Shown here one piece after another: positions 1-64,000 of a stretch of DNA of 64,000 bases. Made by a program: the position numbers and the translations under genes. The first letter of the stretch is position 1, and every line of letters starts with the position of its first letter. Source of the DNA: Terriglobus sp. TAA 43 (GTDB lineage Bacteria > Acidobacteriota > Terriglobia > Terriglobales > Acidobacteriaceae); assembly GCF_000800015.1 (NCBI RefSeq), contig NZ_JUGR01000003.1:186001-250000 (forward strand). Direction: 5' to 3'. The notes beneath the pieces were generated by a model. That model worked only from the letters and a program-made list of their open reading frames with translations. It had not been told where the DNA came from and did no database searches.

Positions 1-1
1 A

Positions 2-907
2 GCGATAGAACGTTATTCGACAATCTTCGATGACGCATCCGAGGTTCCATATGGGCTCGGCTGCGGCGGCGTACTTGATGTACTCCTTGAGCCGGTCGAT
101 TCAGAGGAAGGGCAAGCCCTACTAAGCGCATTCGAAGACCACATCGGAGGCAAAGAACGTTTGGTGGTTACATGGCTCCCGTCAACGTCAACCACTCTGA
201 AACGAGTCATCGTTGATGGAGGCGGACAAATACTGTTCGCAAGTTCAGGACTTTCACAGGAGGAAGTGCTGAAGGCTCAGCGCAAGAGCTCTGGCTCGAC
301 TCGGCTCACAGTCGAAGGCGTTGTCTGCGAACACCTGAAGCCACCTCAACGACTCTTTGTTTTTGGCGCCGGTGACGACGCAAAGCCCCTTGTGACGATG
401 GCCTCACTTCTCGGTTGGAATGTTACGGTGGTCGACGGGCGGACGCACCTCGCGGCTGCTGACCGATTTCCAGAACGACATGTCAGGGTCTCCTCCTCTC
501 GAGAAGAGATCTTGCATGAAGTCAGTGATCATGACGCTGCTGTCATCATGACTCACAGCTTTGAACAAGACCGAGACTGCTTAATCGCCCTTTTGTCGAA
601 ACGTCCGAAATATTTGGGCCTTCTCGGCTCGCGTCAACGCAGCTCGCTCCTCATGGGGGACGCAGCGGGTCGACTCGGACTTTCCATTGAAGAATGCTGC
701 CAGGTTGTGAGCGCTCCGGTCGGTCTTGATATCGGCGGTGAAGGACCGGAAGACATCGCACTTGCGATCATCGCCGAGGCTCAGGCAGTCTGCAGTGGCA
801 AGGCGCAAACACGGGAAAAGCTGTCTGCGCATCGCGTGCAGAGCTACCTTGTCGATGTCGACTCTGAACGACAGATCTTCAGTCGATGTGAGCTCAATAC
901 GCTATGA
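2..907 (+). CDS. XdhC/CoxI family molybdoenzyme maturation protein (5' end outside window)
   Basis: The reading frame is open from base 2, so the true start lies left of the window; 301 residues are visible. The N-terminal part has the XdhC/CoxI signature GCGG followed by a VLLEP segment. The C-terminal half is a Rossmann domain with LFVFGAGDDAKPL, VTVVDGR, YLGLLGSRQR and the family hallmark APVGLDIGGEGPEDIALAII. Proteins of this family bind or sulfurate the molybdenum cofactor for xanthine-dehydrogenase-type hydroxylases and act in the cytoplasm, so the cognate oxidoreductase subunits are expected upstream, outside the window. Family length is usually around 350-380 residues, so perhaps 50-80 residues are missing. 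An internal TTG at 161 would cut off the GCGG motif and is not the start. The partner enzyme cannot be named from here. Confidence 0.88.
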   Translation, partial: AIERYSTIFDDASEVPYGLGCGGVLDVLLEPVDSEEGQALLSAFEDHIGGKERLVVTWLPSTSTTLKRVIVDGGGQILFASSGLSQEEVLKAQRKSSGSTRLTVEGVVCEHLKPPQRLFVFGAGDDAKPLVTMASLLGWNVTVVDGRTHLAAADRFPERHVRVSSSREEILHEVSDHDAAVIMTHSFEQDRDCLIALLSKRPKYLGLLGSRQRSSLLMGDAAGRLGLSIEECCQVVSAPVGLDIGGEGPEDIALAIIAEAQAVCSGKAQTREKLSAHRVQSYLVDVDSERQIFSRCELNTL

Positions 908-1192
908 AACCGCGTTAGCCCTGAACGTCTATAGCAGTTTCTCTTGATCACAGGAAGGCATCGGGCAAGTGACTAGCAGCTTGCGCGGATGATGTCCTGT
1001 GACTTGATAATCTACGTCGGGTCGGATGCAAAGAGATGAGAGCTTCTTAAGCCACGACAAGACGTGCCGAGGGGTACGAATACGGGTACGGCACGTTGAT
1101 TGACCTGTAATGCCTTTGCTCTCAACGTATGAGAATCCCTGGGGGGCAACCAAGCATCTCTTCTTCCGAGTAAACTCACACGTGGAGTCAGC

Positions 1193-2215
1193 ATGAAGAA
1201 GATTGGCTTTCTTTCTTTTGGCCATTGGACGCCTTCCCCACAATCCCAAACGCGCTCCGCTTCGGACGTACTGTTGCAGTCAATCGATCTGGCGGTAGAG
1301 GCTGAGCGGATCGGCATGGACGGCGCTTACTTCCGTGTGCATCATTTTGCTCGGCAACTCTCATCGCCTTTCCCTCTTCTTGCTGCGGTCGGAGCACGCA
1401 CACGCAATATCGAAATCGGCACCGCCGTCATCGACATGCGCTATGAGAATCCGCACTACATGTTCGAAGACGCGAGCGCGGCCGACCTGATTTCCGGCTC
1501 ACGACTGCAGTTAGGTATCAGCCGCGGATCGCCGGAACAGGTGATTGATGGATGGCGCTACTTCGGCTATCAACCGAAGGAAGGTGAAGACGACGCAGCC
1601 ATGGGACGACGTCACACCGAAGAGTTTCTAAAACTCCTCAGCGGAGAAGGTTTTGCTCGTCCCAATCCGCGTCCTATGTTCCCCAATCCTCCCGGACTCC
1701 TGCGACTGGAACCCTTCTCAGAAACATTGCATGAGCGCATCTGGTGGGGAGCCGCAACAAACGCAACCGCGGTATGGGCGGCGAAACTGGGAATGAATCT
1801 GCAGAGCTCAACGCTGAAGTTCGATGAAACAGGCGAGCCTTTCCACATCCAGCAGGCAAAGCAGATTCGCGCTTATCGCGAAGCATGGAAGCAGGCAGGA
1901 CACACGCACACGCCGCGTGTCTCCGTCAGCCGCAGTATCTTTGCTTTGACTAACGATCTGGATCGCGCCTACTTCGGGCACGACAGCAATTCGCAGGACA
2001 AGATCGGCTTTCTCGACGCGTCCACCCGCGCAGTCTTCGGCCGCAGTTACGCAGCCGAACCCCAGAAGCTGGTGGAGCAACTACGACAAGATGAAGCGAT
2101 TGCAGAGGCCGATACGCTGCTGCTCACCGTGCCGAATCAGCTTGGCGTGGAATACAACGTCCACGTTATGGAATCGATTCTTACGCACGTGGCGCCTGCA
2201 CTCGGCTGGAGATAG
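1193..2215 (+). CDS. LLM-class flavin-dependent oxidoreductase (luciferase-like)
   Basis: 340 residues, ATG start preceded by GGAG. The sequence shows the TIM-barrel pattern of bacterial luciferase-like monooxygenases: an N-terminal FLSFGHW strand, DGAYFRVHHF, GTAVIDMRYENPHYMFEDA and the LGISRGSPEQVIDGWRYFGY block. Members use reduced FMN or F420 to oxidise small organic substrates in the cytoplasm; the substrate is not predictable from sequence. It stands alone, about 285 bases after the XdhC gene, and its stop lies only 5 bases from the stop of the convergent ABC permease. The upstream gap holds a widely spaced inverted repeat, TCACAGGA (948-955) and TCCTGTGA (995-1002), of unknown meaning. 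Confidence 0.88.
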   Translation: MKKIGFLSFGHWTPSPQSQTRSASDVLLQSIDLAVEAERIGMDGAYFRVHHFARQLSSPFPLLAAVGARTRNIEIGTAVIDMRYENPHYMFEDASAADLISGSRLQLGISRGSPEQVIDGWRYFGYQPKEGEDDAAMGRRHTEEFLKLLSGEGFARPNPRPMFPNPPGLLRLEPFSETLHERIWWGAATNATAVWAAKLGMNLQSSTLKFDETGEPFHIQQAKQIRAYREAWKQAGHTHTPRVSVSRSIFALTNDLDRAYFGHDSNSQDKIGFLDASTRAVFGRSYAAEPQKLVEQLRQDEAIAEADTLLLTVPNQLGVEYNVHVMESILTHVAPALGWR

Positions 2216-2220
2216 GCGCG

Positions 2221-4797
2221 CTACTCCTCGCGAAGAACTTCCAAAGGTTTCTGACCAAGTACGCGATAGCTTGCGAGCCATCCCGTCAACACAGTCAGGG
2301 CCATGACAGCGATGAGCGAGAGCACGTTGACCAAGCCGAGGAAGTGATACTCCAGATCAAGCCGCGACAACACCACACGAACTGTCAGGTTTGCAAACAC
2401 TAGTCCCACCAGCCCGGCGACCAAGCCCAACGTTGCAAATTCAATGGAAAAGATCGCTGCAATGCGCGACCGTGTTGCGCCCAGCGTTTTCAACACCACG
2501 ACTTCGCGCATGCGTCGATAACGCGTGCCTGCGATAGCGCTTGCAAGAATGACGAGTCCCGCGAAAATAGAGAAGCCCGCCAGGAATTGGACAACGAGCG
2601 ACACCTGCAACAGCACGCTGCGCAATGTCTCCATGGCCTGCGCCACGTTGATGACTGTGACAGTCGGATACTTCGCAAATAACGCGCGCTGTAGCTCACC
2701 CACACGCCCTGGATCGGCATGAGCTCCGCCGTAATACACCACCGGCAAACCAGCCAACGCAGACTTCGGCAACAGAAATTCGGAACGCGACCATGCATGC
2801 TGACCATCAGACTTGATGATGGCCGTGACTTCCGCGTTGATGGGATGGTCCGGATCACCCGGCGCTCCAAACAGAATGTGAGAGCCAAGCTGCACATGCA
2901 GACGCTCTGACATGCGCTGCCCAATCGCCACTTGTGGATGCGAGTCGCCGCTATGCCAAAACGTCCCGCTCACCACCTTCGTCCCCGGCGGCATCTCATC
3001 CACCCACGTCAGCGAGATGGATTGCAACAGGCGCTTGGGGAAGTTTTCCAACTTGAGGTCTGAAGCCTTCACGCCATTGACAGCGATGATGCGTGACGCA
3101 ACCACCGGCAACATCTCCGGCTCACCGTGAACACCAGGTTGTGACTTTAGAAGCGCCGTTACACCTTCTACTTCAGTCGGTGCAACATCGATGAGAAACA
3201 CATTCGGCAGCGTGGGCCGTGTGGAGAGTTTCAGTTCCTTCACCAGCGCCTGCGAAAGAAAGAAGACACTCCCAATCTGCATCACTCCAAGCCCCACCGC
3301 AGCCAGCAGCGCTGCAGAAGGATTACCCGGACGATAGAGATTCGCCAGACCATGCCGTACCACGGGCTGCAGCGAGGAGCGGGTGCTCTTCAAAAATCGC
3401 CGCAGCAGCGCGAGTACAACAGACGATGCGATCAACAGCACCACCAGCACGCCTGCAAGCCCAATCGTGAAGACTCGCCCCACAACCTTTGAGTCTGACA
3501 ACGTTGTCGCAATCAGCGTGATGCCCAGCAGGATCAACGCACCTGCAATCACCTGAGCAAACGACGCTTTGATTCTTGCAAAAAGGTTTGCCGCTGTTCC
3601 CTTCTCTTCCACATCATCAACATTGCGTCGCAAAATCAAGATCGGCCGAACGCCGCGGATATCCAACAGGGGCGGCATCGTGAACAGCAACGTCGTAAGC
3701 AAACCTGTCGCTAGCCCAGCAACAATGGCAGAAGCAGCAATATGAAGTTCTGGCGTAATGCCAAGCAGCTTCGCCAACAGCAGCGGCAGCACAAGTTGCA
3801 CGCCAACACCAAGCGCCACACCAACCGCGCCGCCAATCAATCCCAGCAGCACCGTCTGCACCAGGTAAATGCGAAGTACATGCGACGACCGCGCACCCAG
3901 CGACTTCATGATTGCGATCGAGTCCATGCGCTCCAGCAGATGCGTACGCATGGCCATGGCAACACCCACAGCGCCCAATACCAAAGCCACCAACGACACC
4001 AGCGACAACACACCCGTTGCACGGTCCAGCGCCATAGTGATCGCAGGATTCGTCTCACGGTAATCCGTGATCTGCGCCTCAGGCAGAACACCCTCCAGCG
4101 TCGTCTTTAGTTTTGCAACGGCGCGATCATCACGCTTGGGCAACATGAACAGATAACGTTGTCCCGCACGCGATCCCGCAGCCAGCAGATGCGTTTGATC
4201 CAGTTGATCCTGCGATAACAGGATGCGTGGCCCCGCTGCAAACGATCCAGAGAGCCTATCCGGCTCACTCAGAACGACTGCCGCAATTCGCAGCGTCGCA
4301 TCGCCAAGCTGAATGCGGTCGCCTACATGCAGCTTCAAACGAATCAGAAGATCATCGCCAACAGCAACATTCTCGCCACCAATCGCCTGTCGTAACAGCA
4401 TGGCTGGTTGCAGATCGACTGTGCCATAGAACGGATACTTCGCAGGGTCGATAGCCTTCAACGCCACCAGCAAAGGGTCCAGCGAATGTTCGGCCGTAGC
4501 CATCGCCGCCATCTCCGTGACCGGCGTCATCTTTATGCCGTTCGCAGTCAACGCTTCCAGTTGCTTCAGTTGCGCGTCGCTCGGCTGCTGAAACGTGCGT
4601 GCCGCAAGATCGCCTGCAAGAATGGATCGTGCACGCACCATCAGCGTTTGACGAAATGCCGTGGAGAATCCGCGAACTCCCGTCAATGCAGCAACACCAA
4701 TCGCTACCGACAAAATCACGAACAGAAATTTGCCACGCGAGGCACGTAGTTCGCGCGATGCAATACGTGCCGCCGTTGTCCATGAGAGCGCGGCCAC
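2221..4797 (-). CDS. ABC transporter permease, FtsX/MacB type (YbbP-like)
   Basis: 858 residues. A first membrane segment (about residues 23-43) is followed by a large extracytoplasmic domain, an FtsX block of three segments (about 260-380) with the coupling sequence MDSIAIMKSLGARSS, a further membrane pair in the middle, a second extracytoplasmic domain (about 520-720) and a second FtsX block with MREVVVLKTLGATRSRI. This duplicated layout is that of YbbP/LolCE-like permeases, which work mechanically from the inner membrane on lipids, lipoproteins or esters rather than as classical importers. It follows the ATPase gene with a gap of 3 bases, so the two are one operon. A TesA-like esterase is divergent to it, the same arrangement as tesA-ybbA-ybbP in E. 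coli (known synteny). The transported substrate is unknown. Confidence 0.9.
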   Translation of the reverse strand: MAALSWTTAARIASRELRASRGKFLFVILSVAIGVAALTGVRGFSTAFRQTLMVRARSILAGDLAARTFQQPSDAQLKQLEALTANGIKMTPVTEMAAMATAEHSLDPLLVALKAIDPAKYPFYGTVDLQPAMLLRQAIGGENVAVGDDLLIRLKLHVGDRIQLGDATLRIAAVVLSEPDRLSGSFAAGPRILLSQDQLDQTHLLAAGSRAGQRYLFMLPKRDDRAVAKLKTTLEGVLPEAQITDYRETNPAITMALDRATGVLSLVSLVALVLGAVGVAMAMRTHLLERMDSIAIMKSLGARSSHVLRIYLVQTVLLGLIGGAVGVALGVGVQLVLPLLLAKLLGITPELHIAASAIVAGLATGLLTTLLFTMPPLLDIRGVRPILILRRNVDDVEEKGTAANLFARIKASFAQVIAGALILLGITLIATTLSDSKVVGRVFTIGLAGVLVVLLIASSVVLALLRRFLKSTRSSLQPVVRHGLANLYRPGNPSAALLAAVGLGVMQIGSVFFLSQALVKELKLSTRPTLPNVFLIDVAPTEVEGVTALLKSQPGVHGEPEMLPVVASRIIAVNGVKASDLKLENFPKRLLQSISLTWVDEMPPGTKVVSGTFWHSGDSHPQVAIGQRMSERLHVQLGSHILFGAPGDPDHPINAEVTAIIKSDGQHAWSRSEFLLPKSALAGLPVVYYGGAHADPGRVGELQRALFAKYPTVTVINVAQAMETLRSVLLQVSLVVQFLAGFSIFAGLVILASAIAGTRYRRMREVVVLKTLGATRSRIAAIFSIEFATLGLVAGLVGLVFANLTVRVVLSRLDLEYHFLGLVNVLSLIAVMALTVLTGWLASYRVLGQKPLEVLREE

Positions 4798-4800
4798 GGA

Positions 4801-5490
4801 TTACACCTGCTCCGCAAACTTGCGTTCATCCGCGATCACTTCACCATCGCGCACGGTCAGCACACGTGTTGCATGAGCAGCCACCGCAGGATCATGCGTG
4901 ACCAGCACCAGCGTCGTTCCTTCGCGCTGATTCAAATCAAGTAGCAGATCCATCACGTGAGCGCCGTTCTTTGAATCGAGATTCCCTGTCGGCTCATCGG
5001 CCAGCACAATCGGCGGACGCAGAATGAACGCACGTGCTAATGCCACGCGCTGCTGTTCTCCACCAGAAAGCTGAACAGGATAATGCTCCGCACGTTCGCC
5101 AAGCCCCACCGCTTGCAGCAACTCCATCGCACGTTCACGGCCAGCCTTTTGCTCGTTTGAAGGCGCATTCAACTCATGCGGCAACAACACATTCTCAAGC
5201 GCTGTAAGCGTAGGAATCAGTTGATAGCTCTGAAAGACAAAACCAATCAGCTTGCCGCGCACTTCCGCAAGTTTGTCTTCTGGCAGATAACTGATCGCGG
5301 TGCCGTTCAGAATCACTTCGCCAGCGGTTGGCGTATCAAGTCCCGCCAGCAATCCAAGCAATGTACTTTTTCCGGAACCAGATGAACCCACGATAGCGAC
5401 GAACTCGCCCGCGGCAACATCGAACGAGATGCCACGAAGAATCTCAACGGTACGAGATCCGGTGCGAAGGGATTTGCGGAGATCGTTCAC
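4801..5490 (-). CDS. ABC transporter ATP-binding protein (YbbA/LolD type)
   Basis: The frame contains a complete ABC ATPase: Walker [11 protein letters not shown]-loop [19 protein letters not shown], signature [15 protein letters not shown], Walker [13 protein letters not shown] and switch histidine VTHD. The segments GLLAGLDTP and [10 protein letters not shown] match YbbA best. Start choice is uncertain. GTG at 5490 is the nearest standard start but trims the first beta strand by about three residues. The frame stays open upstream to 5727, but that extension overlaps the divergent esterase and does not look like ABC sequence; alignment length would favour a start near 5520, where only CTG is available. 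The product energises the adjacent permease. Confidence 0.85.
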
Positions 5491-5586
5491 TCGGATGGAA
5501 GTTGCAGTCGTCGGAGTCAGGCGGTTACTCGCTTTCTGGCGGAATCTGCTATGGTTTGCAACAACGGAGAGCCGGAGTTGAGGTCG

Positions 5587-6321
5587 ATGATACAGCGTTC
5601 CCCCTTCACACTTATGTGTACGTTTGCCGTGGCCGCAATGTTCCTGTTGACTGGCTGCGAACCCAAACATCACGACCTGACCACCGATAGCAAAAACGGC
5701 GGAGCAACGCCAACGGGCACCATGCAACTGAAGTCCGATACCGTTGCTTCCTCAAATGATGTTGACGACGGTCGTCCCGTGATCGCCTGCTTCGGCGACA
5801 GCCTGACGGCAGGCCTGGGCGTCGATCTGGACAGCAGCTATCCTGCAGACCTCCAACGAGAACTGGATAACGCTGGTTATCGCTATCGTGTGGTCAACAT
5901 GGGCATCAGTGGCGACACCACCAAGGACGCACTGGCGCGGATTGACCGCGTGATCGCTATGAAGCCGGCGATCACCGTTGTGGAGTTTGGGGGCAACGAC
6001 GGCCTTCGCGGCGTCCCGGTTGCGAACTCCCGCCAGAACCTCGATGACGTTCTTAGCCGCCTCACCCACACTGGGACACAGGTTGCTCTCGCCGGCATCA
6101 CGTTGCCGCCACAGTACAGCGCGCCGTACATCCAGCAATTCAACGAAACGTATACGGTGCTCTCAAAGAAGTACTCCGTGCCGTTACTGCCGTTCGTTCT
6201 TCAGGACGTCTACGGAGTGCCCGGAAGCATTCAGTCCGACGGCATCCACCCCACAGCACAAGGCTGCAAGCAGGTAGCAAAGAACGTGCTCACCTTGATT
6301 CACCCGATGCTAAAGAAATAA
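5587..6321 (+). CDS. tesA: SGNH/GDSL arylesterase lipoprotein (TesA-like)
   Basis: 244 residues from ATG 5587. An N-terminal hydrophobic stretch ends in the lipobox LLTGC, so the enzyme is predicted to be lipid-anchored on the periplasmic side. All SGNH blocks are visible: block I FGDSLTAGLG with the nucleophile serine, block II MGISGDTTKDALARI with the oxyanion glycine, block III VEFGGNDGLRG with Asn, and block V DGIHPTAQG with catalytic Asp and His. Members hydrolyse thioesters, arylesters and lysophospholipids. It is divergent from the YbbA/YbbP-like exporter; in E. coli tesA has the same divergent position, which suggests a shared lipid-related task (inference). An in-frame ATG 36 bases upstream is less likely because the signal peptide begins at 5587. 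Confidence 0.88.
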   Translation: MIQRSPFTLMCTFAVAAMFLLTGCEPKHHDLTTDSKNGGATPTGTMQLKSDTVASSNDVDDGRPVIACFGDSLTAGLGVDLDSSYPADLQRELDNAGYRYRVVNMGISGDTTKDALARIDRVIAMKPAITVVEFGGNDGLRGVPVANSRQNLDDVLSRLTHTGTQVALAGITLPPQYSAPYIQQFNETYTVLSKKYSVPLLPFVLQDVYGVPGSIQSDGIHPTAQGCKQVAKNVLTLIHPMLKK

Positions 6322-6329
6322 CGCCGATC

Positions 6330-7205
6330 TCAGGCAATGTTTACGTGTGGCTGGATCAGCGTTCCAGCCACGCGCTTTCCAATGCCCAGCAGTTCTTTGC
6401 TGCCGTTGAAAATCCGCACCAGCGGCGCATCAGAAAACTCCGGCAGATTCACTGCCATGCCGTTACGCAGCCTTGTCTGTGAGCCCTCATCCGCAGTCAC
6501 CGCAGGCATCTCCGGCAGTACTGTACGAGGATGCCGCATCAGTTGTTGCACCGTGCCTGCATTTGCCGCTTCAATCAACTGCTCGCGGCTCACTGCATGC
6601 GCCAGCGTGAACACGCCCGCCTGCGTCCTGCGCAGCGACGACAGATGCGCGCCGCAACCGGCAAGCTGTCCCAACTCATGTGCCACGGAACGTACGTAGC
6701 CACCCGATGAAACGTGCATGGCAAAGCGGGCGGTATCACCTTCCAACTCAGTCAGCGCAAAATGATGAATCGTAATGCGCGCCGGTTTTACTGCCACTTC
6801 TTTACCCTGCCGCGCCAACTTATGCGCCGGAATCCCGCCAATCTTCTTGGCAGAAAACACCGGCGGAACCTGGTCAATTGTTCCGTGAAAATGCGCACCC
6901 AACGCACGCAATTCATCGAGCGAACAACGCAAAGGCTGCGACTCGCCTGCAGGTTGGCCTTCGGCGTCGTAGGTGTCAGTGGCAAAGCCAAAACGAATCG
7001 TGCCGGTGTACTGCTTGTCCGCCGCATTGAAAAACTGCGCCAGGCGCGTCCATTTACCCAGCAGCAACGGCAAAACGCCAGTCGCCATGGGGTCCAGCGT
7101 GCCAAGATGGCCAACAGATCGTTCCCCGCTGGCACGCCGCACCAGCGAAACAACATCGTGAGAAGTAAGTCCGGAGGGTTTATCGAAAATCAGAAGGCCG
7201 TTCAT
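6330..7205 (-). CDS. truB: tRNA pseudouridine(55) synthase TruB
   Basis: 291 residues starting at ATG 7205, preceded by AAAGG. The N-terminus MNGLLIFDKPSGLTSHDVV and the catalytic block GHLGTLDPMATGVLPLLLG (Asp in GTLDP is the nucleophile) identify TruB, which converts U55 to pseudouridine in the T-loop of tRNAs. The substrate-binding segment FSAKKIGGIPAHKLARQG and SGGYVRSVAHELG are also present. A longer frame reaches 7343 but its first 46 codons carry no TruB similarity and cross the PadR operator region. The gene is monocistronic as far as can be seen and convergent with the esterase (8 bases between stops). Confidence 0.95.
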   Translation of the reverse strand: MNGLLIFDKPSGLTSHDVVSLVRRASGERSVGHLGTLDPMATGVLPLLLGKWTRLAQFFNAADKQYTGTIRFGFATDTYDAEGQPAGESQPLRCSLDELRALGAHFHGTIDQVPPVFSAKKIGGIPAHKLARQGKEVAVKPARITIHHFALTELEGDTARFAMHVSSGGYVRSVAHELGQLAGCGAHLSSLRRTQAGVFTLAHAVSREQLIEAANAGTVQQLMRHPRTVLPEMPAVTADEGSQTRLRNGMAVNLPEFSDAPLVRIFNGSKELLGIGKRVAGTLIQPHVNIA

Positions 7206-7291
7206 TGCAACCTTTCCATTAGACCACCGTTCCCTCAGGAAACCGAACGACACGCCTAATGCGCGGCCGGCAGCAGCCGTGAAAATATTCT

Positions 7292-7352
7292 GCGATATAT
7301 CTTGCATCCGATGACGGAAAGGAGTATCTAAGATATATCTCACGATATATCG
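7292..7352 (+). promoter_or_regulatory. Promoter with three GATATATC operators for the PadR gene
   Basis: Three copies of a GATATATC core lie just upstream of the PadR gene: GCGATATATCTTGC (7292-7305), the perfect palindrome AGATATATCT (7331-7340) and the perfect palindrome CGATATATCG (7343-7352). Between copies 1 and 2 sits a plausible sigma-70 promoter, TTGCAT (7302-7307), a 17-base spacer and TATCTA (7325-7330), so copy 1 abuts the -35 and copies 2-3 cover the predicted start of transcription. The ribosome binding site AGAAGGAGG (7356-7364) follows. This arrangement fits autorepression by the PadR protein (inference). Confidence 0.7.
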
Positions 7353-7369
7353 CGAGAAGGAGGCACGAA

Positions 7370-8044
7370 ATGTTTAAGTTTTCTATGCACTGCCCCGATC
7401 CTCGGGGATTCCATCGCGGAGACCGTCGTGGACGGCGCGATGACCGCTTCGCCGGAGACTACGCGGAAGGTCGCGAGGGATGCTTCCCCGGAGGTCACCA
7501 CGGACGTTTCGGCGGACCGCGAGGCCCATTCGGAGAGGGTTTCGGCCCCTTCGGCAAAGGCCGCGGAGGATTCGGCGGCGGACGCGAACGCCTGTTTGAT
7601 AGCGGCGTGATGCGTCTGGTTATTCTGCGCGAATTGGCCCAGGAACCGGCCTACGGCTACCAACTCATCAAGCGACTGGAAGAGCGTATGGCGGGTGGTT
7701 ACCGTCCCAGCGCCGGCGTGATCTATCCCACGCTGACCATGCTTGAGGAGCAGGGCTTCACCGTCGCCACCGTCAACGAAGCAGGCAAGAAGGTCTACTC
7801 CGTCACCGACGAGGGCAAGGCATTCCTCAACGAAAACCAGGAACGTCTGAACGAACTGGAACACCTGATGAAGGCTGCCGGACGCGGATTCGCTCGCGGC
7901 CGCTCGCCCGAAATCATGGAAGCCATGGGCGCGCTGCGCGAAGCCATCGGCGATCGCATCCGTCACGAAGACAGCACACCGGAACAGATCCGCAAGGTGG
8001 CGGAGGTGCTGCAAAACGCAGCCAAAGCCATCCGCGAAATCTAG
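7370..8044 (+). CDS. PadR family regulator with Gly/His-rich N-terminus (YqjI-like)
   Basis: 224 residues. The first 75 residues are a Gly/Arg/His/Cys-rich low-complexity tail including MHCPDP, FHRGD, CFPGGHHGRF and repeated FG(K/E)G units. It is followed by a PadR winged helix, RLVILRELAQEPAYGYQLIKRLEERM and the hallmark YRPSAGVIYPTLTMLEEQG, with the wing VYSVTDEGKAF and a C-terminal dimerisation helix. The layout matches E. coli YqjI, whose His/Cys-rich tail senses nickel; here the tail is poorer in cysteine, so metal binding is an inference. Strong RBS AGAAGGAGG. Upstream palindromes suggest autoregulation, and truB lies divergently. No obvious target gene is adjacent. It is followed by a terminator. 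Confidence 0.85.
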   Translation: MFKFSMHCPDPRGFHRGDRRGRRDDRFAGDYAEGREGCFPGGHHGRFGGPRGPFGEGFGPFGKGRGGFGGGRERLFDSGVMRLVILRELAQEPAYGYQLIKRLEERMAGGYRPSAGVIYPTLTMLEEQGFTVATVNEAGKKVYSVTDEGKAFLNENQERLNELEHLMKAAGRGFARGRSPEIMEAMGALREAIGDRIRHEDSTPEQIRKVAEVLQNAAKAIREI

Positions 8045-8072
8045 TCTTCAACCTGCAGTAGAAACAGGAAAA

Positions 8073-8100
8073 GGCCCGCAACAATGCGGGCCCTCTCTTT
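8073..8100 (+). terminator. Rho-independent terminator after the PadR gene
   Basis: Perfect 8-bp stem GGCCCGCA (8073-8080) / TGCGGGCC (8085-8092), ACAA loop, followed by CTCTCTTTTA. It lies between the convergent PadR gene and folE. Confidence 0.75.
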
Positions 8101-8116
8101 TAGTTAAGAAACTGAA

Positions 8117-8737
8117 CTACAGCGATGACCGACGGATCAGCGAAAGAAACTCATTCCGCGTCTGCGCACTTTCACGGAAGCATCCCAGCATCGTCGAAGT
8201 CGACGTCATACTTCCCTGCTTCTCCACGCCACGCATCATCATGCACAGGTGCTGCGCTTCCAGAATCACCGCCACCCCCTGTGGATGGATCGCCTCAACG
8301 ATTGCATCGGCAATCTCGCGTGTCATACGTTCCTGCACCTGCAAACGACGCGCATACACATCCACCAGCCGAGCCACCTTGCTCAGGCCAATCACCTTAC
8401 CCTTTGGAATGTATGCAACGTGCGCCTTGCCGAAGAACGGCAGCATGTGATGCTCGCACAGTGAATAAAACTCAATATCGCGAACAATGACCATCTCGTC
8501 ATAGTCCACATCGAACAGCGCACCACGCAGAATCTCAGTTGCACTCTGCTCGTATCCCTGCGTCAGATACGTCATCGCCTTCGTGATGCGTTCCGGCGTC
8601 TTGATCAATCCATCGCGAGCAGGGTCTTCACCAAGCCGGCGCAGCAATTCGCGATGAATGTCTTCTGTACTCGCCGCATGCAATTCCAGTGCGGGATCTA
8701 CAACAGCAGTATGTGTCTCCAAACGGCTATCTTCCAT
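8117..8737 (-). CDS. folE: GTP cyclohydrolase I FolE
   Basis: 206 residues from ATG 8737 (a TTG directly before it is not needed). Zinc and active-site motifs are intact: [20 protein letters not shown] (Cys and His ligands), [30 protein letters not shown] and the third zinc ligand in [18 protein letters not shown]. The enzyme opens GTP to dihydroneopterin triphosphate, the common precursor of folate and of 7-deazaguanines. It is the last gene of a three-gene minus-strand cluster after two QueD-type proteins; that context and the presence of queA elsewhere in the window point to queuosine precursor synthesis, though folate supply is equally possible. Confidence 0.95.
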
Positions 8738-8760
8738 CAATCAAACTCTTTCACGCGCAG

Positions 8761-9219
8761 CTACGAAAGCAACGGCTGCGTCCTGTTATCTGACGGCAGA
8801 TCGAAACTGTTATTCGCCGTCTCTTCAATCCGTATTGCATGAAGCCGCAGCTTCCCCGCTGTATCCAGCTTCGGCACCTCGCTGCGGAAGATGCGTTCCA
8901 CTTCAATCGTCAGGTTCTCCGTCGAAGGCACGAAATCACCAGCAAACACCGGATCATCATTCATCGAAACCTGGTCAAACCTGTCGATCAACTCACGCTG
9001 CGCCAACCCATCCAGCTTCGGCATATCCACCACAAAGCCTGTCACCGGATCAATCGGCCCTGCGACGGTTACTTCAACGAAGTAGTTGTGCCCATGCCCG
9101 AACGGGTTGTTGCACTTCCCATAGGTGTCACGGTTTTGCTCGATCGAAAGCGAAGGCGCGTTTAAACGATGCATCGCCGAAAACCGATATCGCCGCGAGA
9201 AGTATGCCAGCGGAGCCAT
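8761..9219 (-). CDS. PTPS/QueD family paralog with altered catalytic His site
   Basis: 152 residues. The fold signature of 6-pyruvoyl tetrahydropterin synthase/QueD is clear: His17 in FSAMHRL, catalytic Cys36 in YGKCNNPFGHGHNY with zinc ligands His42 and His44, then DPVTGFVVDMPKLD and STENLTIE. The catalytic Asp-His pair found as YDHRHLN in the next gene is FDQVSMN here, so Asp82 stays but the histidine is Gln83. That suggests changed activity (a PTPS-II-like or non-QueD role) or a subunit function. Its start overlaps the stop of the upstream queD paralog by one base, so the two are translationally coupled, and folE follows after 23 bases. Confidence 0.82.
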   Translation of the reverse strand: MAPLAYFSRRYRFSAMHRLNAPSLSIEQNRDTYGKCNNPFGHGHNYFVEVTVAGPIDPVTGFVVDMPKLDGLAQRELIDRFDQVSMNDDPVFAGDFVPSTENLTIEVERIFRSEVPKLDTAGKLRLHAIRIEETANNSFDLPSDNRTQPLLS

Positions 9220-9632
9220 CAGGCCTCCTCGCCGTAATAATCGGCAAACAGGTCATCCATCTCATACACGCGCACGCGATGCAGCTTCGCATTCGGAATC
9301 TTCCCATCCAGCCGACGCCAGATGGCCACCGCAATATTCTCCGTCGTGGGCACCGTCGACGCAAACTCCGGCACTTCGTGATTCAGATGGCGATGGTCAT
9401 ACACGCTGACCACCTGCTCTTCCAGAATGTCTTTCAACAGCTTCAGGTCCACCACAAACCCGGTGACTGGATCCACCTCGCCACCCACCGTCACTTCCAG
9501 CGTGTAGTTATGCCCATGCCCATTCGCATTGGCACACTTGCCAAAAACAGCAAGGTTCTTCTCCTCGCTCCAATCAGGGTTGCGATAGAAGTGCGCGGAA
9601 GAAAAATCGGCTTTGCGTGTCAGGTAAATCAT
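9219..9632 (-). CDS. queD: 6-carboxytetrahydropterin synthase QueD
   Basis: 137 residues, typical family length. Zinc ligands His14, His39 and His41, catalytic Cys33 in FGKCANANGHGHNY, the catalytic pair Asp79-His80 in VYDHRHLN, PTTENIAVAIW, and the terminal Glu in VRVYEMDD are all present. QueD turns dihydroneopterin triphosphate into 6-carboxy-tetrahydropterin, the second step towards preQ0. It is first in the minus-strand cluster queD, queD paralog, folE. The complete active site contrasts with the altered one in the following paralog. Confidence 0.9.
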   Translation of the reverse strand: MIYLTRKADFSSAHFYRNPDWSEEKNLAVFGKCANANGHGHNYTLEVTVGGEVDPVTGFVVDLKLLKDILEEQVVSVYDHRHLNHEVPEFASTVPTTENIAVAIWRRLDGKIPNAKLHRVRVYEMDDLFADYYGEEA

Positions 9633-9703
9633 CGTTTGTCAGTGTATTGGATGTCGGAACACCCCGAACCGTTTCATGGGCAAACATCAATCCCAGCAGG
9701 CAG

Positions 9704-10885
9704 TTAAGTCGTGTACTCCCGCCCCTTCCAAACCACGGCCCGAGCAATCTTCACCTTCTGCCATGACCGGAACAGCAACAACGCAAACAGCGGCAGCGCC
9801 ACAATACTCAGCACGCGGTCCACAAACGGCACATTCGACCGCCCCACCCGCCCGAAGTACCGCACCACCACCCGCAGCCACAGAATCGCAATCGTCAGAA
9901 CCTGCCAATACACCAGGTTCGGCCACACAAACGGCAGCAGCGGCAGCCCAAGCAGCAACACAAAGTTCAACAGAGCAATAAACGCCATGAACAGAGGATT
10001 GCGGAACAGCAGAGCCAGGTTCTTCGTCCAACCCTCCACCATCTCCGCCGTCGTGCGGTACATCCGAGCCGACACCGCCTCCGCCGCATAACGAAAACGA
10101 ATCGCATGCCGACGCTTCACCTTCTGCGCCAGCGCAACGTCTTCCAACACCTCGGCCGCAACAGCCTTATGCCCGCCGACGTCAAAGTACACCTGTCGCC
10201 GCACCAGCAGAAACTGCCCATTCGCCGCCGCGATCGGGCTGGAAGGATCGCTCACCTTCTTCGGTGGATACGTACTGGCAAGCTCCGAAAAGATCAGCGG
10301 CATCACCGCGCGCTGCGCCAGATTCGCGTTGATCTGCTTCGGCGAATAGCTCAGTAGAGCCACATCATGCCTCTCCGCCTCCACAATGGCCCTGTGCAGC
10401 GAGTTCGGCTCATGCAGCGTGTCCGCATCCGTAAACAACAGCCACTTCGCCGTCTGCGCCACCGGCTGCTGCGCGCCCAGCCACAACGCCGCATTTTTCC
10501 CGGTAAATCCCTTACGCTGCGACTTCAGCGGCTCGGCGCGAAGAACCTGAACGCCGTCGCGCCCCTCCCCCAGCTTGGACGCAATGGCAAACGTCTCATC
10601 GGTCGAGCTGTCATCGATCACAAGCAGATGCCAGTGCTTCCCCAGCTCAAACCCCGGCTCACTCTGCCTCAGCAGCGATTCCATGCAGCCGCCAATGTTT
10701 AGCTCTTCATTCCGCGCCGGAATCAGCACCGTCAGCGCGTGCGTGGAAGGCTCATCTTCCACAATCTTTGAGGACGCAGCCGCCTCCCGCCGCGCCGAAG
10801 CGGCCGAAGGGCTACCGTCAAAGCGAAACTCAAATTTCGGGGCCGGTTTGGTCAAATCCGGCGTCTTGTCCTGATCATCAATCAT
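9704..10885 (-). CDS. Family 2 glycosyltransferase with C-terminal membrane segments
   Basis: 393 residues from ATG 10885. The GT-A core is clear: LTVLIPARNEELNIGGCMES, LLVIDDSSTDETFAIA, the DxD-type motif FTDADTLHEPNS, and a LEDVALAQKVKRR acidic block followed by the acceptor-side sequence EMVEGWTKN. Three hydrophobic segments near the end (about 310-370) anchor it in the inner membrane, and it finishes with VVWKGREYTT, an ending common in HpnB-like hopanoid-associated transferases. The first 70 residues are polar linker. Donor and acceptor sugars are not known. The start codon overlaps that of the divergent TlpA-like gene (CATG). TATAAT on the minus strand at 10902-10897 would give a very short leader. 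Confidence 0.85.
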   Translation of the reverse strand: MIDDQDKTPDLTKPAPKFEFRFDGSPSAASARREAAASSKIVEDEPSTHALTVLIPARNEELNIGGCMESLLRQSEPGFELGKHWHLLVIDDSSTDETFAIASKLGEGRDGVQVLRAEPLKSQRKGFTGKNAALWLGAQQPVAQTAKWLLFTDADTLHEPNSLHRAIVEAERHDVALLSYSPKQINANLAQRAVMPLIFSELASTYPPKKVSDPSSPIAAANGQFLLVRRQVYFDVGGHKAVAAEVLEDVALAQKVKRRHAIRFRYAAEAVSARMYRTTAEMVEGWTKNLALLFRNPLFMAFIALLNFVLLLGLPLLPFVWPNLVYWQVLTIAILWLRVVVRYFGRVGRSNVPFVDRVLSIVALPLFALLLFRSWQKVKIARAVVWKGREYTT

Positions 10886-11411
10886 GCGCCTTCGTATTAT
10901 AGGAAGCGTGAGATTCCGCGTCGCCTCCCGTTCCCTGATTCTGTCCGCCAGCCTGCTGGCCCCTGCCCTTTTCGCGGGCTGCAACCGCGGCGACCATCCG
11001 CAGCAAATCGCAGAAGTAGCGCCTGATTTCACCGTCCACAACGGCGCGCAGAACATCCAGCTAAGCAAGTTCCGGGGCAAGGTCGTTCTGCTAAACTTCT
11101 GGGCCACATGGTGCGCGCCCTGCATCGACGAGCTACCCAGCCTCCAGCGCCTCCAAGCCCTGCGCCCGGACATCCAGGTGGTCGCCGTCTCCATCGACGA
11201 CGACCCCGACGCCTACAACAAGTTTCTGCAGCAATACAGCATCAACCTGCTCAGCGCCCGCGACGGCACGCAGGGAGCCAACCTGAAATACGGCTCCGTC
11301 CGCGTACCGGAGACCTTCCTGATCGACCGCCAGGGCAACATCCGCCGCAAATTCATCGGCCCGCAAGAGTGGACCAACTCCGAGATCATGAGCTATCTCG
11401 ACAAAATCTAA
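10884..11411 (+). CDS. TlpA/ResA-like thioredoxin-fold lipoprotein
   Basis: 175 residues. An N-terminal signal with lipobox ALFAGC predicts a periplasmic lipid-anchored protein. The thioredoxin fold carries LNFWATWCAPCIDELPSLQ with the redox CAPC, the cis-proline region SVRVPETFLIDRQGNI and a DFTVHNGAQNIQLSKFRGKVV entry strand. Such proteins reduce disulfides for cytochrome c maturation or other exported proteins. ATG 10884 has no clear ribosome binding site; GTG 10908, directly after AGGAAG and a TATTAT box, is an alternative giving a 25-residue signal peptide. It is divergent from the glycosyltransferase and followed by a strong terminator. Confidence 0.87.
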   Translation: MRLRIIGSVRFRVASRSLILSASLLAPALFAGCNRGDHPQQIAEVAPDFTVHNGAQNIQLSKFRGKVVLLNFWATWCAPCIDELPSLQRLQALRPDIQVVAVSIDDDPDAYNKFLQQYSINLLSARDGTQGANLKYGSVRVPETFLIDRQGNIRRKFIGPQEWTNSEIMSYLDKI

Positions 11412-11426
11412 GATCAACAGGCATTG

Positions 11427-11457
11427 AAAAGGCCCGGCTTTAGCCGGGCCTTTTCGT
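11427..11457 (+). terminator. Strong terminator between tlpA-like and ThuA genes
   Basis: Stem GGCCCGGCT (11431-11439) / AGCCGGGCC (11442-11450), preceded by AAAA and followed by TTTTCG. It is symmetric and can serve both convergent genes. Confidence 0.85.
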
Positions 11458-11469
11458 TTGGAATGCAGA

Positions 11470-12471
11470 CTATTTCACACTTGGCGCATCATCCGCAGAC
11501 AAATCACCCAGCGTGTACTGAATACCCGCCAGCACATGCGTCATGATCGGCGTCATGGCATAGATGTGTTCGCTATGCCCCAGCGCCTCGTAGAACACGC
11601 GGCCCTTACCTTCGCGATGAATCCAGCTCAACGCATAGTCGCCATCCGTGCGCTTCGTCGCAGCAGGCTCCTTCGCCTTGTCCTCAGCCGACATCTTCGA
11701 GTAGTCCACACTCGTCAGCACGTGCACATTCTTGCGGCTGAACGACTCCTGCAGGAACGTGTAAATCTCGTCGTGCACCTCAAACTCGCGGCCATGGAAC
11801 ATCGCCGTCAGCGGGCTCTTCGGATCGTCAATCTTCACCCACACCGGCTGCGGATACACCCAGTGAAACTTGAAGAAGCCGCCAATCATCTTGTTGAACT
11901 CCGGCCACGTCCCCTCCGGCTTCAGCCCCGAATCGCGCGCCGGTACCGTGTGATACGTGTCGCCCGCAGCATGAATGCCGGCAATGCCATGACCGCTACG
12001 CACAAAATCCATCAACGCCTTCTTACGTGCATCGGTTGCCGGGTCCTTCGGATCACCCAGGAATTCCAGCGTGGTGCTGTCCAGGAAAATGCCGTCGTAG
12101 TTGGCCAGGTTTGCGGCGTTGATATCAGCAGAATCGTAGGTGATGGTCGCGGTATAAGCGCCCGTCTTCTCGCCCATCGTCTTCACCGTCTCCGCGGCCA
12201 GCGGAATCGACGAATGAAAGAATCCCGCAGCCTTGCACAGGATCAGCAGCTTGCGCGCCTGCTTCGGCTTTGCCGGAGCCGTCAGCGGCAGGTTATCCAG
12301 CATGGCAACATAGTCTTCTAACTGCGACTTCTGAATCTGCACGCCATCCTTAATCGATTGCGGACGCCCGGGGCTAGGCACCGTCTTCTCTTTCAACAGC
12401 GCAGTGGAATCCTGCGCAATGGCACAGGTGGCAAATAACAGACAGGCAACAGCAGCAAGCGGACGGATCAC
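11470..12471 (-). CDS. Secreted ThuA domain-containing protein
   Basis: 333 residues. Signal peptide MIRPLAAVACLLFATCAIAQ is followed by a ThuA (class I glutamine-amidotransferase-like) fold: KLLILCKAAGFFHSSIPLAA, YDGIFLDSTTLEF, a flap FVRSGHGIAGIHAAGDT, GGFFKFHW, and the C-terminal GRVFYEALGHSEHIY. ThuA proteins belong to trehalose and glucoside utilisation routes that pass through 3-keto sugars, but the exact reaction of this secreted acidobacterial group is not settled. It lies near glgX and a DUF1080 protein, so a role in sugar breakdown in the periplasm is an inference. A second, distinct ThuA gene lies at 50951-51976. Confidence 0.85.
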   Translation of the reverse strand: MIRPLAAVACLLFATCAIAQDSTALLKEKTVPSPGRPQSIKDGVQIQKSQLEDYVAMLDNLPLTAPAKPKQARKLLILCKAAGFFHSSIPLAAETVKTMGEKTGAYTATITYDSADINAANLANYDGIFLDSTTLEFLGDPKDPATDARKKALMDFVRSGHGIAGIHAAGDTYHTVPARDSGLKPEGTWPEFNKMIGGFFKFHWVYPQPVWVKIDDPKSPLTAMFHGREFEVHDEIYTFLQESFSRKNVHVLTSVDYSKMSAEDKAKEPAATKRTDGDYALSWIHREGKGRVFYEALGHSEHIYAMTPIMTHVLAGIQYTLGDLSADDAPSVK

Positions 12472-12518
12472 GGTTCCTCCAGGGATTTCGGTAACGTTCT
12501 GAACCGTATCAATGTGAA

Positions 12519-12540
12519 AAGCGGCGCGTCAACGCCGCTT
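12519..12540 (-). terminator. Terminator after glgX
   Basis: Perfect stem AAGCGGCG / CGCCGCTT with a 6-base loop; read on the minus strand it ends in TTTT directly downstream of glgX. Confidence 0.65.
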
Positions 12541-12563
12541 CTCAGTTTCACCGCAAGATGACG

Positions 12564-14693
<2,130 letters not shown>

Positions 14694-14839
14694 TAACTTT
14701 CCAATTCCTTTATGTCTGCGAAATCCCCCTATGGGATGCACCTTTGCTCTGAGGGGATGGGCGCGCACTTTCCACAGCAAGGCCGCCGCGCGTACAGTGG
14801 TTTCGTTTCATCAACTTCCACTGCAAGGAATCTCCGGTA

Positions 14840-15640
14840 ATGCGTTGGATTTACACGTCTGTCCTCGTGCTCACTTCCGCAACTCTCATGGCGCAGTCAC
14901 CAGCGACGCCGCGTCCCACAGGTGGACCAAAACCGCAGGCCGTTCCAACCGACTGGAATAATCACGACGGCTACACGTCGCTCTTCGACGGCAACACACT
15001 CAGCGGCTGGGCAGGCGACGCAAAGGTGTGGAGCGTGGAAGACAACGCCATCGTCGGCCAGTACAAGTCGCCGGAAGGCGGACGCAATCCCGAAACCTTC
15101 CTGATTCTTCAAGGCAAGGAACCTGCAGACTTCGACCTTCGACTTGAAATCAAGCTGCAAGGTGTCACAGCCGACAGCGGCATTCAATACCGCAGTTACA
15201 TCGCACCGCCAACGCCGCCACGTCCCGGTGCACCTGCCATGCCTCAGGCCGATCCGCGCTACATCGTCGGCGGTTATCAATGCGATGCGAACTTCATCGG
15301 CAACTACACCGGACAAGTCGTCGATGGCCGCGGCCGCATCATCGTCGCATCACGCAGCGAAGTGGTTCACGCAGAAACAGGCAAGCCAATGGAACGCATC
15401 GCCGTCGTAGGCACCCGAGAAGAACTCGGTGGCTACTGGCATCCCAACGAGTGGAACCAGATGGAGATCGTCGCACACGGCCACGTCCTGACACATATTC
15501 TTAACGGCCACGTCATGGCCGTCTTCATTGACGACGACACAACAAAGCTCCGCGAGAAAGGCCTCCTCGCGCTGCAAACCGCAGGCTCAGGAACCGTCAA
15601 AATATCCTTCCGCAACTTGTGGCTGAAAGACCTGCAATAA
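14840..15640 (+). CDS. Secreted DUF1080 (3-keto-disaccharide hydrolase-like) protein
   Basis: 266 residues with signal peptide MRWIYTSVLVLTSATLMAQS, preceded by AAGGAATCTCCGGTA. The DUF1080 jelly-roll signature is clear: GYTSLFDGNTLSGWAG, VWSVEDNAIVGQY, FDLRLEIKLQGVTADSGIQYRS, then VGGYQCDANFIG and a terminal SFRNLWLKDLQ (the family ends RNIxIKEL-like). Some DUF1080 proteins hydrolyse 3-keto-glucosides produced by periplasmic oxidoreductases; that activity is known for family members, not shown here. Divergent from glgX across about 145 bases. Confidence 0.87.
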   Translation: MRWIYTSVLVLTSATLMAQSPATPRPTGGPKPQAVPTDWNNHDGYTSLFDGNTLSGWAGDAKVWSVEDNAIVGQYKSPEGGRNPETFLILQGKEPADFDLRLEIKLQGVTADSGIQYRSYIAPPTPPRPGAPAMPQADPRYIVGGYQCDANFIGNYTGQVVDGRGRIIVASRSEVVHAETGKPMERIAVVGTREELGGYWHPNEWNQMEIVAHGHVLTHILNGHVMAVFIDDDTTKLREKGLLALQTAGSGTVKISFRNLWLKDLQ

Positions 15641-15644
15641 AAAA

Positions 15645-15669
15645 GGAGGCTGCCGGCAGGGCAGCCTCC
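15645..15669 (-). terminator. Terminator after the 58-residue membrane protein gene
   Basis: Perfect 10-bp stem GGAGGCTGCC (15645-15654) / GGCAGCCTCC (15660-15669). On the minus strand it is followed by TTTTTTATT, so it ends the minus-strand small gene at 15684; on the plus strand there is no T run. Confidence 0.8.
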
Positions 15670-15683
15670 GCTCAAATTTAAAC

Positions 15684-15860
15684 CTACTTCTCTTCGATGC
15701 GTTCATCGAACATCCAGCGTCTCCACCGTTCAGGCAGTCCCGCCGCTTGCCCTCCGCGATGAACCTGACCTCGACACAACCGGACCAGCGCAACGATCGA
15801 TCCGACCAGAACGAAGCCGTACCACGCGATTAAGATCACAGAGTCCAGAAGCCTTAACAT
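15684..15860 (-). CDS. Small single-pass membrane protein, 58 residues
   Basis: Not recognised as any known family. ATG 15860 is preceded by GTGGAGAGTGAGCG, and TAG at 15684-15686 is followed within 15 bases by a strong minus-strand terminator. The product starts MLRLLDSVILIAWYGFVLVG, one hydrophobic span (about residues 4-26) with an aromatic patch, followed by a basic/Gly-rich stretch and a charged tail ending FDERIEEK. It lies 53 bases downstream of the inositol-phosphate synthase gene on the same strand and may be cotranscribed with it. The ribosome binding site, hydrophobic profile and terminator argue that it is real; function is unknown. Confidence 0.65.
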   Translation of the reverse strand: MLRLLDSVILIAWYGFVLVGSIVALVRLCRGQVHRGGQAAGLPERWRRWMFDERIEEK

Positions 15861-15913
15861 CGCTCACTCTCCACTGAGATGTTACGCCGCTGGCCTGAGA
15901 AGTATCGACGTAC

Positions 15914-17251
15914 TTACTCCGAGTAATACTCAAGCCCAAGATGCGTGATCAGGTCCTCGCCCATAACGTGGCGTAGCGTGTTCTTCAGCTTCATGCTCTG
16001 AATAAACAGATCATGCTCAGGGTGAATACCAGGAGCAGCATCCGGAGCCTTGAAGTAAAAGCTCAGCCACTCCTGAATACCCAGGTGCTTCAGGCTCGGC
16101 GTACGCGCAGCCAGATCCATAAACAGGCACAGATCAAGCGCAAGCGGCGCAGCAAGAATTGAATCGCGGCACAGGAAGTCCACCTTCAACTGCATGGGAT
16201 ATCCCATCCATCCAAAGAGGTCGATGTTGTCCCAACCTTCCTTGTTATCGCCGCGCGGAGGATAGTAATTAATCCTCACCTTATGGAAGATGTCGCCATA
16301 TAAGTCAGGATGCTTATCCGGCTGCAGAATATATTCCAGCACACCCAGCTTCGACTCTTCCTTCGTCTTGAAGTTATCCGGATCGTCCAGCACTTCCCCA
16401 TCGCGATTGCCCAGGATGTTCGTCGAATACCACCCATTCAATCCCAGGTAACGAACCTTCAACGCAGGCGCCAGCACAGTCTTTATGAATGTCTGCCCCG
16501 TCTTAAAATCCTTACCGGCAATCGGCGCGCCAGCCTGCTTCGACAACTCACGCAACGCAGGAATATCGCACGTCAGGTTCGGAGCACCGTTGATGAACGG
16601 TACGCCTTCTTTCAAACACGCCCACGCATACAGCATCGACGGTGCAATGTCCTCGTCATCTTCGACCAATCCCTTTTCAAACGCAGCCAGCGTCTGATGC
16701 ACCGCCTTCTCCTTGAGAAAGATTTCGGTCGATCCTGTCCAAATCATCACCTGTCGATCGCTCTTGCTTTTGAACTCCGCAATGTCATTGCGAATCTGAT
16801 TCGCAAGATCGCACTTGTTCTTCCCCGTCTTAATCTTCTTCGGGTCCAGGCGCTTCACATAGCGCTGATCGAACGCCGCAGGCATCGGTTCAATGCCTTC
16901 CAGGAACGGACGCATCTCCTCCAACTGTTCACGGTCCAACACCGACGCAGTCTTCGCCGCATCGAACAGATTGCCACCAAAGATGTCCCATCCCGTAAAC
17001 ACAAGATCATCCAATCCCGCCAACGGAACAAAGTCCTTGATCAGGGGCGAATGATCTTCCGTGCGCTTCCCCAACCGGATCGTGCCCATCTCCGCCATCG
17101 ATCCCACGGGCTTCGCCATGCCGCGACGCACAGCTTCCACACCGGCAATCATCGTCGTGGCCACCGCGCCCATCCCCGGCATCATCACGCCCAGTTTTCC
17201 CTTCGCGGGTGCAATATCCGTTGCCTTCGGCTGCGTTGCTGCCTGCTCCAT
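15914..17251 (-). CDS. Inositol-3-phosphate synthase family protein
   Basis: 445 residues from ATG 17251, chosen because GAGGAG lies 5 bases upstream; the open frame extends to 17368 without family similarity. The NAD Rossmann start is KLGVMMPGMGAVATTMIAGV. Family blocks include DLVFTGWDIFGGNLFDAA, GINGAPNLTCD-like FINGAPNLTCDIPAL, AGKDFKTGQTFIKTV, GWYSTNILGNRDGEVLDDP and YYPPRGDNKEGWDNIDLFGW. The enzyme isomerises glucose-6-phosphate to myo-inositol-1-phosphate in the cytoplasm, for inositol lipids or compatible solutes. No other inositol gene is beside it. It is divergent from rdgB across a region with a GTTATCGATAAC palindrome. Confidence 0.92.
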   Translation of the reverse strand: MEQAATQPKATDIAPAKGKLGVMMPGMGAVATTMIAGVEAVRRGMAKPVGSMAEMGTIRLGKRTEDHSPLIKDFVPLAGLDDLVFTGWDIFGGNLFDAAKTASVLDREQLEEMRPFLEGIEPMPAAFDQRYVKRLDPKKIKTGKNKCDLANQIRNDIAEFKSKSDRQVMIWTGSTEIFLKEKAVHQTLAAFEKGLVEDDEDIAPSMLYAWACLKEGVPFINGAPNLTCDIPALRELSKQAGAPIAGKDFKTGQTFIKTVLAPALKVRYLGLNGWYSTNILGNRDGEVLDDPDNFKTKEESKLGVLEYILQPDKHPDLYGDIFHKVRINYYPPRGDNKEGWDNIDLFGWMGYPMQLKVDFLCRDSILAAPLALDLCLFMDLAARTPSLKHLGIQEWLSFYFKAPDAAPGIHPEHDLFIQSMKLKNTLRHVMGEDLITHLGLEYYSE

Positions 17252-17372
17252 CTGCTTCTCCTCAATGCTCATGAGCAACGCGCCAAACCACGTTGCCTTC
17301 AACACCAACCTGAAGCATCTCCACACATTCCGCAACATCGCAGCTGCTTGATTTCGCTCAATAAACACGAGG

Positions 17373-17402
17373 GTTATCGATAACGTCCCGTTAAGTTATC
17401 GG
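17373..17402. promoter_or_regulatory. GTTATCGATAAC palindrome between ino1-like gene and rdgB
   Basis: A perfect 12-base palindrome GTTATCGATAAC (17373-17384) is followed by a GTTATCGG half copy (17395-17402). Related TATCGGTTA (18144-18152) and CGATAACCGA (18167-18176) occur in the leader of the sdh operon. Candidate operator for one regulator; unproven. Confidence 0.35.
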
Positions 17403-17495
17403 TGTCTGATTTTCTTGAAATTTCTTTTACGCAAGCCCATAAAAACCCACATGAGAAGATCAAGTAAGTTTCCTAACCGGACGGCAACGCAACTC

Positions 17496-18104
17496 ATGAT
17501 TCTGTATGTAGCCACATCCAACGCAGGCAAGCTTCGCGACTTCCGCACCGCCGCAACCGACACACCGGGCTTCGATATTCAGCCTCTGCCCGGCCTCGCA
17601 GACATCCCCGCGCCACCGGAAGACGAGCCCACGTTCGAAGGCAACGCACGCATCAAGGCTGCGTACTACTCAAAATTCGCGCCCGGACACTGGGTCATCG
17701 CAGACGACTCCGGTCTTGAAGTCGATGCACTCAACGGCCTCCCCGGCGTCCGCTCCGCACGCTACGCCGCCGACCTCAACTTCCCCTCCACAGGCAACGG
17801 CATCGACGCAGACAACAACGTTGCCCTACTGCACAACCTGAAAGACGCAACCAGCCGCACCGGCCGCTACCGTTGCGCACTCGCACTCGCAACCGACGGC
17901 AAAGTAGAAGCCGTTGCCTTCGGCAAACTCGAAGGCAACATCCTCACCGCACCACAAGGCGAACGCGGCTTCGGCTACGACCCATACTTCTTCGCGCCCG
18001 AACTTAACGGCACCATGGCAGAAGCCAGCGATGAAGATCGCCTCCGCGTAAGCCATCGCGGACGCGCACTCCGCGCTCTCTTACGACAGTGGCGAGCCTG
18101 CTGA
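17496..18104 (+). CDS. rdgB: XTP/dITP pyrophosphatase RdgB
   Basis: 202 residues from ATG 17496. Family blocks are complete: ILYVATSNAGKLRDF (substrate loop SNxxK), EPTFEGNARIKAAYYSK, the ADDSGLEVDALNGLPGVRSARYA core with catalytic Asp, EGNILTAPQGERGFGYDPYFF, and SHRGRALRALL at the end. The protein hydrolyses non-canonical purine triphosphates (ITP, XTP, dITP), keeping them out of DNA. The frame opens upstream at 17415, but those residues lack similarity. It is followed by about 200 bases before sdhC. Confidence 0.94.
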   Translation: MILYVATSNAGKLRDFRTAATDTPGFDIQPLPGLADIPAPPEDEPTFEGNARIKAAYYSKFAPGHWVIADDSGLEVDALNGLPGVRSARYAADLNFPSTGNGIDADNNVALLHNLKDATSRTGRYRCALALATDGKVEAVAFGKLEGNILTAPQGERGFGYDPYFFAPELNGTMAEASDEDRLRVSHRGRALRALLRQWRAC

Positions 18105-18196
18105 TCTCTCGTATCCGCACAAACAGCGACCGAATAAGTCCCATATCGGTTACCGCCCGATTCATTCGATAACCGAACACCGCTCCGACCACATCA

Positions 18197-18226
18197 TTGA
18201 CGGGTGTTTTCCATACGCCGGATACT
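18197..18226 (+). promoter_or_regulatory. Candidate promoter of the sdh operon
   Basis: TTGACG (18197-18202), an 18-base spacer and GATACT (18221-18226), about 80 bases before sdhC. An inverted TATCGGTTA / CGATAACCGA repeat lies just upstream (18144-18176). Confidence 0.4.
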
Positions 18227-18306
18227 GTGCGTGCCTTTCTTCCGCAGTGAGGCCGTTTCCTCATGCGCGGAAGCAATATCTGTACGGAAGCAGGGAGCGC
18301 AAGAAC

Positions 18307-19152
18307 ATGGGCTCAGTCGCACGGGTTGCACCACCCGATAACGCACACCGCAAGGGCGTGAAGCCGCTGCGCGCCGGTCAGGGACACTCGTTCCTGCTGC
18401 GCAAACTGCACTCGCTCACCGGCATCGTCCCCATTGGCGCGTTCCTGATCGAGCACATCATCTCGAACCTTGAGATCGTGCACGGCCCCGTCGCCTACGC
18501 CAAGCAGGTTCTCTTCCTCAACAGCCTGCCGCTCGTGCGCGTGCTGGAGTGGGCCTTCATCTTTATTCCGTTGCTCTTCCACGCGGGCTACGGCGTCTTC
18601 ATCGCCGTCCGCGGACGCTCCAACGTGAATGTCTATCCGTGGGCCGGCAACTGGATGTACGTGATGCAGCGTGTCTCGGGCATCATTGCCCTGCTCTACA
18701 TCATCCAGCACCTCTGGTTCCAGCGCTTCTCCGGCGTCAGCCTGCCGGAACATCCGGGCCTCGCGTACTGGAAGGTGCAGTACGAACTTTCCAACCCGTG
18801 GATGGTTGCGGTGTACGTCATCGGCATGATCGCCACCTGCTTCCACTTCTCGTACGGCATCTGGCTCTTCTGCGCCAAGTGGGGCATCACCCCCGGCGAC
18901 GACGCACGCCGCAAGCTCGGCTATGCCACCACCGCATTTGGCGTCATCCTGTGCGGTCTGGGTCTGTGGAGCATCGCAGCCATCGTGTCAGCTCCCATGG
19001 TTCCGGCAGTGGAAGTGATCCCGGCACCCGCAGACGACTCAGCACCAGCAGTAGTGCCCACGTATCAGGTTCCAGCCGTGCAGCAGCAACAGTACGACAG
19101 CAACGGCCAACCGCTCCAGACAAGTCCACTCCCGTCTGGAGCCAATCAATAA
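18307..19152 (+). CDS. sdhC: Succinate dehydrogenase cytochrome b subunit SdhC
   Basis: 281 residues from ATG 18307, preceded by AGGGAG. The first gene of the sdh operon encodes the membrane anchor of the diheme cytochrome b558 type (Bacillus-like, one large subunit instead of SdhC plus SdhD). About five membrane spans carry the expected histidines: RKLHSLTGIVPIGAFLIEHI, LLFHAGYGVFIA, IALLYIIQHLWFQRF and CFHFSYGIWLFC. After the last span comes a 45-residue Pro/Gln/Ala-rich tail (PAPADDSAPAVVPTYQVPAV), which is longer than usual and of unknown use. The next small gene begins on the stop codon (TAATG). Confidence 0.92.
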   Translation: MGSVARVAPPDNAHRKGVKPLRAGQGHSFLLRKLHSLTGIVPIGAFLIEHIISNLEIVHGPVAYAKQVLFLNSLPLVRVLEWAFIFIPLLFHAGYGVFIAVRGRSNVNVYPWAGNWMYVMQRVSGIIALLYIIQHLWFQRFSGVSLPEHPGLAYWKVQYELSNPWMVAVYVIGMIATCFHFSYGIWLFCAKWGITPGDDARRKLGYATTAFGVILCGLGLWSIAAIVSAPMVPAVEVIPAPADDSAPAVVPTYQVPAVQQQQYDSNGQPLQTSPLPSGANQ

Positions 19153-19427
19153 TGATCGTCGCTCTGATCGTCTTCTTAATTGGCGGTTGGACTACGGCCT
19201 GGTCTCATTTCGCAATGCTGCAACATGTCAATTTGCTATCCACACAAACCGACTCTATTCCCGAGTTACGAAATAGTGGATGGCAAGTGTGGCAAAGATA
19301 TAAAACGCTGGCCCCGAAAGGTAAGTGGAGTGTAGTGATGGCGACCGGTATCACTGCCCAACTTATCGGATTCGTAGGTTTGATTTTGACGTTTAGCGCT
19401 CAGCCCGTTTCGGGCGGCGGCAGATAG
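19152..19427 (+). CDS. Small two-TM protein inside the sdh operon (91 residues)
   Basis: Begins in the overlap TAATG with sdhC and ends 12 bases before sdhA, so it must be cotranscribed and is probably translationally coupled. Residues 1-23 (MIVALIVFLIGGWTTAWSHF) form one hydrophobic span and a second lies near the end (VVMATGITAQLIGFVGLILTF); the linker between is polar and aromatic, with QVWQRYKTLAPKGKW. No family recognised. Its position, where other complexes carry a second anchor subunit, suggests an accessory or stabilising role in the membrane arm of complex II (inference). Confidence 0.75.
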   Translation: MIVALIVFLIGGWTTAWSHFAMLQHVNLLSTQTDSIPELRNSGWQVWQRYKTLAPKGKWSVVMATGITAQLIGFVGLILTFSAQPVSGGGR

Positions 19428-19439
19428 GAAAGCCGAACT

Positions 19440-21218
19440 ATGGCAACAACACCACGCATCATCGTCGTAGGCGGCGGTCTCGCCGGACTCTCCGCGGTCA
19501 TGAAGATCGCAGAAGCCGGCGGCAAGGTCGACCTCTTCTCCATCGTCCCGGTTAAGCGCTCGCACTCCGTCTGCGCGCAGGGCGGCATCAACGCCGCCAA
19601 GAACCTCAAGGGCGAAGGCGACAACGTCGACAAGCACTTTGACGACACTGTCTACGGTGGCGACTTCCTCGCCAACCAGACGCCCGTAAAGAACATGACG
19701 GCGCAGGGCCCGGCCATCATTGATCTGCTTGATCGCATGGGCGTCCCGTTCAATCGCACGCCCGAAGGTCTGCTCGACTTCCGTCGCTTCGGCGGCACGC
19801 TCTATCACCGCACCGCCTTCGCCGGAGCCACCACCGGCCAGCAGCTTCTTTACGCGCTGGACGAACAGGTGCGCCGCTACGAATCCGAAGGCAAGGTCAC
19901 CAAGTACGAGGGCTGGGAGTTCCTCTCCGCCGTCATCGACAGCACCGGCGTATGCCGTGGCATCTGCGCCATGGACCTGCGCACCATGGAAGTCCGCACC
20001 TTCCCCGCCGACGCCATCATCATCTGCACCGGCGGCAACGGAGCCATCTTCGGCAAGTCCACCAACTCCGTCGTATGCACCGGCTCCGCGCAGTCCGCGC
20101 TGTATCAGCAGGGCGCGTATTACTCCAACGGCGAGTTCATCCAGGTGCACCCCACCGCCATCCCTGGTGAAGATAAGTTGCGCCTCATGTCGGAATCCGC
20201 ACGTGGCGAAGGTGGCCGCGTCTGGGTACCGCGCAAGAAGGGCGACCCGCGCCCGGCCAAGACCATCCCCGAGGCCGATCGCTACTACTTCCTCGAAGAG
20301 AAGTATCCGAAATACGGCAACCTCGTACCGCGCGATATCGCCACCCGCGAGATTCACAAGATTGTCTACGAGCAGGATCTGGGCATCGACGGCCAGCCGA
20401 TGGTCTACCTCGACGTGTCGCACATCGACCGCGCCACGCTCGAAAAGAAGATTGAAGGCATCCTCGAAATCTACGAGAAGTTCGTCGGCGAAGACCCGCA
20501 CGAAGTTCCCATGAAGATCTTCCCCGGCGTCCACTACACCATGGGCGGCCTCTGGGTTGACTTCAACCAGCAGACCAACATCCCCGGCATCTTCGCCGCG
20601 GGTGAAGCGGACTATTCCATCCACGGCGCAAACCGCCTCGGTGCAAACTCGCTGCTCTCCTGCATCTACGGTGGCTTCGTCGCCGGACCGCAGGCGATGA
20701 CCTACGCGAAGAGCCTGCCCACGCAGACCGGCGACGGCGGCCACGCAGCCGAAAAGGTTCGCCAGATGGAGTACAACAACATCCTTCTGCAGAACCAGGG
20801 CACGGAGAATCCGTTCAAGCTCTGGCGCGAACTCGGCGACACCATGACGCGTCACGCCACCATCGTTCGCTACAACGCGGGCCTGAAGGAAGCGGACGCC
20901 AAGATCGTCGAACTGCTCGAGCGCTACCGCAATATCAATCTGACGGACAAGAGCCAGTGGGCCAACACATCGTTCGCCTTCTCCCGTCAGCTCTACAACA
21001 TGCTGCAACTCGCACGCGTCATCGTGCAGGGCGCAGAGAAGCGTGACGAAAGCCGCGGCGCACACTACAAGCCGGACTTCCCGGATCGCAACGACGAGCA
21101 GTTCCTGAAGTCCACCATGGCCGCATACGACGCAAAGTCAGACGCACCGGTCATCACCTACGAAGAAGTCGACACGCAGTGGATCAAACCACGCCCACGC
21201 GTCTACACCAGTTCCTAG
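19440..21218 (+). CDS. sdhA: Succinate dehydrogenase flavoprotein subunit SdhA
   Basis: 592 residues. FAD-binding IIVVGGGLAGLSAVMKIAEA, the flavinylation histidine region KRSHSVCAQGGINAA, the substrate-binding segment YHRTAFAGATTGQQLLY, the catalytic-arginine region GAYYSNGEFIQVHPTAIPG with RGEGGRVW, HYTMGGLWVDFN, and the C-terminal FAD loop ANRLGANSLLSCIYGG are all present. It oxidises succinate to fumarate on the cytoplasmic face and passes electrons to SdhB. It lies between two small membrane-protein genes in the sdh cluster. Confidence 0.96.
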   Translation: MATTPRIIVVGGGLAGLSAVMKIAEAGGKVDLFSIVPVKRSHSVCAQGGINAAKNLKGEGDNVDKHFDDTVYGGDFLANQTPVKNMTAQGPAIIDLLDRMGVPFNRTPEGLLDFRRFGGTLYHRTAFAGATTGQQLLYALDEQVRRYESEGKVTKYEGWEFLSAVIDSTGVCRGICAMDLRTMEVRTFPADAIIICTGGNGAIFGKSTNSVVCTGSAQSALYQQGAYYSNGEFIQVHPTAIPGEDKLRLMSESARGEGGRVWVPRKKGDPRPAKTIPEADRYYFLEEKYPKYGNLVPRDIATREIHKIVYEQDLGIDGQPMVYLDVSHIDRATLEKKIEGILEIYEKFVGEDPHEVPMKIFPGVHYTMGGLWVDFNQQTNIPGIFAAGEADYSIHGANRLGANSLLSCIYGGFVAGPQAMTYAKSLPTQTGDGGHAAEKVRQMEYNNILLQNQGTENPFKLWRELGDTMTRHATIVRYNAGLKEADAKIVELLERYRNINLTDKSQWANTSFAFSRQLYNMLQLARVIVQGAEKRDESRGAHYKPDFPDRNDEQFLKSTMAAYDAKSDAPVITYEEVDTQWIKPRPRVYTSS

Positions 21219-21234
21219 AGGCATCCAACTGGAG

Positions 21235-21441
21235 ATGAACCGTTACTTCATCTTCGCGGTAGTAGCAGCAATCATCGCAGCCGTCGCTTACGGAGGGTTT
21301 CTCTTCCTCGGCGAGTGGATTGACGGCAGGCGACAGGCAATACGTGACAAGGGATTGCATCCGGTCACCACATCGGATGGCAATGTCGAAGCCCGGGAAT
21401 ATCGGGCGAACAAGGATGAAACGGACCAACCGTCCGAGTAA
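21235..21441 (+). CDS. Small single-TM protein between sdhA and sdhB (68 residues)
   Basis: ATG 21235 directly follows CTGGAG, 16 bases after sdhA. One N-terminal span (about residues 4-26, FIFAVVAAIIAAVAYGGFLF) is followed by a highly charged tail GRRQAIRDKG ... EYRANKDETDQPSE that would lie in the cytoplasm or periplasm. No family recognised. Position in the sdh operon is the only functional clue. Confidence 0.68.
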   Translation: MNRYFIFAVVAAIIAAVAYGGFLFLGEWIDGRRQAIRDKGLHPVTTSDGNVEAREYRANKDETDQPSE

Positions 21442-21516
21442 CAACAACCTCGGGCAACCAGGGTTGAGCAACACAAGCACGACACCGAGCCACAAGGTCC
21501 GGGAGCGAGAGGAAAC

Positions 21517-22320
21517 ATGGCAAAGAAGTCAGCACATGTCGAAAAGCCAAAGCCCTACACGGGCTCGACCTTCAAGGTGTCCATCAAGCGGCAGGCGTCG
21601 CCGAATGCACCGGCCCACACGGAAGAATTCACGCTTCCCTATCGCTCGGGCCTGAACATCACCAGCGTGCTGGTCGACATCGCGGCGAACCCCATCAATG
21701 CGACGGGCGCCACCACCACCGCCATCGCCTACGACTCCAACTGCCTCGAAGAGATCTGCGGCTCCTGCGCCATGCTCATCAATGGCAAAGCGCGCATGGC
21801 CTGCTCCGCTCTGGTGGACGCGCTGCTGCATGAGAACGGCAAGGGCGAAATTACTCTCGCGCCGCTCAGCAAGTTCCCCGTCGTGCGCGACCTCGCCGTG
21901 GACCGCAGCGTTCTCTTTGAGAACCTGAAGGCCGTTAAGGCATGGGTTCCCATCGACGGCACCTACGACCTCGGCGCTGGCCCCAAGCAGTTCCCGCAGA
22001 TTCAGGAAGAGCGTTACCCGCTCTCCAACTGCATCTCCTGCACCATCTGCATGGAAGTCTGCCCGCAGTTCAACGACTCCACAAACTTCGTTGGCGCTGC
22101 CACCATCGCACAGGCCCGCCTCTTCAACCTCGACCCCTCGGGCGCGGTGCTGAAGGAAGATCGTCTACGCGCTCTCGCAGGCGACGGCGGTGTGCAGGAA
22201 TGCGGCTACGCACAAAACTGCGTACAGGCCTGCCCCAAGCAGCTACCGCTCACCGAAGCCATCAGCGACATGGGCCGCGACGTAGCCATCCAGCAGGTCA
22301 AGGACTTCTTCACTCGTTAA
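21517..22320 (+). CDS. sdhB: Succinate dehydrogenase iron-sulfur subunit SdhB
   Basis: 267 residues, RBS GAGGAAAC. Three cluster motifs are visible: [2Fe-2S] SNCLEEICGSCAMLINGKAR plus a following Cys, [4Fe-4S] CISCTICMEVCP, and [3Fe-4S] CGYAQNCVQACPKQLPLTEAI. The subunit carries electrons from SdhA to the quinone site at the membrane. About 30 extra residues precede the ferredoxin domain (KPKPYTGSTFKVSIKRQ). A small membrane-protein gene starts 3 bases after its stop. Confidence 0.95.
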   Translation: MAKKSAHVEKPKPYTGSTFKVSIKRQASPNAPAHTEEFTLPYRSGLNITSVLVDIAANPINATGATTTAIAYDSNCLEEICGSCAMLINGKARMACSALVDALLHENGKGEITLAPLSKFPVVRDLAVDRSVLFENLKAVKAWVPIDGTYDLGAGPKQFPQIQEERYPLSNCISCTICMEVCPQFNDSTNFVGAATIAQARLFNLDPSGAVLKEDRLRALAGDGGVQECGYAQNCVQACPKQLPLTEAISDMGRDVAIQQVKDFFTR

Positions 22321-22323
22321 GCA

Positions 22324-22554
22324 ATGATCAGAGACACAATAGAACGCCTGTGGAGACGAGTCATCGTTGCCACAGGCGTTTCTGCTGTATCAAGCCTGAT
22401 CCTTATGGCTGTGACTGGTCACGACCAAGGCCCACATGACACCGGCTTCGGCATCGTCCTGTATCTCGTGCTCTTCATTGGCACAGTTGCGTTTCTATTT
22501 CTGTTCTCGCTGTACATCTTGTACGCAATCGTCATGCACTTCACCGAACGCTGA
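22324..22554 (+). CDS. Small two-TM protein after sdhB (76 residues)
   Basis: Starts 3 bases after sdhB, the last gene of the operon. The first span lies at about residues 12-31 (VIVATGVSAVSSLILMAVTG) and the second at about 43-70 (IVLYLVLFIGTVAFLFLFSL); the loop between is HDQGPHDTG. No family recognised. The third small membrane protein of this operon. Confidence 0.7.
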   Translation: MIRDTIERLWRRVIVATGVSAVSSLILMAVTGHDQGPHDTGFGIVLYLVLFIGTVAFLFLFSLYILYAIVMHFTER

Positions 22555-22559
22555 GCAGA

Positions 22560-22592
22560 AAAAGGGCACTGGAGACAGTTTCCCCAGTGCCC
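22560..22592 (-). terminator. Terminator between sdh operon and histidine kinase gene
   Basis: Stem GGGCACTGG (22564-22572) / CCAGTGCCC (22584-22592). On the minus strand it ends in TTTTTC, directly after the kinase gene; on the plus strand it can also end the sdh transcript. Confidence 0.7.
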
Positions 22593-22610
22593 CTCATGAT
22601 GTGCGATTGA

Positions 22611-24053
22611 CTAAATATTTTCGACAGGAAGATGCACGGTGAACTCCGTCTTCCCCGGTTCCGATTCCAGCGTCAGACGGCCGCCATAACCTTCCAGCAC
22701 GCGACGCACAATCCCAAGTCCAAGTCCCGTTCCCACTCCCGCAGCCTTCGTCGTGAAGAACGGATCAAAGATGCGATCACGATCTTCCGCGGAAATACCG
22801 GAACCGTTGTCGCCAATCGTCACCTGAATCTCATCCCCAACACGAGCGGTCTTGATCGTGATCAATCCACCCGTCTGCGGCACAGCATCAATCGCGTTAT
22901 CCAGCAGATTCGTCCACACCTGGTTCAAGCCGCTGCACACGCAGTGCACCTTCGGCATCTTCGAACCAAACTCCTTGTGGATGCTGACGTTCTTCTCGCG
23001 CAGCTTGTGCTTCATCATCACGGCCGTGGCATGGATGCTTTCGTTCACATCCACATCCTGCTCACCGGTCTGCCCTTCATGCGCATAGCTCTTCACAGAC
23101 TGTGCCAGCTCCGTGACGCGAGCTACTGATTCTTCAACCAGCGTAACCATCTGCATCGACGAGGCACTTGCCTCAAGCCATTCCAGTGGAGCAGTCAACT
23201 CGCTGCTCTGGAACACATCCGCAAGACAATCCAGATCCTGCGTGCTGATGCCGCTCGCCACCATCACAGGCGCAATGTCCCACGCCTTTGCAATCGAGTG
23301 CGAATCCAGCCAGTCGCCCATCTCTTCTTCTGCGTCCGATTGCTCCAGCGAGCTCAGGCAAACATCCTTCTTCACCGCCAGTGCACGTTCCTGCAAAGCG
23401 GTAAGGCAAGCACGCTGTTCTTCTGTATGTCCGTGCTCTGAGAACGAACGCGCAATCTCATGCATGTGGCGAAGATTATCGCGGAGTTGAGAAGCCGCAC
23501 GACGAGCCGCAGCACCCGGGTTATTCAACTCATGCATCAATCCCGCAGTCATGGTGCCCAGCATGGCCAGCTTTGCTTGCTGAGTCTGCTGTGTCTGCAT
23601 GCCCATCAGCCGCATACGCAGCTCGCCCAAAATTACGGAGCGCAGATGCGGGCAGTGCGACATACCGGCCCAGAACGATTCTTCGTCCAAACGCAATCCA
23701 CGAATGTCTGTCTGTGCAATCACCGTGACGTTGGAATGCATGCCGGTCAGCAGTGGCACTTCACCCATGAATGCGGGCGCTTCCATGATCTTGCTGAAGA
23801 AGTAGTTGCCCTGCTCATCCTTGCGGGAAACATGGGCTCGGCCTTCGGTAAAGATCGTGAAGTAGTGCAGGTCATCTTCCTGGTCCACGATCTTTGTGCC
23901 CGCAGCGACATACATATCCTGCGCCACCGCCACCAGGCAAGCCAACTCTTCTTCCGGTACGTTGTCACCAAATGGCTTCACACGCTGCAGATCATCAAGA
24001 GCTTTGCGTTGCCATTCGACACTGTTTGCAAGGCAATCCGTCGTCGTTGCCAT
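22611..24053 (-). CDS. Sensor histidine kinase with N-terminal cNMP-binding (CRP-like) domain
   Basis: 480 residues. Residues about 28-135 form a cyclic-nucleotide-binding beta roll ([39 protein letters not shown]). The dimerisation/phosphotransfer helix has H174 in [16 protein letters not shown], and the C-terminal HATPase has the N box [16 protein letters not shown]1 DNGSGIS and G2 [13 protein letters not shown]. There is no membrane segment, so it is a soluble sensor; the ligand may be a cyclic nucleotide or another small molecule. It follows the receiver/reductase gene after 2 bases, so the two are one operon, making that fusion its likely phosphorylation partner (inference). Confidence 0.9.
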
Positions 24054-24055
24054 AG

Positions 24056-25699
24056 TTAGAACCCCGCCAGATACTGATGCACAAACTGAATTGCAATGGA
24101 GCCTTCACCAACCGCTGAGGCTGCACGCTTTACCGAACCATGCCGCACATCACCCGCCACAAAAATGCCGGGGACACTGGTCTCCAGCAGATAAGGATTG
24201 CGATCCCCCATGCGATCTACCCCCACGCGCTTCAGGTCTGGCCCAGCCAATACAAAGCCACGATCGTCACACGCCACTTCCTTCGGCAGCCATTCCGTCT
24301 TCGGTGCAGCGCCAATGAAGATAAACACGGAAGTCGCCGCGCGATTATCCGTGCCATTTGGAGTGCGCAGTTCAATGCCCTGCAGATGCTCCGTGCCGCA
24401 GAAGCGCGTGATCTCAGTTCCCGTCTCGACCGTAATGTTCGGAGTCCCCGCAATCTGGTCTATCAGGTACTGCGACATGCTCTGCGCCAATCCCTTGCCC
24501 CGCACCAGCATCGTCACCTTCCGTGCGTAACGGGCAAAGTTCATCGCAGCCTGTCCGGCCGAGTTCGCGCCGCCCACCACAAAGACCTCTTCGTCCTTGC
24601 ATGACTGCGCTTCACTCTGCGCCGCGCCGTAGTAAACACCAGCGCCAACCAACTCGTCGCCACCGGGCACATCCAGCTTGCACCAGCTCACACCAGTCGC
24701 CAGCAACACAGCCGAGCAACTCACATCGCGACCGTCGCCCATCGTCACAAAGCGGTACTGGTCCTCCACGCGAATCTTCGTCACGCGCTGCGTCAGAAAC
24801 TCCGCACCCAACCGCTGCGCCTGCACAAATCCACGACGCGCCAGCTCGTCGCCGCTCACGCCATCCGGAAAACCCAGATAGTTTTCAATGCGCGAGCTCG
24901 ATCCAGCCTGTCCGCCAACCGCATCTGGCTCTACCACCAGCGTGCGCAAACCCTCTGAAGCGCCATACACTGCACCAGCCAAACCAGCAGGCCCGGCGCC
25001 CACCACCACCAGGTCGTAGTGCTCTTTCTCTGCCTGCACGCGCAGGCCAATCTTTCCTGCCAACTCCATCTGAGTCGGCTGCACCGCTGAAGTGCCGTCG
25101 GAGAACACCACCACAGGCAATTTCGCATCATCCAGCCCGCGCGACTTCAACAGTTCCAGCGCCTCAGGCTGCGAGTCCGGATTCAGCCAGCGAAAAGAAA
25201 CATGATTGCGTGAAAGAAAATCGCGCACCGCATGATCCTTCGATCCCCAGCGCGTCCCCACCACCTGCAATCCCTCATAAGGTGGCTTGTATCCCTGGTG
25301 CCAACTGAACAGCAGGTCATCCAGCACCGGGTACAACTTGTCCTCCGGCGGGTCCCACGGCTTGTTCAGGTAGTAGTGGATGCGTGCCGTGTTGATCGCA
25401 CGAATCGCAGCTTCCGTATCGGCATACGCCGTTAACAAAACACGTTTTGCATCGGGATAGAGCCCCATTGCCTGGCTCAGGAAGTCCACGCCAGTCATGC
25501 CTGGCATACGCTGATCGCTCAGGAACAACGCCACGGCGTCCCCGCGATTCTTTAACTGATCGCACGTATCCAGCGCAGCCTGCCCGGAAGCGGCGCGCAC
25601 AATGCGATATTCCTGCGCATACTTGCGGCGCAGATCGCCAACGACGGCCTCTAAAACGCTAACGTCGTCATCCACTGCGAACAAAATCGGTCGTGCCAT
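24056..25699 (-). CDS. Receiver/thioredoxin-reductase-like fusion lacking the CxxC
   Basis: 547 residues from ATG 25699, preceded by AGGAAGG. Residues 1-125 are a CheY-like receiver with the acid patch D10-D12, phosphoacceptor D62 and Lys113. Residues about 142-220 look like a glutaredoxin-like fold without cysteines (LQVVGTRWGSKDHAVRDFL). From about 228 to the end is a TrxB-type flavoprotein: VVVGAGPAGLAGAVYG, GGQAGSSSRIENYLGFP, NADPH motif VFVVGGANSAGQAA and GIFVAGDVRHGS. Where TrxB has CATC, this protein reads GVYYGAAQ (354-361), so the redox disulfide is missing. The fold may pass electrons from NAD(P)H and FAD to another partner under control of phosphorylation. Operon with the kinase. 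Confidence 0.9.
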   Translation of the reverse strand: MARPILFAVDDDVSVLEAVVGDLRRKYAQEYRIVRAASGQAALDTCDQLKNRGDAVALFLSDQRMPGMTGVDFLSQAMGLYPDAKRVLLTAYADTEAAIRAINTARIHYYLNKPWDPPEDKLYPVLDDLLFSWHQGYKPPYEGLQVVGTRWGSKDHAVRDFLSRNHVSFRWLNPDSQPEALELLKSRGLDDAKLPVVVFSDGTSAVQPTQMELAGKIGLRVQAEKEHYDLVVVGAGPAGLAGAVYGASEGLRTLVVEPDAVGGQAGSSSRIENYLGFPDGVSGDELARRGFVQAQRLGAEFLTQRVTKIRVEDQYRFVTMGDGRDVSCSAVLLATGVSWCKLDVPGGDELVGAGVYYGAAQSEAQSCKDEEVFVVGGANSAGQAAMNFARYARKVTMLVRGKGLAQSMSQYLIDQIAGTPNITVETGTEITRFCGTEHLQGIELRTPNGTDNRAATSVFIFIGAAPKTEWLPKEVACDDRGFVLAGPDLKRVGVDRMGDRNPYLLETSVPGIFVAGDVRHGSVKRAASAVGEGSIAIQFVHQYLAGF

Positions 25700-25894
25700 G
25701 TGCCTTCCTGTCCCACAGCCGGCGGTGTCTCTTCGCCTGCCGTGCTTTAGATTCCCGAATAACGGCCCCTGATGCAATTATTTCGCGTCGAACGGCATAA
25801 GGTGTTGCATACTCATGGCAACACAGTTTTTAGCTTCTCTGGCACGAAAAATTCCCCCTCGCTGTTCCATTTTTCGAGACTCTCCGGTTACGCC

Positions 25895-26539
25895 ATGATT
25901 CGAATTCTGCTTGCTGACAACCAGGCCATCTTCCGCTCCGGGATGGCACGTGTCCTCTCTTCACAGGACGACATGACCGTTCTGGGCCAATGTGGGGCCC
26001 CGGACGAACTTCTTCCCCTCATTGCCCCCGCGCGCAACGCCATTCTTCTACTCGCCGCCTCCCTTGAAGCAGACATCGATAAGGCCTTCGCAGCAGCTTC
26101 TGCCAACGGTGTCCGGATCATCCTGCTTCATGACAATGGCAACGAGCCGGAAGCCGCCGTCTCCCGCAGGATGGATGGTCTCCTCTCACGCCACGTCTCC
26201 ACAGACGATCTGCTGCACTGCGTACGTCGCGTCTTCAATGGAGAACGCGCCGTCAAAGCACCGGTCGCTGAGGCAGACGACAGCGTCGGCCGCCGTATCC
26301 GCGACGCACTCACCACGCGCGAGTTGCAGATCGTGGGTTTCATCGTGCAGGGCTGGAAGAACCGGCAGATCGCCGACGAGATTGGAACCAAGGAGCAGGT
26401 CGTTAAGAACTACCTCCGCTCCATCTACGACAAGACAGGAGCCAGCGATCGCCTGGAGCTGGCGCTCTTCACGCTGCATCACCGCCCACTTGCAGAGGCC
26501 GCAGCAAAAGCAGCCGCTCCCGCTGCCGTCACCGTCTGA
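25895..26539 (+). CDS. LuxR-family response regulator with degenerate receiver
   Basis: 214 residues from ATG 25895. An N-terminal receiver-like domain (RILLADNQAIFRSGM) lacks the phosphoacceptor: the position expected to be Asp reads ILLLAAS, with Leu53. The C-terminal LuxR helix-turn-helix is intact (LTTRELQIVGFIVQGWKNRQIADEIGTKEQVVKNYLRSIYDKTG). It is probably an atypical regulator not driven by Asp phosphorylation. It is divergent from the receiver/reductase and kinase genes across about 195 bases, so it may regulate them (inference). An upstream in-frame start at 25772 would overlap the divergent promoter and is unlikely. Confidence 0.85.
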   Translation: MIRILLADNQAIFRSGMARVLSSQDDMTVLGQCGAPDELLPLIAPARNAILLLAASLEADIDKAFAAASANGVRIILLHDNGNEPEAAVSRRMDGLLSRHVSTDDLLHCVRRVFNGERAVKAPVAEADDSVGRRIRDALTTRELQIVGFIVQGWKNRQIADEIGTKEQVVKNYLRSIYDKTGASDRLELALFTLHHRPLAEAAAKAAAPAAVTV

Positions 26540-26578
26540 TCACAGGTCATAGAACAACCGAAAGCAGCATAAGAAACC

Positions 26579-27406
26579 TCAATCCAATTCTGGTTTCTTT
26601 GCTGCTTTCACAATGACCACAGGCACATCGCCTTCATCCTTCACCAGCTTCAGCCCTAGCTCCTGTCGCACTACGTCCAGAAGCCCAGGGACCGTCGCAT
26701 CCGGCGATATCCCCATACCGTTGTCTGGAGCAAACTGCAGTCTGAAACTGAAGAAGCCGGGCAACCCTGTTGTATCGATAACAACACGATGTCCAACCTC
26801 TGCACGCCCCGAAAGAATCTTCGCGATATCTTCCATCGACGCGCCGGAGACTTCCATTGTCACCAATGTGGAATTCCCATTTGATGAAACATCCCTGCCG
26901 CCCGGGGGGCGTCCATCTGGCCCCACTGGCGTAGGCTTCAACCCCTGCTCAATCACGTCATCTGAAACACGTTTTATGGTGAAGCGAGGCATCCGCTGTG
27001 TGCTCGTCTCCACCAGAAGTCCAAATCGTTCCGCAAGCATGGACTGCACCATCTTGAGGTATTCGTCACCGCTCTCTTCGGCTTTCAACTTACCAAGCCG
27101 CTCAAACTCTTGTTCTGACGATTTGGCAGTGATGTCATAGTGATCCTTCTTTGCCCATTCCGGGGCATTCAGGATCTGCATCGGCGACTTCAGGTCATAG
27201 GCGCGAAGGATAAGGTCCATCAACGGATAATTCTCGATATTCGTAATATTTCTGGTCGAATGCCATCCCCTTCCTCCGCGCTCGTCTGGCTTCGCTGGCT
27301 TAACCAGGGTCACTTCAAAGCTCACAGGTTTTACATCCTGCGCCCAAACCGCCACGGATGGCATCGCCACCATACTCAAAGCCACCGCAAGAACCGTTCT
27401 CCGCAC
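26579..27406 (-). CDS. TIGR03435 family secreted protein (copy 1)
   Basis: 275 residues from GTG 27406, preceded by GGAGGGG, which gives a signal peptide (RRTVLAVALSMVAMPSVAVW) parallel to that of the next copy. Family traits: [63 protein letters not shown], and the terminal [27 protein letters not shown]03435 proteins are numerous in soil acidobacteria and have no proven function. The frame runs to 27466 without similarity. The adjacent gene is a close paralog. Confidence 0.88.
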   Translation of the reverse strand: MRRTVLAVALSMVAMPSVAVWAQDVKPVSFEVTLVKPAKPDERGGRGWHSTRNITNIENYPLMDLILRAYDLKSPMQILNAPEWAKKDHYDITAKSSEQEFERLGKLKAEESGDEYLKMVQSMLAERFGLLVETSTQRMPRFTIKRVSDDVIEQGLKPTPVGPDGRPPGGRDVSSNGNSTLVTMEVSGASMEDIAKILSGRAEVGHRVVIDTTGLPGFFSFRLQFAPDNGMGISPDATVPGLLDVVRQELGLKLVKDEGDVPVVIVKAAKKPELD

Positions 27407-27478
27407 AACCCCTCCACAACGCAACAATGCAAATAGCCGCTGGTTCAAGATACGCACACAAACCACGCACCTGAATGC

Positions 27479-28294
27479 TCAATCCAGCTCAGGCTTTTTC
27501 ACTGACTCCACAATCACCACAGGCACGTCCCCATCCGTCTTCACCAGCTTCAATCCAAGCTCCTGCCGCACCGCGTCCGACAGCCCCGGCAGCGTCGCAT
27601 CCGGTGCCACGCCTGTTCCGTTGTCCGGCGCATAATCCATCGTGAAGCGATATGCCCCCGGTGTACTGGTGCGATCCACAACAGGCCGACCGCCCATCTC
27701 ATAGCGTCCTGAGAGCAAACGGGCAATCTCCTCCATCGAAACGCCCTGCGCATCCCAATGACCTCCATTGCGATTGGAATGATGTCCGCCGATCGCCCGG
27801 CCATCCTTGCCCACAGGGACGGACTGAAGCTTCGAGCCCAACGTCGTTGCAGAGACGCGCTCAAGGGCATACATCGGCATCTTCCGTGTGCCCGGCCGCA
27901 CCCTCAGGCCAAAGCGCTCCGCCAACATACCCTTCAACAAGTCGCTGAACTCCTTATCGCGTTCATCCGCGCTCAACGTGTTCAACCGATGAAACTCTTC
28001 CGCATCCACCTTCGCCGTCACGTCAAACCGCTCATCCTTGAGCCAATCAGGAGCATCGACCACCTGCGACACAGTACTCAATCCATAGGCATTGCGGATC
28101 AGCTTGATGACTGGATAGTTCTGAATAACCGTAGTGCCCTCGTTCGAATCCCAGTCCTCGCCATCTGCATCCGGCTTGGCAGGCTTCACCACCGTCACTT
28201 CAAAACTCGGCGATTTCGCCACCTGCGCCTCGACGCCGACGGAAGCCAACCCAATCGTCATCATCAAAGCCCGGGTCAAAACAATTCTTCGCAT
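27479..28294 (-). CDS. TIGR03435 family secreted protein (copy 2)
   Basis: 271 residues from ATG 28294, preceded by GGGGAG. Signal peptide [20 protein letters not shown], then the same plan as copy 1: [63 protein letters not shown] and [22 protein letters not shown]. The two genes are head-to-tail with 72 bases between, so they are a tandem duplication. Function unknown. Confidence 0.88.
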
Positions 28295-28395
28295 AAACTC
28301 CCCACCTACCAGACGATACGAACGGGCAAGACAATCGTTCCCCACTTACTACGTACGCATCCATTCCACCGGACGCAGCGATCTCGCAGCTCAAG

Positions 28396-28427
28396 CACGC
28401 CGTAGGCGTCAGGAACCGTATCAAGTC
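28396..28427. repeat. Degenerate copy of the 35-bp double-hairpin repeat
   Basis: CACGCCGTAGGCGTC (28396-28410) matches the first hairpin of the repeats at 40873 and 42401; the second half, AGGAACCGTATCAAGT, is a decayed version of the second hairpin. It lies between copy 2 of the TIGR03435 genes and queA, not at a stop codon. Confidence 0.45.
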
Positions 28428-28469
28428 CCCAACTTGCTGTCTCGCTGCCCCGCTGCTTCAATAAAGAAC

Positions 28470-29561
28470 GTGCGCGTCTCCGACTTCGATTTCCATCTCC
28501 CCACAGAACTGATCGCGCAGCACCCGCCCGCCGAACGCGGCGACAGCCGCATGCTCCTCATCGACCGCCACACCGGTAACTACACGAACGCTCACTTCCG
28601 CGACTTCCCTGCGCAGCTCAACGAAGGCGACCTGCTCATCCTCAACAACAGTCGAGTCATCCCCGCACGACTCTTCGCTCGACGCGCCGGCCTTCGCACA
28701 CAGCACAACAGCCCCGCACCAACCGGCCAGGTCGAAGTCCTGTTAACGCAACCTCTCGGCAACGACCGCTGGCGAGCTCTCGTCAAACCCGGCCGTAAAG
28801 TCCCCACCGGCGAGCACCTCATCTTCGGCGACAACGTACTCGAAGCTGAAGTCATCGAATCCGGCGACTTCGGCGAACGCGCACTCCAGTTCGCTCCCAC
28901 GCAAGACTTCTTCGGCGCGTTAGAGCAGTTAGGCCACATGCCCCTGCCGCCTTACATCCATCGCAGCGAAGAAGACGAAGAGGAAGACCGCACCCGCTAC
29001 CAAACGGTCTACGCCGGAGCCAACACCCACGGCTCCGCAGCAGCCCCAACAGCAGGCCTGCACTTCACTCCGGAAGTCCTCGAACAGATCAAAGCAAGAG
29101 GCGTGCAGATCGAACACATCACCCTGCACGTAGGCCTCGGCACTTTCCAGCCCGTCCGTGTAGAAGACCTCGCAGACATCCGCCTCCACGAAGAGCCCTA
29201 CACGCTACCCGCAGCTACAGCCGACGCCATCAACAAAGCAAAATCCGAAGGCCGACGCATCATCGCTGTAGGCACCACCACCACGCGCACGCTCGAACAC
29301 ATCGCCGCCATCAATCGCATCGAGCCACACAGCGGCACCACCAGCATCTTTCTGCAGCCCGGTCATCGCTTCCAGTTAGTCAACGCGCTACTCACAAACT
29401 TCCATCTTCCAAAATCAACCTTGCTCATGCTCGTAAGTGCGCTGGCTGAAACTGAAGACCAAACCATCTCAGGCCGCGAAAAGATTCTTCGTGCGTATGC
29501 ACATGCAGTAGGCGGGAAATATCGCTTCTTTTCTTACGGCGACTGTATGTTTCTAAGCTAG
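28470..29561 (+). CDS. queA: tRNA preQ1(34) S-adenosylmethionine ribosyltransferase-isomerase QueA
   Basis: 363 residues from GTG 28470, where [17 protein letters not shown] begins; the open frame runs far upstream with no similarity. Hallmarks: [20 protein letters not shown] [68 protein letters not shown] and [19 protein letters not shown]-like [18 protein letters not shown]. QueA transfers the ribosyl group of SAM to preQ1 at the wobble position, a late step of queuosine modification. It complements the queD-folE cluster of this window but stands alone here. No strong ribosome binding site is visible. Confidence 0.94.
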
Positions 29562-29624
29562 TCTCCTAACCGGACGCAGTTTCTGCGCCTGATGGATGCC
29601 ACGCATCACAGGAGGCTACTCGCC

Positions 29625-31274
29625 ATGTCCACTCGTGCCGTCAGGACGACAGCTTCAGCACTTGCCGACCTCCGCAACGAACCCCGCAGCCCTCTACCGG
29701 GTAGCGAAAAGTCAGCGTTAGCTGACACTCCCGCAACAGTCGCAGCAGGAATAAAACCATTGCGAGCGACCGCTGTTGCAAAGGCCAAGCCTGCATCCAG
29801 TCGCAAGAAGATCACTGTGTCAGTGGTAGTGCCTCGAATAAAGCCCGTCACCCAGGCCGCAGTCGTAGGCAAACACCTCACACGCGCACAGTTCAAGTCA
29901 TCGCACGCCGCCGCGCCCTCGTCAGTAAAGGCGGTGCAGGCATTCGCAAAGGCATTCAACCTCTCCTCCAAAGCCGAACCCGCACACAGCACGGTTCACG
30001 TCACCGGCACAGTCAAAGACATGCAGGAAGCCTTCGGCGTCACGCTGCAGGAACACACAGTAGGCACAAAAACTCTGCGCATCCGGCAGGGCGCCATCTA
30101 TCTCCCAGACTCCGTCCTGCCTCACGTGCAAGCCGTACTCGGTCTGGATAACCGTCCCCAGGCCAAACCGCATTACCGAGTCGGCAAAGCGCGCGCCGCC
30201 GCCAGCACCTCCTTCACACCGCCACAACTCGCGCAGCTCTACGGCTTCCCTCCCAGCGCCAAAGCCACCGGCCAAACCATCGCGCTGATTGAACTCGGCG
30301 GCGGATTCCGCCAGGCCGACATCGCCGCCTACTTCAAATCCCTCGGCATCGCCGCCCCCAGCGTCAAAGCCGTCTTGGTGGACGGTGGCAAGAACGCCCC
30401 CAGCAACGCCAACGGTGCAGACGGCGAAGTCATGCTCGACATTGAAGTCGCCGCAGCCGTCGCACCCGGCGCAAAGATCGCCGTCTACTTCGCACCCAAC
30501 ACCGACCAGGGTTTCGTCGATGCCATCGCCACCGCCGCGCACGACACCACAAACAAACCCACCATCATCTCCATCAGTTGGGGAGGCCCGGAATCATCCT
30601 GGACATCCCAGGCGCTCACCGCCTTAGACAACGCCTGCAAAGACGCCGCAGCCCTCGGCATCACCGTCACCGCCGCAGCAGGTGACGACGGATCAAACGA
30701 CGGCGTAGGCGACGGCAAGAAGCACGTCGACTTCCCCGCCAGCAGCCCCAACGTACTCGCCTGCGGCGGCACAAAACTAGTCGCCTCCAACGGAGCCATC
30801 ACCAGCGAAGTCGTCTGGAACGAAACCGCAAACAATGAGGGCGCAACCGGCGGCGGCATCAGCACCGCATTCCCGCAGCCCACATGGCAGAAGAGCGTCG
30901 CCGCAACCAAATCCGGCCGAGGCGTTCCAGACGTAGCAGGTGACGCCAATCCCACCACCGGCTATCAAGTCCGCGTCGACGGCCAGAACATGGTCATCGG
31001 TGGCACCAGCGCCGTAGCTCCTCTCTGGGCGGGCCTCATCGCACTCAGCAACGCAACGAACAAAAACGCCGCAGGACTACCGCAGGCAAAGCTCTACAGC
31101 ACCACCGGACAGAAAGCCTTCCGCGACATCACCAGCGGCAACAACGGAGCATTCAAAGCCGCCAAAGGCTGGGACGCATGCACCGGCCTCGGCTCTCCCA
31201 AAGCCGCATCCATCATCACCTTGCTAGCTACAAAGTCGTCAGCCAAAAAGAAAACCAGCAGAGCAAAGGCATAA
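29625..31274 (+). CDS. S53 family serine-carboxyl protease (sedolisin/kumamolisin)
   Basis: 549 residues from ATG 29625, with AGGAGG upstream. A pro-kumamolisin activation domain (about 60-165: VGKHLTRAQFKSSHAAAP, VTGTVKDMQEAFGVTLQE) precedes the catalytic domain. Catalytic Glu and Asp are in DGEVMLDIEV (E-xxx-D), the oxyanion Asp in AAAGDDGSNDG, and the nucleophile serine in IGGTSAVAPLWAG; the calcium site is DITSGNNGAFKAAKGWDAC. Enzymes of this family work at acid pH outside the cell. A classical signal peptide is not visible, as in several kumamolisins, so the export route is unclear. The short Lys/Ala tail is unusual. Confidence 0.92.
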   Translation: MSTRAVRTTASALADLRNEPRSPLPGSEKSALADTPATVAAGIKPLRATAVAKAKPASSRKKITVSVVVPRIKPVTQAAVVGKHLTRAQFKSSHAAAPSSVKAVQAFAKAFNLSSKAEPAHSTVHVTGTVKDMQEAFGVTLQEHTVGTKTLRIRQGAIYLPDSVLPHVQAVLGLDNRPQAKPHYRVGKARAAASTSFTPPQLAQLYGFPPSAKATGQTIALIELGGGFRQADIAAYFKSLGIAAPSVKAVLVDGGKNAPSNANGADGEVMLDIEVAAAVAPGAKIAVYFAPNTDQGFVDAIATAAHDTTNKPTIISISWGGPESSWTSQALTALDNACKDAAALGITVTAAAGDDGSNDGVGDGKKHVDFPASSPNVLACGGTKLVASNGAITSEVVWNETANNEGATGGGISTAFPQPTWQKSVAATKSGRGVPDVAGDANPTTGYQVRVDGQNMVIGGTSAVAPLWAGLIALSNATNKNAAGLPQAKLYSTTGQKAFRDITSGNNGAFKAAKGWDACTGLGSPKAASIITLLATKSSAKKKTSRAKA

Positions 31275-31286
31275 AAGTTCTTCGCG

Positions 31287-31327
31287 GGCCGGGAGAGGCT
31301 AAGCCACTCTCGGCCATTTTCTTTTAT
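31287..31327 (+). terminator. Terminator after the S53 protease
   Basis: Imperfect 12-bp stem GGCCGGGAGAGG (31287-31298) / CCACTCTCGGCC (31304-31315), then ATTTTCTTTTAT. Confidence 0.7.
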
Positions 31328-31479
31328 CGTGCTGAAACAAACGCGCACGCTCCTGCGTCACCTCATACAATTCCTCTCACTGGATACATTCAGCCGACCG
31401 CGCCCGTCGTGGCGTTGTCAGCGCAATACACGCGTTTGCCCACGTACATCCGCAGGCAATCGCGTAGGGAGTAGTCTTC

Positions 31480-32160
31480 ATGGCTTTTCGATGTTCGTGT
31501 GCCTGCGCCTTCGTCCTGTCCGCATGTGTGGGCATGGCTGCAGCACAACAGGTGCCTCTGGTGCAGCCCGGCGCTCCCGGCCAACCCAACAAGGTCATCA
31601 CCAATCCCGTGGGAACAGCGGTGCACGAACCCACGGCCGCCGACTTCGGCTTTATGCAGGGCATGGTCATCCATCACAGCCAGGCAGTGGAGATGGTCGG
31701 CCTCATGAACGGCCGCACCACCAATCCGCAGATGCTTGAGATGGGTAAGCGCATCAGCATCTCGCAGGGCGACGAAATCGCTTTCATGAAGCGCTGGCTC
31801 TCCTTCTATGGCAAGCCTGTTCAGGAAAACAAAATGGACATGGACATGGATATGCCCGGTATGGACATGTCGCACATGGACCACGGCAAGCAAGACATGG
31901 ACACCGCCGTAATGCCCGGCATGCTCACGCCCCGCCAGATGCAGGCACTGCGCAATGCCAAAGGCGCACAGTTTGACCACCTCTTCCTCACCGGCATGAT
32001 CCAGCACCACACCGGCGCTCTCAACATGGTGAAGGAGTTGTTTGAAACGAAGGATGGCGGTCAGGAACCGCAGTTATTTGATTTCACCGCAGACGTGGAT
32101 GTCACGCAGCGCGCCGAAATCGAAACGATGCAAAGCATGTTGGCCAAGGAGAAAAAATAA
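31480..32160 (+). CDS. DUF305 domain-containing secreted protein with Met/Asp-rich insert
   Basis: 226 residues with a signal peptide (FVLSACVGMAAAQQ). Two DUF305 half-motifs are visible: FMQGMVIHHSQAVEMVGLM and later TGMIQHHTGALNMVKELFE, each with the paired histidines typical of the ferritin-like DUF305 helices. Between them lies a Met/Asp/His-rich stretch (MDMDMDMPGMDMSHMDHG) resembling copper-binding linkers. A metal-related periplasmic role is likely but unproven. The next gene follows after 3 bases and encodes an LVIVD-repeat protein; this pairing recurs in related bacteria (recalled, not checked). Confidence 0.87.
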   Translation: MAFRCSCACAFVLSACVGMAAAQQVPLVQPGAPGQPNKVITNPVGTAVHEPTAADFGFMQGMVIHHSQAVEMVGLMNGRTTNPQMLEMGKRISISQGDEIAFMKRWLSFYGKPVQENKMDMDMDMPGMDMSHMDHGKQDMDTAVMPGMLTPRQMQALRNAKGAQFDHLFLTGMIQHHTGALNMVKELFETKDGGQEPQLFDFTADVDVTQRAEIETMQSMLAKEKK

Positions 32161-32163
32161 GCG

Positions 32164-34080
32164 ATGACTCGACGCACGATGTGGAACACCGCCGCACTGG
32201 CACTGGCCTTTCTAGCAGGTACCGCAGCGGTCTCTGCGCAGGTAGCCATGCCGGCAAAGCCCACCGTCTATAACAACCCGCAGCTTCCCAATGATCCCCG
32301 CGTCGGCCTCAAGGGTGGCGTTACAGACGCAGGCGTTGCAGCTCAGGGTATGGAGTTGGTGCTCAACCTGCCCAAGCCTCCGGGCTTTGCAGCAGGCACC
32401 ACGCCGCAGGAAAAGGCTCCCGCACCGGTACCCGCAGCACCGGCGCCCCTTGGCCCCGACGGCAAGCCCCGTGTACGCGCTTTGCAGCTCGGCTCCACCA
32501 ACTCTGATCTTGCGTTCAAGGATCACTACGTCGTCGTCGGCAATTACAACGGCTTCAACATCTACGACATTGCAGATCCCACCAAGACCACACTGAAGTC
32601 CTCCGTGATGTGCCCCGGCTCGCAGGGCGATCCAACCGTCTACGGCAACCTGCTCTTCATCTCCGTGGAATCCACCAGCGCGCGCGTTGATTGCGGCACA
32701 CAGGGCATTCCCCTTCCCGCTGGCTACGTTCCACCGGCACCGCCAGCACGTCCCGCAGGCGCTCCGGGTGGCGGTCGTTCGCCCCGCGCTCCTGAGCCAC
32801 CCAGCAAAGATCGCTTCCGTGGCGTTCGCATCTTCGACATCAGCGACATCGCCAACCCCAAGCAGCTTCCCGGCGTACAGACCTGCCGCGGTTCACACAC
32901 CAACACCCTCGTAACGGACCCCAACGACAAGGACAACGTTTACATCTACGTCGCTGGTTACGCTCCCATCCGTTCGTCTGAGGAACTGGCCGGCTGCTCT
33001 TCTGGCGGCGTAGACGATCCCAACACCGCGCTTTACACCATCGTCGTCATCCAGGTGCCGCTCGCACATCCTGATACCGCAAAGGTCATCGAAAGCCCGC
33101 GCATCTTCTCCGATCCAAACACCGGCGCCATGAACGGCCTTGCGGTCGGAAACCTGCATGGTGAAGGCGCTGCCGCACAGCCCGTAAGCGGCTGCCACGA
33201 CATCACCTCCTTCCCTGAAATCGGTCTCGCTGCTGGCGCATGCACCCGCGTGGGCATCCTGCTCGACATCAAGAACCCGGCTCACCCCAAGCGTGTAGCC
33301 GCCATCTCCGATCCCAACTTCTCCTTCTGGCACTCCGCTCTCTGGAACAACGACGGCTCCAAGCTGATCTTTGACGACGAGTGGGGCGGCGGCACCCAGC
33401 CGCGTTGCCGTGCAACCGACCCCATGACCTGGGGCGCGGATTCCATCTTCACGCGCAAGGGTTCTGAACTCACCCTCGGCAGCTACTACAAGATGCCTGC
33501 ACCGCAGACCGAGCTGGAGAACTGCACCGCCCACAACGGTAATCTGGTTCCCATCCCGGGCCGCGATATCGAAGTGAAGAGCTGGTACCAGGGTGGCATC
33601 TCCATCATGGACTTCACCGACGCAACGCACCCGTTTGAAATTGCCTACTTCGATCGTGGACCGCTTGACAGCGAGAAGTTCATCGACGGCGGCACATGGT
33701 CGGCCTACTGGTACAACGGCTATGTCTACGGTGCAGAAATCGCCCGTGGTCTCGACGTCTACAAGATCACGCCAACCAAGTTCGTCACGGCAAATGAAAT
33801 CGCCGCAGCCGAACAGGTTCACATGACTCTTTACAACGCTCAGTTGGCGACGAAGATCATCTATCCCAAAACCTTCATCACTGCCAAGGCATACGTGGAC
33901 CAGCTTGTGCGCGACAATGCGCTCACACAGGACAAGGCCACCACGCTGTTCGCAGCAATGGACAAGAAGAACACCAAGGTGCTGAAGACCTACGCAGCCA
34001 CCCTCAAGAAGGACTCCGCCAAGGCATCGCCGAACACTGCAGCCCGCATGACGGCACTCGCTGAGATCCTCGCTCAGTAG
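32164..34080 (+). CDS. Secreted LVIVD repeat-containing protein
   Basis: 638 residues. Signal peptide (TAALALAFLAGTAAVSAQ), a proline/alanine-rich linker at about 80-100, then a beta-propeller built from LVIVD-like repeats: GFNIYDIADPTKTTLKSSV, RGVRIFDISDIANPKQLPGV, RVGILLDIKNPAHPKRVAAI, GGISIMDFTDATHPFEIAYF, and a histidine/carboxylate-rich core (FWHSALWNNDG, DDEWGGG). An alpha-helical tail follows (560-638). Function unknown. It is cotranscribed with the DUF305 gene (3-base gap), suggesting the two act together in the periplasm. Confidence 0.83.
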   Translation: MTRRTMWNTAALALAFLAGTAAVSAQVAMPAKPTVYNNPQLPNDPRVGLKGGVTDAGVAAQGMELVLNLPKPPGFAAGTTPQEKAPAPVPAAPAPLGPDGKPRVRALQLGSTNSDLAFKDHYVVVGNYNGFNIYDIADPTKTTLKSSVMCPGSQGDPTVYGNLLFISVESTSARVDCGTQGIPLPAGYVPPAPPARPAGAPGGGRSPRAPEPPSKDRFRGVRIFDISDIANPKQLPGVQTCRGSHTNTLVTDPNDKDNVYIYVAGYAPIRSSEELAGCSSGGVDDPNTALYTIVVIQVPLAHPDTAKVIESPRIFSDPNTGAMNGLAVGNLHGEGAAAQPVSGCHDITSFPEIGLAAGACTRVGILLDIKNPAHPKRVAAISDPNFSFWHSALWNNDGSKLIFDDEWGGGTQPRCRATDPMTWGADSIFTRKGSELTLGSYYKMPAPQTELENCTAHNGNLVPIPGRDIEVKSWYQGGISIMDFTDATHPFEIAYFDRGPLDSEKFIDGGTWSAYWYNGYVYGAEIARGLDVYKITPTKFVTANEIAAAEQVHMTLYNAQLATKIIYPKTFITAKAYVDQLVRDNALTQDKATTLFAAMDKKNTKVLKTYAATLKKDSAKASPNTAARMTALAEILAQ

Positions 34081-34099
34081 CCCCACCATCATCACAAAA

Positions 34100-34128
34100 G
34101 GGGCGCGGCCAATCAGCCGCGCCCCTTT
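34100..34128 (+). terminator. Terminator after the LVIVD gene
   Basis: Perfect 10-bp stem GGGGCGCGGC (34100-34109) / GCCGCGCCCC (34116-34125), loop CAATCA, preceded by AAAA and followed by TTTG. Confidence 0.8.
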
Positions 34129-34220
34129 GCTATTCACGAATCAACAAAACACAATCACCACATCGACAGGTAGTGGCGATTACACGGCGATAGGTTGTGA
34201 CTGTAGCGATAGGTTCTCGC

Positions 34221-34247
34221 TGTCATTCTGAGCAAAGCGAAAAATCC
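34221..34247. repeat. Probable dispersed intergenic repeat (GTCATTCTGAGC type)
   Basis: TGTCATTCTGAGCAAAGCGA followed by AAAATCC resembles a short sequence I recall as scattered between genes in many bacterial genomes. A direct repeat GCGATAGGTT (34187-34196, 34206-34215) lies just before it. One copy only in this window, so the identification rests on recall. Confidence 0.35.
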
Positions 34248-34296
34248 CATGCCCCTCGCATCGACTCAACGTTGAACACCATTCAGCCACGGTGCA

Positions 34297-35280
34297 TTAC
34301 TTCCCTGCCTGGGTCTCCTCAATCACCTTCTTCACAGCATCCCTAGCCTCAGCACGAACCGCAGGCTGCGACAGATCCTTGCGAATCCAAGTCTCTTCCA
34401 TATCTGCAATCCGCCCATACCGCGAATCCTTACCCTTAGCTGCCTTCGCATCGGACCACGCGTTCACACCAGCAAGCTCCTCATCCCACGCCTCACGCGT
34501 AATGTCCCAGAAGGCGACCCTACGAGGCGAAGCAAACTCCTGTGCATCCTTGCACTCCGCATCCGGCAGCCGCACATACCAGGTCTTGCCAAGCTCCTTC
34601 ACCAGCGGAGTCTTCACACCATCGGCATCCACAATCTTCGTGTTCGCCTCACGCTCCAGCCAGTTCGTGTCATACACGACCAGCTTCGACGACCGCTCCA
34701 GATCCTGATAATCCTTCCGCTTCATATCGCGATACTCACGCCCCGGAATCGGCGCCATGTCGTCGCACTTCCAGCTCGCATACTCCGTGTCCGTCGTCCA
34801 CGCAGCGGAGCACTCATAGCGCAAACCATCATCCAGGCTCGTCACACGACGCAGCCACTGGTTCGGCTCAAGCTGGATCGTCTTCCACGTGTCCTCGCCC
34901 TTAGCATTCGGCCCCTGATACTCAAACCGGCTCGACGCATTAAACGCCCAATCCTCACCCGTATGCCGAATGATGCCGCCTGGCATGTGCTCGCCCTTCA
35001 GCGTCACTCCCTGCAACACATGCTGCAGCTTCACACGCGTCGGTGAGACCTCCGTGGCAATGATCCACTCCTTCACGCTCTTGTCCTTGTTCACGTCGTA
35101 CACGCGATTGTCGCGGACATACCCCGGCTTCAGCGTCTCCGTCTCCACAAAGCTCTAGTCCACCAGGAAACAGCCAGTGCGCGCATGAATCGCCTTCTTC
35201 CCTGCCTCAAGCTGCGACATCTGTGCGCAAGCCACCGACGACACCAAACCCAACGAGACCAACTTCACCAGAGCGTTCAT
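34297..35280 (-). pseudogene. DUF6607 family protein interrupted by one in-frame amber codon
   Basis: One reading frame of 328 codons runs from ATG 35280 to the stop at 34297 and is broken only by TAG at 35157-35155 (codon 42). Before it: a signal peptide (MNALVKLVSLGLVSSVACAQ) and the family N-terminus HARTGCFLVD. After it: SFVETETLKPGYV and the rest of a DUF6607 domain (VTSLDDGLRYECSAAW, APIPGREYRDMKRKDYQD, WYVRLPDAECKDAQEFAS). The GCF(x)V(x)-aromatic-(x)F(x)ET motif spans the stop, which replaces an aromatic residue; a Tyr codon needs one base change. Either a recent pseudogene, a sequencing error or readthrough. A 283-residue product could begin at GTG 35148 but would lack the export signal. 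Confidence 0.72.
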
Positions 35281-35345
35281 AGTGCAGTCAGACTACACGA
35301 TCTAGGATCAATTAAGTCCCATATTTATATCGATCCTTTTCTTAC

Positions 35346-35777
35346 TCACCGAACGACGACATACGCGAGCAGAACAGCCGCAAAGGCCACGGCGGCAATG
35401 CGCACCCGATGTCTCCCATCCCAGACCCGGTTCAACCGCTGCCAATCGGCATCACCTTCCGCCACGCGACGAGCAAGCGGAACCAGAAACACGATCGATG
35501 CCACCGAAGTAAGAACCCAGACCGTATCCGCAGCAAGCAGGATTGCGCGGCCCGGCGTATGCCAATAAAGCCACGTCTCAATCCCCAGCAACACGGTAGA
35601 GGCCATGTACCAGACGGGCATCACCTTTCCCAACATCAGAGCAGAACGGCTCAGCAGCTTCAATTGCGATTCAGGTTCCAGCTGCGACGCCGCAGGGTTC
35701 GTGAATGCAGACACAGAAAACTCGACGCCGACCAGGGTAAGAACGACGAAGAGGGTCGTCACGTTGAACAAGTGCAT
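35346..35777 (-). CDS. DUF1772 family membrane protein
   Basis: 143 residues from ATG 35777, preceded by GGGAGG. Four hydrophobic spans are visible: residues about 3-25, 50-70, 78-98 and 125-143, with the EF(x)VSAFTNPA segment after the first. The pattern fits DUF1772 (anthrone-oxygenase-like) small membrane proteins. It is divergent from an HxlR regulator with a palindromic operator between them, so it is the likely regulated gene. Its biochemical role is unknown. Confidence 0.7.
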   Translation of the reverse strand: MHLFNVTTLFVVLTLVGVEFSVSAFTNPAASQLEPESQLKLLSRSALMLGKVMPVWYMASTVLLGIETWLYWHTPGRAILLAADTVWVLTSVASIVFLVPLARRVAEGDADWQRLNRVWDGRHRVRIAAVAFAAVLLAYVVVR

Positions 35778-35841
35778 GAGGGCCTCCCATTGACTCTTCC
35801 CAAAAGACGCTTTGCAATGGAGCACTGATGCAGAAAGCAGC

Positions 35842-35859
35842 ACTGACAAATTCGTCAGT
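35842..35859. promoter_or_regulatory. Operator palindrome for the HxlR regulator
   Basis: ACTGACAAATTCGTCAGT (35842-35859) is an 18-base palindrome with one mismatched pair, centred between the divergent DUF1772 and HxlR genes and overlapping the start region of hxlR. The half-site ACTGAC is typical of a dimeric winged-helix operator. Confidence 0.65.
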
Positions 35860-35870
35860 TGGAGGAATCT

Positions 35871-36206
35871 ATGGGCGTCTCAAAGAAAGAAATCTCACCC
35901 TGCCCCATCGACGTGACGCTAAGCGTGATCGACGGGCGATGGAAAGGCACCATACTCTGGCGACTGCTGGACGGGCCCATGAGGACAAACGAATTGCGGA
36001 AGAGCATCCCCGAAATCACAGAACGCATGCTTCTCCGTCATCTGCGCGAGATGACCGGAGCCGGAATTCTAGGACGTCATCAGGATCAGGGCTTGCCCCT
36101 GCGAGTCCATTACTCAATCACGCCCTACGGACTGACCCTCGTCCCGGTACTGGATGCCCTGTGTTCATGGGGCAGAGAGCATTTAAAGCGCGATCTATCG
36201 GCTTGA
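35871..36206 (+). CDS. HxlR family transcriptional regulator
   Basis: 111 residues from ATG 35871 (RBS TTGGAGGAATCT); an in-frame ATG 12 bases earlier overlaps this site and is less likely. Winged helix with the HxlR hallmarks CPIDVTLSVIDGRWKGTILWRL, FxELRRxIPxIxxRMLLxxLREL-like ELRKSIPEITERMLLRHLREM, and YSITPYGLTLVPVLDALCSWG. Cys at CP may act as a redox or electrophile sensor, as known in HypR/QorR members. It probably represses the divergent DUF1772 gene and itself. Confidence 0.9.
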   Translation: MGVSKKEISPCPIDVTLSVIDGRWKGTILWRLLDGPMRTNELRKSIPEITERMLLRHLREMTGAGILGRHQDQGLPLRVHYSITPYGLTLVPVLDALCSWGREHLKRDLSA

Positions 36207-36322
36207 TTCTCATCGGCCAGCTGCGTCCTCCGTATACGGCCACCATCCGCCGTCCCCACAGCGATTGAGCAGCAGAACGCCCCGCAAGCGCAACCAGCCT
36301 CAAAGCGAGATACTTGTAGACG

Positions 36323-39127
36323 ATGCCGAACGAAAACAAGCCGCCCGTCTACCTGCTCGACACCATGGCCTTCATCTTCCGCGCGTACCACGCCATGCAG
36401 CGGTCGCGGCCCATGTCCACGCGCACCGGCGTCCCCACGGCGGCCACTTATGTCTTCATCAACATGATCAACAAGCTGCGGCAGGACTTCCATCCGCACT
36501 ACCTCGCAGCCATCTACGAGGGCGGCGCGCCCGTACACCGCAACGAAGCCGCGGCGCAGATGAAGACCATCAAAAAGTTCAACATCAAAACCCAGCAGTT
36601 CGACGAAGTCGACTACGGCGGCTACAAGGCCACCCGCACCGAGACCCCGCCCGACCTCACACAGCAGCAGCCCTACATCCGCCGCGCCCTCGAAGCCTTC
36701 GGCATCCCCATCCTCGCGCATGAAGGCTTCGAGGCCGACGACGTCATCGGCACACTCTCACAGCGCCTCAGTGAACAGGGCCACCCCGTCTACATCGTCT
36801 CGTCCGACAAGGACATGATGCAGCTCGTCACCGACAGTGTGCATATCCTCAACCCAACGAAAGACAACCTCATCCTCGACCCCGCCAAGGTCGAAGAAGT
36901 CCTCGGCGTCCCACCCCAACGCGTCATCGACGTCATGGCCCTCCGCGGCGACAGCATCGACAACATCCCCGGCGCACCCGGCATCGGCGACAAGGGCTCC
37001 GTCGAACTCATCCAGCAATTCGGCTCCGTAGAAGCCGCACTCGACGCCGCCCGCGACAACCCCGACAGCATCAAGGGCAAACGCCAGCGCGAATCCCTGC
37101 AGAACAATCGTGACACCGTCATGCTCTCCAAGGAGCTCGTCACCATCCACTGCAACCTGCCGGTCGACTACTCGCTCGAAGCCATGAGCACCGCCACCGA
37201 GCCCAACCTCGCCGACCTCCGCGCGCTCTACACCGAACTCGAATTCACCACGCTGCTCAAGGACCTCCCCGCCCCCGAAGCGCAAAAAATCGACTACATC
37301 CTAGAGCCCACCGCGCACGACATCACCGAACTACTCGCCACCAGCGACACCCTCGCCATCTTCTTCCCCGAAGACGCGCAAGCCATCGCCGAAGAGTCAG
37401 GCGCCGAAACCGAACTCGACACCGAATCCCCCGCCGAAGATCCCATCGCCACCAACATGGATCTATTCGCCGCGATGACCACCCCGGTCGAAACCAAACC
37501 CTTCGCACCACCGCAAACCGAACCGCTGCCCGTAGGCCTGGCAACAACAGCAGACAAAGCCATTCTGCTGGACCTCAACACCGACATAGCAGCCCCCATC
37601 CGCGAAGCGCTAAAAAACAACAAAATCCCCAAAGCAGTCCACGACCTGAAAGCCGTGCTGCGCACCTGCGAACGCGCCAAAATCGAAATCAAAAACGTTC
37701 GCGACGACGTCATGCTCTACAGCTACCTCATCAACCCCACGCACGGCAGCCACAAGCTCTCCGACGTCGCCGCACGCTTCAACGACCGCGCCCTCACGCA
37801 GGTAGAAAAGAAACAAACCCCACCAGCACACATCCTGCCCGAAGCCGCCAGCGCAGTCTTCCAACTCACCAGCCTCCTCAAACCGCAAATCGAAGAAGCC
37901 GAACTAAACAAAACCTACGAAGACATCGACCTCCCGCTGGTCCCCGTGCTCCTGCACATGGAAAAAGCCGGCTGCCGCATCGACACCGATCTCCTCCGCG
38001 CGCAGAACACCCGACTCGCCGTCGCCATGGACGACCTCGCCGCCCGCATCCACACCCTCGCAGGCCGCACCTTCAACATCAACTCTCCCAAACAATTAGG
38101 AGAAGTCCTCTTCAACGAGATGAACCTGCCCAAGCCGCTCAAGTACGGCAAGGGCAAAGTCGTCTCCACCGCGCAGGACGTCCTCGAAGAACTCTCCGAA
38201 CAACACGAAGCCCCGCGCCTCGTCCTCGAGTACCGTCAGTTAGCCAAGTTACGCAGTAACTACACCGAACAACTTCCCTTGTTAGTCGACACCGACTCGC
38301 GCGTCCACACCACCTTCAACCAGGTAGGCACCGCCACAGGCCGACTAAGTTCCACTAACCCCAACTTACAAAACATTCCTGTAAGAACTGAGTTAGGCAG
38401 AGAAATCCGCGCAGCCTTCACCGCGCAGCCCGGCAACATCATCCTCTCCGCCGACTACAGCCAGATCGAACTCCGCCTCATGGCCCACTTCTCGCAGGAC
38501 CCGCTCCTGCTCAACGCCTACCGCACCAACATCGACATCCACACGCTCACCGCGTCGGAAGTCTTCGGCGTCGACCCCGCCACCATGAGCAAGGAAACCC
38601 GCAACCGCGCCAAGGCCGTCAACTTCGGCATCGTCTACGGCATCAGTCCGTTTGGATTGGCAGCGCAGTTAGGCATCGACCAGAAAGAAGCCCGCACCTA
38701 CATCGAAACCTACTTCGACCGCTACAAGGGCGTGCAGACCTTCATCACAGAACTGCTCGAACAGACACGCAACACCGGCAAAGTCACCACACTCTTCGGC
38801 CGCACCCGCCCCATCCCCGACATTCAGTCACGCAATCCCAACATGCGAGGCTTCGCCGAACGCACCGCCGTCAACACCCCGCTGCAAGGCACCGCGGCCG
38901 ACATGATCAAGGTAGCCATGCTCCACATCGACAAGGCACTCACCGCAGGCAACTACAAAACCCGCATGACCCTGCAGGTCCACGACGAACTCCTCTTCGA
39001 CGCACCAAAGGAAGAAGCAGAAGCAGTCGCCGCCTTAGTCAAAAAAGAAATGGAGAGCGTAATCCAACTCTCCATCCCAGTAGTCGCCGAAGTAGGCCAA
39101 GGCCCCAACTGGCGCGACGCTAAGTAA
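36323..39127 (+). CDS. polA: DNA polymerase I PolA (proofreading domain degenerate)
   Basis: 934 residues. The 5'-3' exonuclease domain (1-300) has FEADDVIGTLSQ, SSDKDMMQLV and ALRGDSIDNIPGAPGIGDKG; about 30 unusual residues are inserted at 67-98 (APVHRNEAAAQMKTIKKFNI). The 3'-5' exonuclease fold is present but the DxE motif is absent: the region at about 335-440 reads LATSDTLAIFF and an acidic, low-complexity insert instead, so proofreading is probably lost, as in Taq polymerase. The polymerase domain is intact: motif A ILSADYSQIELRLMAHFSQD, motif B RNRAKAVNFGIVYGISPFGL, motif C LQVHDELLFDAP. A patch of rare TTA Leu codons lies at 38090-38400. Confidence 0.95.
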   Translation: MPNENKPPVYLLDTMAFIFRAYHAMQRSRPMSTRTGVPTAATYVFINMINKLRQDFHPHYLAAIYEGGAPVHRNEAAAQMKTIKKFNIKTQQFDEVDYGGYKATRTETPPDLTQQQPYIRRALEAFGIPILAHEGFEADDVIGTLSQRLSEQGHPVYIVSSDKDMMQLVTDSVHILNPTKDNLILDPAKVEEVLGVPPQRVIDVMALRGDSIDNIPGAPGIGDKGSVELIQQFGSVEAALDAARDNPDSIKGKRQRESLQNNRDTVMLSKELVTIHCNLPVDYSLEAMSTATEPNLADLRALYTELEFTTLLKDLPAPEAQKIDYILEPTAHDITELLATSDTLAIFFPEDAQAIAEESGAETELDTESPAEDPIATNMDLFAAMTTPVETKPFAPPQTEPLPVGLATTADKAILLDLNTDIAAPIREALKNNKIPKAVHDLKAVLRTCERAKIEIKNVRDDVMLYSYLINPTHGSHKLSDVAARFNDRALTQVEKKQTPPAHILPEAASAVFQLTSLLKPQIEEAELNKTYEDIDLPLVPVLLHMEKAGCRIDTDLLRAQNTRLAVAMDDLAARIHTLAGRTFNINSPKQLGEVLFNEMNLPKPLKYGKGKVVSTAQDVLEELSEQHEAPRLVLEYRQLAKLRSNYTEQLPLLVDTDSRVHTTFNQVGTATGRLSSTNPNLQNIPVRTELGREIRAAFTAQPGNIILSADYSQIELRLMAHFSQDPLLLNAYRTNIDIHTLTASEVFGVDPATMSKETRNRAKAVNFGIVYGISPFGLAAQLGIDQKEARTYIETYFDRYKGVQTFITELLEQTRNTGKVTTLFGRTRPIPDIQSRNPNMRGFAERTAVNTPLQGTAADMIKVAMLHIDKALTAGNYKTRMTLQVHDELLFDAPKEEAEAVAALVKKEMESVIQLSIPVVAEVGQGPNWRDAK

Positions 39128-39138
39128 TTTTCCTTTTG

Positions 39139-39705
39139 CTACTCTGCACCGTCTTCAGTGTTGAGATGCAAAACGACAATGCGTTTTGCATCTCTGGTGC
39201 TGAAGAAGACCAGGCCATTACCCAAAATGAAACCCGGCCCTGCTGATCGCGAATTAACAATCGACATATCGGACAGTTTTGCGGCGTGAATTGCGGCACG
39301 CTGTTTCTCGTTCAGTTTGTTCTGTACGAATTCAGCCCACTGAGTAGAGTCCCTGACAAAGAACTTCGAATCTACTTGTTTGCCATGTATCGCGCTGCCG
39401 GGCAGTATGACCTCAACCGGAAACTTCAGAATTGCATTCGGATTCTCACCGGGGGACTTCACAGCCAGCTTAAAAGCCGAGATCGCCTGATTGGCCTTAC
39501 TCGCGGTAATCCCTAATCTGCAAAATAAAGATCCACCATTTACCGTGTCCCTATCATGCTCTCGATCAAACGACGTTGTTGGCCCTGTGACTTTCACGAA
39601 GCAGTTGTCATCAACAGAAGACGGCCATCTCGTCTGCCCCCGACAAGATGTAACCACCATCAGAAAAATAGCAATCGCGATTATTCCTCGTTGCGCTCTT
39701 TTCAT
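39139..39705 (-). CDS. Hypothetical lipoprotein
   Basis: 188 residues from ATG 39705. The N-terminus KRAQRGIIAIAIFLMVVTSC carries a lipobox (VTSC), so it is predicted to be lipid-anchored; two earlier ATGs in frame lie upstream of the signal peptide. The mature part has two strand-rich blocks and a C-terminal strand FILGNGLVFFSTRDAKRIVV. I do not recognise a family. It is convergent with polA, 11 bases from its stop. Confidence 0.7.
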   Translation of the reverse strand: MKRAQRGIIAIAIFLMVVTSCRGQTRWPSSVDDNCFVKVTGPTTSFDREHDRDTVNGGSLFCRLGITASKANQAISAFKLAVKSPGENPNAILKFPVEVILPGSAIHGKQVDSKFFVRDSTQWAEFVQNKLNEKQRAAIHAAKLSDMSIVNSRSAGPGFILGNGLVFFSTRDAKRIVVLHLNTEDGAE

Positions 39706-39884
39706 TGCCGTGTTTCTTTCCATAGCCGCACACATCTAGACAGCATATCCTCACCAAAACTTCCGTCCTGCTGCCGTGTGTAATACAAATTCATTCCGCT
39801 CCGCACATGGATGAGTATTTGTATCGGACGCGAGCCGTTTGAGATGCACACCACTTCACAGTTCAACTCCGACCACAGAAACAA

Positions 39885-39971
39885 GCGCCAAAGGCGCGCC
39901 GAGATATTAGCCTAGGCCGAAGGCCTAGGCTAGACCCTATAGAAGGCCAAGGGCCAAAGGCCCGCTCTATA
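39885..39971. repeat. REP-like hairpin cluster before the Y1 transposase
   Basis: Three hairpins in 90 bases: GCGCC-AAA-GGCGC (39885-39897), a perfect 11-bp stem TAGCCTAGGCC-GAA-GGCCTAGGCTA (39908-39932), and GGGCC-AAA-GGCCC (39951-39963) nested in a TATAGA (39938-39943) / TCTATA (39966-39971) outer pair. Triloops of the GAA/AAA kind and the position right before the transposase fit the end structures recognised by Y1 transposases (known for IS200/IS605 and RAYT systems). Confidence 0.7.
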
Positions 39972-39979
39972 ATCCTCGC

Positions 39980-40420
39980 GTGCCACAATCTCTCGTATTC
40001 GCATTAGTCCACATCATTTTCAGCACCAAAGACCGCACACCATCCATCACCAACCCAACCGATCTCCACGCCTATCTCGCCACCGTCGCGCGAAACCTCG
40101 GTTGCGATTGTTTCCGAGTCGGAGGCACGATGGATCACGTGCATCTGGCAGTTGGCCTGTCGAGAACAATCACCATTGCCGACCTCATCTCCGAACTCAA
40201 AACATCCTCATCTCAATGGATGAAAACGCAAGGCGCATCCACCTTTGCGTGGCAACGAGGCTACGGTGCATTCACCCTCGGCAAATCCGACCTTGATGCA
40301 CTCATGCGATACATCGACAACCAGGAAGAACATCACCGCAAGATCGATTTCCGCGATGAACTCCGCGCCATCCTCAAACGCTACGGCGTCGAACACGACG
40401 AACAATACGTGTGGGATTAG
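39980..40420 (+). mobile_element. IS200/IS605-type Y1 transposase (RAYT-like)
   Basis: 146 residues from GTG 39980. The HUH motif is in TMDHVHLAVGL; the catalytic tyrosine is probably in RYIDNQEEHHRK. SLVFALVHIIFSTKDRTPSI and the YGAFTLGKSDL block are typical of the short Y1_Tnp proteins. It lies next to three hairpins, with no second ORF (TnpB) and no obvious right end, so it may be a domesticated REP-associated transposase rather than a complete element. Enzymes of this group cut and join single-stranded DNA at hairpins. Confidence 0.85.
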
Positions 40421-40440
40421 ACTGGGCCGTTGGCGCTCAA

Positions 40441-40851
40441 TCACTGGGGCGGTTGGTAATCGTTGATGAGGTCTGTGAGAGTGGCCAAATGTTCGCGGGT
40501 CAACTTCGCACGCAGAAGATTCACATTCATCGGATACTCCGTCCCATAATTCAATTGCTTGTCTAGTGCAGGGTACGTCGCAGCAATGAAGGCGTCTCGA
40601 TAGCGAAGCCATGCTCTCTCCGCCACCTTCAGCTTTGCCAAGCCAAGTGAATCCCCAGCAATTTGGGTCAGAAAGTTTTTATATTTCGTATTCAGTTCAG
40701 CATCGACTCGCTTGGCCTCATCACTCGCGCACAGGTTCAGATCGTGCTGTGTGTCTGCAACCTTCATGCAACCGTCGAGCGTTAAACTGCTCTGCCCATG
40801 ACAAGAACATGCCAAGGCCACGAACAAAGGCAAAACCACAATACGTCTCAT
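40441..40851 (-). CDS. LprI/DUF1311 family lipoprotein
   Basis: 136 residues from ATG 40851. Signal sequence RRIVVLPLFVALACSCHGQ with a lipobox (ACSC). The mature part has the DUF1311/LprI pattern: CMKVADTQHDLNLCASDEAKRVDAELN, then AERAWLRYRDAFIAATYPAL, with the paired Cys about 12 residues apart. Family members include lysozyme inhibitors; activity here is not known. It lies 20 bases downstream of the transposase, convergent. Confidence 0.8.
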   Translation of the reverse strand: MRRIVVLPLFVALACSCHGQSSLTLDGCMKVADTQHDLNLCASDEAKRVDAELNTKYKNFLTQIAGDSLGLAKLKVAERAWLRYRDAFIAATYPALDKQLNYGTEYPMNVNLLRAKLTREHLATLTDLINDYQPPQ

Positions 40852-40872
40852 TCTGTAATCATCTACACGAAA

Positions 40873-40907
40873 CACGCCGCAGGCGTCGAGAACGGCACGA
40901 AGTGCTA
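40873..40907 (-). repeat. 35-bp double-hairpin repeat at the stop codon of the TonB gene
   Basis: The sequence is two mini-hairpins, ACGCC-GCA-GGCGT and GCAC-GAA-GTGC, joined by a CGAGAACG linker. Read on the minus strand it begins with TAG, which is the stop codon of the TonB gene, and continues CACTTCGTGCCG. It is identical, except for one loop base, to 42401-42435. Confidence 0.75.
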
Positions 40908-41501
40908 ACCGCGCTCATAATGCAGCACGATCTCCTGCTCACTCGCAATCGGCTGTCCATCACGAGTAGCCGGATCAAAGCTCCATCCCCGCACCGTTGC
41001 CATCACCTGCTGATCAATCGGATCGCCCAGCCCCTGTTCCAGCGTCAGCTTCGTAATCGTGCCGTGCGCATCAATCACCGCGTCCATGATCACGTTGCCG
41101 CCCTTGCCACGCGGCAGGCTGCTCAGGTCCGGCGCGGGACGCGGAAACACCTTCACAATTGCAATCCGAACATTGCCGCTGCCCAGCGCACTCACGCCTG
41201 ACGAGCCATCGCCCTTCTCTGTCTCGGGCTTCGCCTCAGGCACCGGCGCAGGAGCCACCTTCGCAATCGTCGGTGTCTTCACCTTCGCTGGAGCAGACTT
41301 CTTAGGCGCAGAACTCGCCGCCGCGCTCTCCTGCCCGCCAATGGTGTACGTCAGCAACGTATGCGTCCCATGCGCCGACCCCGGCAGCTTCACCCGCACC
41401 GCCTGCGGAGCCTTCACCGCCACCAGCACCACCGCCGCAATCACCAGCGCATGCGTCCCCGCTGAAAGCCAAACACCCCGAAGCTCATCGAAACGCCGCA
41501 T
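40905..41501 (-). CDS. TonB family energy-transducing protein
   Basis: 198 residues. One N-terminal membrane span (LSAGTHALVIAAVVLVAV, about 12-30), an Ala/Pro/Lys-rich periplasmic linker (APKKSAPAKVKTPTIAKVAP), and a C-terminal TonB fold: GGNVIMDAVIDAHGTITKLTLEQGLGDPIDQQVMATVRGWSFDPATRDGQPI. It would pass energy from ExbB/ExbD to receptors such as the one at 44941, but no exbBD lies nearby. The stop codon is the first three bases of a double-hairpin repeat. Confidence 0.87.
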   Translation of the reverse strand: MRRFDELRGVWLSAGTHALVIAAVVLVAVKAPQAVRVKLPGSAHGTHTLLTYTIGGQESAAASSAPKKSAPAKVKTPTIAKVAPAPVPEAKPETEKGDGSSGVSALGSGNVRIAIVKVFPRPAPDLSSLPRGKGGNVIMDAVIDAHGTITKLTLEQGLGDPIDQQVMATVRGWSFDPATRDGQPIASEQEIVLHYERG

Positions 41502-41657
41502 GCCCGCAGTGTAGCCTCCTCACGATTAGACGCACGAACAAAATCAGCAGGCCATTTCCAGGAAAAGCCACGAATCCCTGCCCTACAACCCTTCCCACAC
41601 CATCAGAAACAAACCATCTGCATCGTTCTTTCGCAAAACGATCAGGGAGTGTTCGCC

Positions 41658-42098
41658 GTGTCACAGAAGCCCATAGAAGAAGAAGTACGTACCACCAACG
41701 ACTGGTTCGGTCGCTTCGCCGCTTCATCCTCAGGCTGGCTCGGCTCCAAATGGGCGTTCTCCGCAGCGGTTCTGCTCATCGTTGCCTGGGCAGCAAGCGG
41801 CCCCATGTTCCATTACTCCGCCGAGTGGCAACTCGTCATCAACACCGGCACCACCATCATCACCTTCCTGATGGTCTTCCTCATCCAGAACACCCAGAAC
41901 CGCGACGCCCGCGCCATCAACCTGAAACTGAACGAACTCATCCGTTCCGGTGACAACGCCGAGAATCAGATGATCGACATCGAGAACCTAAGCGACCTCG
42001 AACTCGACGACCTCCAAGTCCGCTACGAAGCAGTCCGCAACGCCTGCGAAGACCGCCGAGCCATACGAGCCGCAGCCGCCAAGGCCAACGCCACCTAA
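41658..42098 (+). CDS. Low-affinity iron permease family (PF04120) membrane protein
   Basis: 146 residues from GTG 41658, with AGGGAG 8 bases upstream; an in-frame GTG 9 bases earlier lies on the ribosome binding site. Two membrane spans (about 34-52, 62-82) surround FHYSAEWQLVINTGTTIITFLMVFLIQNTQNRDARAINLKLNELI, the family signature. The tail has a coiled-coil character (IENLSDLELDDLQVRYEAVR). Despite the family name, transport of iron by the bacterial members is not established. Confidence 0.83.
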   Translation: MSQKPIEEEVRTTNDWFGRFAASSSGWLGSKWAFSAAVLLIVAWAASGPMFHYSAEWQLVINTGTTIITFLMVFLIQNTQNRDARAINLKLNELIRSGDNAENQMIDIENLSDLELDDLQVRYEAVRNACEDRRAIRAAAAKANAT

Positions 42099-42215
42099 AG
42101 CGGGAGCCGTCAAAATCCTGTCAAGCCCCTGCCTTATCCAAACCCAACAAACCAAAAGAAATAGAGTTGGCATGTTACTTCCATCAACTCCCTAAAATAG
42201 AGATAGAGCTGAAAA

Positions 42216-42236
42216 GGGCCGCGATGGTCGCGGCCC
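42216..42236 (+). terminator. Hairpin after the Fe_permease-family gene
   Basis: Perfect 9-bp stem GGGCCGCGA / TCGCGGCCC, TGG loop; preceded by AAAA, no T run on the plus strand, TTTTCAG on the minus strand. About 120 bases after the gene, so assignment is uncertain. Confidence 0.5.
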
Positions 42237-42369
42237 TAAGTCATTTAGAAAGACGATTTTGCCTCTAACTCCAACAGGATGACGATTTTAGCAACACCCC
42301 AAAACCTAACCCCTTTAGAAAGACGATTTTAGAATAACAGGGGGAGGGGGTACCTGGCCCCACCATAAG

Positions 42370-42393
42370 CAAAAGCCAGCGGAAACCGCTGGC
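42370..42393 (-). terminator. Terminator after the symporter/companion operon
   Basis: Perfect stem GCCAGCGG (42375-42382) / CCGCTGGC (42386-42393) with an AAA loop. On the minus strand it is followed by TTTTGC and lies 40 bases after the companion gene stop. Confidence 0.65.
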
Positions 42394-42400
42394 CTGCTTT

Positions 42401-42435
42401 CACGCCGAAGGCGTCGAGAACGGCACGAAGTGCTA
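42401..42435 (-). repeat. 35-bp double-hairpin repeat at the stop codon of the symporter companion gene
   Basis: Same sequence as 40873-40907 apart from one loop base (CGCC-GAA-GGCG here, GCA there). On the minus strand its first three bases TAG are the stop codon of the 89-residue protein. Confidence 0.75.
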
Positions 42436-42702
42436 CCGCCCACTTCCCGGCCGGAACCGGATCGTATAGAACGCTCCGAAGATTGTCATCAGAAGTCCCC
42501 ACCAGAACGCCGCATGAAGGTTTGCCAGCACCACGCTCGGCGGATGCGAGAACTCATAGATCCCCACCGGCGTCAGCACCAGCCCATACATCAGGCAAAG
42601 CACTCCGACAAAAAACCAAAGCGACAACGTTTCTTTGGGCTTCACATCTCTGTCTTCGATTGAAGCGTGTACGTGATGAATATCAGCAGTCTTGTGTTCC
42701 AT
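42433..42702 (-). CDS. Two-TM companion protein of the sodium/solute symporter
   Basis: 89 residues. A polar His-rich N-terminus (EHKTADIHHVHASIEDR) precedes two spans, about 28-50 (LWFFVGVLCLMYGLVLTPVG) and 60-83 (LANLHAAFWWGLLMTIFGAF). It starts 14 bases after the symporter stop and is cotranscribed. No family recognised; small second subunits are known for some SSS transporters (DUF4212), and this may be an analogous case (inference). Confidence 0.75.
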   Translation of the reverse strand: MEHKTADIHHVHASIEDRDVKPKETLSLWFFVGVLCLMYGLVLTPVGIYEFSHPPSVVLANLHAAFWWGLLMTIFGAFYTIRFRPGSGR

Positions 42703-42716
42703 CGTTCCCCGCTCCT

Positions 42717-44453
42717 TTACCAGAAGAGAATGTTCAGGCCAATAAATACAACCGACACAACGCCCGCCCAGAAGATCGGCTTCTGGAAGAGTGTGCGAGC
42801 ACCATCATGCGGAATCACAGTAGCGCCATAAACCAGACCATCCAACTCGGAATCCGGTTTCGGAGTGGTCATCAGGCTGACGACAACGGTCACAACCACG
42901 CAGATGATCCAGCTCCACAGTGCGCGATACATGTTCTCAGCCATCGGTTGCGCATCAGGCGACAGCGCGATGTGTGCCAGCGCAGCCTTTCCACCGAGTT
43001 CCACATACGTGAACATCGCAATGGAGCTGACGGTTCCCGCCAGCAGGCCCCAGAATCCGCCCGCCTTCGTAGCCCGCTTCCACAGCATGCCCAGAATCAC
43101 CGTGCCGAACAGAGGTGAGATGAAGAAGGAGAACAGCGCCTGCACGTAATCCATGATGGATCCCGCACGAGCCACAAGGTAAGCCGTGCCAATCGACACC
43201 AACATGCCGATCACAGTCGACCAGCGGCCCATCGACACATAGTGCTTATCCGGCGCATCCTTCTTGATGTACGCACCGTAGATGTCATACGTCCACACGG
43301 TCGAGAACGCCGACACATTGCCAGCCATACCGCTCATGAACCCAGCCACCAGAGCCGTAATACCCAGCCCCAGCAGACCCGGCCCACAGTAGCGGATCAG
43401 CATCAGCGGCAACACCTCGTCATACGCGTGCTGCCCCGTAGCGCGAGCCACATCACCCGGCACGAGGTGCATCAGCGACCCATCAGGGTTCTTCAGCACA
43501 GCCAGTGCCAGCAGACCCGGCACGATCACGATGAGGGGTACCGCCATCTTGAACGCCGCACCAATCACCGGCGCCATCTTGGCTGCACGCAGATCCTTAG
43601 CGCTCAGTACACGCTGCACGACCAGGAAGTCAGTCGTCCAGTATCCGAAGGACACGATGGCGCCCAAGCCGAACACAATCCCCGTCCAGTGAATACCCAT
43701 CGGGTTCCCCTTGAAGGTTCCCAGGGTAGACCACAGATGCGTGTAGTCATTGCTACCCACGTTATGGGCAATCTGTGCCTTCAGGTTGGTCCAGCCACCC
43801 GCCTCGATGAGCCCAAGGATAGGAATGAGCGCAGCACCTGCCCAGATGAGCACGAACTGCAGCACCTCGTTGATGATGGCCGAACGCAGTCCACCCAACA
43901 TCACGTAGATCGCCACGGTGATCGCACCAATCCAGATAGAGAAGGTGATGTTCCATCCCAGCACTGTCTGCATGACCACAGCCATGGCGTACATGTTCAC
44001 GCCACTCATCAGGATGGTCATGAACCCGAAGCTGATGGCGGCCAGTCCGCGCGCACCCTCACCAAACCGTAACTGCAGGTACCCCGGCACCGAGTGTGTC
44101 TTGGAGATGTAGTAGAACGGCATCATCACGATGCCCAGGAACAGCATGGCAGGGATGGCGCCTATCCAATACCAATGCGTCGCCAGGATACCGTACTGAT
44201 AGGCAGACCCCGCCCACCCCATCAGCTCCAGCGACCCCAGGTTCGCCGAAACAAAACTGAGGCCGGCAATCCAGGCGGTCATCTCACGGCCAGCGAGAAA
44301 GAACTCTTCGCTCGTATTAGTGCCGCCCTTCACATAGAAGCCGATGAACAGCACCATGACGAAGTACAGCGCGAGGATCACAATGTCGATCCCGGAAAGA
44401 TTCGTTAGCTGTGAGGCAAGCAGTGTCGCCATCACAGGGTGAGCAAAGGGCAT
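42717..44453 (-). CDS. Sodium:solute symporter (SSS family)
   Basis: 578 residues with about 14 hydrophobic spans. SSS hallmarks are ALYFVMVLFIGFYVKGG, EEFFLAGREMTAWIAGLSFVSANLGSLELMGWAG, GVNMYAMAVVMQTVLGW and GGLRSAIINEVLQFVLIWAG, with ALVAGFMSGMAGNVSAFSTV near the sodium site. The pattern GxSFVSANxGSLELMGWAG is that of sugar-type (SGLT-like) members in Bacteroidetes and acidobacteria, so a sugar, inositol or similar substrate is likely but unproven. The transcript leads into the 89-residue companion. The leader region is shared with the divergent TonB-dependent receptor. Confidence 0.92.
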   Translation of the reverse strand: MPFAHPVMATLLASQLTNLSGIDIVILALYFVMVLFIGFYVKGGTNTSEEFFLAGREMTAWIAGLSFVSANLGSLELMGWAGSAYQYGILATHWYWIGAIPAMLFLGIVMMPFYYISKTHSVPGYLQLRFGEGARGLAAISFGFMTILMSGVNMYAMAVVMQTVLGWNITFSIWIGAITVAIYVMLGGLRSAIINEVLQFVLIWAGAALIPILGLIEAGGWTNLKAQIAHNVGSNDYTHLWSTLGTFKGNPMGIHWTGIVFGLGAIVSFGYWTTDFLVVQRVLSAKDLRAAKMAPVIGAAFKMAVPLIVIVPGLLALAVLKNPDGSLMHLVPGDVARATGQHAYDEVLPLMLIRYCGPGLLGLGITALVAGFMSGMAGNVSAFSTVWTYDIYGAYIKKDAPDKHYVSMGRWSTVIGMLVSIGTAYLVARAGSIMDYVQALFSFFISPLFGTVILGMLWKRATKAGGFWGLLAGTVSSIAMFTYVELGGKAALAHIALSPDAQPMAENMYRALWSWIICVVVTVVVSLMTTPKPDSELDGLVYGATVIPHDGARTLFQKPIFWAGVVSVVFIGLNILFW

Positions 44454-44790
44454 TCCCTATTTCTCCTTGAGACAGACAGTGTGCCCCATAAGGGAGTCTC
44501 TGCGCCAGAGACGAAAGTTAAGCCATCTTCCGCTTTGCACTTCAACCTTCAGGTTTTCTGCCATCCTGCGCCGAAATCACCTACAAAAAGCTGGTCTACA
44601 CTCGCGACTATCAATAATTCGCTTCTCAGCAAAAATACTTTAGAAGGTCGTACCACGGGGCTATTCTTCGATCCCCGGAGCCTATCTGTAGCAGCATGAT
44701 TCTGGCATTGAATTCCGCTCACTACTTCGATTTCTCCCCATTAAGCCCCGATTCTTCCTCTGTGGAAATAACAAAATCCTCATTTTCATC

Positions 44791-44819
44791 TTGACAGTCG
44801 CATTTGTGGTTCCTATATA
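44791..44819 (+). promoter_or_regulatory. Near-consensus sigma-70 promoter of the TonB-dependent receptor
   Basis: TTGACA (44791-44796), a 17-base spacer and TATATA (44814-44819), giving a leader of about 115 bases. Confidence 0.8.
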
Positions 44820-44838
44820 GTTTGCGCCGCGTACAAAA

Positions 44839-44887
44839 CCAGCGCTTGTATCGCTCCAGAAAGCTGGAGATCTCATTTGCGCGCTGG
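44839..44887 (+). promoter_or_regulatory. Structured leader of the receptor mRNA
   Basis: Outer stem CCAGCGC (44839-44845) / GCGCTGG (44881-44887) encloses a hairpin CTCCAG-AAAG-CTGGAG (44854-44869). It lies between promoter and ribosome binding site, ending about 45 bases before it. No riboswitch family is recognised. Confidence 0.5.
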
Positions 44888-44940
44888 TTCCACTTTTCGC
44901 GGTGCGCATGTAGTACGCGGAAAGATTTAGAGGGGGTCAC

Positions 44941-47900
44941 ATGAAGCGTGGAATCATCATCCCGATCGTTCTCGCCTGCGTTTCAGCAGCAGGTGTGGCA
45001 AGGGGCCAAGTAACCGATAGCCAATCCATCTCAGGAACCGTGACAGATGCAACCGGCGCGTCCGTTCCTGGTGCGTCCGTAACGGTCACAAACGAAGCGA
45101 CAAAAATCTCTGTCACGGTGAAGACGAATGGGGACGGTCTGTATAACGCCCTAAACCTTCCCGTGGGCACCTACACCATTTCCACCACGATGGATGGCTT
45201 CAAGAAGTCCGTCGTTACCGGCGTCGCTCTAGACGTGGGTGCGAAACCCGCTGTGCCCGTACAGCTTCAGGTCGGCGCCGTGGGCGAATCGGTTGAGGTC
45301 AAAGCCGAAAGCGTGATGATCCAGACCACCACTGCGGAAATCGGCGGCGTTGTCACCAGCACGGAAGCCACACAGATTCAGCTCAACGGTCGCAACTACA
45401 TCCAACTGATCACCCTGCAGCCCGGTGTTTCGCAGACGGTGGCCAGTGGTTTTGCCATCTCCGGAACTTATGGCGTCAACGGCAACTCGCAATCCGTTAA
45501 CGGTATCCGTACCGACTCGATGAATTTCTTCATCGACGGTGTAGACAACAAGGACAACGGTGGTGGCGGCAACAATTTCGTCAACATCTCGCCTGATTCC
45601 CTGCAGCAGTTCCGCAATGTAGCATCCGCCTATGACGCCAGCTATGGTGGCTCGTCGGGTGCGACGGTATCAGTGGCTATCAAGAGCGGCGGCCAGAGCT
45701 TCCACGGCAACGCGTACGAATACATCCGTAACGATGCCATTCAGGCCTATCCCTTCCGCGCGTTGAGTTCATACAGCGTTGCGCCGGTAAAGGCACCGCT
45801 TCGCTACAACGATTTCGGATGGACTCTCGGCGGTCCCATTTATATCCCTGGTCACTTTAACGCCAGCAAGGAAAAGCTGTTCTTCTTTGCCGGACAAGAG
45901 TACAAGCGGCTGCGCACGTCCACCGTACAGAATGTAACCGTCCCCACTCCAGCCGCGATTGCAGCTGCGATCGCAACAGGGCCAAGCACCGCTACGGGGC
46001 GCGCCATTGCGGCGAGCATTCTACAAGACCCAAGCGGTAACTTCCGATATCTGAGCCTTGGCAACAACGATCAGTCGGAATGGCTAATCAAAATTGATTA
46101 CCACATGAATGAGAAGAACCAATTCAGCGGTTCTTATGTTCACGACAACGTAAAGGTAGTGGGTAATCCGACAAACTTTGTCATCTATGATCGCCTGATC
46201 CCTGGCCTTACATCCAATGCACGCTGGATTCACACATTCAATTCGAGAATGGTGAATACGGCGGTCGGCTCCTTCTCTGGCAACATCATCAACGAAGGCG
46301 TGAACATCCGCCCCAATCCGCAGTTTGGGAAATCTGTCCAACGCGCGGACTATGGCATGACATATGCCACTCTGTACAACGCGTCCACATACATCCCGCA
46401 GACCACCATCTCGGGTTATGGCAATCCCGGCACGACCCCACGTCAGTTCGACAACTATCAGCGCATTTACGCCTTGAAAGATGACCTATCGATTGTCGTA
46501 GGAAATCATTCGATGAAGACAGGTGCTTACTTCTGGCGCGCCCGCAAGAACCAGACCGCACCGCCGCAGTTGAACGGCGCATTCACGTTCTCCAACCTGG
46601 CGGGCCTTGTTGCCGGCAATTTTGCCAGCTACACCGAAGGCAGCAACATTCCTCAAATCCAGGCCCGTTTCACGCAATTTGAAACATACTTCCAGGATGA
46701 CTGGACCCTCAGCCGACGTCTTACTCTCAACATGGGTTTGCGCTGGCAGTACATGCCACCAATCGCAAGCTGGCCGAACAATACCGCCTTCTTCGATCCG
46801 AACTTCTACGACCCTACAAAGGCTGCTACGGTTAGTGGAACGACCGGCTTGATCACTTCGAATCCGGCGCCCTACAACGGTTTGATTCTTCCCGGAACCG
46901 GGTTCTCAGACAAGGCGAAGCAGGTAGTGGCTCCGAACGTTTACAACAACCCGCAAGTGACAGCTTTGTTCCACAATCTGCCCGGCGGCATTATCAACAG
47001 TGTCTACAACACGTTTGCTCCGCGCGCAGGCTTTGCATATGACTTGACCGGGAAACAAGACACCGTGGTCCGGGGCGGCTACGGCATGTCTTACGAACGT
47101 GTGGAAGGTAACTATATCTACGGTGCAGCTTCACAGTTGCCCTTCGTGGCGGTCGCCAACCTCGCAAGCGCGGGCAACGCAGATGCACTTGGTTCAGTTG
47201 GCACCTCGGCTGCGCCGCAGAACATAGGAAACTCAGGCGATCGTAACCTGAATCCACCCCGTATTCACAACTACAGTATTGGCGTTCAGCACAAGCTGTT
47301 CAACAATACCTCGGTAGAAATGAACTACGTCGGTTCGCACGCATCCAACCTGACGTATCGCAAGAACCTGAACCAGGGTGCAGCAGGCATCGAACAGGCG
47401 AATCCAAGCGTAGCGCGAAATGCGCTGCGACCCTACAAGGGCTACGGTGAGATCTACCAGTATTCCAACGGGTCGCATTCAAACTACAACTCTCTGCAGG
47501 CGCGCTGGCAAACACGCTTCAATCAAGGTGGTCTGGTAAGTCTGGCGTTTACATGGTCGAAATGCCTTGCCATGGGATCTTCGTTCGACTATCAGCCGCA
47601 GGACAGCACGAATCTGGCAGCGGATTACGGCCCATGCACTTTTAATCAGCCGAAGATCTTCGTGGCCAGCTATGTGTACCCCCTTCCCTTCTGGCAACAC
47701 TCACAGGAGTGGTACAAGAAGGCCTTGGGAGGCTGGCAGGTTTCGGGTATTACACGTATCGCCAATGGCCTTCCAATTAACATCATCCAACCCTCAGGTC
47801 TCTCGGTTGCCGGCAACCTGGTCACCACAGCCAACGTTGCGCAGCGTCCGAATCTTGTACCGGGTGTAAGCCCCTACGCGCACAACGGCAAGCAATATCT

Positions 47901-48234
47901 GAACTACAACGCGTTCGTTCAACCTGCCGCCGGCACATACGGCAATGTCGGTTATGCCGCCATCAAGGGACCGCTGTTCAACAACTGGGATGTGGCTCTG
48001 CAGAAAAACATTCCCATTCACGAATCGATCGGTGCAGAGTTCCGCGCCGAGATGTTCAATGCGCCAAACCATCTCTCCCCGTTCGCCGTGGGTGGAACTT
48101 TGGGCTCGGTGCAACCGAACGGGACCTATCAACCCAACTACAGCTCCACCGGAACGTACCAGAACTCATTCGGACAGATCACCTCAACGGCTGATCCTCG
48201 TACGATGGAGTTCGTACTTCGCATCAACTTCTAA
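44941..48234 (+). CDS. TonB-dependent receptor, Oar type with N-terminal carboxypeptidase-regulatory-like domain
   Basis: 1097 residues, RBS AGAGGGGGTC. Signal peptide (KRGIIIPIVLACVSAAGVARG), a CarboxypepD_reg-like domain (about 28-105: ISGTVTDATGASVPGASVTV ... LPVGTYTISTTMDGFKK), a plug region (about 120-240: QIQLNGRNYIQLITLQPGV, SMNFFIDGVDNKDNGGGGNN), then a long beta barrel ending in FVLRINF with the terminal aromatic. These receptors import glycans or other large substrates across the outer membrane using TonB energy. It heads a carbohydrate module and is followed by a terminator; its own strong promoter suggests separate expression. The substrate is inferred as a plant-type pentoside from the neighbours. 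Confidence 0.93.
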   Translation: MKRGIIIPIVLACVSAAGVARGQVTDSQSISGTVTDATGASVPGASVTVTNEATKISVTVKTNGDGLYNALNLPVGTYTISTTMDGFKKSVVTGVALDVGAKPAVPVQLQVGAVGESVEVKAESVMIQTTTAEIGGVVTSTEATQIQLNGRNYIQLITLQPGVSQTVASGFAISGTYGVNGNSQSVNGIRTDSMNFFIDGVDNKDNGGGGNNFVNISPDSLQQFRNVASAYDASYGGSSGATVSVAIKSGGQSFHGNAYEYIRNDAIQAYPFRALSSYSVAPVKAPLRYNDFGWTLGGPIYIPGHFNASKEKLFFFAGQEYKRLRTSTVQNVTVPTPAAIAAAIATGPSTATGRAIAASILQDPSGNFRYLSLGNNDQSEWLIKIDYHMNEKNQFSGSYVHDNVKVVGNPTNFVIYDRLIPGLTSNARWIHTFNSRMVNTAVGSFSGNIINEGVNIRPNPQFGKSVQRADYGMTYATLYNASTYIPQTTISGYGNPGTTPRQFDNYQRIYALKDDLSIVVGNHSMKTGAYFWRARKNQTAPPQLNGAFTFSNLAGLVAGNFASYTEGSNIPQIQARFTQFETYFQDDWTLSRRLTLNMGLRWQYMPPIASWPNNTAFFDPNFYDPTKAATVSGTTGLITSNPAPYNGLILPGTGFSDKAKQVVAPNVYNNPQVTALFHNLPGGIINSVYNTFAPRAGFAYDLTGKQDTVVRGGYGMSYERVEGNYIYGAASQLPFVAVANLASAGNADALGSVGTSAAPQNIGNSGDRNLNPPRIHNYSIGVQHKLFNNTSVEMNYVGSHASNLTYRKNLNQGAAGIEQANPSVARNALRPYKGYGEIYQYSNGSHSNYNSLQARWQTRFNQGGLVSLAFTWSKCLAMGSSFDYQPQDSTNLAADYGPCTFNQPKIFVASYVYPLPFWQHSQEWYKKALGGWQVSGITRIANGLPINIIQPSGLSVAGNLVTTANVAQRPNLVPGVSPYAHNGKQYLNYNAFVQPAAGTYGNVGYAAIKGPLFNNWDVALQKNIPIHESIGAEFRAEMFNAPNHLSPFAVGGTLGSVQPNGTYQPNYSSTGTYQNSFGQITSTADPRTMEFVLRINF

Positions 48235-48252
48235 CAATCATTCCCTCCAGGA

Positions 48253-48282
48253 GGCCCCGGGACATCCGGGGCCTTTTCTTTT
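48253..48282 (+). terminator. Terminator after the TonB-dependent receptor
   Basis: Perfect stem GGCCCCGG (48253-48260) / CCGGGGCC (48266-48273) with a GACAT loop, then TTTTCTTTTC. Confidence 0.9.
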
Positions 48283-48350
48283 CTTCCTACTCAATAAACC
48301 CGAGGCGCATTATTGCCTTTATTTACTGGGAATTTTGTGAACCATACTGC

Positions 48351-48380
48351 TTGACACGCGCAACAACGCAACCCTATATT
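48351..48380 (+). promoter_or_regulatory. Near-consensus promoter of the cytochrome/PQQ operon
   Basis: TTGACA (48351-48356), an 18-base spacer and TATATT (48375-48380), about 110 bases before the cytochrome start. Confidence 0.75.
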
Positions 48381-48490
48381 TCCAGACAAGAAATAAATCT
48401 TTCTGCCCTCTTTTCATCTGCGATTGCCTGGGAACACGTTGGCGGTCGATGTCACTGCTGTACGGGATACGCAAGAACGGAAACCTTGTG

Positions 48491-49339
48491 ATGAATCTGT
48501 TGACGAAATGTGCTGTTCCAGCCGCACTGCTGACGATGGCATTTGCTTCCCTTCCAAACCTCAACGCACAAAACGCGAATGCTCCACGTCCTCAGGGCGC
48601 ACGGCCACAGGTCACTGTAGGATCGCAGGGCCCCATGCCCGTGCATGCAAAGTTCACCGAACAACAGATTGAAAACGGTGGAACGCTGTTTCTGCAGAAC
48701 TGCGCGTTTTGCCACGGCAAGGATGCCAGTGGCGGCGAGAGTGGTCCGGATCTGACGCGCTCGAAAGTCGTGTCGGGCGACAAGGAAGGTGAAGGCATTG
48801 GTCAAGTAGTGCGCAATGGTCGGCTCGATAAAGGCATGCCGCGCTTTAACCTTGGCGACTCCGAGATCCTCAGCCTGGTCGCTTTCATCCATTCGCAGCA
48901 GGACAAGGCGATGTCGCAGACCGGCAACCGCAAAGGCGTGGAAGAGAGCGACCTGCACACCGGCAATGCCGAGGCGGGCAAGAAGTACTTTGAGAGCACT
49001 GGCGGGTGCGTGAAGTGCCATTCAGCGACCGGCGATCTTGCCAAGGTGGCCACGCGTTATAGCGGCCTGCAGTTGCTGGAACAGATGCTGTATCCACGGC
49101 AGGCGAAGCCCACGGTATCCGTAAAGACAGCCGGCGGCCAAAGCTACGACGGCCCGCTGGAGTATCAGGATGAATTTCATATCGGCATGAAGGACAGCTT
49201 CGGCGTGTATCACTCCTGGCCTGTCTCTGCGGTGACGTTCAAGGTGAACAATCCTGCGGAACAGCATGTGGAGATCATGAGCCGATACACCGACAAGGAC
49301 ATGCACGACGTCCTCGCCTACATTCAGACATTGAAGTAA
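48491..49339 (+). CDS. Diheme c-type cytochrome
   Basis: 282 residues from ATG 48491; the frame opens earlier at 48449 but the signal peptide (LTKCAVPAALLTMAFASLPN) starts here. Two CxxCH sites: CAFCH (71-75) in an SSxxC-type cytochrome c domain, and CVKCH (173-177). Methionine ligands are likely in GMPRF and QMLYP. It starts the operon with the PQQ-type dehydrogenase gene 13 bases later, so it is the probable periplasmic electron acceptor for that enzyme. Confidence 0.9.
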   Translation: MNLLTKCAVPAALLTMAFASLPNLNAQNANAPRPQGARPQVTVGSQGPMPVHAKFTEQQIENGGTLFLQNCAFCHGKDASGGESGPDLTRSKVVSGDKEGEGIGQVVRNGRLDKGMPRFNLGDSEILSLVAFIHSQQDKAMSQTGNRKGVEESDLHTGNAEAGKKYFESTGGCVKCHSATGDLAKVATRYSGLQLLEQMLYPRQAKPTVSVKTAGGQSYDGPLEYQDEFHIGMKDSFGVYHSWPVSAVTFKVNNPAEQHVEIMSRYTDKDMHDVLAYIQTLK

Positions 49340-49352
49340 TTCAGGGGTTCCC

Positions 49353-50933
49353 GTGAAGCATTGGTTTAAGAGCGTTCGAGTCCTATCGCTGGTTGCGGTG
49401 TGTGCGCTGGGAGCATCCGCACAGTCCGTCGATTTCAACATGCTGAAGAATCCGCCGAAGGATAGCTGGCCTGGCTTTCATGGCGATTACAGCGGTCGCC
49501 GCCACAGCGCGCTGACTCAGATCAACACCGGGAACGTACAAAACATGACGCCGGCGTGGACTTTTCAGACTGGCCAGACACAGCCCATTAAGGCGACTCC
49601 AATTCTTGTTGATGGCATTCTTTACTTCACGATGCCCGACAACATCTGGGCCATTGATGCGCGCACCGGTCATACCATCTGGCACTTCACCGCCCCACCG
49701 AATAAAGCTTTTCATATTGGTCAGCGCGGCGTAAGCATCCTGAAGGACAAGATCTACTACATGTCCAGCGACGCGCACGCGATGGCGCTCGACGCAAAGA
49801 CCGGCAAAGTGCTGTGGGATGTTGTGGTCGCCGATTCAAACAAGGGACAGTGGTCGACAATGTCGCCGCTGATCGTCGGCAACCATGTGATCGTGGGTGC
49901 GTCAGGCGACTTCGACAATCTGCAAGGATTCATTCGTTCGCTCGATCCAGACACCGGTGCCACGCAGTGGAACTGGGTTGCAACCGATCCGGTTGGGACC
50001 AAGGGTAAGACCACTGGCGGCAACGTGTGGATGACCGGCACGTACGATCCCGATCTGCACCTGATGTACTGGGGCACAGGCAATCCAACGCCCGTACTGA
50101 ACGGCAAACCACGCCCTGGCGACAACCTCTACACATGCAGCATCGTTGCGCTGGATCCGGATACCGGAACACTGAAGTGGGCTTTCCAGCCTTCGCCGCA
50201 TGACACGCATGATTGGGACGCCGTTGAGATTCCGGTTTTGGCGGATGTGGATTTCAAAGGCCAGAAGCGCAAGGTGCTGATGCAGGCATCGCGCAACGGC
50301 TACTTCTTTGTGATTGACCGCACGAATGGCAAGTCGCTAGTGACTGCTCCGTTTGGTCCTGTGAACTGGTCCAAGGGCGTGGATGAACGCGGTGAGCCAA
50401 TTCCCGATCCCGAGAAAGAACCTGCTCCAGATGGTCGTCTGATTGCCCCGGATGAAGGCGGTATGACGAACTTCCGTTCGCCAAGCTTCGATCCAAAAAC
50501 TGGCTTGTTCATTGTGAGCGCATCGCCCAGCTACAGCGTGTATTTCAGCAAACCGGCGGATGGAGCCTACGGCTGGGCAGGCGCTGACTACGGCGTGTGG
50601 AGCAAGGGTGTCCTGGAGGCCATTGACTATCGGACCGGCAAGATTCGTTGGTCGCATGAGCTTGGCCGTCGCGCAGGTTCTGGCGTGATGACAACCGATG
50701 GTGGGCTGACCTTCAGCGGAGACGCGGACGGTAACTTCCTGGGTCTTGATACCGCCACAGGAAAAACGTTGTGGCACTCCGGCACCGGCGGCAACATTTC
50801 ATCCACGCCCATTACTTATGAACTGGATGGCAAGCAGGTAGTTCTGATGAGCAGCGGCGGCGTGATGTATGCATGGACACTGCCTGGTTATCCAACAGCC
50901 AAAGGCACAGGCACGAAAAAAGCAGCGAAATAA
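49353..50933 (+). CDS. PQQ-dependent dehydrogenase-like beta-propeller enzyme
   Basis: 526 residues from GTG 49353. Signal peptide (VLSLVAVCALGASAQ) and an eight-bladed quinoprotein propeller: WPGFHGDYSGRRHSALTQIN, WTFQTGQTQPIKATPILVDG, IWAIDARTGHTIWHF, the repeated WxW-type blades LKWAFQPSPHDTHDWDAVE and GLTFSGDADGNFLGLDTATG. The D-x-D motif HDWDA suggests a calcium-PQQ site. No heme domain is fused; the upstream cytochrome can supply that. Members oxidise alcohols or sugars in the periplasm; the substrate here is inferred to be a sugar. Confidence 0.88.
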   Translation: MKHWFKSVRVLSLVAVCALGASAQSVDFNMLKNPPKDSWPGFHGDYSGRRHSALTQINTGNVQNMTPAWTFQTGQTQPIKATPILVDGILYFTMPDNIWAIDARTGHTIWHFTAPPNKAFHIGQRGVSILKDKIYYMSSDAHAMALDAKTGKVLWDVVVADSNKGQWSTMSPLIVGNHVIVGASGDFDNLQGFIRSLDPDTGATQWNWVATDPVGTKGKTTGGNVWMTGTYDPDLHLMYWGTGNPTPVLNGKPRPGDNLYTCSIVALDPDTGTLKWAFQPSPHDTHDWDAVEIPVLADVDFKGQKRKVLMQASRNGYFFVIDRTNGKSLVTAPFGPVNWSKGVDERGEPIPDPEKEPAPDGRLIAPDEGGMTNFRSPSFDPKTGLFIVSASPSYSVYFSKPADGAYGWAGADYGVWSKGVLEAIDYRTGKIRWSHELGRRAGSGVMTTDGGLTFSGDADGNFLGLDTATGKTLWHSGTGGNISSTPITYELDGKQVVLMSSGGVMYAWTLPGYPTAKGTGTKKAAK

Positions 50934-50950
50934 CTGCGAGGAGCGGTTCC

Positions 50951-51976
50951 ATGAAGAAGTTCGGAATGGCAATCATGGCTGGCGTATTGTGCGCTGGGCA
51001 GGCATGGGCAGCACAGCACATCCGCGTTTTGATTGTGGATGGTGAAAGCGCCGCTCCGTACCATAACTGGGCCGCTATTACGCCGGTTCTGAAGAAGGAA
51101 CTGGACGAGGTTGGCATCTTCGATACGGAAGTGCTCACTGCACCGCCAAAGGGCGCCGACTTTAGCACATTCCATCCGGATTGGAAGAAGTATGGCGTCA
51201 TTGTGCTGAACTACGACGCGCCAGACGAGCGTTGGCCAGATGACGTGAAGACCAGCTTCGAGCAGTACATGAAGGGCGGCGGAGGTCTGGTCATCATTCA
51301 CGCAGCGGACAATGCCTTTCCTCATTGGAAGGCCTACAACCAGATGGTTGGCATAGGTGGTTGGCGCGGACGTAAGGAAGATGCTGGTCCGCATTGGGTA
51401 TGGAAGGACGGCAAAGTGGTGCCTCTAGAAGACACTGGCCACAATGCGATGCATGGCTTGCGCAAGCCGTTTCTCGTAACGGTTCGCGATACAAAGAACC
51501 CCGTTATGCGCGGCTTGCCGACAACCTGGATGCACATGGGCGATGAACTCTACGGATACCTGCGCGGTCCCGGCGGTATGACCGTGCTGGCCACGGCCTA
51601 TTCTGATCCCGCGAATCATGGCACTGGCGAGAATGAGCCTATGGTAATGACCTCGACCTTCGGCAAAGGACGCACCTTCCACACAGCGTGGGGACACGAC
51701 GTGTATGCGCAAAGCTCCACGGATTCTGTCGTGCTCTTCCAGCGCGGCGTGGAGTGGGCGGCCACCGGCAAGGTGACACAGGCTGTGCCAGCGACGTTCC
51801 CCACGGCAAATACGGTGAGCTTCCGAGCCGACCTGGCCGCGATGGATCCGAACGCTGCAAAGGGCGCAAATCCGCTGGATATGACGATGCCTGCACGTCC
51901 CATGGGACCTCGTCCGGCAGGTGCTACCGGTGCTGCGGCACCCGGCACGCCGACACAGGCACCTCCGCAACGGTAA
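50951..51976 (+). CDS. Secreted ThuA domain-containing protein (sugar module)
   Basis: 341 residues from ATG 50951 (RBS GAGGAG, 17 bases after the dehydrogenase). Signal peptide (FGMAIMAGVLCAGQAWAAQ). ThuA fold: IRVLIVDGESAAPYHNW, YGVIVLNYDAPDE, GGGLVIIHAADNAFPHW, GMTVLATAYSD and KGRTFHTAWGHDVY. A 75-residue Ala/Pro-rich tail (PMGPRPAGATGAAAPGTPTQ) follows. The cysteine nucleophile of amidotransferases is absent, as usual for ThuA. Its place after an oxidase suggests it handles a keto sugar (inference). Confidence 0.87.
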   Translation: MKKFGMAIMAGVLCAGQAWAAQHIRVLIVDGESAAPYHNWAAITPVLKKELDEVGIFDTEVLTAPPKGADFSTFHPDWKKYGVIVLNYDAPDERWPDDVKTSFEQYMKGGGGLVIIHAADNAFPHWKAYNQMVGIGGWRGRKEDAGPHWVWKDGKVVPLEDTGHNAMHGLRKPFLVTVRDTKNPVMRGLPTTWMHMGDELYGYLRGPGGMTVLATAYSDPANHGTGENEPMVMTSTFGKGRTFHTAWGHDVYAQSSTDSVVLFQRGVEWAATGKVTQAVPATFPTANTVSFRADLAAMDPNAAKGANPLDMTMPARPMGPRPAGATGAAAPGTPTQAPPQR

Positions 51977-52004
51977 TATTGTCGGGAACGCCGCAGGAGA
52001 TTTC

Positions 52005-53057
52005 ATGAAGACGATCAAGGGGCCAGCCATCTTTCTGGCGCAGTTTGCGGGCGACGAATCGCCCTTCAACAACCTGAACGAGATTGCACAGTGGGCCGCA
52101 TCACTCGGCTATAAGGGCGTGCAGATCCCAAGCTGGGATGGACGCCTGTTTGACCTGAAGAAGGCAGCAGAGAGCAAGACCTACTGCGACGAGGTGCTCG
52201 GCACACTCGCATCGCATGGTGTTGCGCTTACCGAGCTTTCGACTCATCTTCAAGGTCAGCTTGTCGCCGTACATCCCGCGTACGATGCCCTCTTCGACAG
52301 CTTTGCCCCGGCCGAAGTTCATAACAATTCGAAGGCACGCACAGAATGGGCTGTTCAGCAGCTCAAGTATGCGGCGAAGGCTTCGGCGAATCTCGGTTTG
52401 CAGGCGCATGCGACCTTCTCTGGTGCACTGGCATGGCCGTATCTATATCCATGGCCGCAGCGTCCTGCGGGCCTGGTGGAAACAGCATTTGGTGAACTGG
52501 CCAAGCGCTGGACGCCGATCCTGAACACCTTCGACGAAAACGGTATCGACCTCTGCTACGAGATTCATCCCGGCGAAGATCTGCATGATGGCGCTTCGTT
52601 CGAGATGTTCCTGGAAGCGGTCAAGAATCATCCGCGTTGCAACCTGCTGTTTGACCCGAGCCACTTTGTACTGCAGCAGTTGGACTATCTGGAATACATC
52701 GACCTGTATCACGAACGTATTCGCATGTTCCATGTGAAGGATGCGGAGTTTCGTCCGTCGGGACGCCAGGGCGTTTATGGTGGCTTCCAGTCGTGGGCAA
52801 ACCGCGCAGGACGCTTCCGTTCACTGGGCGATGGGCAGGTGGATTTCGGCGCCATTTTCTCCAAACTGACACAGTATGGCTTCGATGGTTGGGCAGTGCT
52901 GGAGTGGGAGTGCTGCATTAAGGACTCCTCACAGGGTGCTCGTGAAGGTGCTCCGTTTATTGCAAAGCACATCATTCAGGCCGTGGATAGAGCATTCGAC
53001 GATTTCGCTGGTGCTGAAACGGACGACAACATGCTGCGTAAGCTGCTGGGACTGTAA
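52005..53057 (+). CDS. Sugar phosphate isomerase/epimerase (xylose isomerase-like TIM barrel)
   Basis: 350 residues from ATG 52005 (RBS CAGGAGA). TIM-barrel strands: GYKGVQIPSWDG, LTELSTHLQGQLV, NGIDLCYEIHPGEDLHDG with the metal Glu, NLLFDPSHFVLQQLD, IRMFHVKDAEFRP and GFDGWAVLEWECC. The set of acids and His fits the AP2Ec metal-binding group. Members isomerise or epimerise keto sugars; the exact substrate is unknown. Cytoplasmic (no signal). Confidence 0.9.
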   Translation: MKTIKGPAIFLAQFAGDESPFNNLNEIAQWAASLGYKGVQIPSWDGRLFDLKKAAESKTYCDEVLGTLASHGVALTELSTHLQGQLVAVHPAYDALFDSFAPAEVHNNSKARTEWAVQQLKYAAKASANLGLQAHATFSGALAWPYLYPWPQRPAGLVETAFGELAKRWTPILNTFDENGIDLCYEIHPGEDLHDGASFEMFLEAVKNHPRCNLLFDPSHFVLQQLDYLEYIDLYHERIRMFHVKDAEFRPSGRQGVYGGFQSWANRAGRFRSLGDGQVDFGAIFSKLTQYGFDGWAVLEWECCIKDSSQGAREGAPFIAKHIIQAVDRAFDDFAGAETDDNMLRKLLGL

Positions 53058-53075
53058 GAGGAGATCGAAAGAATC

Positions 53076-54224
53076 ATGGCAAAGCTGCAACGACGTCTTC
53101 GTCTGGGTATGGTGGGCGGTGGGCCCGGAGCCTTCATCGGCGCGGTTCACCGTATGGCCGCACGCTTGGACGACCGCTTTGAACTGGTGGCTGCGGCTCT
53201 CTCCTCTGATCCGGAAAAGTCAAAGAGTTTCGCGAAAGAGATCCACGTGCCACGCGCCTATGGAAGCTATCAGGAGATGGCCGAGGCGGAAGCAAAGCAC
53301 CCGGAACCCATCGACGTAGTAGCCATTGTTACACCGAACAGCACGCATTATCCCGTTGCCAAGGCATTCCTCAATGCAGGCATCCCCGTCATGTGCGACA
53401 AGCCTATGACGATGACCGTGGATGAAGCCGAAGATTTGGCTGCGATCGTGCACAAGTCTGGCCTTACCTTCGGCCTGACGCATACGTACTCCGGCTATCC
53501 CATGGTTCGCCAGATGCGCGAAATGATTCTGGACGGTGCACTGGGCAAGATTCGCATGATCAATGTCGCCTACGTACAGGGCTGGCTCTCCACTCCGGTA
53601 GAGCAGACCGGTGCAAAGCAGGCTGAATGGCGTACCGATCCCACCAAGAGCGGTAAAGGCGGAGCACTTGGCGACATTGCAACACATGCTTACCACATTG
53701 CTCTCTTCACCACGGGCCTCAAGGCGGAGTCCATCGCTGCTGATGTGACCACCTTCGTCCCGGGTCGCCGCCTCGATGACAACGTTCAGGCGATGATCCG
53801 TTTTGAAGGCGGAGCCAAAGCTTCTCTGATCGCATCGCAGATCGCCGCAGGCATTGAGAACGACCTTACGCTTCGCATCCATGGCGAGCTCGGCAGCTTT
53901 GAGTGGCATCAGGAGAATCCGAACTACCTCATTCACTCGCCGCTGAACGACGCGCCACGCACCATTACGCGCGGCGGTCCGACAGCCGGACCGTGGGCCG
54001 TTTACAGCACGCGTGTTCCCTCCGGTCATCCGGAAGGCTATCTGGAGGCATTCGGCCAGCTTTACAAGGATCTAGCCGAACTGCTGGCAGCCAAGCTGGA
54101 AGATCGTGAACCGAATCCCATATCGAAGCTCTTGCCGGACGTACAGGACGGCGTTCGCGGTATGCGTTTCATTGATGCCGTACTTGCCTCCTCTGAAAAC
54201 GGGTCGGCCTGGACAAAGCTGTAG
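53076..54224 (+). CDS. Gfo/Idh/MocA family oxidoreductase
   Basis: 382 residues. The Rossmann start LGMVGGGPGAFIGAVHRMAA and the NAD(P)-binding region VAIVTPNSTHYPVAKAFLNA are followed by CDKPMTMTVDEAEDLA (the EKP loop with Asp in place of Glu), GLTHTYSGYPMVRQMREMI, and GKGGALGDIATHAYHIALF with the catalytic-type His. Such enzymes reduce or oxidise sugars at C1 or C3. Starting 18 bases after the isomerase gene, it would pair with it in handling a keto-sugar intermediate (inference). Confidence 0.9.
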   Translation: MAKLQRRLRLGMVGGGPGAFIGAVHRMAARLDDRFELVAAALSSDPEKSKSFAKEIHVPRAYGSYQEMAEAEAKHPEPIDVVAIVTPNSTHYPVAKAFLNAGIPVMCDKPMTMTVDEAEDLAAIVHKSGLTFGLTHTYSGYPMVRQMREMILDGALGKIRMINVAYVQGWLSTPVEQTGAKQAEWRTDPTKSGKGGALGDIATHAYHIALFTTGLKAESIAADVTTFVPGRRLDDNVQAMIRFEGGAKASLIASQIAAGIENDLTLRIHGELGSFEWHQENPNYLIHSPLNDAPRTITRGGPTAGPWAVYSTRVPSGHPEGYLEAFGQLYKDLAELLAAKLEDREPNPISKLLPDVQDGVRGMRFIDAVLASSENGSAWTKL

Positions 54225-54276
54225 TAACAACGCCGGAACAATCGGCCAAATGGCGTAGCATGTTGGAAATACACTC

Positions 54277-55524
54277 ATGAAGTCTTCTGCACCCAGGCAA
54301 AACGGTACTCGTCCCATGCGTGGCATTCGCAGGATCGATCTTGCCTCGGTGCAGCCAGCTTCCAGCGAGATAGCACGCGACATCAATCGCGACATCATCC
54401 TGGAACTGATCCGCTTCAAACAACCGCTGGCCCGGGCAGACCTGTCGCGCCTGTCCGGGTTACGTCCCAGTACCGTTTCCAAAATCGTCGAACAGCTGGT
54501 GCAAGAGAACTGGGTGCAGGAGGGCGCTGTCATCAAGGCAGCGCGTGGGCGTCCATCCACCATGCTTTCAGTGAACAGTGCCATGGTCACGTTCGCACTC
54601 GACCTGCGCCCGGATCGAGCCATTCTTGCTGTAGTCGATCTGAGTGGGCGCTTTCTTTCACGCGAAACCATTCCCACGTACTCCGATCTGGCTCGCACCG
54701 TTGCTCAGATCGGCAAACGCATGCGCGCTTTGCGTGAAGAACATTCCACCAAGTCCTTCGAGGGCGTTGGTGTTAGCGTACCCGGCCGCATGCATCCGGC
54801 GACGCAGCGCGTAGTGCTGGCACCAAACATGAAGTGGCACGACTTCGATCTGAAATCTGCGCTTGAGATCGAATCCGGCCTGCAGGTGGAGATTGATAAC
54901 GATGCGAATGTCTGCTTGATCTCCGAGCTCTGGTACGGACGGCTCGAGGGCGTTAAGAACGTCGTCCTTGTTGCCGTGGCAGAAGGCGTGGGAGCCGCAA
55001 TCCTTGCTGGTGGACATATGCAATCCGGATACAACGGGTTGGCCGGTGAGTTTGGCCATGTGTCTGTTGATCCTGCCGGACCGCAGTGTCAGTGCGGGCA
55101 AAACGGATGCTGGGAGATGGTCTCCTCCTCGCGTGCTGCGATCCGTTATTACAACGCTGGCGGTCGCAAGAAGGTGCAGAACATCTACGAACTGCTGCGG
55201 CAGATGGAAGATGGCGATGCACTGGCTCGAGAAGCCATCACAGAACAGGCGCGCGCGCTTGGCCGTGGTCTTCGCATGGTGACTGCCACCCTCTCACCGG
55301 AGCTGATTCTTGTTGTAGGTGACATTACCGCAGCATGGGATCTCTGCGGCCCAATCATAGAACGGGAAATGTCCTCGTCGATGCTGGCCGGAGATCCACC
55401 GCAGCTCCGTGCAGCGGGTGATGCAGAACTAGCGCGTCTGAGCGGCGGCGCAGCCATGCTCATGCAGCGGCATGCTGGCTATCACCGTTCGACCCATGAA
55501 CGAGCCCTCCCCATCCCGGCCTAG
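54277..55524 (+). CDS. ROK family transcriptional regulator (XylR/NagC-like)
   Basis: 415 residues. Winged-helix N-terminus (about 30-95: ELIRFKQPLARADLSRLSGLRPSTVSKIVEQLVQENWV). ROK domain with VGVSVPGRMHP, IDNDANVCLISE, GEFGHVSVDP and the zinc motif CQCGQNGCWE. ROK repressors of this group respond to xylose or related sugars in Firmicutes. It lies just before xylBA, so it probably controls the xylose genes and perhaps the oxidation module. An ATGTTGG motif lies in both its leader (54260-54266) and the xylB promoter (55613-55619). Confidence 0.9.
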   Translation: MKSSAPRQNGTRPMRGIRRIDLASVQPASSEIARDINRDIILELIRFKQPLARADLSRLSGLRPSTVSKIVEQLVQENWVQEGAVIKAARGRPSTMLSVNSAMVTFALDLRPDRAILAVVDLSGRFLSRETIPTYSDLARTVAQIGKRMRALREEHSTKSFEGVGVSVPGRMHPATQRVVLAPNMKWHDFDLKSALEIESGLQVEIDNDANVCLISELWYGRLEGVKNVVLVAVAEGVGAAILAGGHMQSGYNGLAGEFGHVSVDPAGPQCQCGQNGCWEMVSSSRAAIRYYNAGGRKKVQNIYELLRQMEDGDALAREAITEQARALGRGLRMVTATLSPELILVVGDITAAWDLCGPIIEREMSSSMLAGDPPQLRAAGDAELARLSGGAAMLMQRHAGYHRSTHERALPIPA

Positions 55525-55600
55525 TCCAACAGAGCCATGGCACCGGTATTACTTCTTCTCCGGGAGTAATATCTCCTTCGGCAGAATGCGGTGTTGCGCG

Positions 55601-55629
55601 TTGACATCACCTATGTTGGTACATATATT
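55601..55629 (+). promoter_or_regulatory. Near-consensus promoter of xylBA with candidate operator
   Basis: TTGACA (55601-55606), a 17-base spacer and TATATT (55624-55629), about 90 bases before xylB. A direct repeat TTGGTACA / CTGGTATA (55616-55623, 55632-55639) covers the -10 and may be the ROK operator. Confidence 0.75.
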
Positions 55630-55721
55630 TTCTGGTATAAACAAAATCGCCTTTCGCGAATGCTTCCACCTTTACTGGAACCCGCGGATAGCTAGCGCGA
55701 TCCATGAGAGGAAGTAGCAAA

Positions 55722-57221
55722 ATGTACCTTGGAATTGACTGCGGTACCCAGGGCACAAAAGCTCTCCTCATCGACACCGATGGCAAAGCTCACGGTCGCG
55801 GCTATGCGAAGCATGCGTTGATCGAACGGGACAACGGAGCGCGCGAGCAGGAACCGCGCTGGTGGGTGGATGCGCTAATCGCCTCTGTGCAGCAGGCCGT
55901 TTCCGGCGACGGAAAGGGAGTCGTTGCACTCTCTGTATCTGGTCAGCAACATGGACTCGTCATTCTTGATGAACAGAAGAATGTAATTCGCCCTGCAAAG
56001 CTTTGGAACGATACAGAAACTGCCGCACAAAATGCTGCGTTGATTGAGAAGCTCGGCGGTGCCTCGGCTGTTCTAGAGCGCTACGGCATTCTTCCACTTA
56101 CGGGATATACCGTATCGAAGCTGCTCTGGATCAAAGAAAACGAGCCGGAGAACTTCACACGCATCCGCCACATTCTGTTGCCGCATGAATATTTGAATTT
56201 CTGGCTGACAGGAAACATCGTTGCAGAATACGGGGATGCTTCCGGCACAGCATTCTTCGACGTGCGAACACGCGTATGGATCGCAGAGATTCTCGATGCA
56301 ATCGACGATGGATCGGGCCTTCTACATGCGGCACTCCCGCCATTGGTCGGAGCCGACGCTATCGTGGGAACTGTTCGTTCTGAGGTTGCCGCAGAGCTTG
56401 GAATTTCGCCTAAGTGCGTTGTGGCAAGTGGTGGCGGCGACAACATGATGGGCGCCATTGGCACAGGCAATGTTCGTGAAGGCGTGGTCACACTGAGCCT
56501 TGGCACTTCATCCACGGTCTATTCGTATCGCGATACTCCGCTAGTTGCCACTAACGGCAGCGTGGCTCCGTTCTGTTCCTCGTCCGGTGGATGGTTGCCG
56601 CTTGTCTGCACAATGAACGCGACCAACGTTGTGACGCAAACGCTACATCTTCTGGGACTCACCGTAGAAGATATCGACCCGGTTCTGGGAGACACTGCCC
56701 CCGGTGCGAGCGGACTCACCTTCCTTCCCTTTCTCAACGGCGAACGCACTCCCGATCTCCCGAATGCACAGGGCAGTTTGCACGGCATTTCTGCGGTAAA
56801 TTATTCACCAGCCAATTTGCTACGCAGTGCAATTGAAGGCGTGACCTTTGGGATCCTTAACGGCCTCGATCTGATCCTCGACGGCAAGCCCGCAACCAAG
56901 ATCCTGGTAATCGGCGGCGGAGCACGATCCAGGCAATGGCGACAGATGCTGGCAGATGCAACAGGTGCCACGATTCAGGTTCCGCTGGAAGATGAAGCAG
57001 GATGCCTGGGCGCTGCGATTCAGGCCATGTTCGCGAAATCCGTTCAGGACGGCGCTCCAGCTTCCTTTGTTGAACTGTGCGATCGCATGGTGAAGGTTGA
57101 TGAATCCAAGACCGCGCAAGCCCGCGAAGGACATCTTTCTTTGTACCGTGCCGCAAGATATCGCTACAACACATGCCTCTTTGCGGCCTATCCTGAATTG
57201 CAATCCGACTCATCCCATTAA
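55722..57221 (+). CDS. xylB: Xylulokinase XylB
   Basis: 499 residues from ATG 55722 (RBS AGAGGAAG); a preceding in-frame ATG at 55704 lies 18 bases upstream without a good site. FGGY kinase: [20 protein letters not shown], the xylulokinase motif [50 protein letters not shown], and ATP-binding [20 protein letters not shown]. It phosphorylates xylulose to xylulose-5-phosphate for the pentose phosphate route. Confidence 0.93.
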
Positions 57222-57244
57222 CCACTTCACGATTGGAGAATTCC

Positions 57245-58567
57245 TTGTCCGACACGCTGTTTCATGATCTGCCCACCGTGAAGTATGAAGGTGCCACCAG
57301 CACGAACCAGCTTGCCTATCAGTTTTACGACGCGGAACGCGTCGTGCTGGGCAAGCCTCTGAAAGATCATCTCCGCTTTGCCGTCGCGTACTGGCATTCC
57401 TTTGCAATGACGGGCACGGATCCGTTCGGTGGCGCGACCATTCATCGTCCCTGGATGGGAGAGGGCGATCCAATTGCGCAAGCAAAGGTGAAGGCAGATG
57501 CAGCGTTTGAACTTTTCCGCGTGCTTGATCTTCCCTTCTTCTGCTTCCACGATGCAGACATTGCTCCTGCAGAGGAGACGCTGGCTGGAACGTTGAAGAA
57601 TCTGCACACCATTGCAGATTATCTTGGTGAAAAGATCAGCAAGTCGAATACGAAGCTGCTGTGGGGCACGGCGAATCTCTTCTCACATCCGCGCTTCATG
57701 GCGGGCGCTTCTACCAATCCCGATCCGGAAGTCTTTGCATGGTGCGCAGCCACGGTGAAGAACTGCATGGATGTTACGCAGCAGTTGGGCGGTTCAAACT
57801 ATGTTTTGTGGGGCGGCCGCGAAGGTTATGAAACGCTGCTGAACACGGACATGAAGCAGGAACTGGAGCAGATGGGCCGCTTCCTGTCGCTAGTGGTGGA
57901 CTACAAACACAAGATTGGTTTCAAGGGACAGATTCTCATTGAGCCGAAGCCGAAGGAACCAACATCGCATCAGTACGATTTCGATGCCGCCACGGTCTAC
58001 GGCTTCCTGAAGAAGTTTGGCCTGGAAAACGAAGTGCGTGTCAACCTGGAAGCAAACCACGCCACGCTGGCTGGCCACAGCTTTGAGCATGAGATTGCAA
58101 CGGCCGGTGCGCTTGGCATTCTCGGTTCGCTCGATATCAACCGTGGCGATGCCCTGCTTGGCTGGGATACTGACCAGTTCCCCAACGACCTGTGGACCAT
58201 GACGATGGCCATGTATCAGGTCATCAAGGCAGGTGGTCTGGGCATGGGCGGCATGAATTTCGATGCGAAAGTGCGTCGTCAGAGCTTCACGCCGGAAGAC
58301 CTGGTTTACGCTCACGTTGGTGGAGTGGATCTGTGTGCCCGCGCCTTCCTGAAGGCAGCCAGCATCATCGAGGAAGGTACCTACGATAAGGTAATTACCG
58401 ATCGCTATGCGGGCTGGCAGGCCCCGGAAGCGCAGGCCATTCTTACCGGCAAGAAAACACTGGATGAGATTGCAGAGGATGCATTGAAGAACAGCATTCA
58501 GCCGCAACCGCGTTCCGGACGCCAGGAACAGATTGAAAATCTGCTGGCGCGACGTATCTATTCCTAA
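57245..58567 (+). CDS. xylA: Xylose isomerase XylA
   Basis: 440 residues from TTG 57245, chosen because GGAGAA lies just upstream and the length equals that of E. coli XylA (440). Active-site His in [11 protein letters not shown], the lysine motif [16 protein letters not shown], metal ligands in [18 protein letters not shown] and [22 protein letters not shown]-like [18 protein letters not shown]. The enzyme interconverts xylose and xylulose in the cytoplasm. It is the last gene of the xylose pair. Confidence 0.95.
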
Positions 58568-58586
58568 TCATTTCGGAGATAACGGC

Positions 58587-58614
58587 AAGAGGCACAGCGC
58601 ACGCTGTGCCTCTT
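58587..58614 (+). terminator. Terminator between xylA and the metal efflux operon
   Basis: Perfect 13-bp arms AAGAGGCACAGCG (58587-58599) / CGCTGTGCCTCTT (58602-58614) separated by CA, then TGCATTTC. Likely bidirectional. Confidence 0.8.
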
Positions 58615-58658
58615 TGCATTTCTCCCTTAGAAAGGCGCGATCACTCAGCGTACTTAAG

Positions 58659-61600
58659 TTATGAGACATAAGGCGCCGGGTTCTGTACGTCATCCTCATC
58701 TTCAGCCAAGAGAGGGATATCCTTTCCTTCGAACAGCGGGTACACAACAGGCACCAATAGAAGCGTGAGAGCTGTGGATGTAACCAGTCCTCCAATGACA
58801 ACGATGGCAAGAGGCCGCTGAATCTCTGATCCTGGACCTGTCGCAAACAGGAATGGCACAAGTCCCAGCGCTGCCACCGTCGCCGTCATCATCACAGGCC
58901 GGAAACGCAAAGCCGTACCTTCTCGAATCGCCTCGGTCTGAGATCGCCCTTCGTAGCGAAGCTTCTTTATGTAACTGACAAGAACAACTCCATTCAGTAC
59001 GGCAATACCCCACAGTGCAATAAAACCTACGGATGCGGGCACGGATAGATATTCACCAGTAACGAACAAACCGATGATACCTCCAATGGATGCGAGAGGC
59101 AGCACGGTGATGATCAGCGCCGCGTACCGCACCGATTTAAAGAGAACAAATAGTAAGAAGAAAATAGCTGCAATGGTGATCGGGACAATAATCATCAGGT
59201 GATGCAGAGCACGTTCCATGTTATGAAACTGTCCTCCCCACTCAATGAAATAGCCTGAGGGCAATGGCACCTTTTGATCTACCTTCTGCTGCAACTCCTT
59301 CACGTAACCGCCAAGGTCGCGACCCTGCACGTTAACACCCACCACAATGCGGCGCTTCCCCATGCTTCGGTTGATGAGTGCGGGACCTTCGACCACCTTT
59401 ACATCCGCGAGTTCCTTCAAAGGAATGCGAGGCCCGTCCGGCGAACTGATCAGCAGCTCCCGGACATCTTCCACACTATCCCTCAAACGAGATGGCAATC
59501 TTACAACGCCGGAAAAGCGCCGTTCTCCTTCGTAAATCTGAGTTGCAGCCTTGCCCGCAATCGCCGTCTCAATCACCTCGTTCACGTCGGATGCGTTGAG
59601 TCCGTAGCGTGCGATCGCCCCGCGATTGATCTGAATCGTCAGGTACTGCTGCCCACCAACACGATCCACACGCGTATCCTGGGTACCCGCAATACCGCTC
59701 GCTACGCGCGCAATATCACCGGCCTTTTTTACCAGTAGGCTGAGATCGTCACCGTATAGCATCACCGCGACGTCCGCACGAACGCCGGAAACCATCTCGT
59801 CCACACGATCACTGATGGGCTGCGACATTACCAGGTTGATGCCCGGAAGCGTGGCAAGCTTCTCGCGAATCTGCTCCGCGATTCCATCCTGCGTCATGCC
59901 ACGAGGTCTTTCATCAAACGGCGTCAACGATGCGAGTACATCCGCTTCATTTGGACCCGCAGGATCAGCAGGCGATTCACCTCGTCCGACACGGCTGACA
60001 ACATTCTCGACACCCGGAACTTTGAGCATGAGGGACTGCATCTGCTTTTCCATGCGCAGGGATTCATCCAACGAGATATTTGGAACACGATCCGCGTTGG
60101 GTGAGAGCGTTCCCTCCTGCATTTCCGGAATGAACGATGTACCCAGGAATGGGAACAGACACAATGATGCTAAAAACAACACCACAACGCCGGCAATCAT
60201 CCACATGCGGTGCCGCGTCGCCCAATGAAGTACAGCCTGATACGGCCGTCGCAAGATGCGAACTAACCATGTATCGTTTTCTGTTCCGCCCTTCAGCAGA
60301 TAGGTGCACAGTACGGGCGATAGAGTGAGCGAAAGCACCAGGGAAATAGCAAGTGCGATGGCGATGGTATACGCCAGCGGCGCAAACATCTTCCCTTCCA
60401 TCCCTTCGAGCGTCATCAAAGGGAGGAACACGAGAATGATGATAGTCACGCCGAAGAGTGTAGGCGTCGCAACCTCTCCCACTGCTCGCAGAACCACATC
60501 ACATTTTCCGCGACGACTCATCGAATGGCCGTCATGTGATGCGTGACTCAATGTCGCAAACACATTTTCCACGACCACAACGGAACCATCCACCATGAGA
60601 CCAATGGCGATCGCAAGACCGCCAAGCGACATAAGGTTTGCCGAGATGTGGAGATAGTTCATGACCATGAACGTCAACAGCGGCGTCAACACAAGGTTGG
60701 CGCTGACGATCAGGCTCGAGCGTAGATCACCGAGAAAGAGAAAGAGGATAACAACGACTAAGACAATTCCTTCGCCCAAGACCTCTGTCACGGTGTGTAT
60801 CGCCGCGTCTACGAGTTGCGAACGGTCATAGTACGGAACAATCTGAAGACCATCAGGAATCATATGCCGCGCGTTGATTTCTGCTACGCGCTCTTTAACT
60901 CGACTGACAATTTCCTTCGCGTTGCCACCACTTGTCATGAGTACAACGCCGCCAACGGCTTCGGAATAACCGTTCTTGATCATGGCGCCATAACGGACCT
61001 CGGTTCCGATACGGACATCCGCTACATCGCGAATGTAAACCGGTGTTCCGCCTGACTCCTTCAAAACAATATTGCGGATATCGTCGAGATCGCGAATGAG
61101 TCCCACACTGCGAATTAGATATTGTTCCGCGTGCTGCGGCAGAACGCCGCCGCCTTCGTTCGCATTGTTGTGCGAAAGAGCTGTGCTGACATCGTGAATG
61201 GTCAGGTTGTAATAGTGCAATTTCTGTGGATCGACAAGCGTCTCATATTGCTTGACGAACCCTCCGGTGGAGTTGATTTCCGCAACACCGGAGATGGAAC
61301 GCAGAAGCGGCCGAACAACCCAATCCTCTAGAGTGCGCCTTTGAATGAGTTCCTCTTGTGTAAGCACATGCTTGGCTTCTGCCTCACCGGGCACTTCAAG
61401 CGTGTATTGATAGACCTCGCCTAACGCGTTTGTAATCGGCCCCAGTACCGGAGTTACTCCCTCCGGCATACGATCTCGTAATTCCGCGAGACGTTCAGAG
61501 ATCATCTGACGCTCACGGAAGAGATCACTCTCATCAGTGAAGACAAGTGTGATGAGAGACAATCCCGGTTTATTCAACGAACGCATGTCCGTCATGCCGG

Positions 61601-61829
61601 GAAGCCCCGTCATCGCAATCTCAATGGGTACCGTGACGAAGCGCTCCACTTCCTCAGGGCTTTTCCCGGTTGCTTCCGTTGCAATCTGAACCTGTACATT
61701 TGCAACATCGGGGAACGCATCTACCGATAGGTGCTTCGCTGCATTCACACCGAAGCCAACCAGAACAAGCGAGACGACAACAAGGATCAGACGCTGCCGC
61801 AGAGCGCCTGCGATTAGGCGTTGCAGCAT
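58659..61829 (-). CDS. Heavy-metal efflux RND pump, CzcA/CusA type
   Basis: 1056 residues, usual for HME-RND. N-terminal span with LSVDAFPDVANVQVQIATEA, periplasmic pore domains, the TM4 motif AIAIGLMVDGSVVVVENVFA, a short His-rich insert (SHASHDGHSMSRRGKCD), ADRVPNISLDESLRMEKQMQ and GLNASDVNEVIETAIAGKAA. The first Asp of the CzcA-type DFGxxxDG motif is absent, so the substrate class is not clearly CzcA; CusA-like or an HME3-like type is possible. It exports cations across both membranes with the adaptor and the TolC-like channel, and follows the adaptor gene by 2 bases. Confidence 0.93.
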   Translation of the reverse strand: MLQRLIAGALRQRLILVVVSLVLVGFGVNAAKHLSVDAFPDVANVQVQIATEATGKSPEEVERFVTVPIEIAMTGLPGMTDMRSLNKPGLSLITLVFTDESDLFRERQMISERLAELRDRMPEGVTPVLGPITNALGEVYQYTLEVPGEAEAKHVLTQEELIQRRTLEDWVVRPLLRSISGVAEINSTGGFVKQYETLVDPQKLHYYNLTIHDVSTALSHNNANEGGGVLPQHAEQYLIRSVGLIRDLDDIRNIVLKESGGTPVYIRDVADVRIGTEVRYGAMIKNGYSEAVGGVVLMTSGGNAKEIVSRVKERVAEINARHMIPDGLQIVPYYDRSQLVDAAIHTVTEVLGEGIVLVVVILFLFLGDLRSSLIVSANLVLTPLLTFMVMNYLHISANLMSLGGLAIAIGLMVDGSVVVVENVFATLSHASHDGHSMSRRGKCDVVLRAVGEVATPTLFGVTIIILVFLPLMTLEGMEGKMFAPLAYTIAIALAISLVLSLTLSPVLCTYLLKGGTENDTWLVRILRRPYQAVLHWATRHRMWMIAGVVVLFLASLCLFPFLGTSFIPEMQEGTLSPNADRVPNISLDESLRMEKQMQSLMLKVPGVENVVSRVGRGESPADPAGPNEADVLASLTPFDERPRGMTQDGIAEQIREKLATLPGINLVMSQPISDRVDEMVSGVRADVAVMLYGDDLSLLVKKAGDIARVASGIAGTQDTRVDRVGGQQYLTIQINRGAIARYGLNASDVNEVIETAIAGKAATQIYEGERRFSGVVRLPSRLRDSVEDVRELLISSPDGPRIPLKELADVKVVEGPALINRSMGKRRIVVGVNVQGRDLGGYVKELQQKVDQKVPLPSGYFIEWGGQFHNMERALHHLMIIVPITIAAIFFLLFVLFKSVRYAALIITVLPLASIGGIIGLFVTGEYLSVPASVGFIALWGIAVLNGVVLVSYIKKLRYEGRSQTEAIREGTALRFRPVMMTATVAALGLVPFLFATGPGSEIQRPLAIVVIGGLVTSTALTLLLVPVVYPLFEGKDIPLLAEDEDDVQNPAPYVS

Positions 61830-61831
61830 AG

Positions 61832-62989
61832 TTATTCGCCCCCTTTGATGGCCGCCTGTTTACGTTGATTGTTGAGATGGAAGGCACCATCAAGAACCAA
61901 CGAATCTGCTTCAGTGATACCGCTCACAACAGCGCGGCGATCATTTTCCTCCACGCCCAGAACCACCTCACGCAGGATGTAACGTCCTTTTCCAATCCGC
62001 ACGAAGACATGATCCTTGTCTTCTTCACGCACTACGGCCGTGTTCGGGACCGTCAATTGTCTTTGACTCTTCCCAACAAAGCTCATACTGGCAAGCTGAT
62101 CCGGCTTCAGAGCGCCACCAGTGTTTGCAACGTCCATTCGCACTGCAATGGTCCTGGTATTCGGATCCACAATCGGCGATACATAGCTCAGTCGGCCGTG
62201 AATCTCGTCTGTCGGCGACGCGGGGATGCGAACGGTTACTTCCAATCCCTGCTGAAGAGCAGCGCCCTCTTCTTCGGGGACATTGGCCACGATCCAAACG
62301 CTGGAAAGATCAGCAATCGTGAAGGCTGGGTCTGCGGGCTGCACCACCTGTCCCACCGTCACATCACGCTTCAACACAGTTCCGGAACGCGGAGAGACTA
62401 TCGGATAATCGGCACTCAGCCTGCGATTCGTCTCCAACTGATGAATCTGTCCCTCGGTCATACCAAGCCCGCGCAACTGTGTGCCGTATGCAGCAACTTC
62501 CGTCGCGGCCTGCAATTGCTCCGCACGCCTGCGTTCCAGTTCTGCGCGACCGATGACATCCGCTGCCACAAGTTGTTCCGCTCGCGCAACTCCCGCTGCC
62601 GCTAATCCTTGCTGTGACTCTGCCTTAATCAATTGCATTTGTGCATCGGATAGCTCAGTACTGTGAAGCGTGGCAAGCGTTGCGCCTGCATTCACTTTCT
62701 GTCCTTCAAAGACAATCAGTCGGAGAATCCTTCCGGCAACCGGCGATCCGACGCGGGCAATACGTCGCGCATCCGTTTCCACGTGCGCCGCCACTTGAAG
62801 CGTTCCCTTCAAATCTGCGATTTGGGCCGTACCCACCTTCAGGTTATTTGCCAGCCCTGGACCCACCGTGACGATGTTGGGATCCTGCTGTTGCGCGGAG
62901 CTTTTCTCTTCAACCTTCTGTTTGCATCCTGCAAGCAGTACGAGAGAACACAGGCACATCATCTGATATTTCAAAAATCTTGCTTTCAC
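61832..62989 (-). CDS. RND efflux periplasmic adaptor (CzcB/CusB type), lipoprotein
   Basis: 385 residues from GTG 62989, overlapping the TolC-like gene stop by 4 bases (GTGA). Signal with lipobox LLAGC. Lipoyl-like part RIARVGSPVAGRILRLIVFEGQKVNAGATLATL, an alpha hairpin (about 110-180), the second lipoyl half YPIVSPRSGTVLKRDVTVGQVV, a beta-barrel domain SSVWIVANVPEEEGAALQQG, and a membrane-proximal end. No obvious metal-binding His-rich tail. It links the pump with the outer-membrane channel. Confidence 0.9.
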   Translation of the reverse strand: MKARFLKYQMMCLCSLVLLAGCKQKVEEKSSAQQQDPNIVTVGPGLANNLKVGTAQIADLKGTLQVAAHVETDARRIARVGSPVAGRILRLIVFEGQKVNAGATLATLHSTELSDAQMQLIKAESQQGLAAAGVARAEQLVAADVIGRAELERRRAEQLQAATEVAAYGTQLRGLGMTEGQIHQLETNRRLSADYPIVSPRSGTVLKRDVTVGQVVQPADPAFTIADLSSVWIVANVPEEEGAALQQGLEVTVRIPASPTDEIHGRLSYVSPIVDPNTRTIAVRMDVANTGGALKPDQLASMSFVGKSQRQLTVPNTAVVREEDKDHVFVRIGKGRYILREVVLGVEENDRRAVVSGITEADSLVLDGAFHLNNQRKQAAIKGGE

Positions 62990-64000
62990 GGTGTAACTCC
63001 CGAAGGCGCGACCGCGCCAAGTTCTTCCAGATCGACCAGCGCTGATTGCCGCGCGTATTGCGCATCCAGCAAATCACCACGAACACTTTGAAGGACGCGC
63101 TGAGCATCAAGCACTTCCACAATTCCGCGCTCTCCGAAGCGATACGCAGACTCCGCGGCTTGTACTGCACTTTCCGCGGCGTGCAGGGGTCCCGCTTCGA
63201 GTGACCCTACCTGTTCGTCAGCCAATTGATATTGTTCATACGAACGCTCTAAAGCTGCGGTGATTTCAAGTTGGCGCTGTTCCAACACGGCATCTGTGCG
63301 CGTCACGATAGCCTTTGCTTCTTCGATTGCGCCACGTCGGCGATCAAAGATCGGCAGTGGCACGGTGACACCAGCGCGCCAATATCGAAGATCGGGTTGA
63401 TTTTCGAATTCCGCGAATGCCGTAGGTTGGGGGATGCGCAAAGCCTTCTGTCGATCGAGCGAAGCCTCGGCTGCTTCCCGTTCCTGAGAAGATTGCAGAA
63501 GCGCGGGATGCGATTGGAAGACTTTGGCACGAAGATCGGAAAAGTGCGGCAGAGACATCCGGGGTTCCACATCACCTTGCGGGTTCAGTTCGACTCCGGC
63601 GGGCGCAGCAATCGTAGCTCGGAGATGCGCGATGGCTTGCGCATATTCCAGTTGCGCGCTGCTGACCGCGAATTGAGCTCGGGCAAGTTCGGCTGTCGCA
63701 CGTGTTAATTCCAATCTTCCCTTCTCGCCGGCATTGACCTCCACGGTCACGCGACGATGCAGGTCTTTAACCAGCTGCAGATTCTCTGTTGCATGCGCGA
63801 TCTCTTCTCTCCGATGGAGAGCTTCGTAAAACGCATGTCTTGTATCGGCGTCTACAGATCGCAACATTCCTTGAGCTGCCCAGCGACTCGCCTCACTCGT
63901 ATGCTCAGCCGTTCGCTTGCGAGCACCGCGCTCTGACGGAATCTCAATAACCTGTGATCCCGCATAGTGCTGGAGCAGTCCCGGGACACCCGGGGTCGCA
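62986..64000 (-). CDS. TolC-family outer membrane efflux protein (5' end outside window)
   Basis: The frame is open to the right edge of the window, so the start lies outside; at least 337 residues are visible. It has the two-repeat OEP helical pattern: RREEIAHATENLQLVKDLHRRVTVE, ARAQFAVSSAQLEYAQAIAHLR, YWRAGVTVPLPIFDRRRGAIEEAKAIV, and YRFGERGIVEVLDAQRVLQSVRGDLLDAQYARQSALVDLEEL. It forms the trimeric channel of the metal efflux complex. First visible gene of the operon, translationally coupled to the adaptor gene. Confidence 0.9.
   Translation of the reverse strand, partial: ATPGVPGLLQHYAGSQVIEIPSERGARKRTAEHTSEASRWAAQGMLRSVDADTRHAFYEALHRREEIAHATENLQLVKDLHRRVTVEVNAGEKGRLELTRATAELARAQFAVSSAQLEYAQAIAHLRATIAAPAGVELNPQGDVEPRMSLPHFSDLRAKVFQSHPALLQSSQEREAAEASLDRQKALRIPQPTAFAEFENQPDLRYWRAGVTVPLPIFDRRRGAIEEAKAIVTRTDAVLEQRQLEITAALERSYEQYQLADEQVGSLEAGPLHAAESAVQAAESAYRFGERGIVEVLDAQRVLQSVRGDLLDAQYARQSALVDLEELGAVAPSGVTP

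Follow-up and report, generated by a model that had tools for sequence, protein, structure and literature searches.

The pairing of a soluble sensor histidine kinase with a receiver-headed flavoprotein that lacks both redox cysteine pairs recurs in distantly related bacteria, and is probably a real signalling system. We describe it from a window of 64,000 nucleotides from Terriglobus sp. TAA 43, in which an earlier note had read three genes, namely the kinase, a fusion of a receiver to a thioredoxin reductase (TrxR)-like flavoprotein, and a divergent LuxR-type regulator. All three are present in the sequence (Table 1), and the observation is more than chance, as the residue pattern and the gene pair are kept in distant relatives. 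The fusion stop and the kinase start are separated by 2 bp, an operon-like arrangement. Homologues support an ATG at 25699 as the fusion start and an ATG at 25895 as the LuxR start, the listed open reading frames being longer at their 5' ends (25777 and 25772, respectively). A conserved link to the adjoining succinate dehydrogenase genes (18247-22320) was considered and dropped, as SdhB was found beside the system in no fetched locus except that of the window's own genome (L009), many of the flanks being short.

Table 1. Coordinates in the window of the three-gene locus, its protein domains and key residues.
Feature	Residues	Coordinates	Strand	Basis or remark
Receiver/TrxR-like fusion, 547 aa		24056..25699	-	Three parts: receiver, Cys-pair-free glutaredoxin-like domain, CxxC-free TrxR-like FAD domain
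Receiver domain of fusion, with D62 (25514-25516) and K113 (25361-25363)	7-118	25346..25681	-	Pfam Response_reg, 49.6 bits (cut-off 30.2)
Glutaredoxin-like domain of fusion	~140-227	25019..25282	-	Profile matches
TrxR-like FAD/NAD(P)H domain of fusion	227-546	24062..25021	-	Pyr_redox_2, 121.5 bits
Site of lost CATC, one residue longer than in TrxR	G358-A-A-Q-S362	24614..24628	-	Alignment
Acidic residue directly after lost-CATC site	E363	24611-24613	-	Alignment
Soluble sensor histidine kinase, 480 aa		22611..24053	-	ORF and Pfam
cNMP_binding domain of kinase	48-129	~23667-23912	-	Pfam, 39.1 bits (cut-off 27.5)
Long helical dimerisation part of kinase, with H174	H174	23532-23534 (H174)	-	Alignment
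HATPase_c domain of kinase	375-478	~22620-22931	-	Pfam, 91.7 bits (cut-off 26.4)
LuxR/NarL-type regulator, 214 aa		25895..26539	+	ORF and Pfam; GerE HTH at residues 138-192
Intergenic region of 195 bp separating the divergent fusion and LuxR genes		25700..25894	.	Gene coordinates

Kinase and receiver both keep the residues expected of a putative phosphotransfer pair. The kinase was proposed to be soluble with a CRP-like sensor, and this reading holds: its cNMP_binding domain scores above the Pfam cut-off, and there is no membrane domain among its Pfam matches. The cNMP domain was found in all ten partner kinases scanned, from five phyla. Although Pfam did not detect HisKA in the window kinase, the phospho-accepting H174 is present in 127/127 aligned kinases, as is G417 of the ATPase N/G-box, with N386 and D415 each in 126/127. 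The AlphaFold2 model of the kinase (mean pLDDT 86.1, pTM 0.59) returned histidine kinases as its top Foldseek matches. The fusion likewise carries the full receiver attributed to it, with D10/D11/D12, D62, T90 and K113 in the window copy; across the receiver-type alignment, D10 is kept in 128/128 rows, and D11, D62, T90 and K113 in 127/128 each. No kinase lies in the locus of L163, the one receiver fusion in which D62, T90 and K113 are all absent. In the tree, the receiver label needs three changes and the deep forks stay unsplit, which is compatible with a single origin of the receiver fusion as well as with several.

The functional link between kinase and receiver that the earlier note had put forward is supported by their distribution, as the two genes travel together; the lack of co-occurrence that the note had listed among its refuting outcomes was thus not seen. 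A kinase adjoins the receiver fusion in 121 of 127 distinct sequences (114 downstream, 7 upstream) from five phyla, those other than Acidobacteriota being sampled through plasmid records only, and three more loci are cut by contig ends; by comparison, a kinase adjoins the core in just 1 of 27 relatives without a receiver. Here, a protein was called receiver-type when its match to the window protein begins before residue 15, and a kinase was counted at 80 bits or more to the window kinase, with split or contig-cut frames included. The 127 fusions exclude the window's own copies (L001 and L009), and the 27 non-receiver rows exclude two proteins that have CATC (L180 and L181). Several loci depart from the simple pair: a transposase lies between fusion and kinase in L129, L161 keeps a kinase next to a receiver-less copy, and L080, scored as having no adjacent kinase, has a shortened kinase frame of 408 aa situated 154 bp from the fusion, while L155 was scored as kinase-adjacent after an over-long frame had at first hidden its kinase. 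Kinases of the same type also occur on their own, at two plasmid loci with no fusion within 4 kb (L182 and L184) and as a second copy in the window genome (L010).

The second defining trait of the system is what its flavoprotein core no longer has. The predicted model of the TrxR-like domain superimposes on 3r9u with a VIA-align Z of 34.9 (1.8 A over 304 residues), so that its FAD and NAD(P)H domains share the TrxR fold. At the CATC site, the window protein reads Y357-G-A-A-Q-S362, where CATC faces either G358-Q361, as read earlier, or A359-S362, as placed by MAFFT; with either placing, Cys is absent. The loss of the disulfide extends to the homologues, as 0/155 family members keep this CxxC in the alignment, with gaps at a Cys site scored as absence of Cys. 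A replacement pair, which the earlier note would have taken as a refutation, was sought over the 128 receiver-type and 27 other rows, and none emerged: the sole common Cys, C367 (114/128 and 15/27), has no conserved partner. Since both Cys pairs are gone, the core is hardly a classical disulfide reductase. The FAD motifs and several further residues are nearly invariant, with G234, G236, G239, Q264, E363, R400, G516, D517 and R525 each present in at least 127/128 receiver-type rows and in 27/27 others. Whether E363 stands opposite the Asp of CATC-D depends on the placing of the one-residue gap in the alignment. In 121/128 receiver-type rows, Ala replaces the central glycine of the NAD(P)H loop (GGA for GGG), a change that could weaken nucleotide binding. 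Of two TrxR structures, the fusion model is closer to 5mh4, labelled flavin-reducing (Z 34.6, 2.2 A), than to 5mjk, labelled flavin-oxidising (Z 29.6, 8.2 A), although a conformational preference of AlphaFold is weak evidence.

Between the receiver and the flavoprotein sits a glutaredoxin-like domain that the earlier note had not recorded. Profile A3 matched the M. tuberculosis glutaredoxin Rv3198.1 (2lqo) at E 6.8e-10, and Pfam Glutaredoxin was hit at E<=1 in 14 of 21 members (best 3.9e-6), with the window copy alone, at 0.093, falling below the Pfam cut-off. The window protein has W-G-S-K-D at the site where its sister L180 has W-C-P-D-C, and in the alignment none of the 155 family members has a CxxC there, the window residues being G-S-K-D, which form neither CxxC nor CxxS. 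The closest outside relatives, L180 and L181, both retain WC(P/G)DC as well as CATC, and a branch with support of 100/99 divides the tree into these two plus the TrxR of the genome on one side and the Cys-free rows on the other. Because these closest relatives keep both pairs, the core probably descends from a two-pair glutaredoxin-TrxR relay, running from NADPH through FAD and CATC to CPDC, that later lost both.

Taken together, the sequence patterns suggest a cytoplasmic two-component system in which the kinase would signal through D62 to gate a Cys-free NAD(P)H/FAD module, so that the output would be a flavoprotein rather than DNA binding; we regard this reading as evenly poised between right and wrong. 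With its cNMP-type domain, the kinase would sense a soluble cue, autophosphorylate at H174 and, we infer, transfer the phosphoryl group to D62 in the fusion. The phosphorylated receiver would then shift its contact with the glutaredoxin-like/TrxR-like core, whose NAD(P)H-FAD site or binding surface may toggle from one state to another. After losing its Cys pairs, this core would have kept its FAD motifs, NAD(P)H fold, R400 and the acidic residue beside the CATC site, and in relatives, a cNMP domain takes the place of the receiver ahead of the same core. Two forms of output can be envisaged. We lean to a phosphorylation-gated NAD(P)H:acceptor reductase, in which the flavin would pass electrons directly to a small molecule or partner; the alternative is a redox-responsive docking protein. 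If the proposal is right, two-component control would bypass transcription and act on a flavoprotein itself, and an entire thiol relay would have been repurposed by dropping both Cys pairs while keeping its flavin site. Being small, soluble and operon-like, the two-gene unit lends itself to bench tests.

The LuxR regulator, to which a role in reading a non-phospho cue had been assigned, stands outside this core system. It does lack a phosphoacceptor, as had been noted, with Leu at position 53 (26051-26053) counted from the ATG at 25895, and 92/93 aligned rows have F, V, L, A, I or Y at the equivalent site. Counted at 60 bits or more within 900 bp, however, the gene was found beside closer relatives only (75/79 and 30/30 loci, some genomes being included twice) and at 0/20 other Acidobacteriota and 0/10 plasmid loci, which weakens the assigned role. 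It is therefore a lineage-limited neighbour, whose link to the system is putative. A scan of 92 distinct intergenic sequences by k-mers and dyads gave no usable shared LuxR operator: the commonest 8-mer occurs in 28/92, which kinship could explain, and the commonest dyad in 5/92.

One alternative runs the flow in reverse, with the FAD/NAD(P)H module sensing redox state and altering the receiver, which in turn would shift the partner's balance between kinase and phosphatase activity. The fusion would then be an input or phosphate sink, and the output another regulator, such as LuxR in the window lineage. Two loci with a kinase on each side of the fusion (L131 and L133) and the degenerate-receiver regulator adjoining it in the close group are consistent with this, and the Cys loss suits a sensor as well as an enzyme. 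We nevertheless consider reverse flow unlikely, as the search placed the LuxR gene in the close group only, and as cores without a receiver mostly carry a cNMP domain (5/6 scanned) and have no such kinase beside them (26/27), which points to the N-terminal domain as a control input to the core. A dead-enzyme scaffold, in which FAD serves stability only, nothing is reduced and phosphorylation governs protein-protein contact, would fit the absence of both Cys pairs and the prevalence of GGA among receiver-type members, but E363, R400 and R525 (each 127/128 and 27/27) are conserved beyond a scaffold's expected need, making this reading very improbable. That the core is an ordinary thioredoxin-disulfide reductase using another Cys pair is scarcely credible: one relative is so annotated in PLSDB, but there is no second conserved Cys, and the fusion scores 204.3 bits against the NCBIfam TIGR01292 cut-off of 343.45.

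A further alternative arises from the UBP-type zinc finger, which is an occasional third partner. A UBP gene follows the kinase in Streptomyces, Tsukamurella, Nocardia, L158 and L159, and in L094 and L148, the UBP domain is the C-terminal end of a protein with Na_H_Exchanger and TrkA_N domains beside the operon. Outside the window's family, UBP is also commoner in core-bearing genomes (21/34, including two, G015 and G368, whose core has CATC) than in others (27/318), a comparison uncorrected for kinship. The core might dock on the zinc finger, be it a small protein or the tail end of a Kef-like cation/proton antiporter, and switch efflux according to phosphorylation and redox state, in the way that KefF acts on KefC. 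KefF is an FMN quinone reductase required for full KefC activity, and zinc is coordinated at the KefC-KefF interface in a fusion construct (PMC10224563). We judge such a subunit quite unlikely, given that UBP occurs in 7/30 distant receiver-fusion loci and is listed for none of the close group (where many loci have little sequence), that the ten fetched UBP neighbourhoods, including that of the window genome, match an antiporter query through the zinc finger only and not the antiporter part, and that the window genome's UBP gene (G000:C1:3026586-3026780) lies away from the operon. Broader still, and distinctly improbable, is the idea of widespread Cys-free glutaredoxin-TrxR flavoswitches, set by receiver phosphorylation or by a cyclic nucleotide-type domain and acting via the UBP zinc finger, in some lineages gating Kef-like cation/proton antiporters. 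If true, two-component signalling would reach ion efflux through NAD(P)H/flavin state, in a pathway built from a redox relay without thiol chemistry.

Returning to the phosphorylation-gated flavoprotein that we prefer, its parts have precedents. The combination of receiver and thioredoxin reductase has already been mentioned, without detail, for unfinished archaeal metagenome sequences in a passage of PMC5847659, which does not describe the double CxxC loss, the glutaredoxin-like domain or the cNMP kinase partner. Our literature searches showed no study of the fusion among the matches listed, although an earlier mention in two Galperin reviews of output domains is possible; a review of Deinococcus thiol reductases (PMC8945050) does not treat the fusion in the passages covered. 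Members of the family bear annotations such as FAD-dependent oxidoreductase or cyclic nucleotide-binding domain-containing thioredoxin-disulfide reductase, yet 0/155 keep the Cys pair required for disulfide reduction. "Fused response regulator/thioredoxin reductase", which the earlier note gave as a named family, was absent from the best 25 NCBIfam matches and from the PLSDB annotation examined.

Among known systems, the fusion resembles response regulators with enzymatic output domains in placing a receiver on a metabolic-type enzyme. It shares a CxxC-less TrxR fold with the TrxR-like ferredoxin/flavodoxin reductases (FNRs), in which electrons go directly from flavin to acceptor (PMC10294844). 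The receiver and glutaredoxin-like domains belong to the fusion and set it apart from FNRs. Judged against the C-terminal length that an FNR needs, it may also be without the C-terminal part in which a residue of the other monomer stacks on FAD, ending 14-17 residues past G533 in 125/128 receiver-type rows. AhpF, structures of which rank 4th and 7th in Foldseek, similarly has an extra N-terminal part, of thioredoxin fold, ahead of its TrxR module. In contrast to AhpF, which has redox Cys in both parts (according to a passage of PMC8945050), the window family is without both pairs, with 0/155 at each site. The Kef ancillary proteins KefF and KefG are a parallel, in that KefF gates a KTN/TrkA_N antiporter as a soluble NAD(P)H flavoprotein (PMC10224563); however, KefF carries FMN and resembles quinone reductases, and the Kef link of the fusion is drawn from just two relatives with UBP fusions. 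The glutaredoxin-TrxR fusions L180 and L181 have the domain order of the window family and neighbour its Cys-free rows in the tree. They retain WCPDC or WCGDC together with CATC, whereas the window family has neither and usually carries a further domain, receiver or cNMP, ahead of this core, so that these Cys-bearing sister proteins offer a before-and-after comparison.

As judged from the sequence comparisons, this locus appears to be a conserved two-component module whose output is a flavoprotein devoid of Cys pairs, and the literature searched yielded no study of such a module of kinase and Cys-pair-free flavoprotein. In the host genome (4.95 Mb), the kinase gene lies downstream of the fusion gene with a gap of 2 bases, and the LuxR-type gene is divergent from the fusion, with 195 bp between them. 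At this locus, the named genome nearest to it is that of Terriglobus roseus DSM 18391, in which the fusion is 85% identical.

Features of the locus and an adjacent ORF pair (window positions)
Feature	Coordinates	Strand	Product length	Remarks
Fusion	24056-25699	-	547 aa	Pfam matches include Response_reg, Pyr_redox_2
Kinase	22611-24053	-	480 aa	Pfam matches include cNMP_binding, HATPase_c
LuxR-type gene	25895-26539	+	214 aa	GerE is the sole Pfam match above cut-off
Pair of adjacent ORFs	26579-28345	-		The two ORFs resemble each other

Between the receiver and the flavoprotein part, at about residues 140-227, the fusion holds a glutaredoxin-like domain that the earlier note overlooked. When a profile was built from 21 diverse members, it matched glutaredoxins, most strongly Rv3198.1 of M. 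tuberculosis (2lqo, E 6.8e-10), whose WCGYC aligns with w-s-p-e-t in the profile. With the Pfam Glutaredoxin model, 14 of the 21 members score E<=1, the best at 3.9e-6, and the window copy by itself gives only 0.093. The fusion is therefore composed of a receiver, a Cys-free glutaredoxin-like domain, and a CxxC-free TrxR-like domain. In an alignment of 155 distinct relatives, of which 128 have a receiver (the window's included) and 27 do not, CxxC occurs in none at either the glutaredoxin-like or the TrxR-like place, bearing out the earlier claim that the disulfide is lost. Nor did the 155-row alignment contain a substitute Cys pair, the alternative by which classical TrxR chemistry might have been restored.

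The closest rows outside the Cys-free family are two Acidobacteriota glutaredoxin-TrxR fusions (L180 and L181) that keep both pairs, WCPDC or WCGDC together with CATC. In an unrooted tree of 81 rows, L180, L181 and the TrxR of the window's genome are separated from 78 Cys-free rows (split support 100/99), a topology most simply read as loss of both pairs in the ancestor of the Cys-free group. A copy from a record titled Rhodanobacteraceae MAG (L053) sits among Acidobacteriaceae copies in the tree and is probably a mis-binned contig. Among non-receiver relatives, a cNMP domain stands in front of the glutaredoxin/TrxR-like core in five of six scanned (L136 has none); the window's genome itself holds a non-receiver relative (L002), with YAATQAEAQDC at the CxxC place, judged by eye to be of the cNMP-domain form.

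Gene adjacency argues that the kinase and the receiver belong together, and the co-occurrence expected earlier was recovered: excluding the window copy, the kinase adjoins 121 of 127 distinct receiver fusions (114 downstream, 7 upstream), versus 1 of 27 non-receiver relatives. That one (L161) lacks its receiver save for the C-terminal end and retains the kinase alongside. Of the remaining six receiver fusions, three are truncated where the contig ends, and the other three have no kinase at that spacing: one has a kinase frame, shortened, at a distance of 154 bp (L080), one is separated from its kinase by a transposase (L129), and one, a long-branch copy of 39% identity with no kinase at its locus (L163), is the sole receiver fusion without D62, T90 and K113. 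The pair is found on plasmid records from Deinococcus, Gloeothece, Nostoc, Streptomyces, Nocardia, Tsukamurella, Nonomuraea, Paraburkholderia and Caballeronia. cNMP and ATPase domains were present in all ten kinases scanned, which come from five phyla, and every one of 127 aligned kinases has H174. The coupling is one-sided, as such kinases also occur without a fusion: two plasmid loci fetched (L182, L184) have a kinase of this kind and no fusion within 4 kb, and a second cNMP-type kinase in the window's genome (G000:C1:1573846-1575228), 31% identical to the window's, stands in a fetched stretch of 4.4 kb that contains no fusion. In Paraburkholderia and Caballeronia (L131, L133), a single receiver fusion is flanked by kinases on both sides. 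Deinococcus aetherius and Nostoc sp. C052 both have a gene for low temperature requirement protein A close to the pair. The earlier note's idea that the kinase phosphorylates the fusion is well supported by gene linkage.

Electron flow through the fusion, also proposed there, is a plausible hypothesis. The FAD motif residues (G234, G236, G239, Q264, G516, D517), R400, R525 and E363 are each kept in at least 127 of 128 receiver-type rows and in all 27 others. MAFFT aligns E363 with the Asp of CATC-D, the acid-base catalyst of TrxR, a pairing that hinges on a gap, as the family has one extra residue here. The NAD(P)H loop speaks against a straightforward enzymatic reading: 121 of 128 receiver-type rows carry Ala in place of its middle glycine, which 25 of the 27 others keep. 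An AlphaFold2 model of the fusion (mean pLDDT 85.8, pTM 0.68; below 50 at 136-142 and 266-276) ranks TrxRs first in VIA-align, and it fits 5mh4, labelled flavin-reducing (Z 34.6, 2.2 A), better than 5mjk, labelled flavin-oxidising (Z 29.6, 8.2 A). In the flavin-reducing state of TrxR the nicotinamide faces the flavin, which suits direct electron transfer, but a predicted model's preference of this sort counts as weak evidence.

The LuxR part of the earlier proposal is peripheral. The receiver-like part of the LuxR protein indeed lacks a phosphoacceptor: 92 of 93 rows put F, V, L, A, I or Y at that place. The gene was found beside closer relatives only (75/79 and 30/30 loci, in sets that share genomes), and at none of 20 other Acidobacteriota loci or 10 plasmid loci; it is also lacking in two genomes of the window's family that carry more distant copies (L143, L146). 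The LuxR protein may be a local regulator of the operon; a search of the intergenic sequences for an operator common to them found none.

A UBP-type zinc finger as third partner is a lead, not a result. Its gene comes after the kinase in Streptomyces and Tsukamurella, and of 30 distant receiver-fusion loci, 7 had a UBP gene; receiver-free forms too have neighbouring UBP genes. Of 396 genomes of Acidobacteriota, 70 carry the core at E<=1e-60 (in G015 and G368 it has CATC), 85 carry UBP, and 56 carry both; outside the window's family, UBP is present in 21/34 genomes with the core versus 27/318 without, counts uncorrected for kinship. At two loci (L094:2637-4772 and L148:500-2563) a Kef-like Na_H_Exchanger + TrkA_N antiporter with a UBP tail adjoins the receiver-fusion operon. 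Ten further UBP neighbourhoods gave no match to an antiporter part. In Deinococcus sp. KNUC1210, the UBP match falls in a gene annotated as a cation:proton antiporter. KefF, an FMN quinone reductase, is the known precedent for a flavoprotein that gates a Kef antiporter; in a KefC-KefF construct, zinc ions sit at the interface (PMC10224563).
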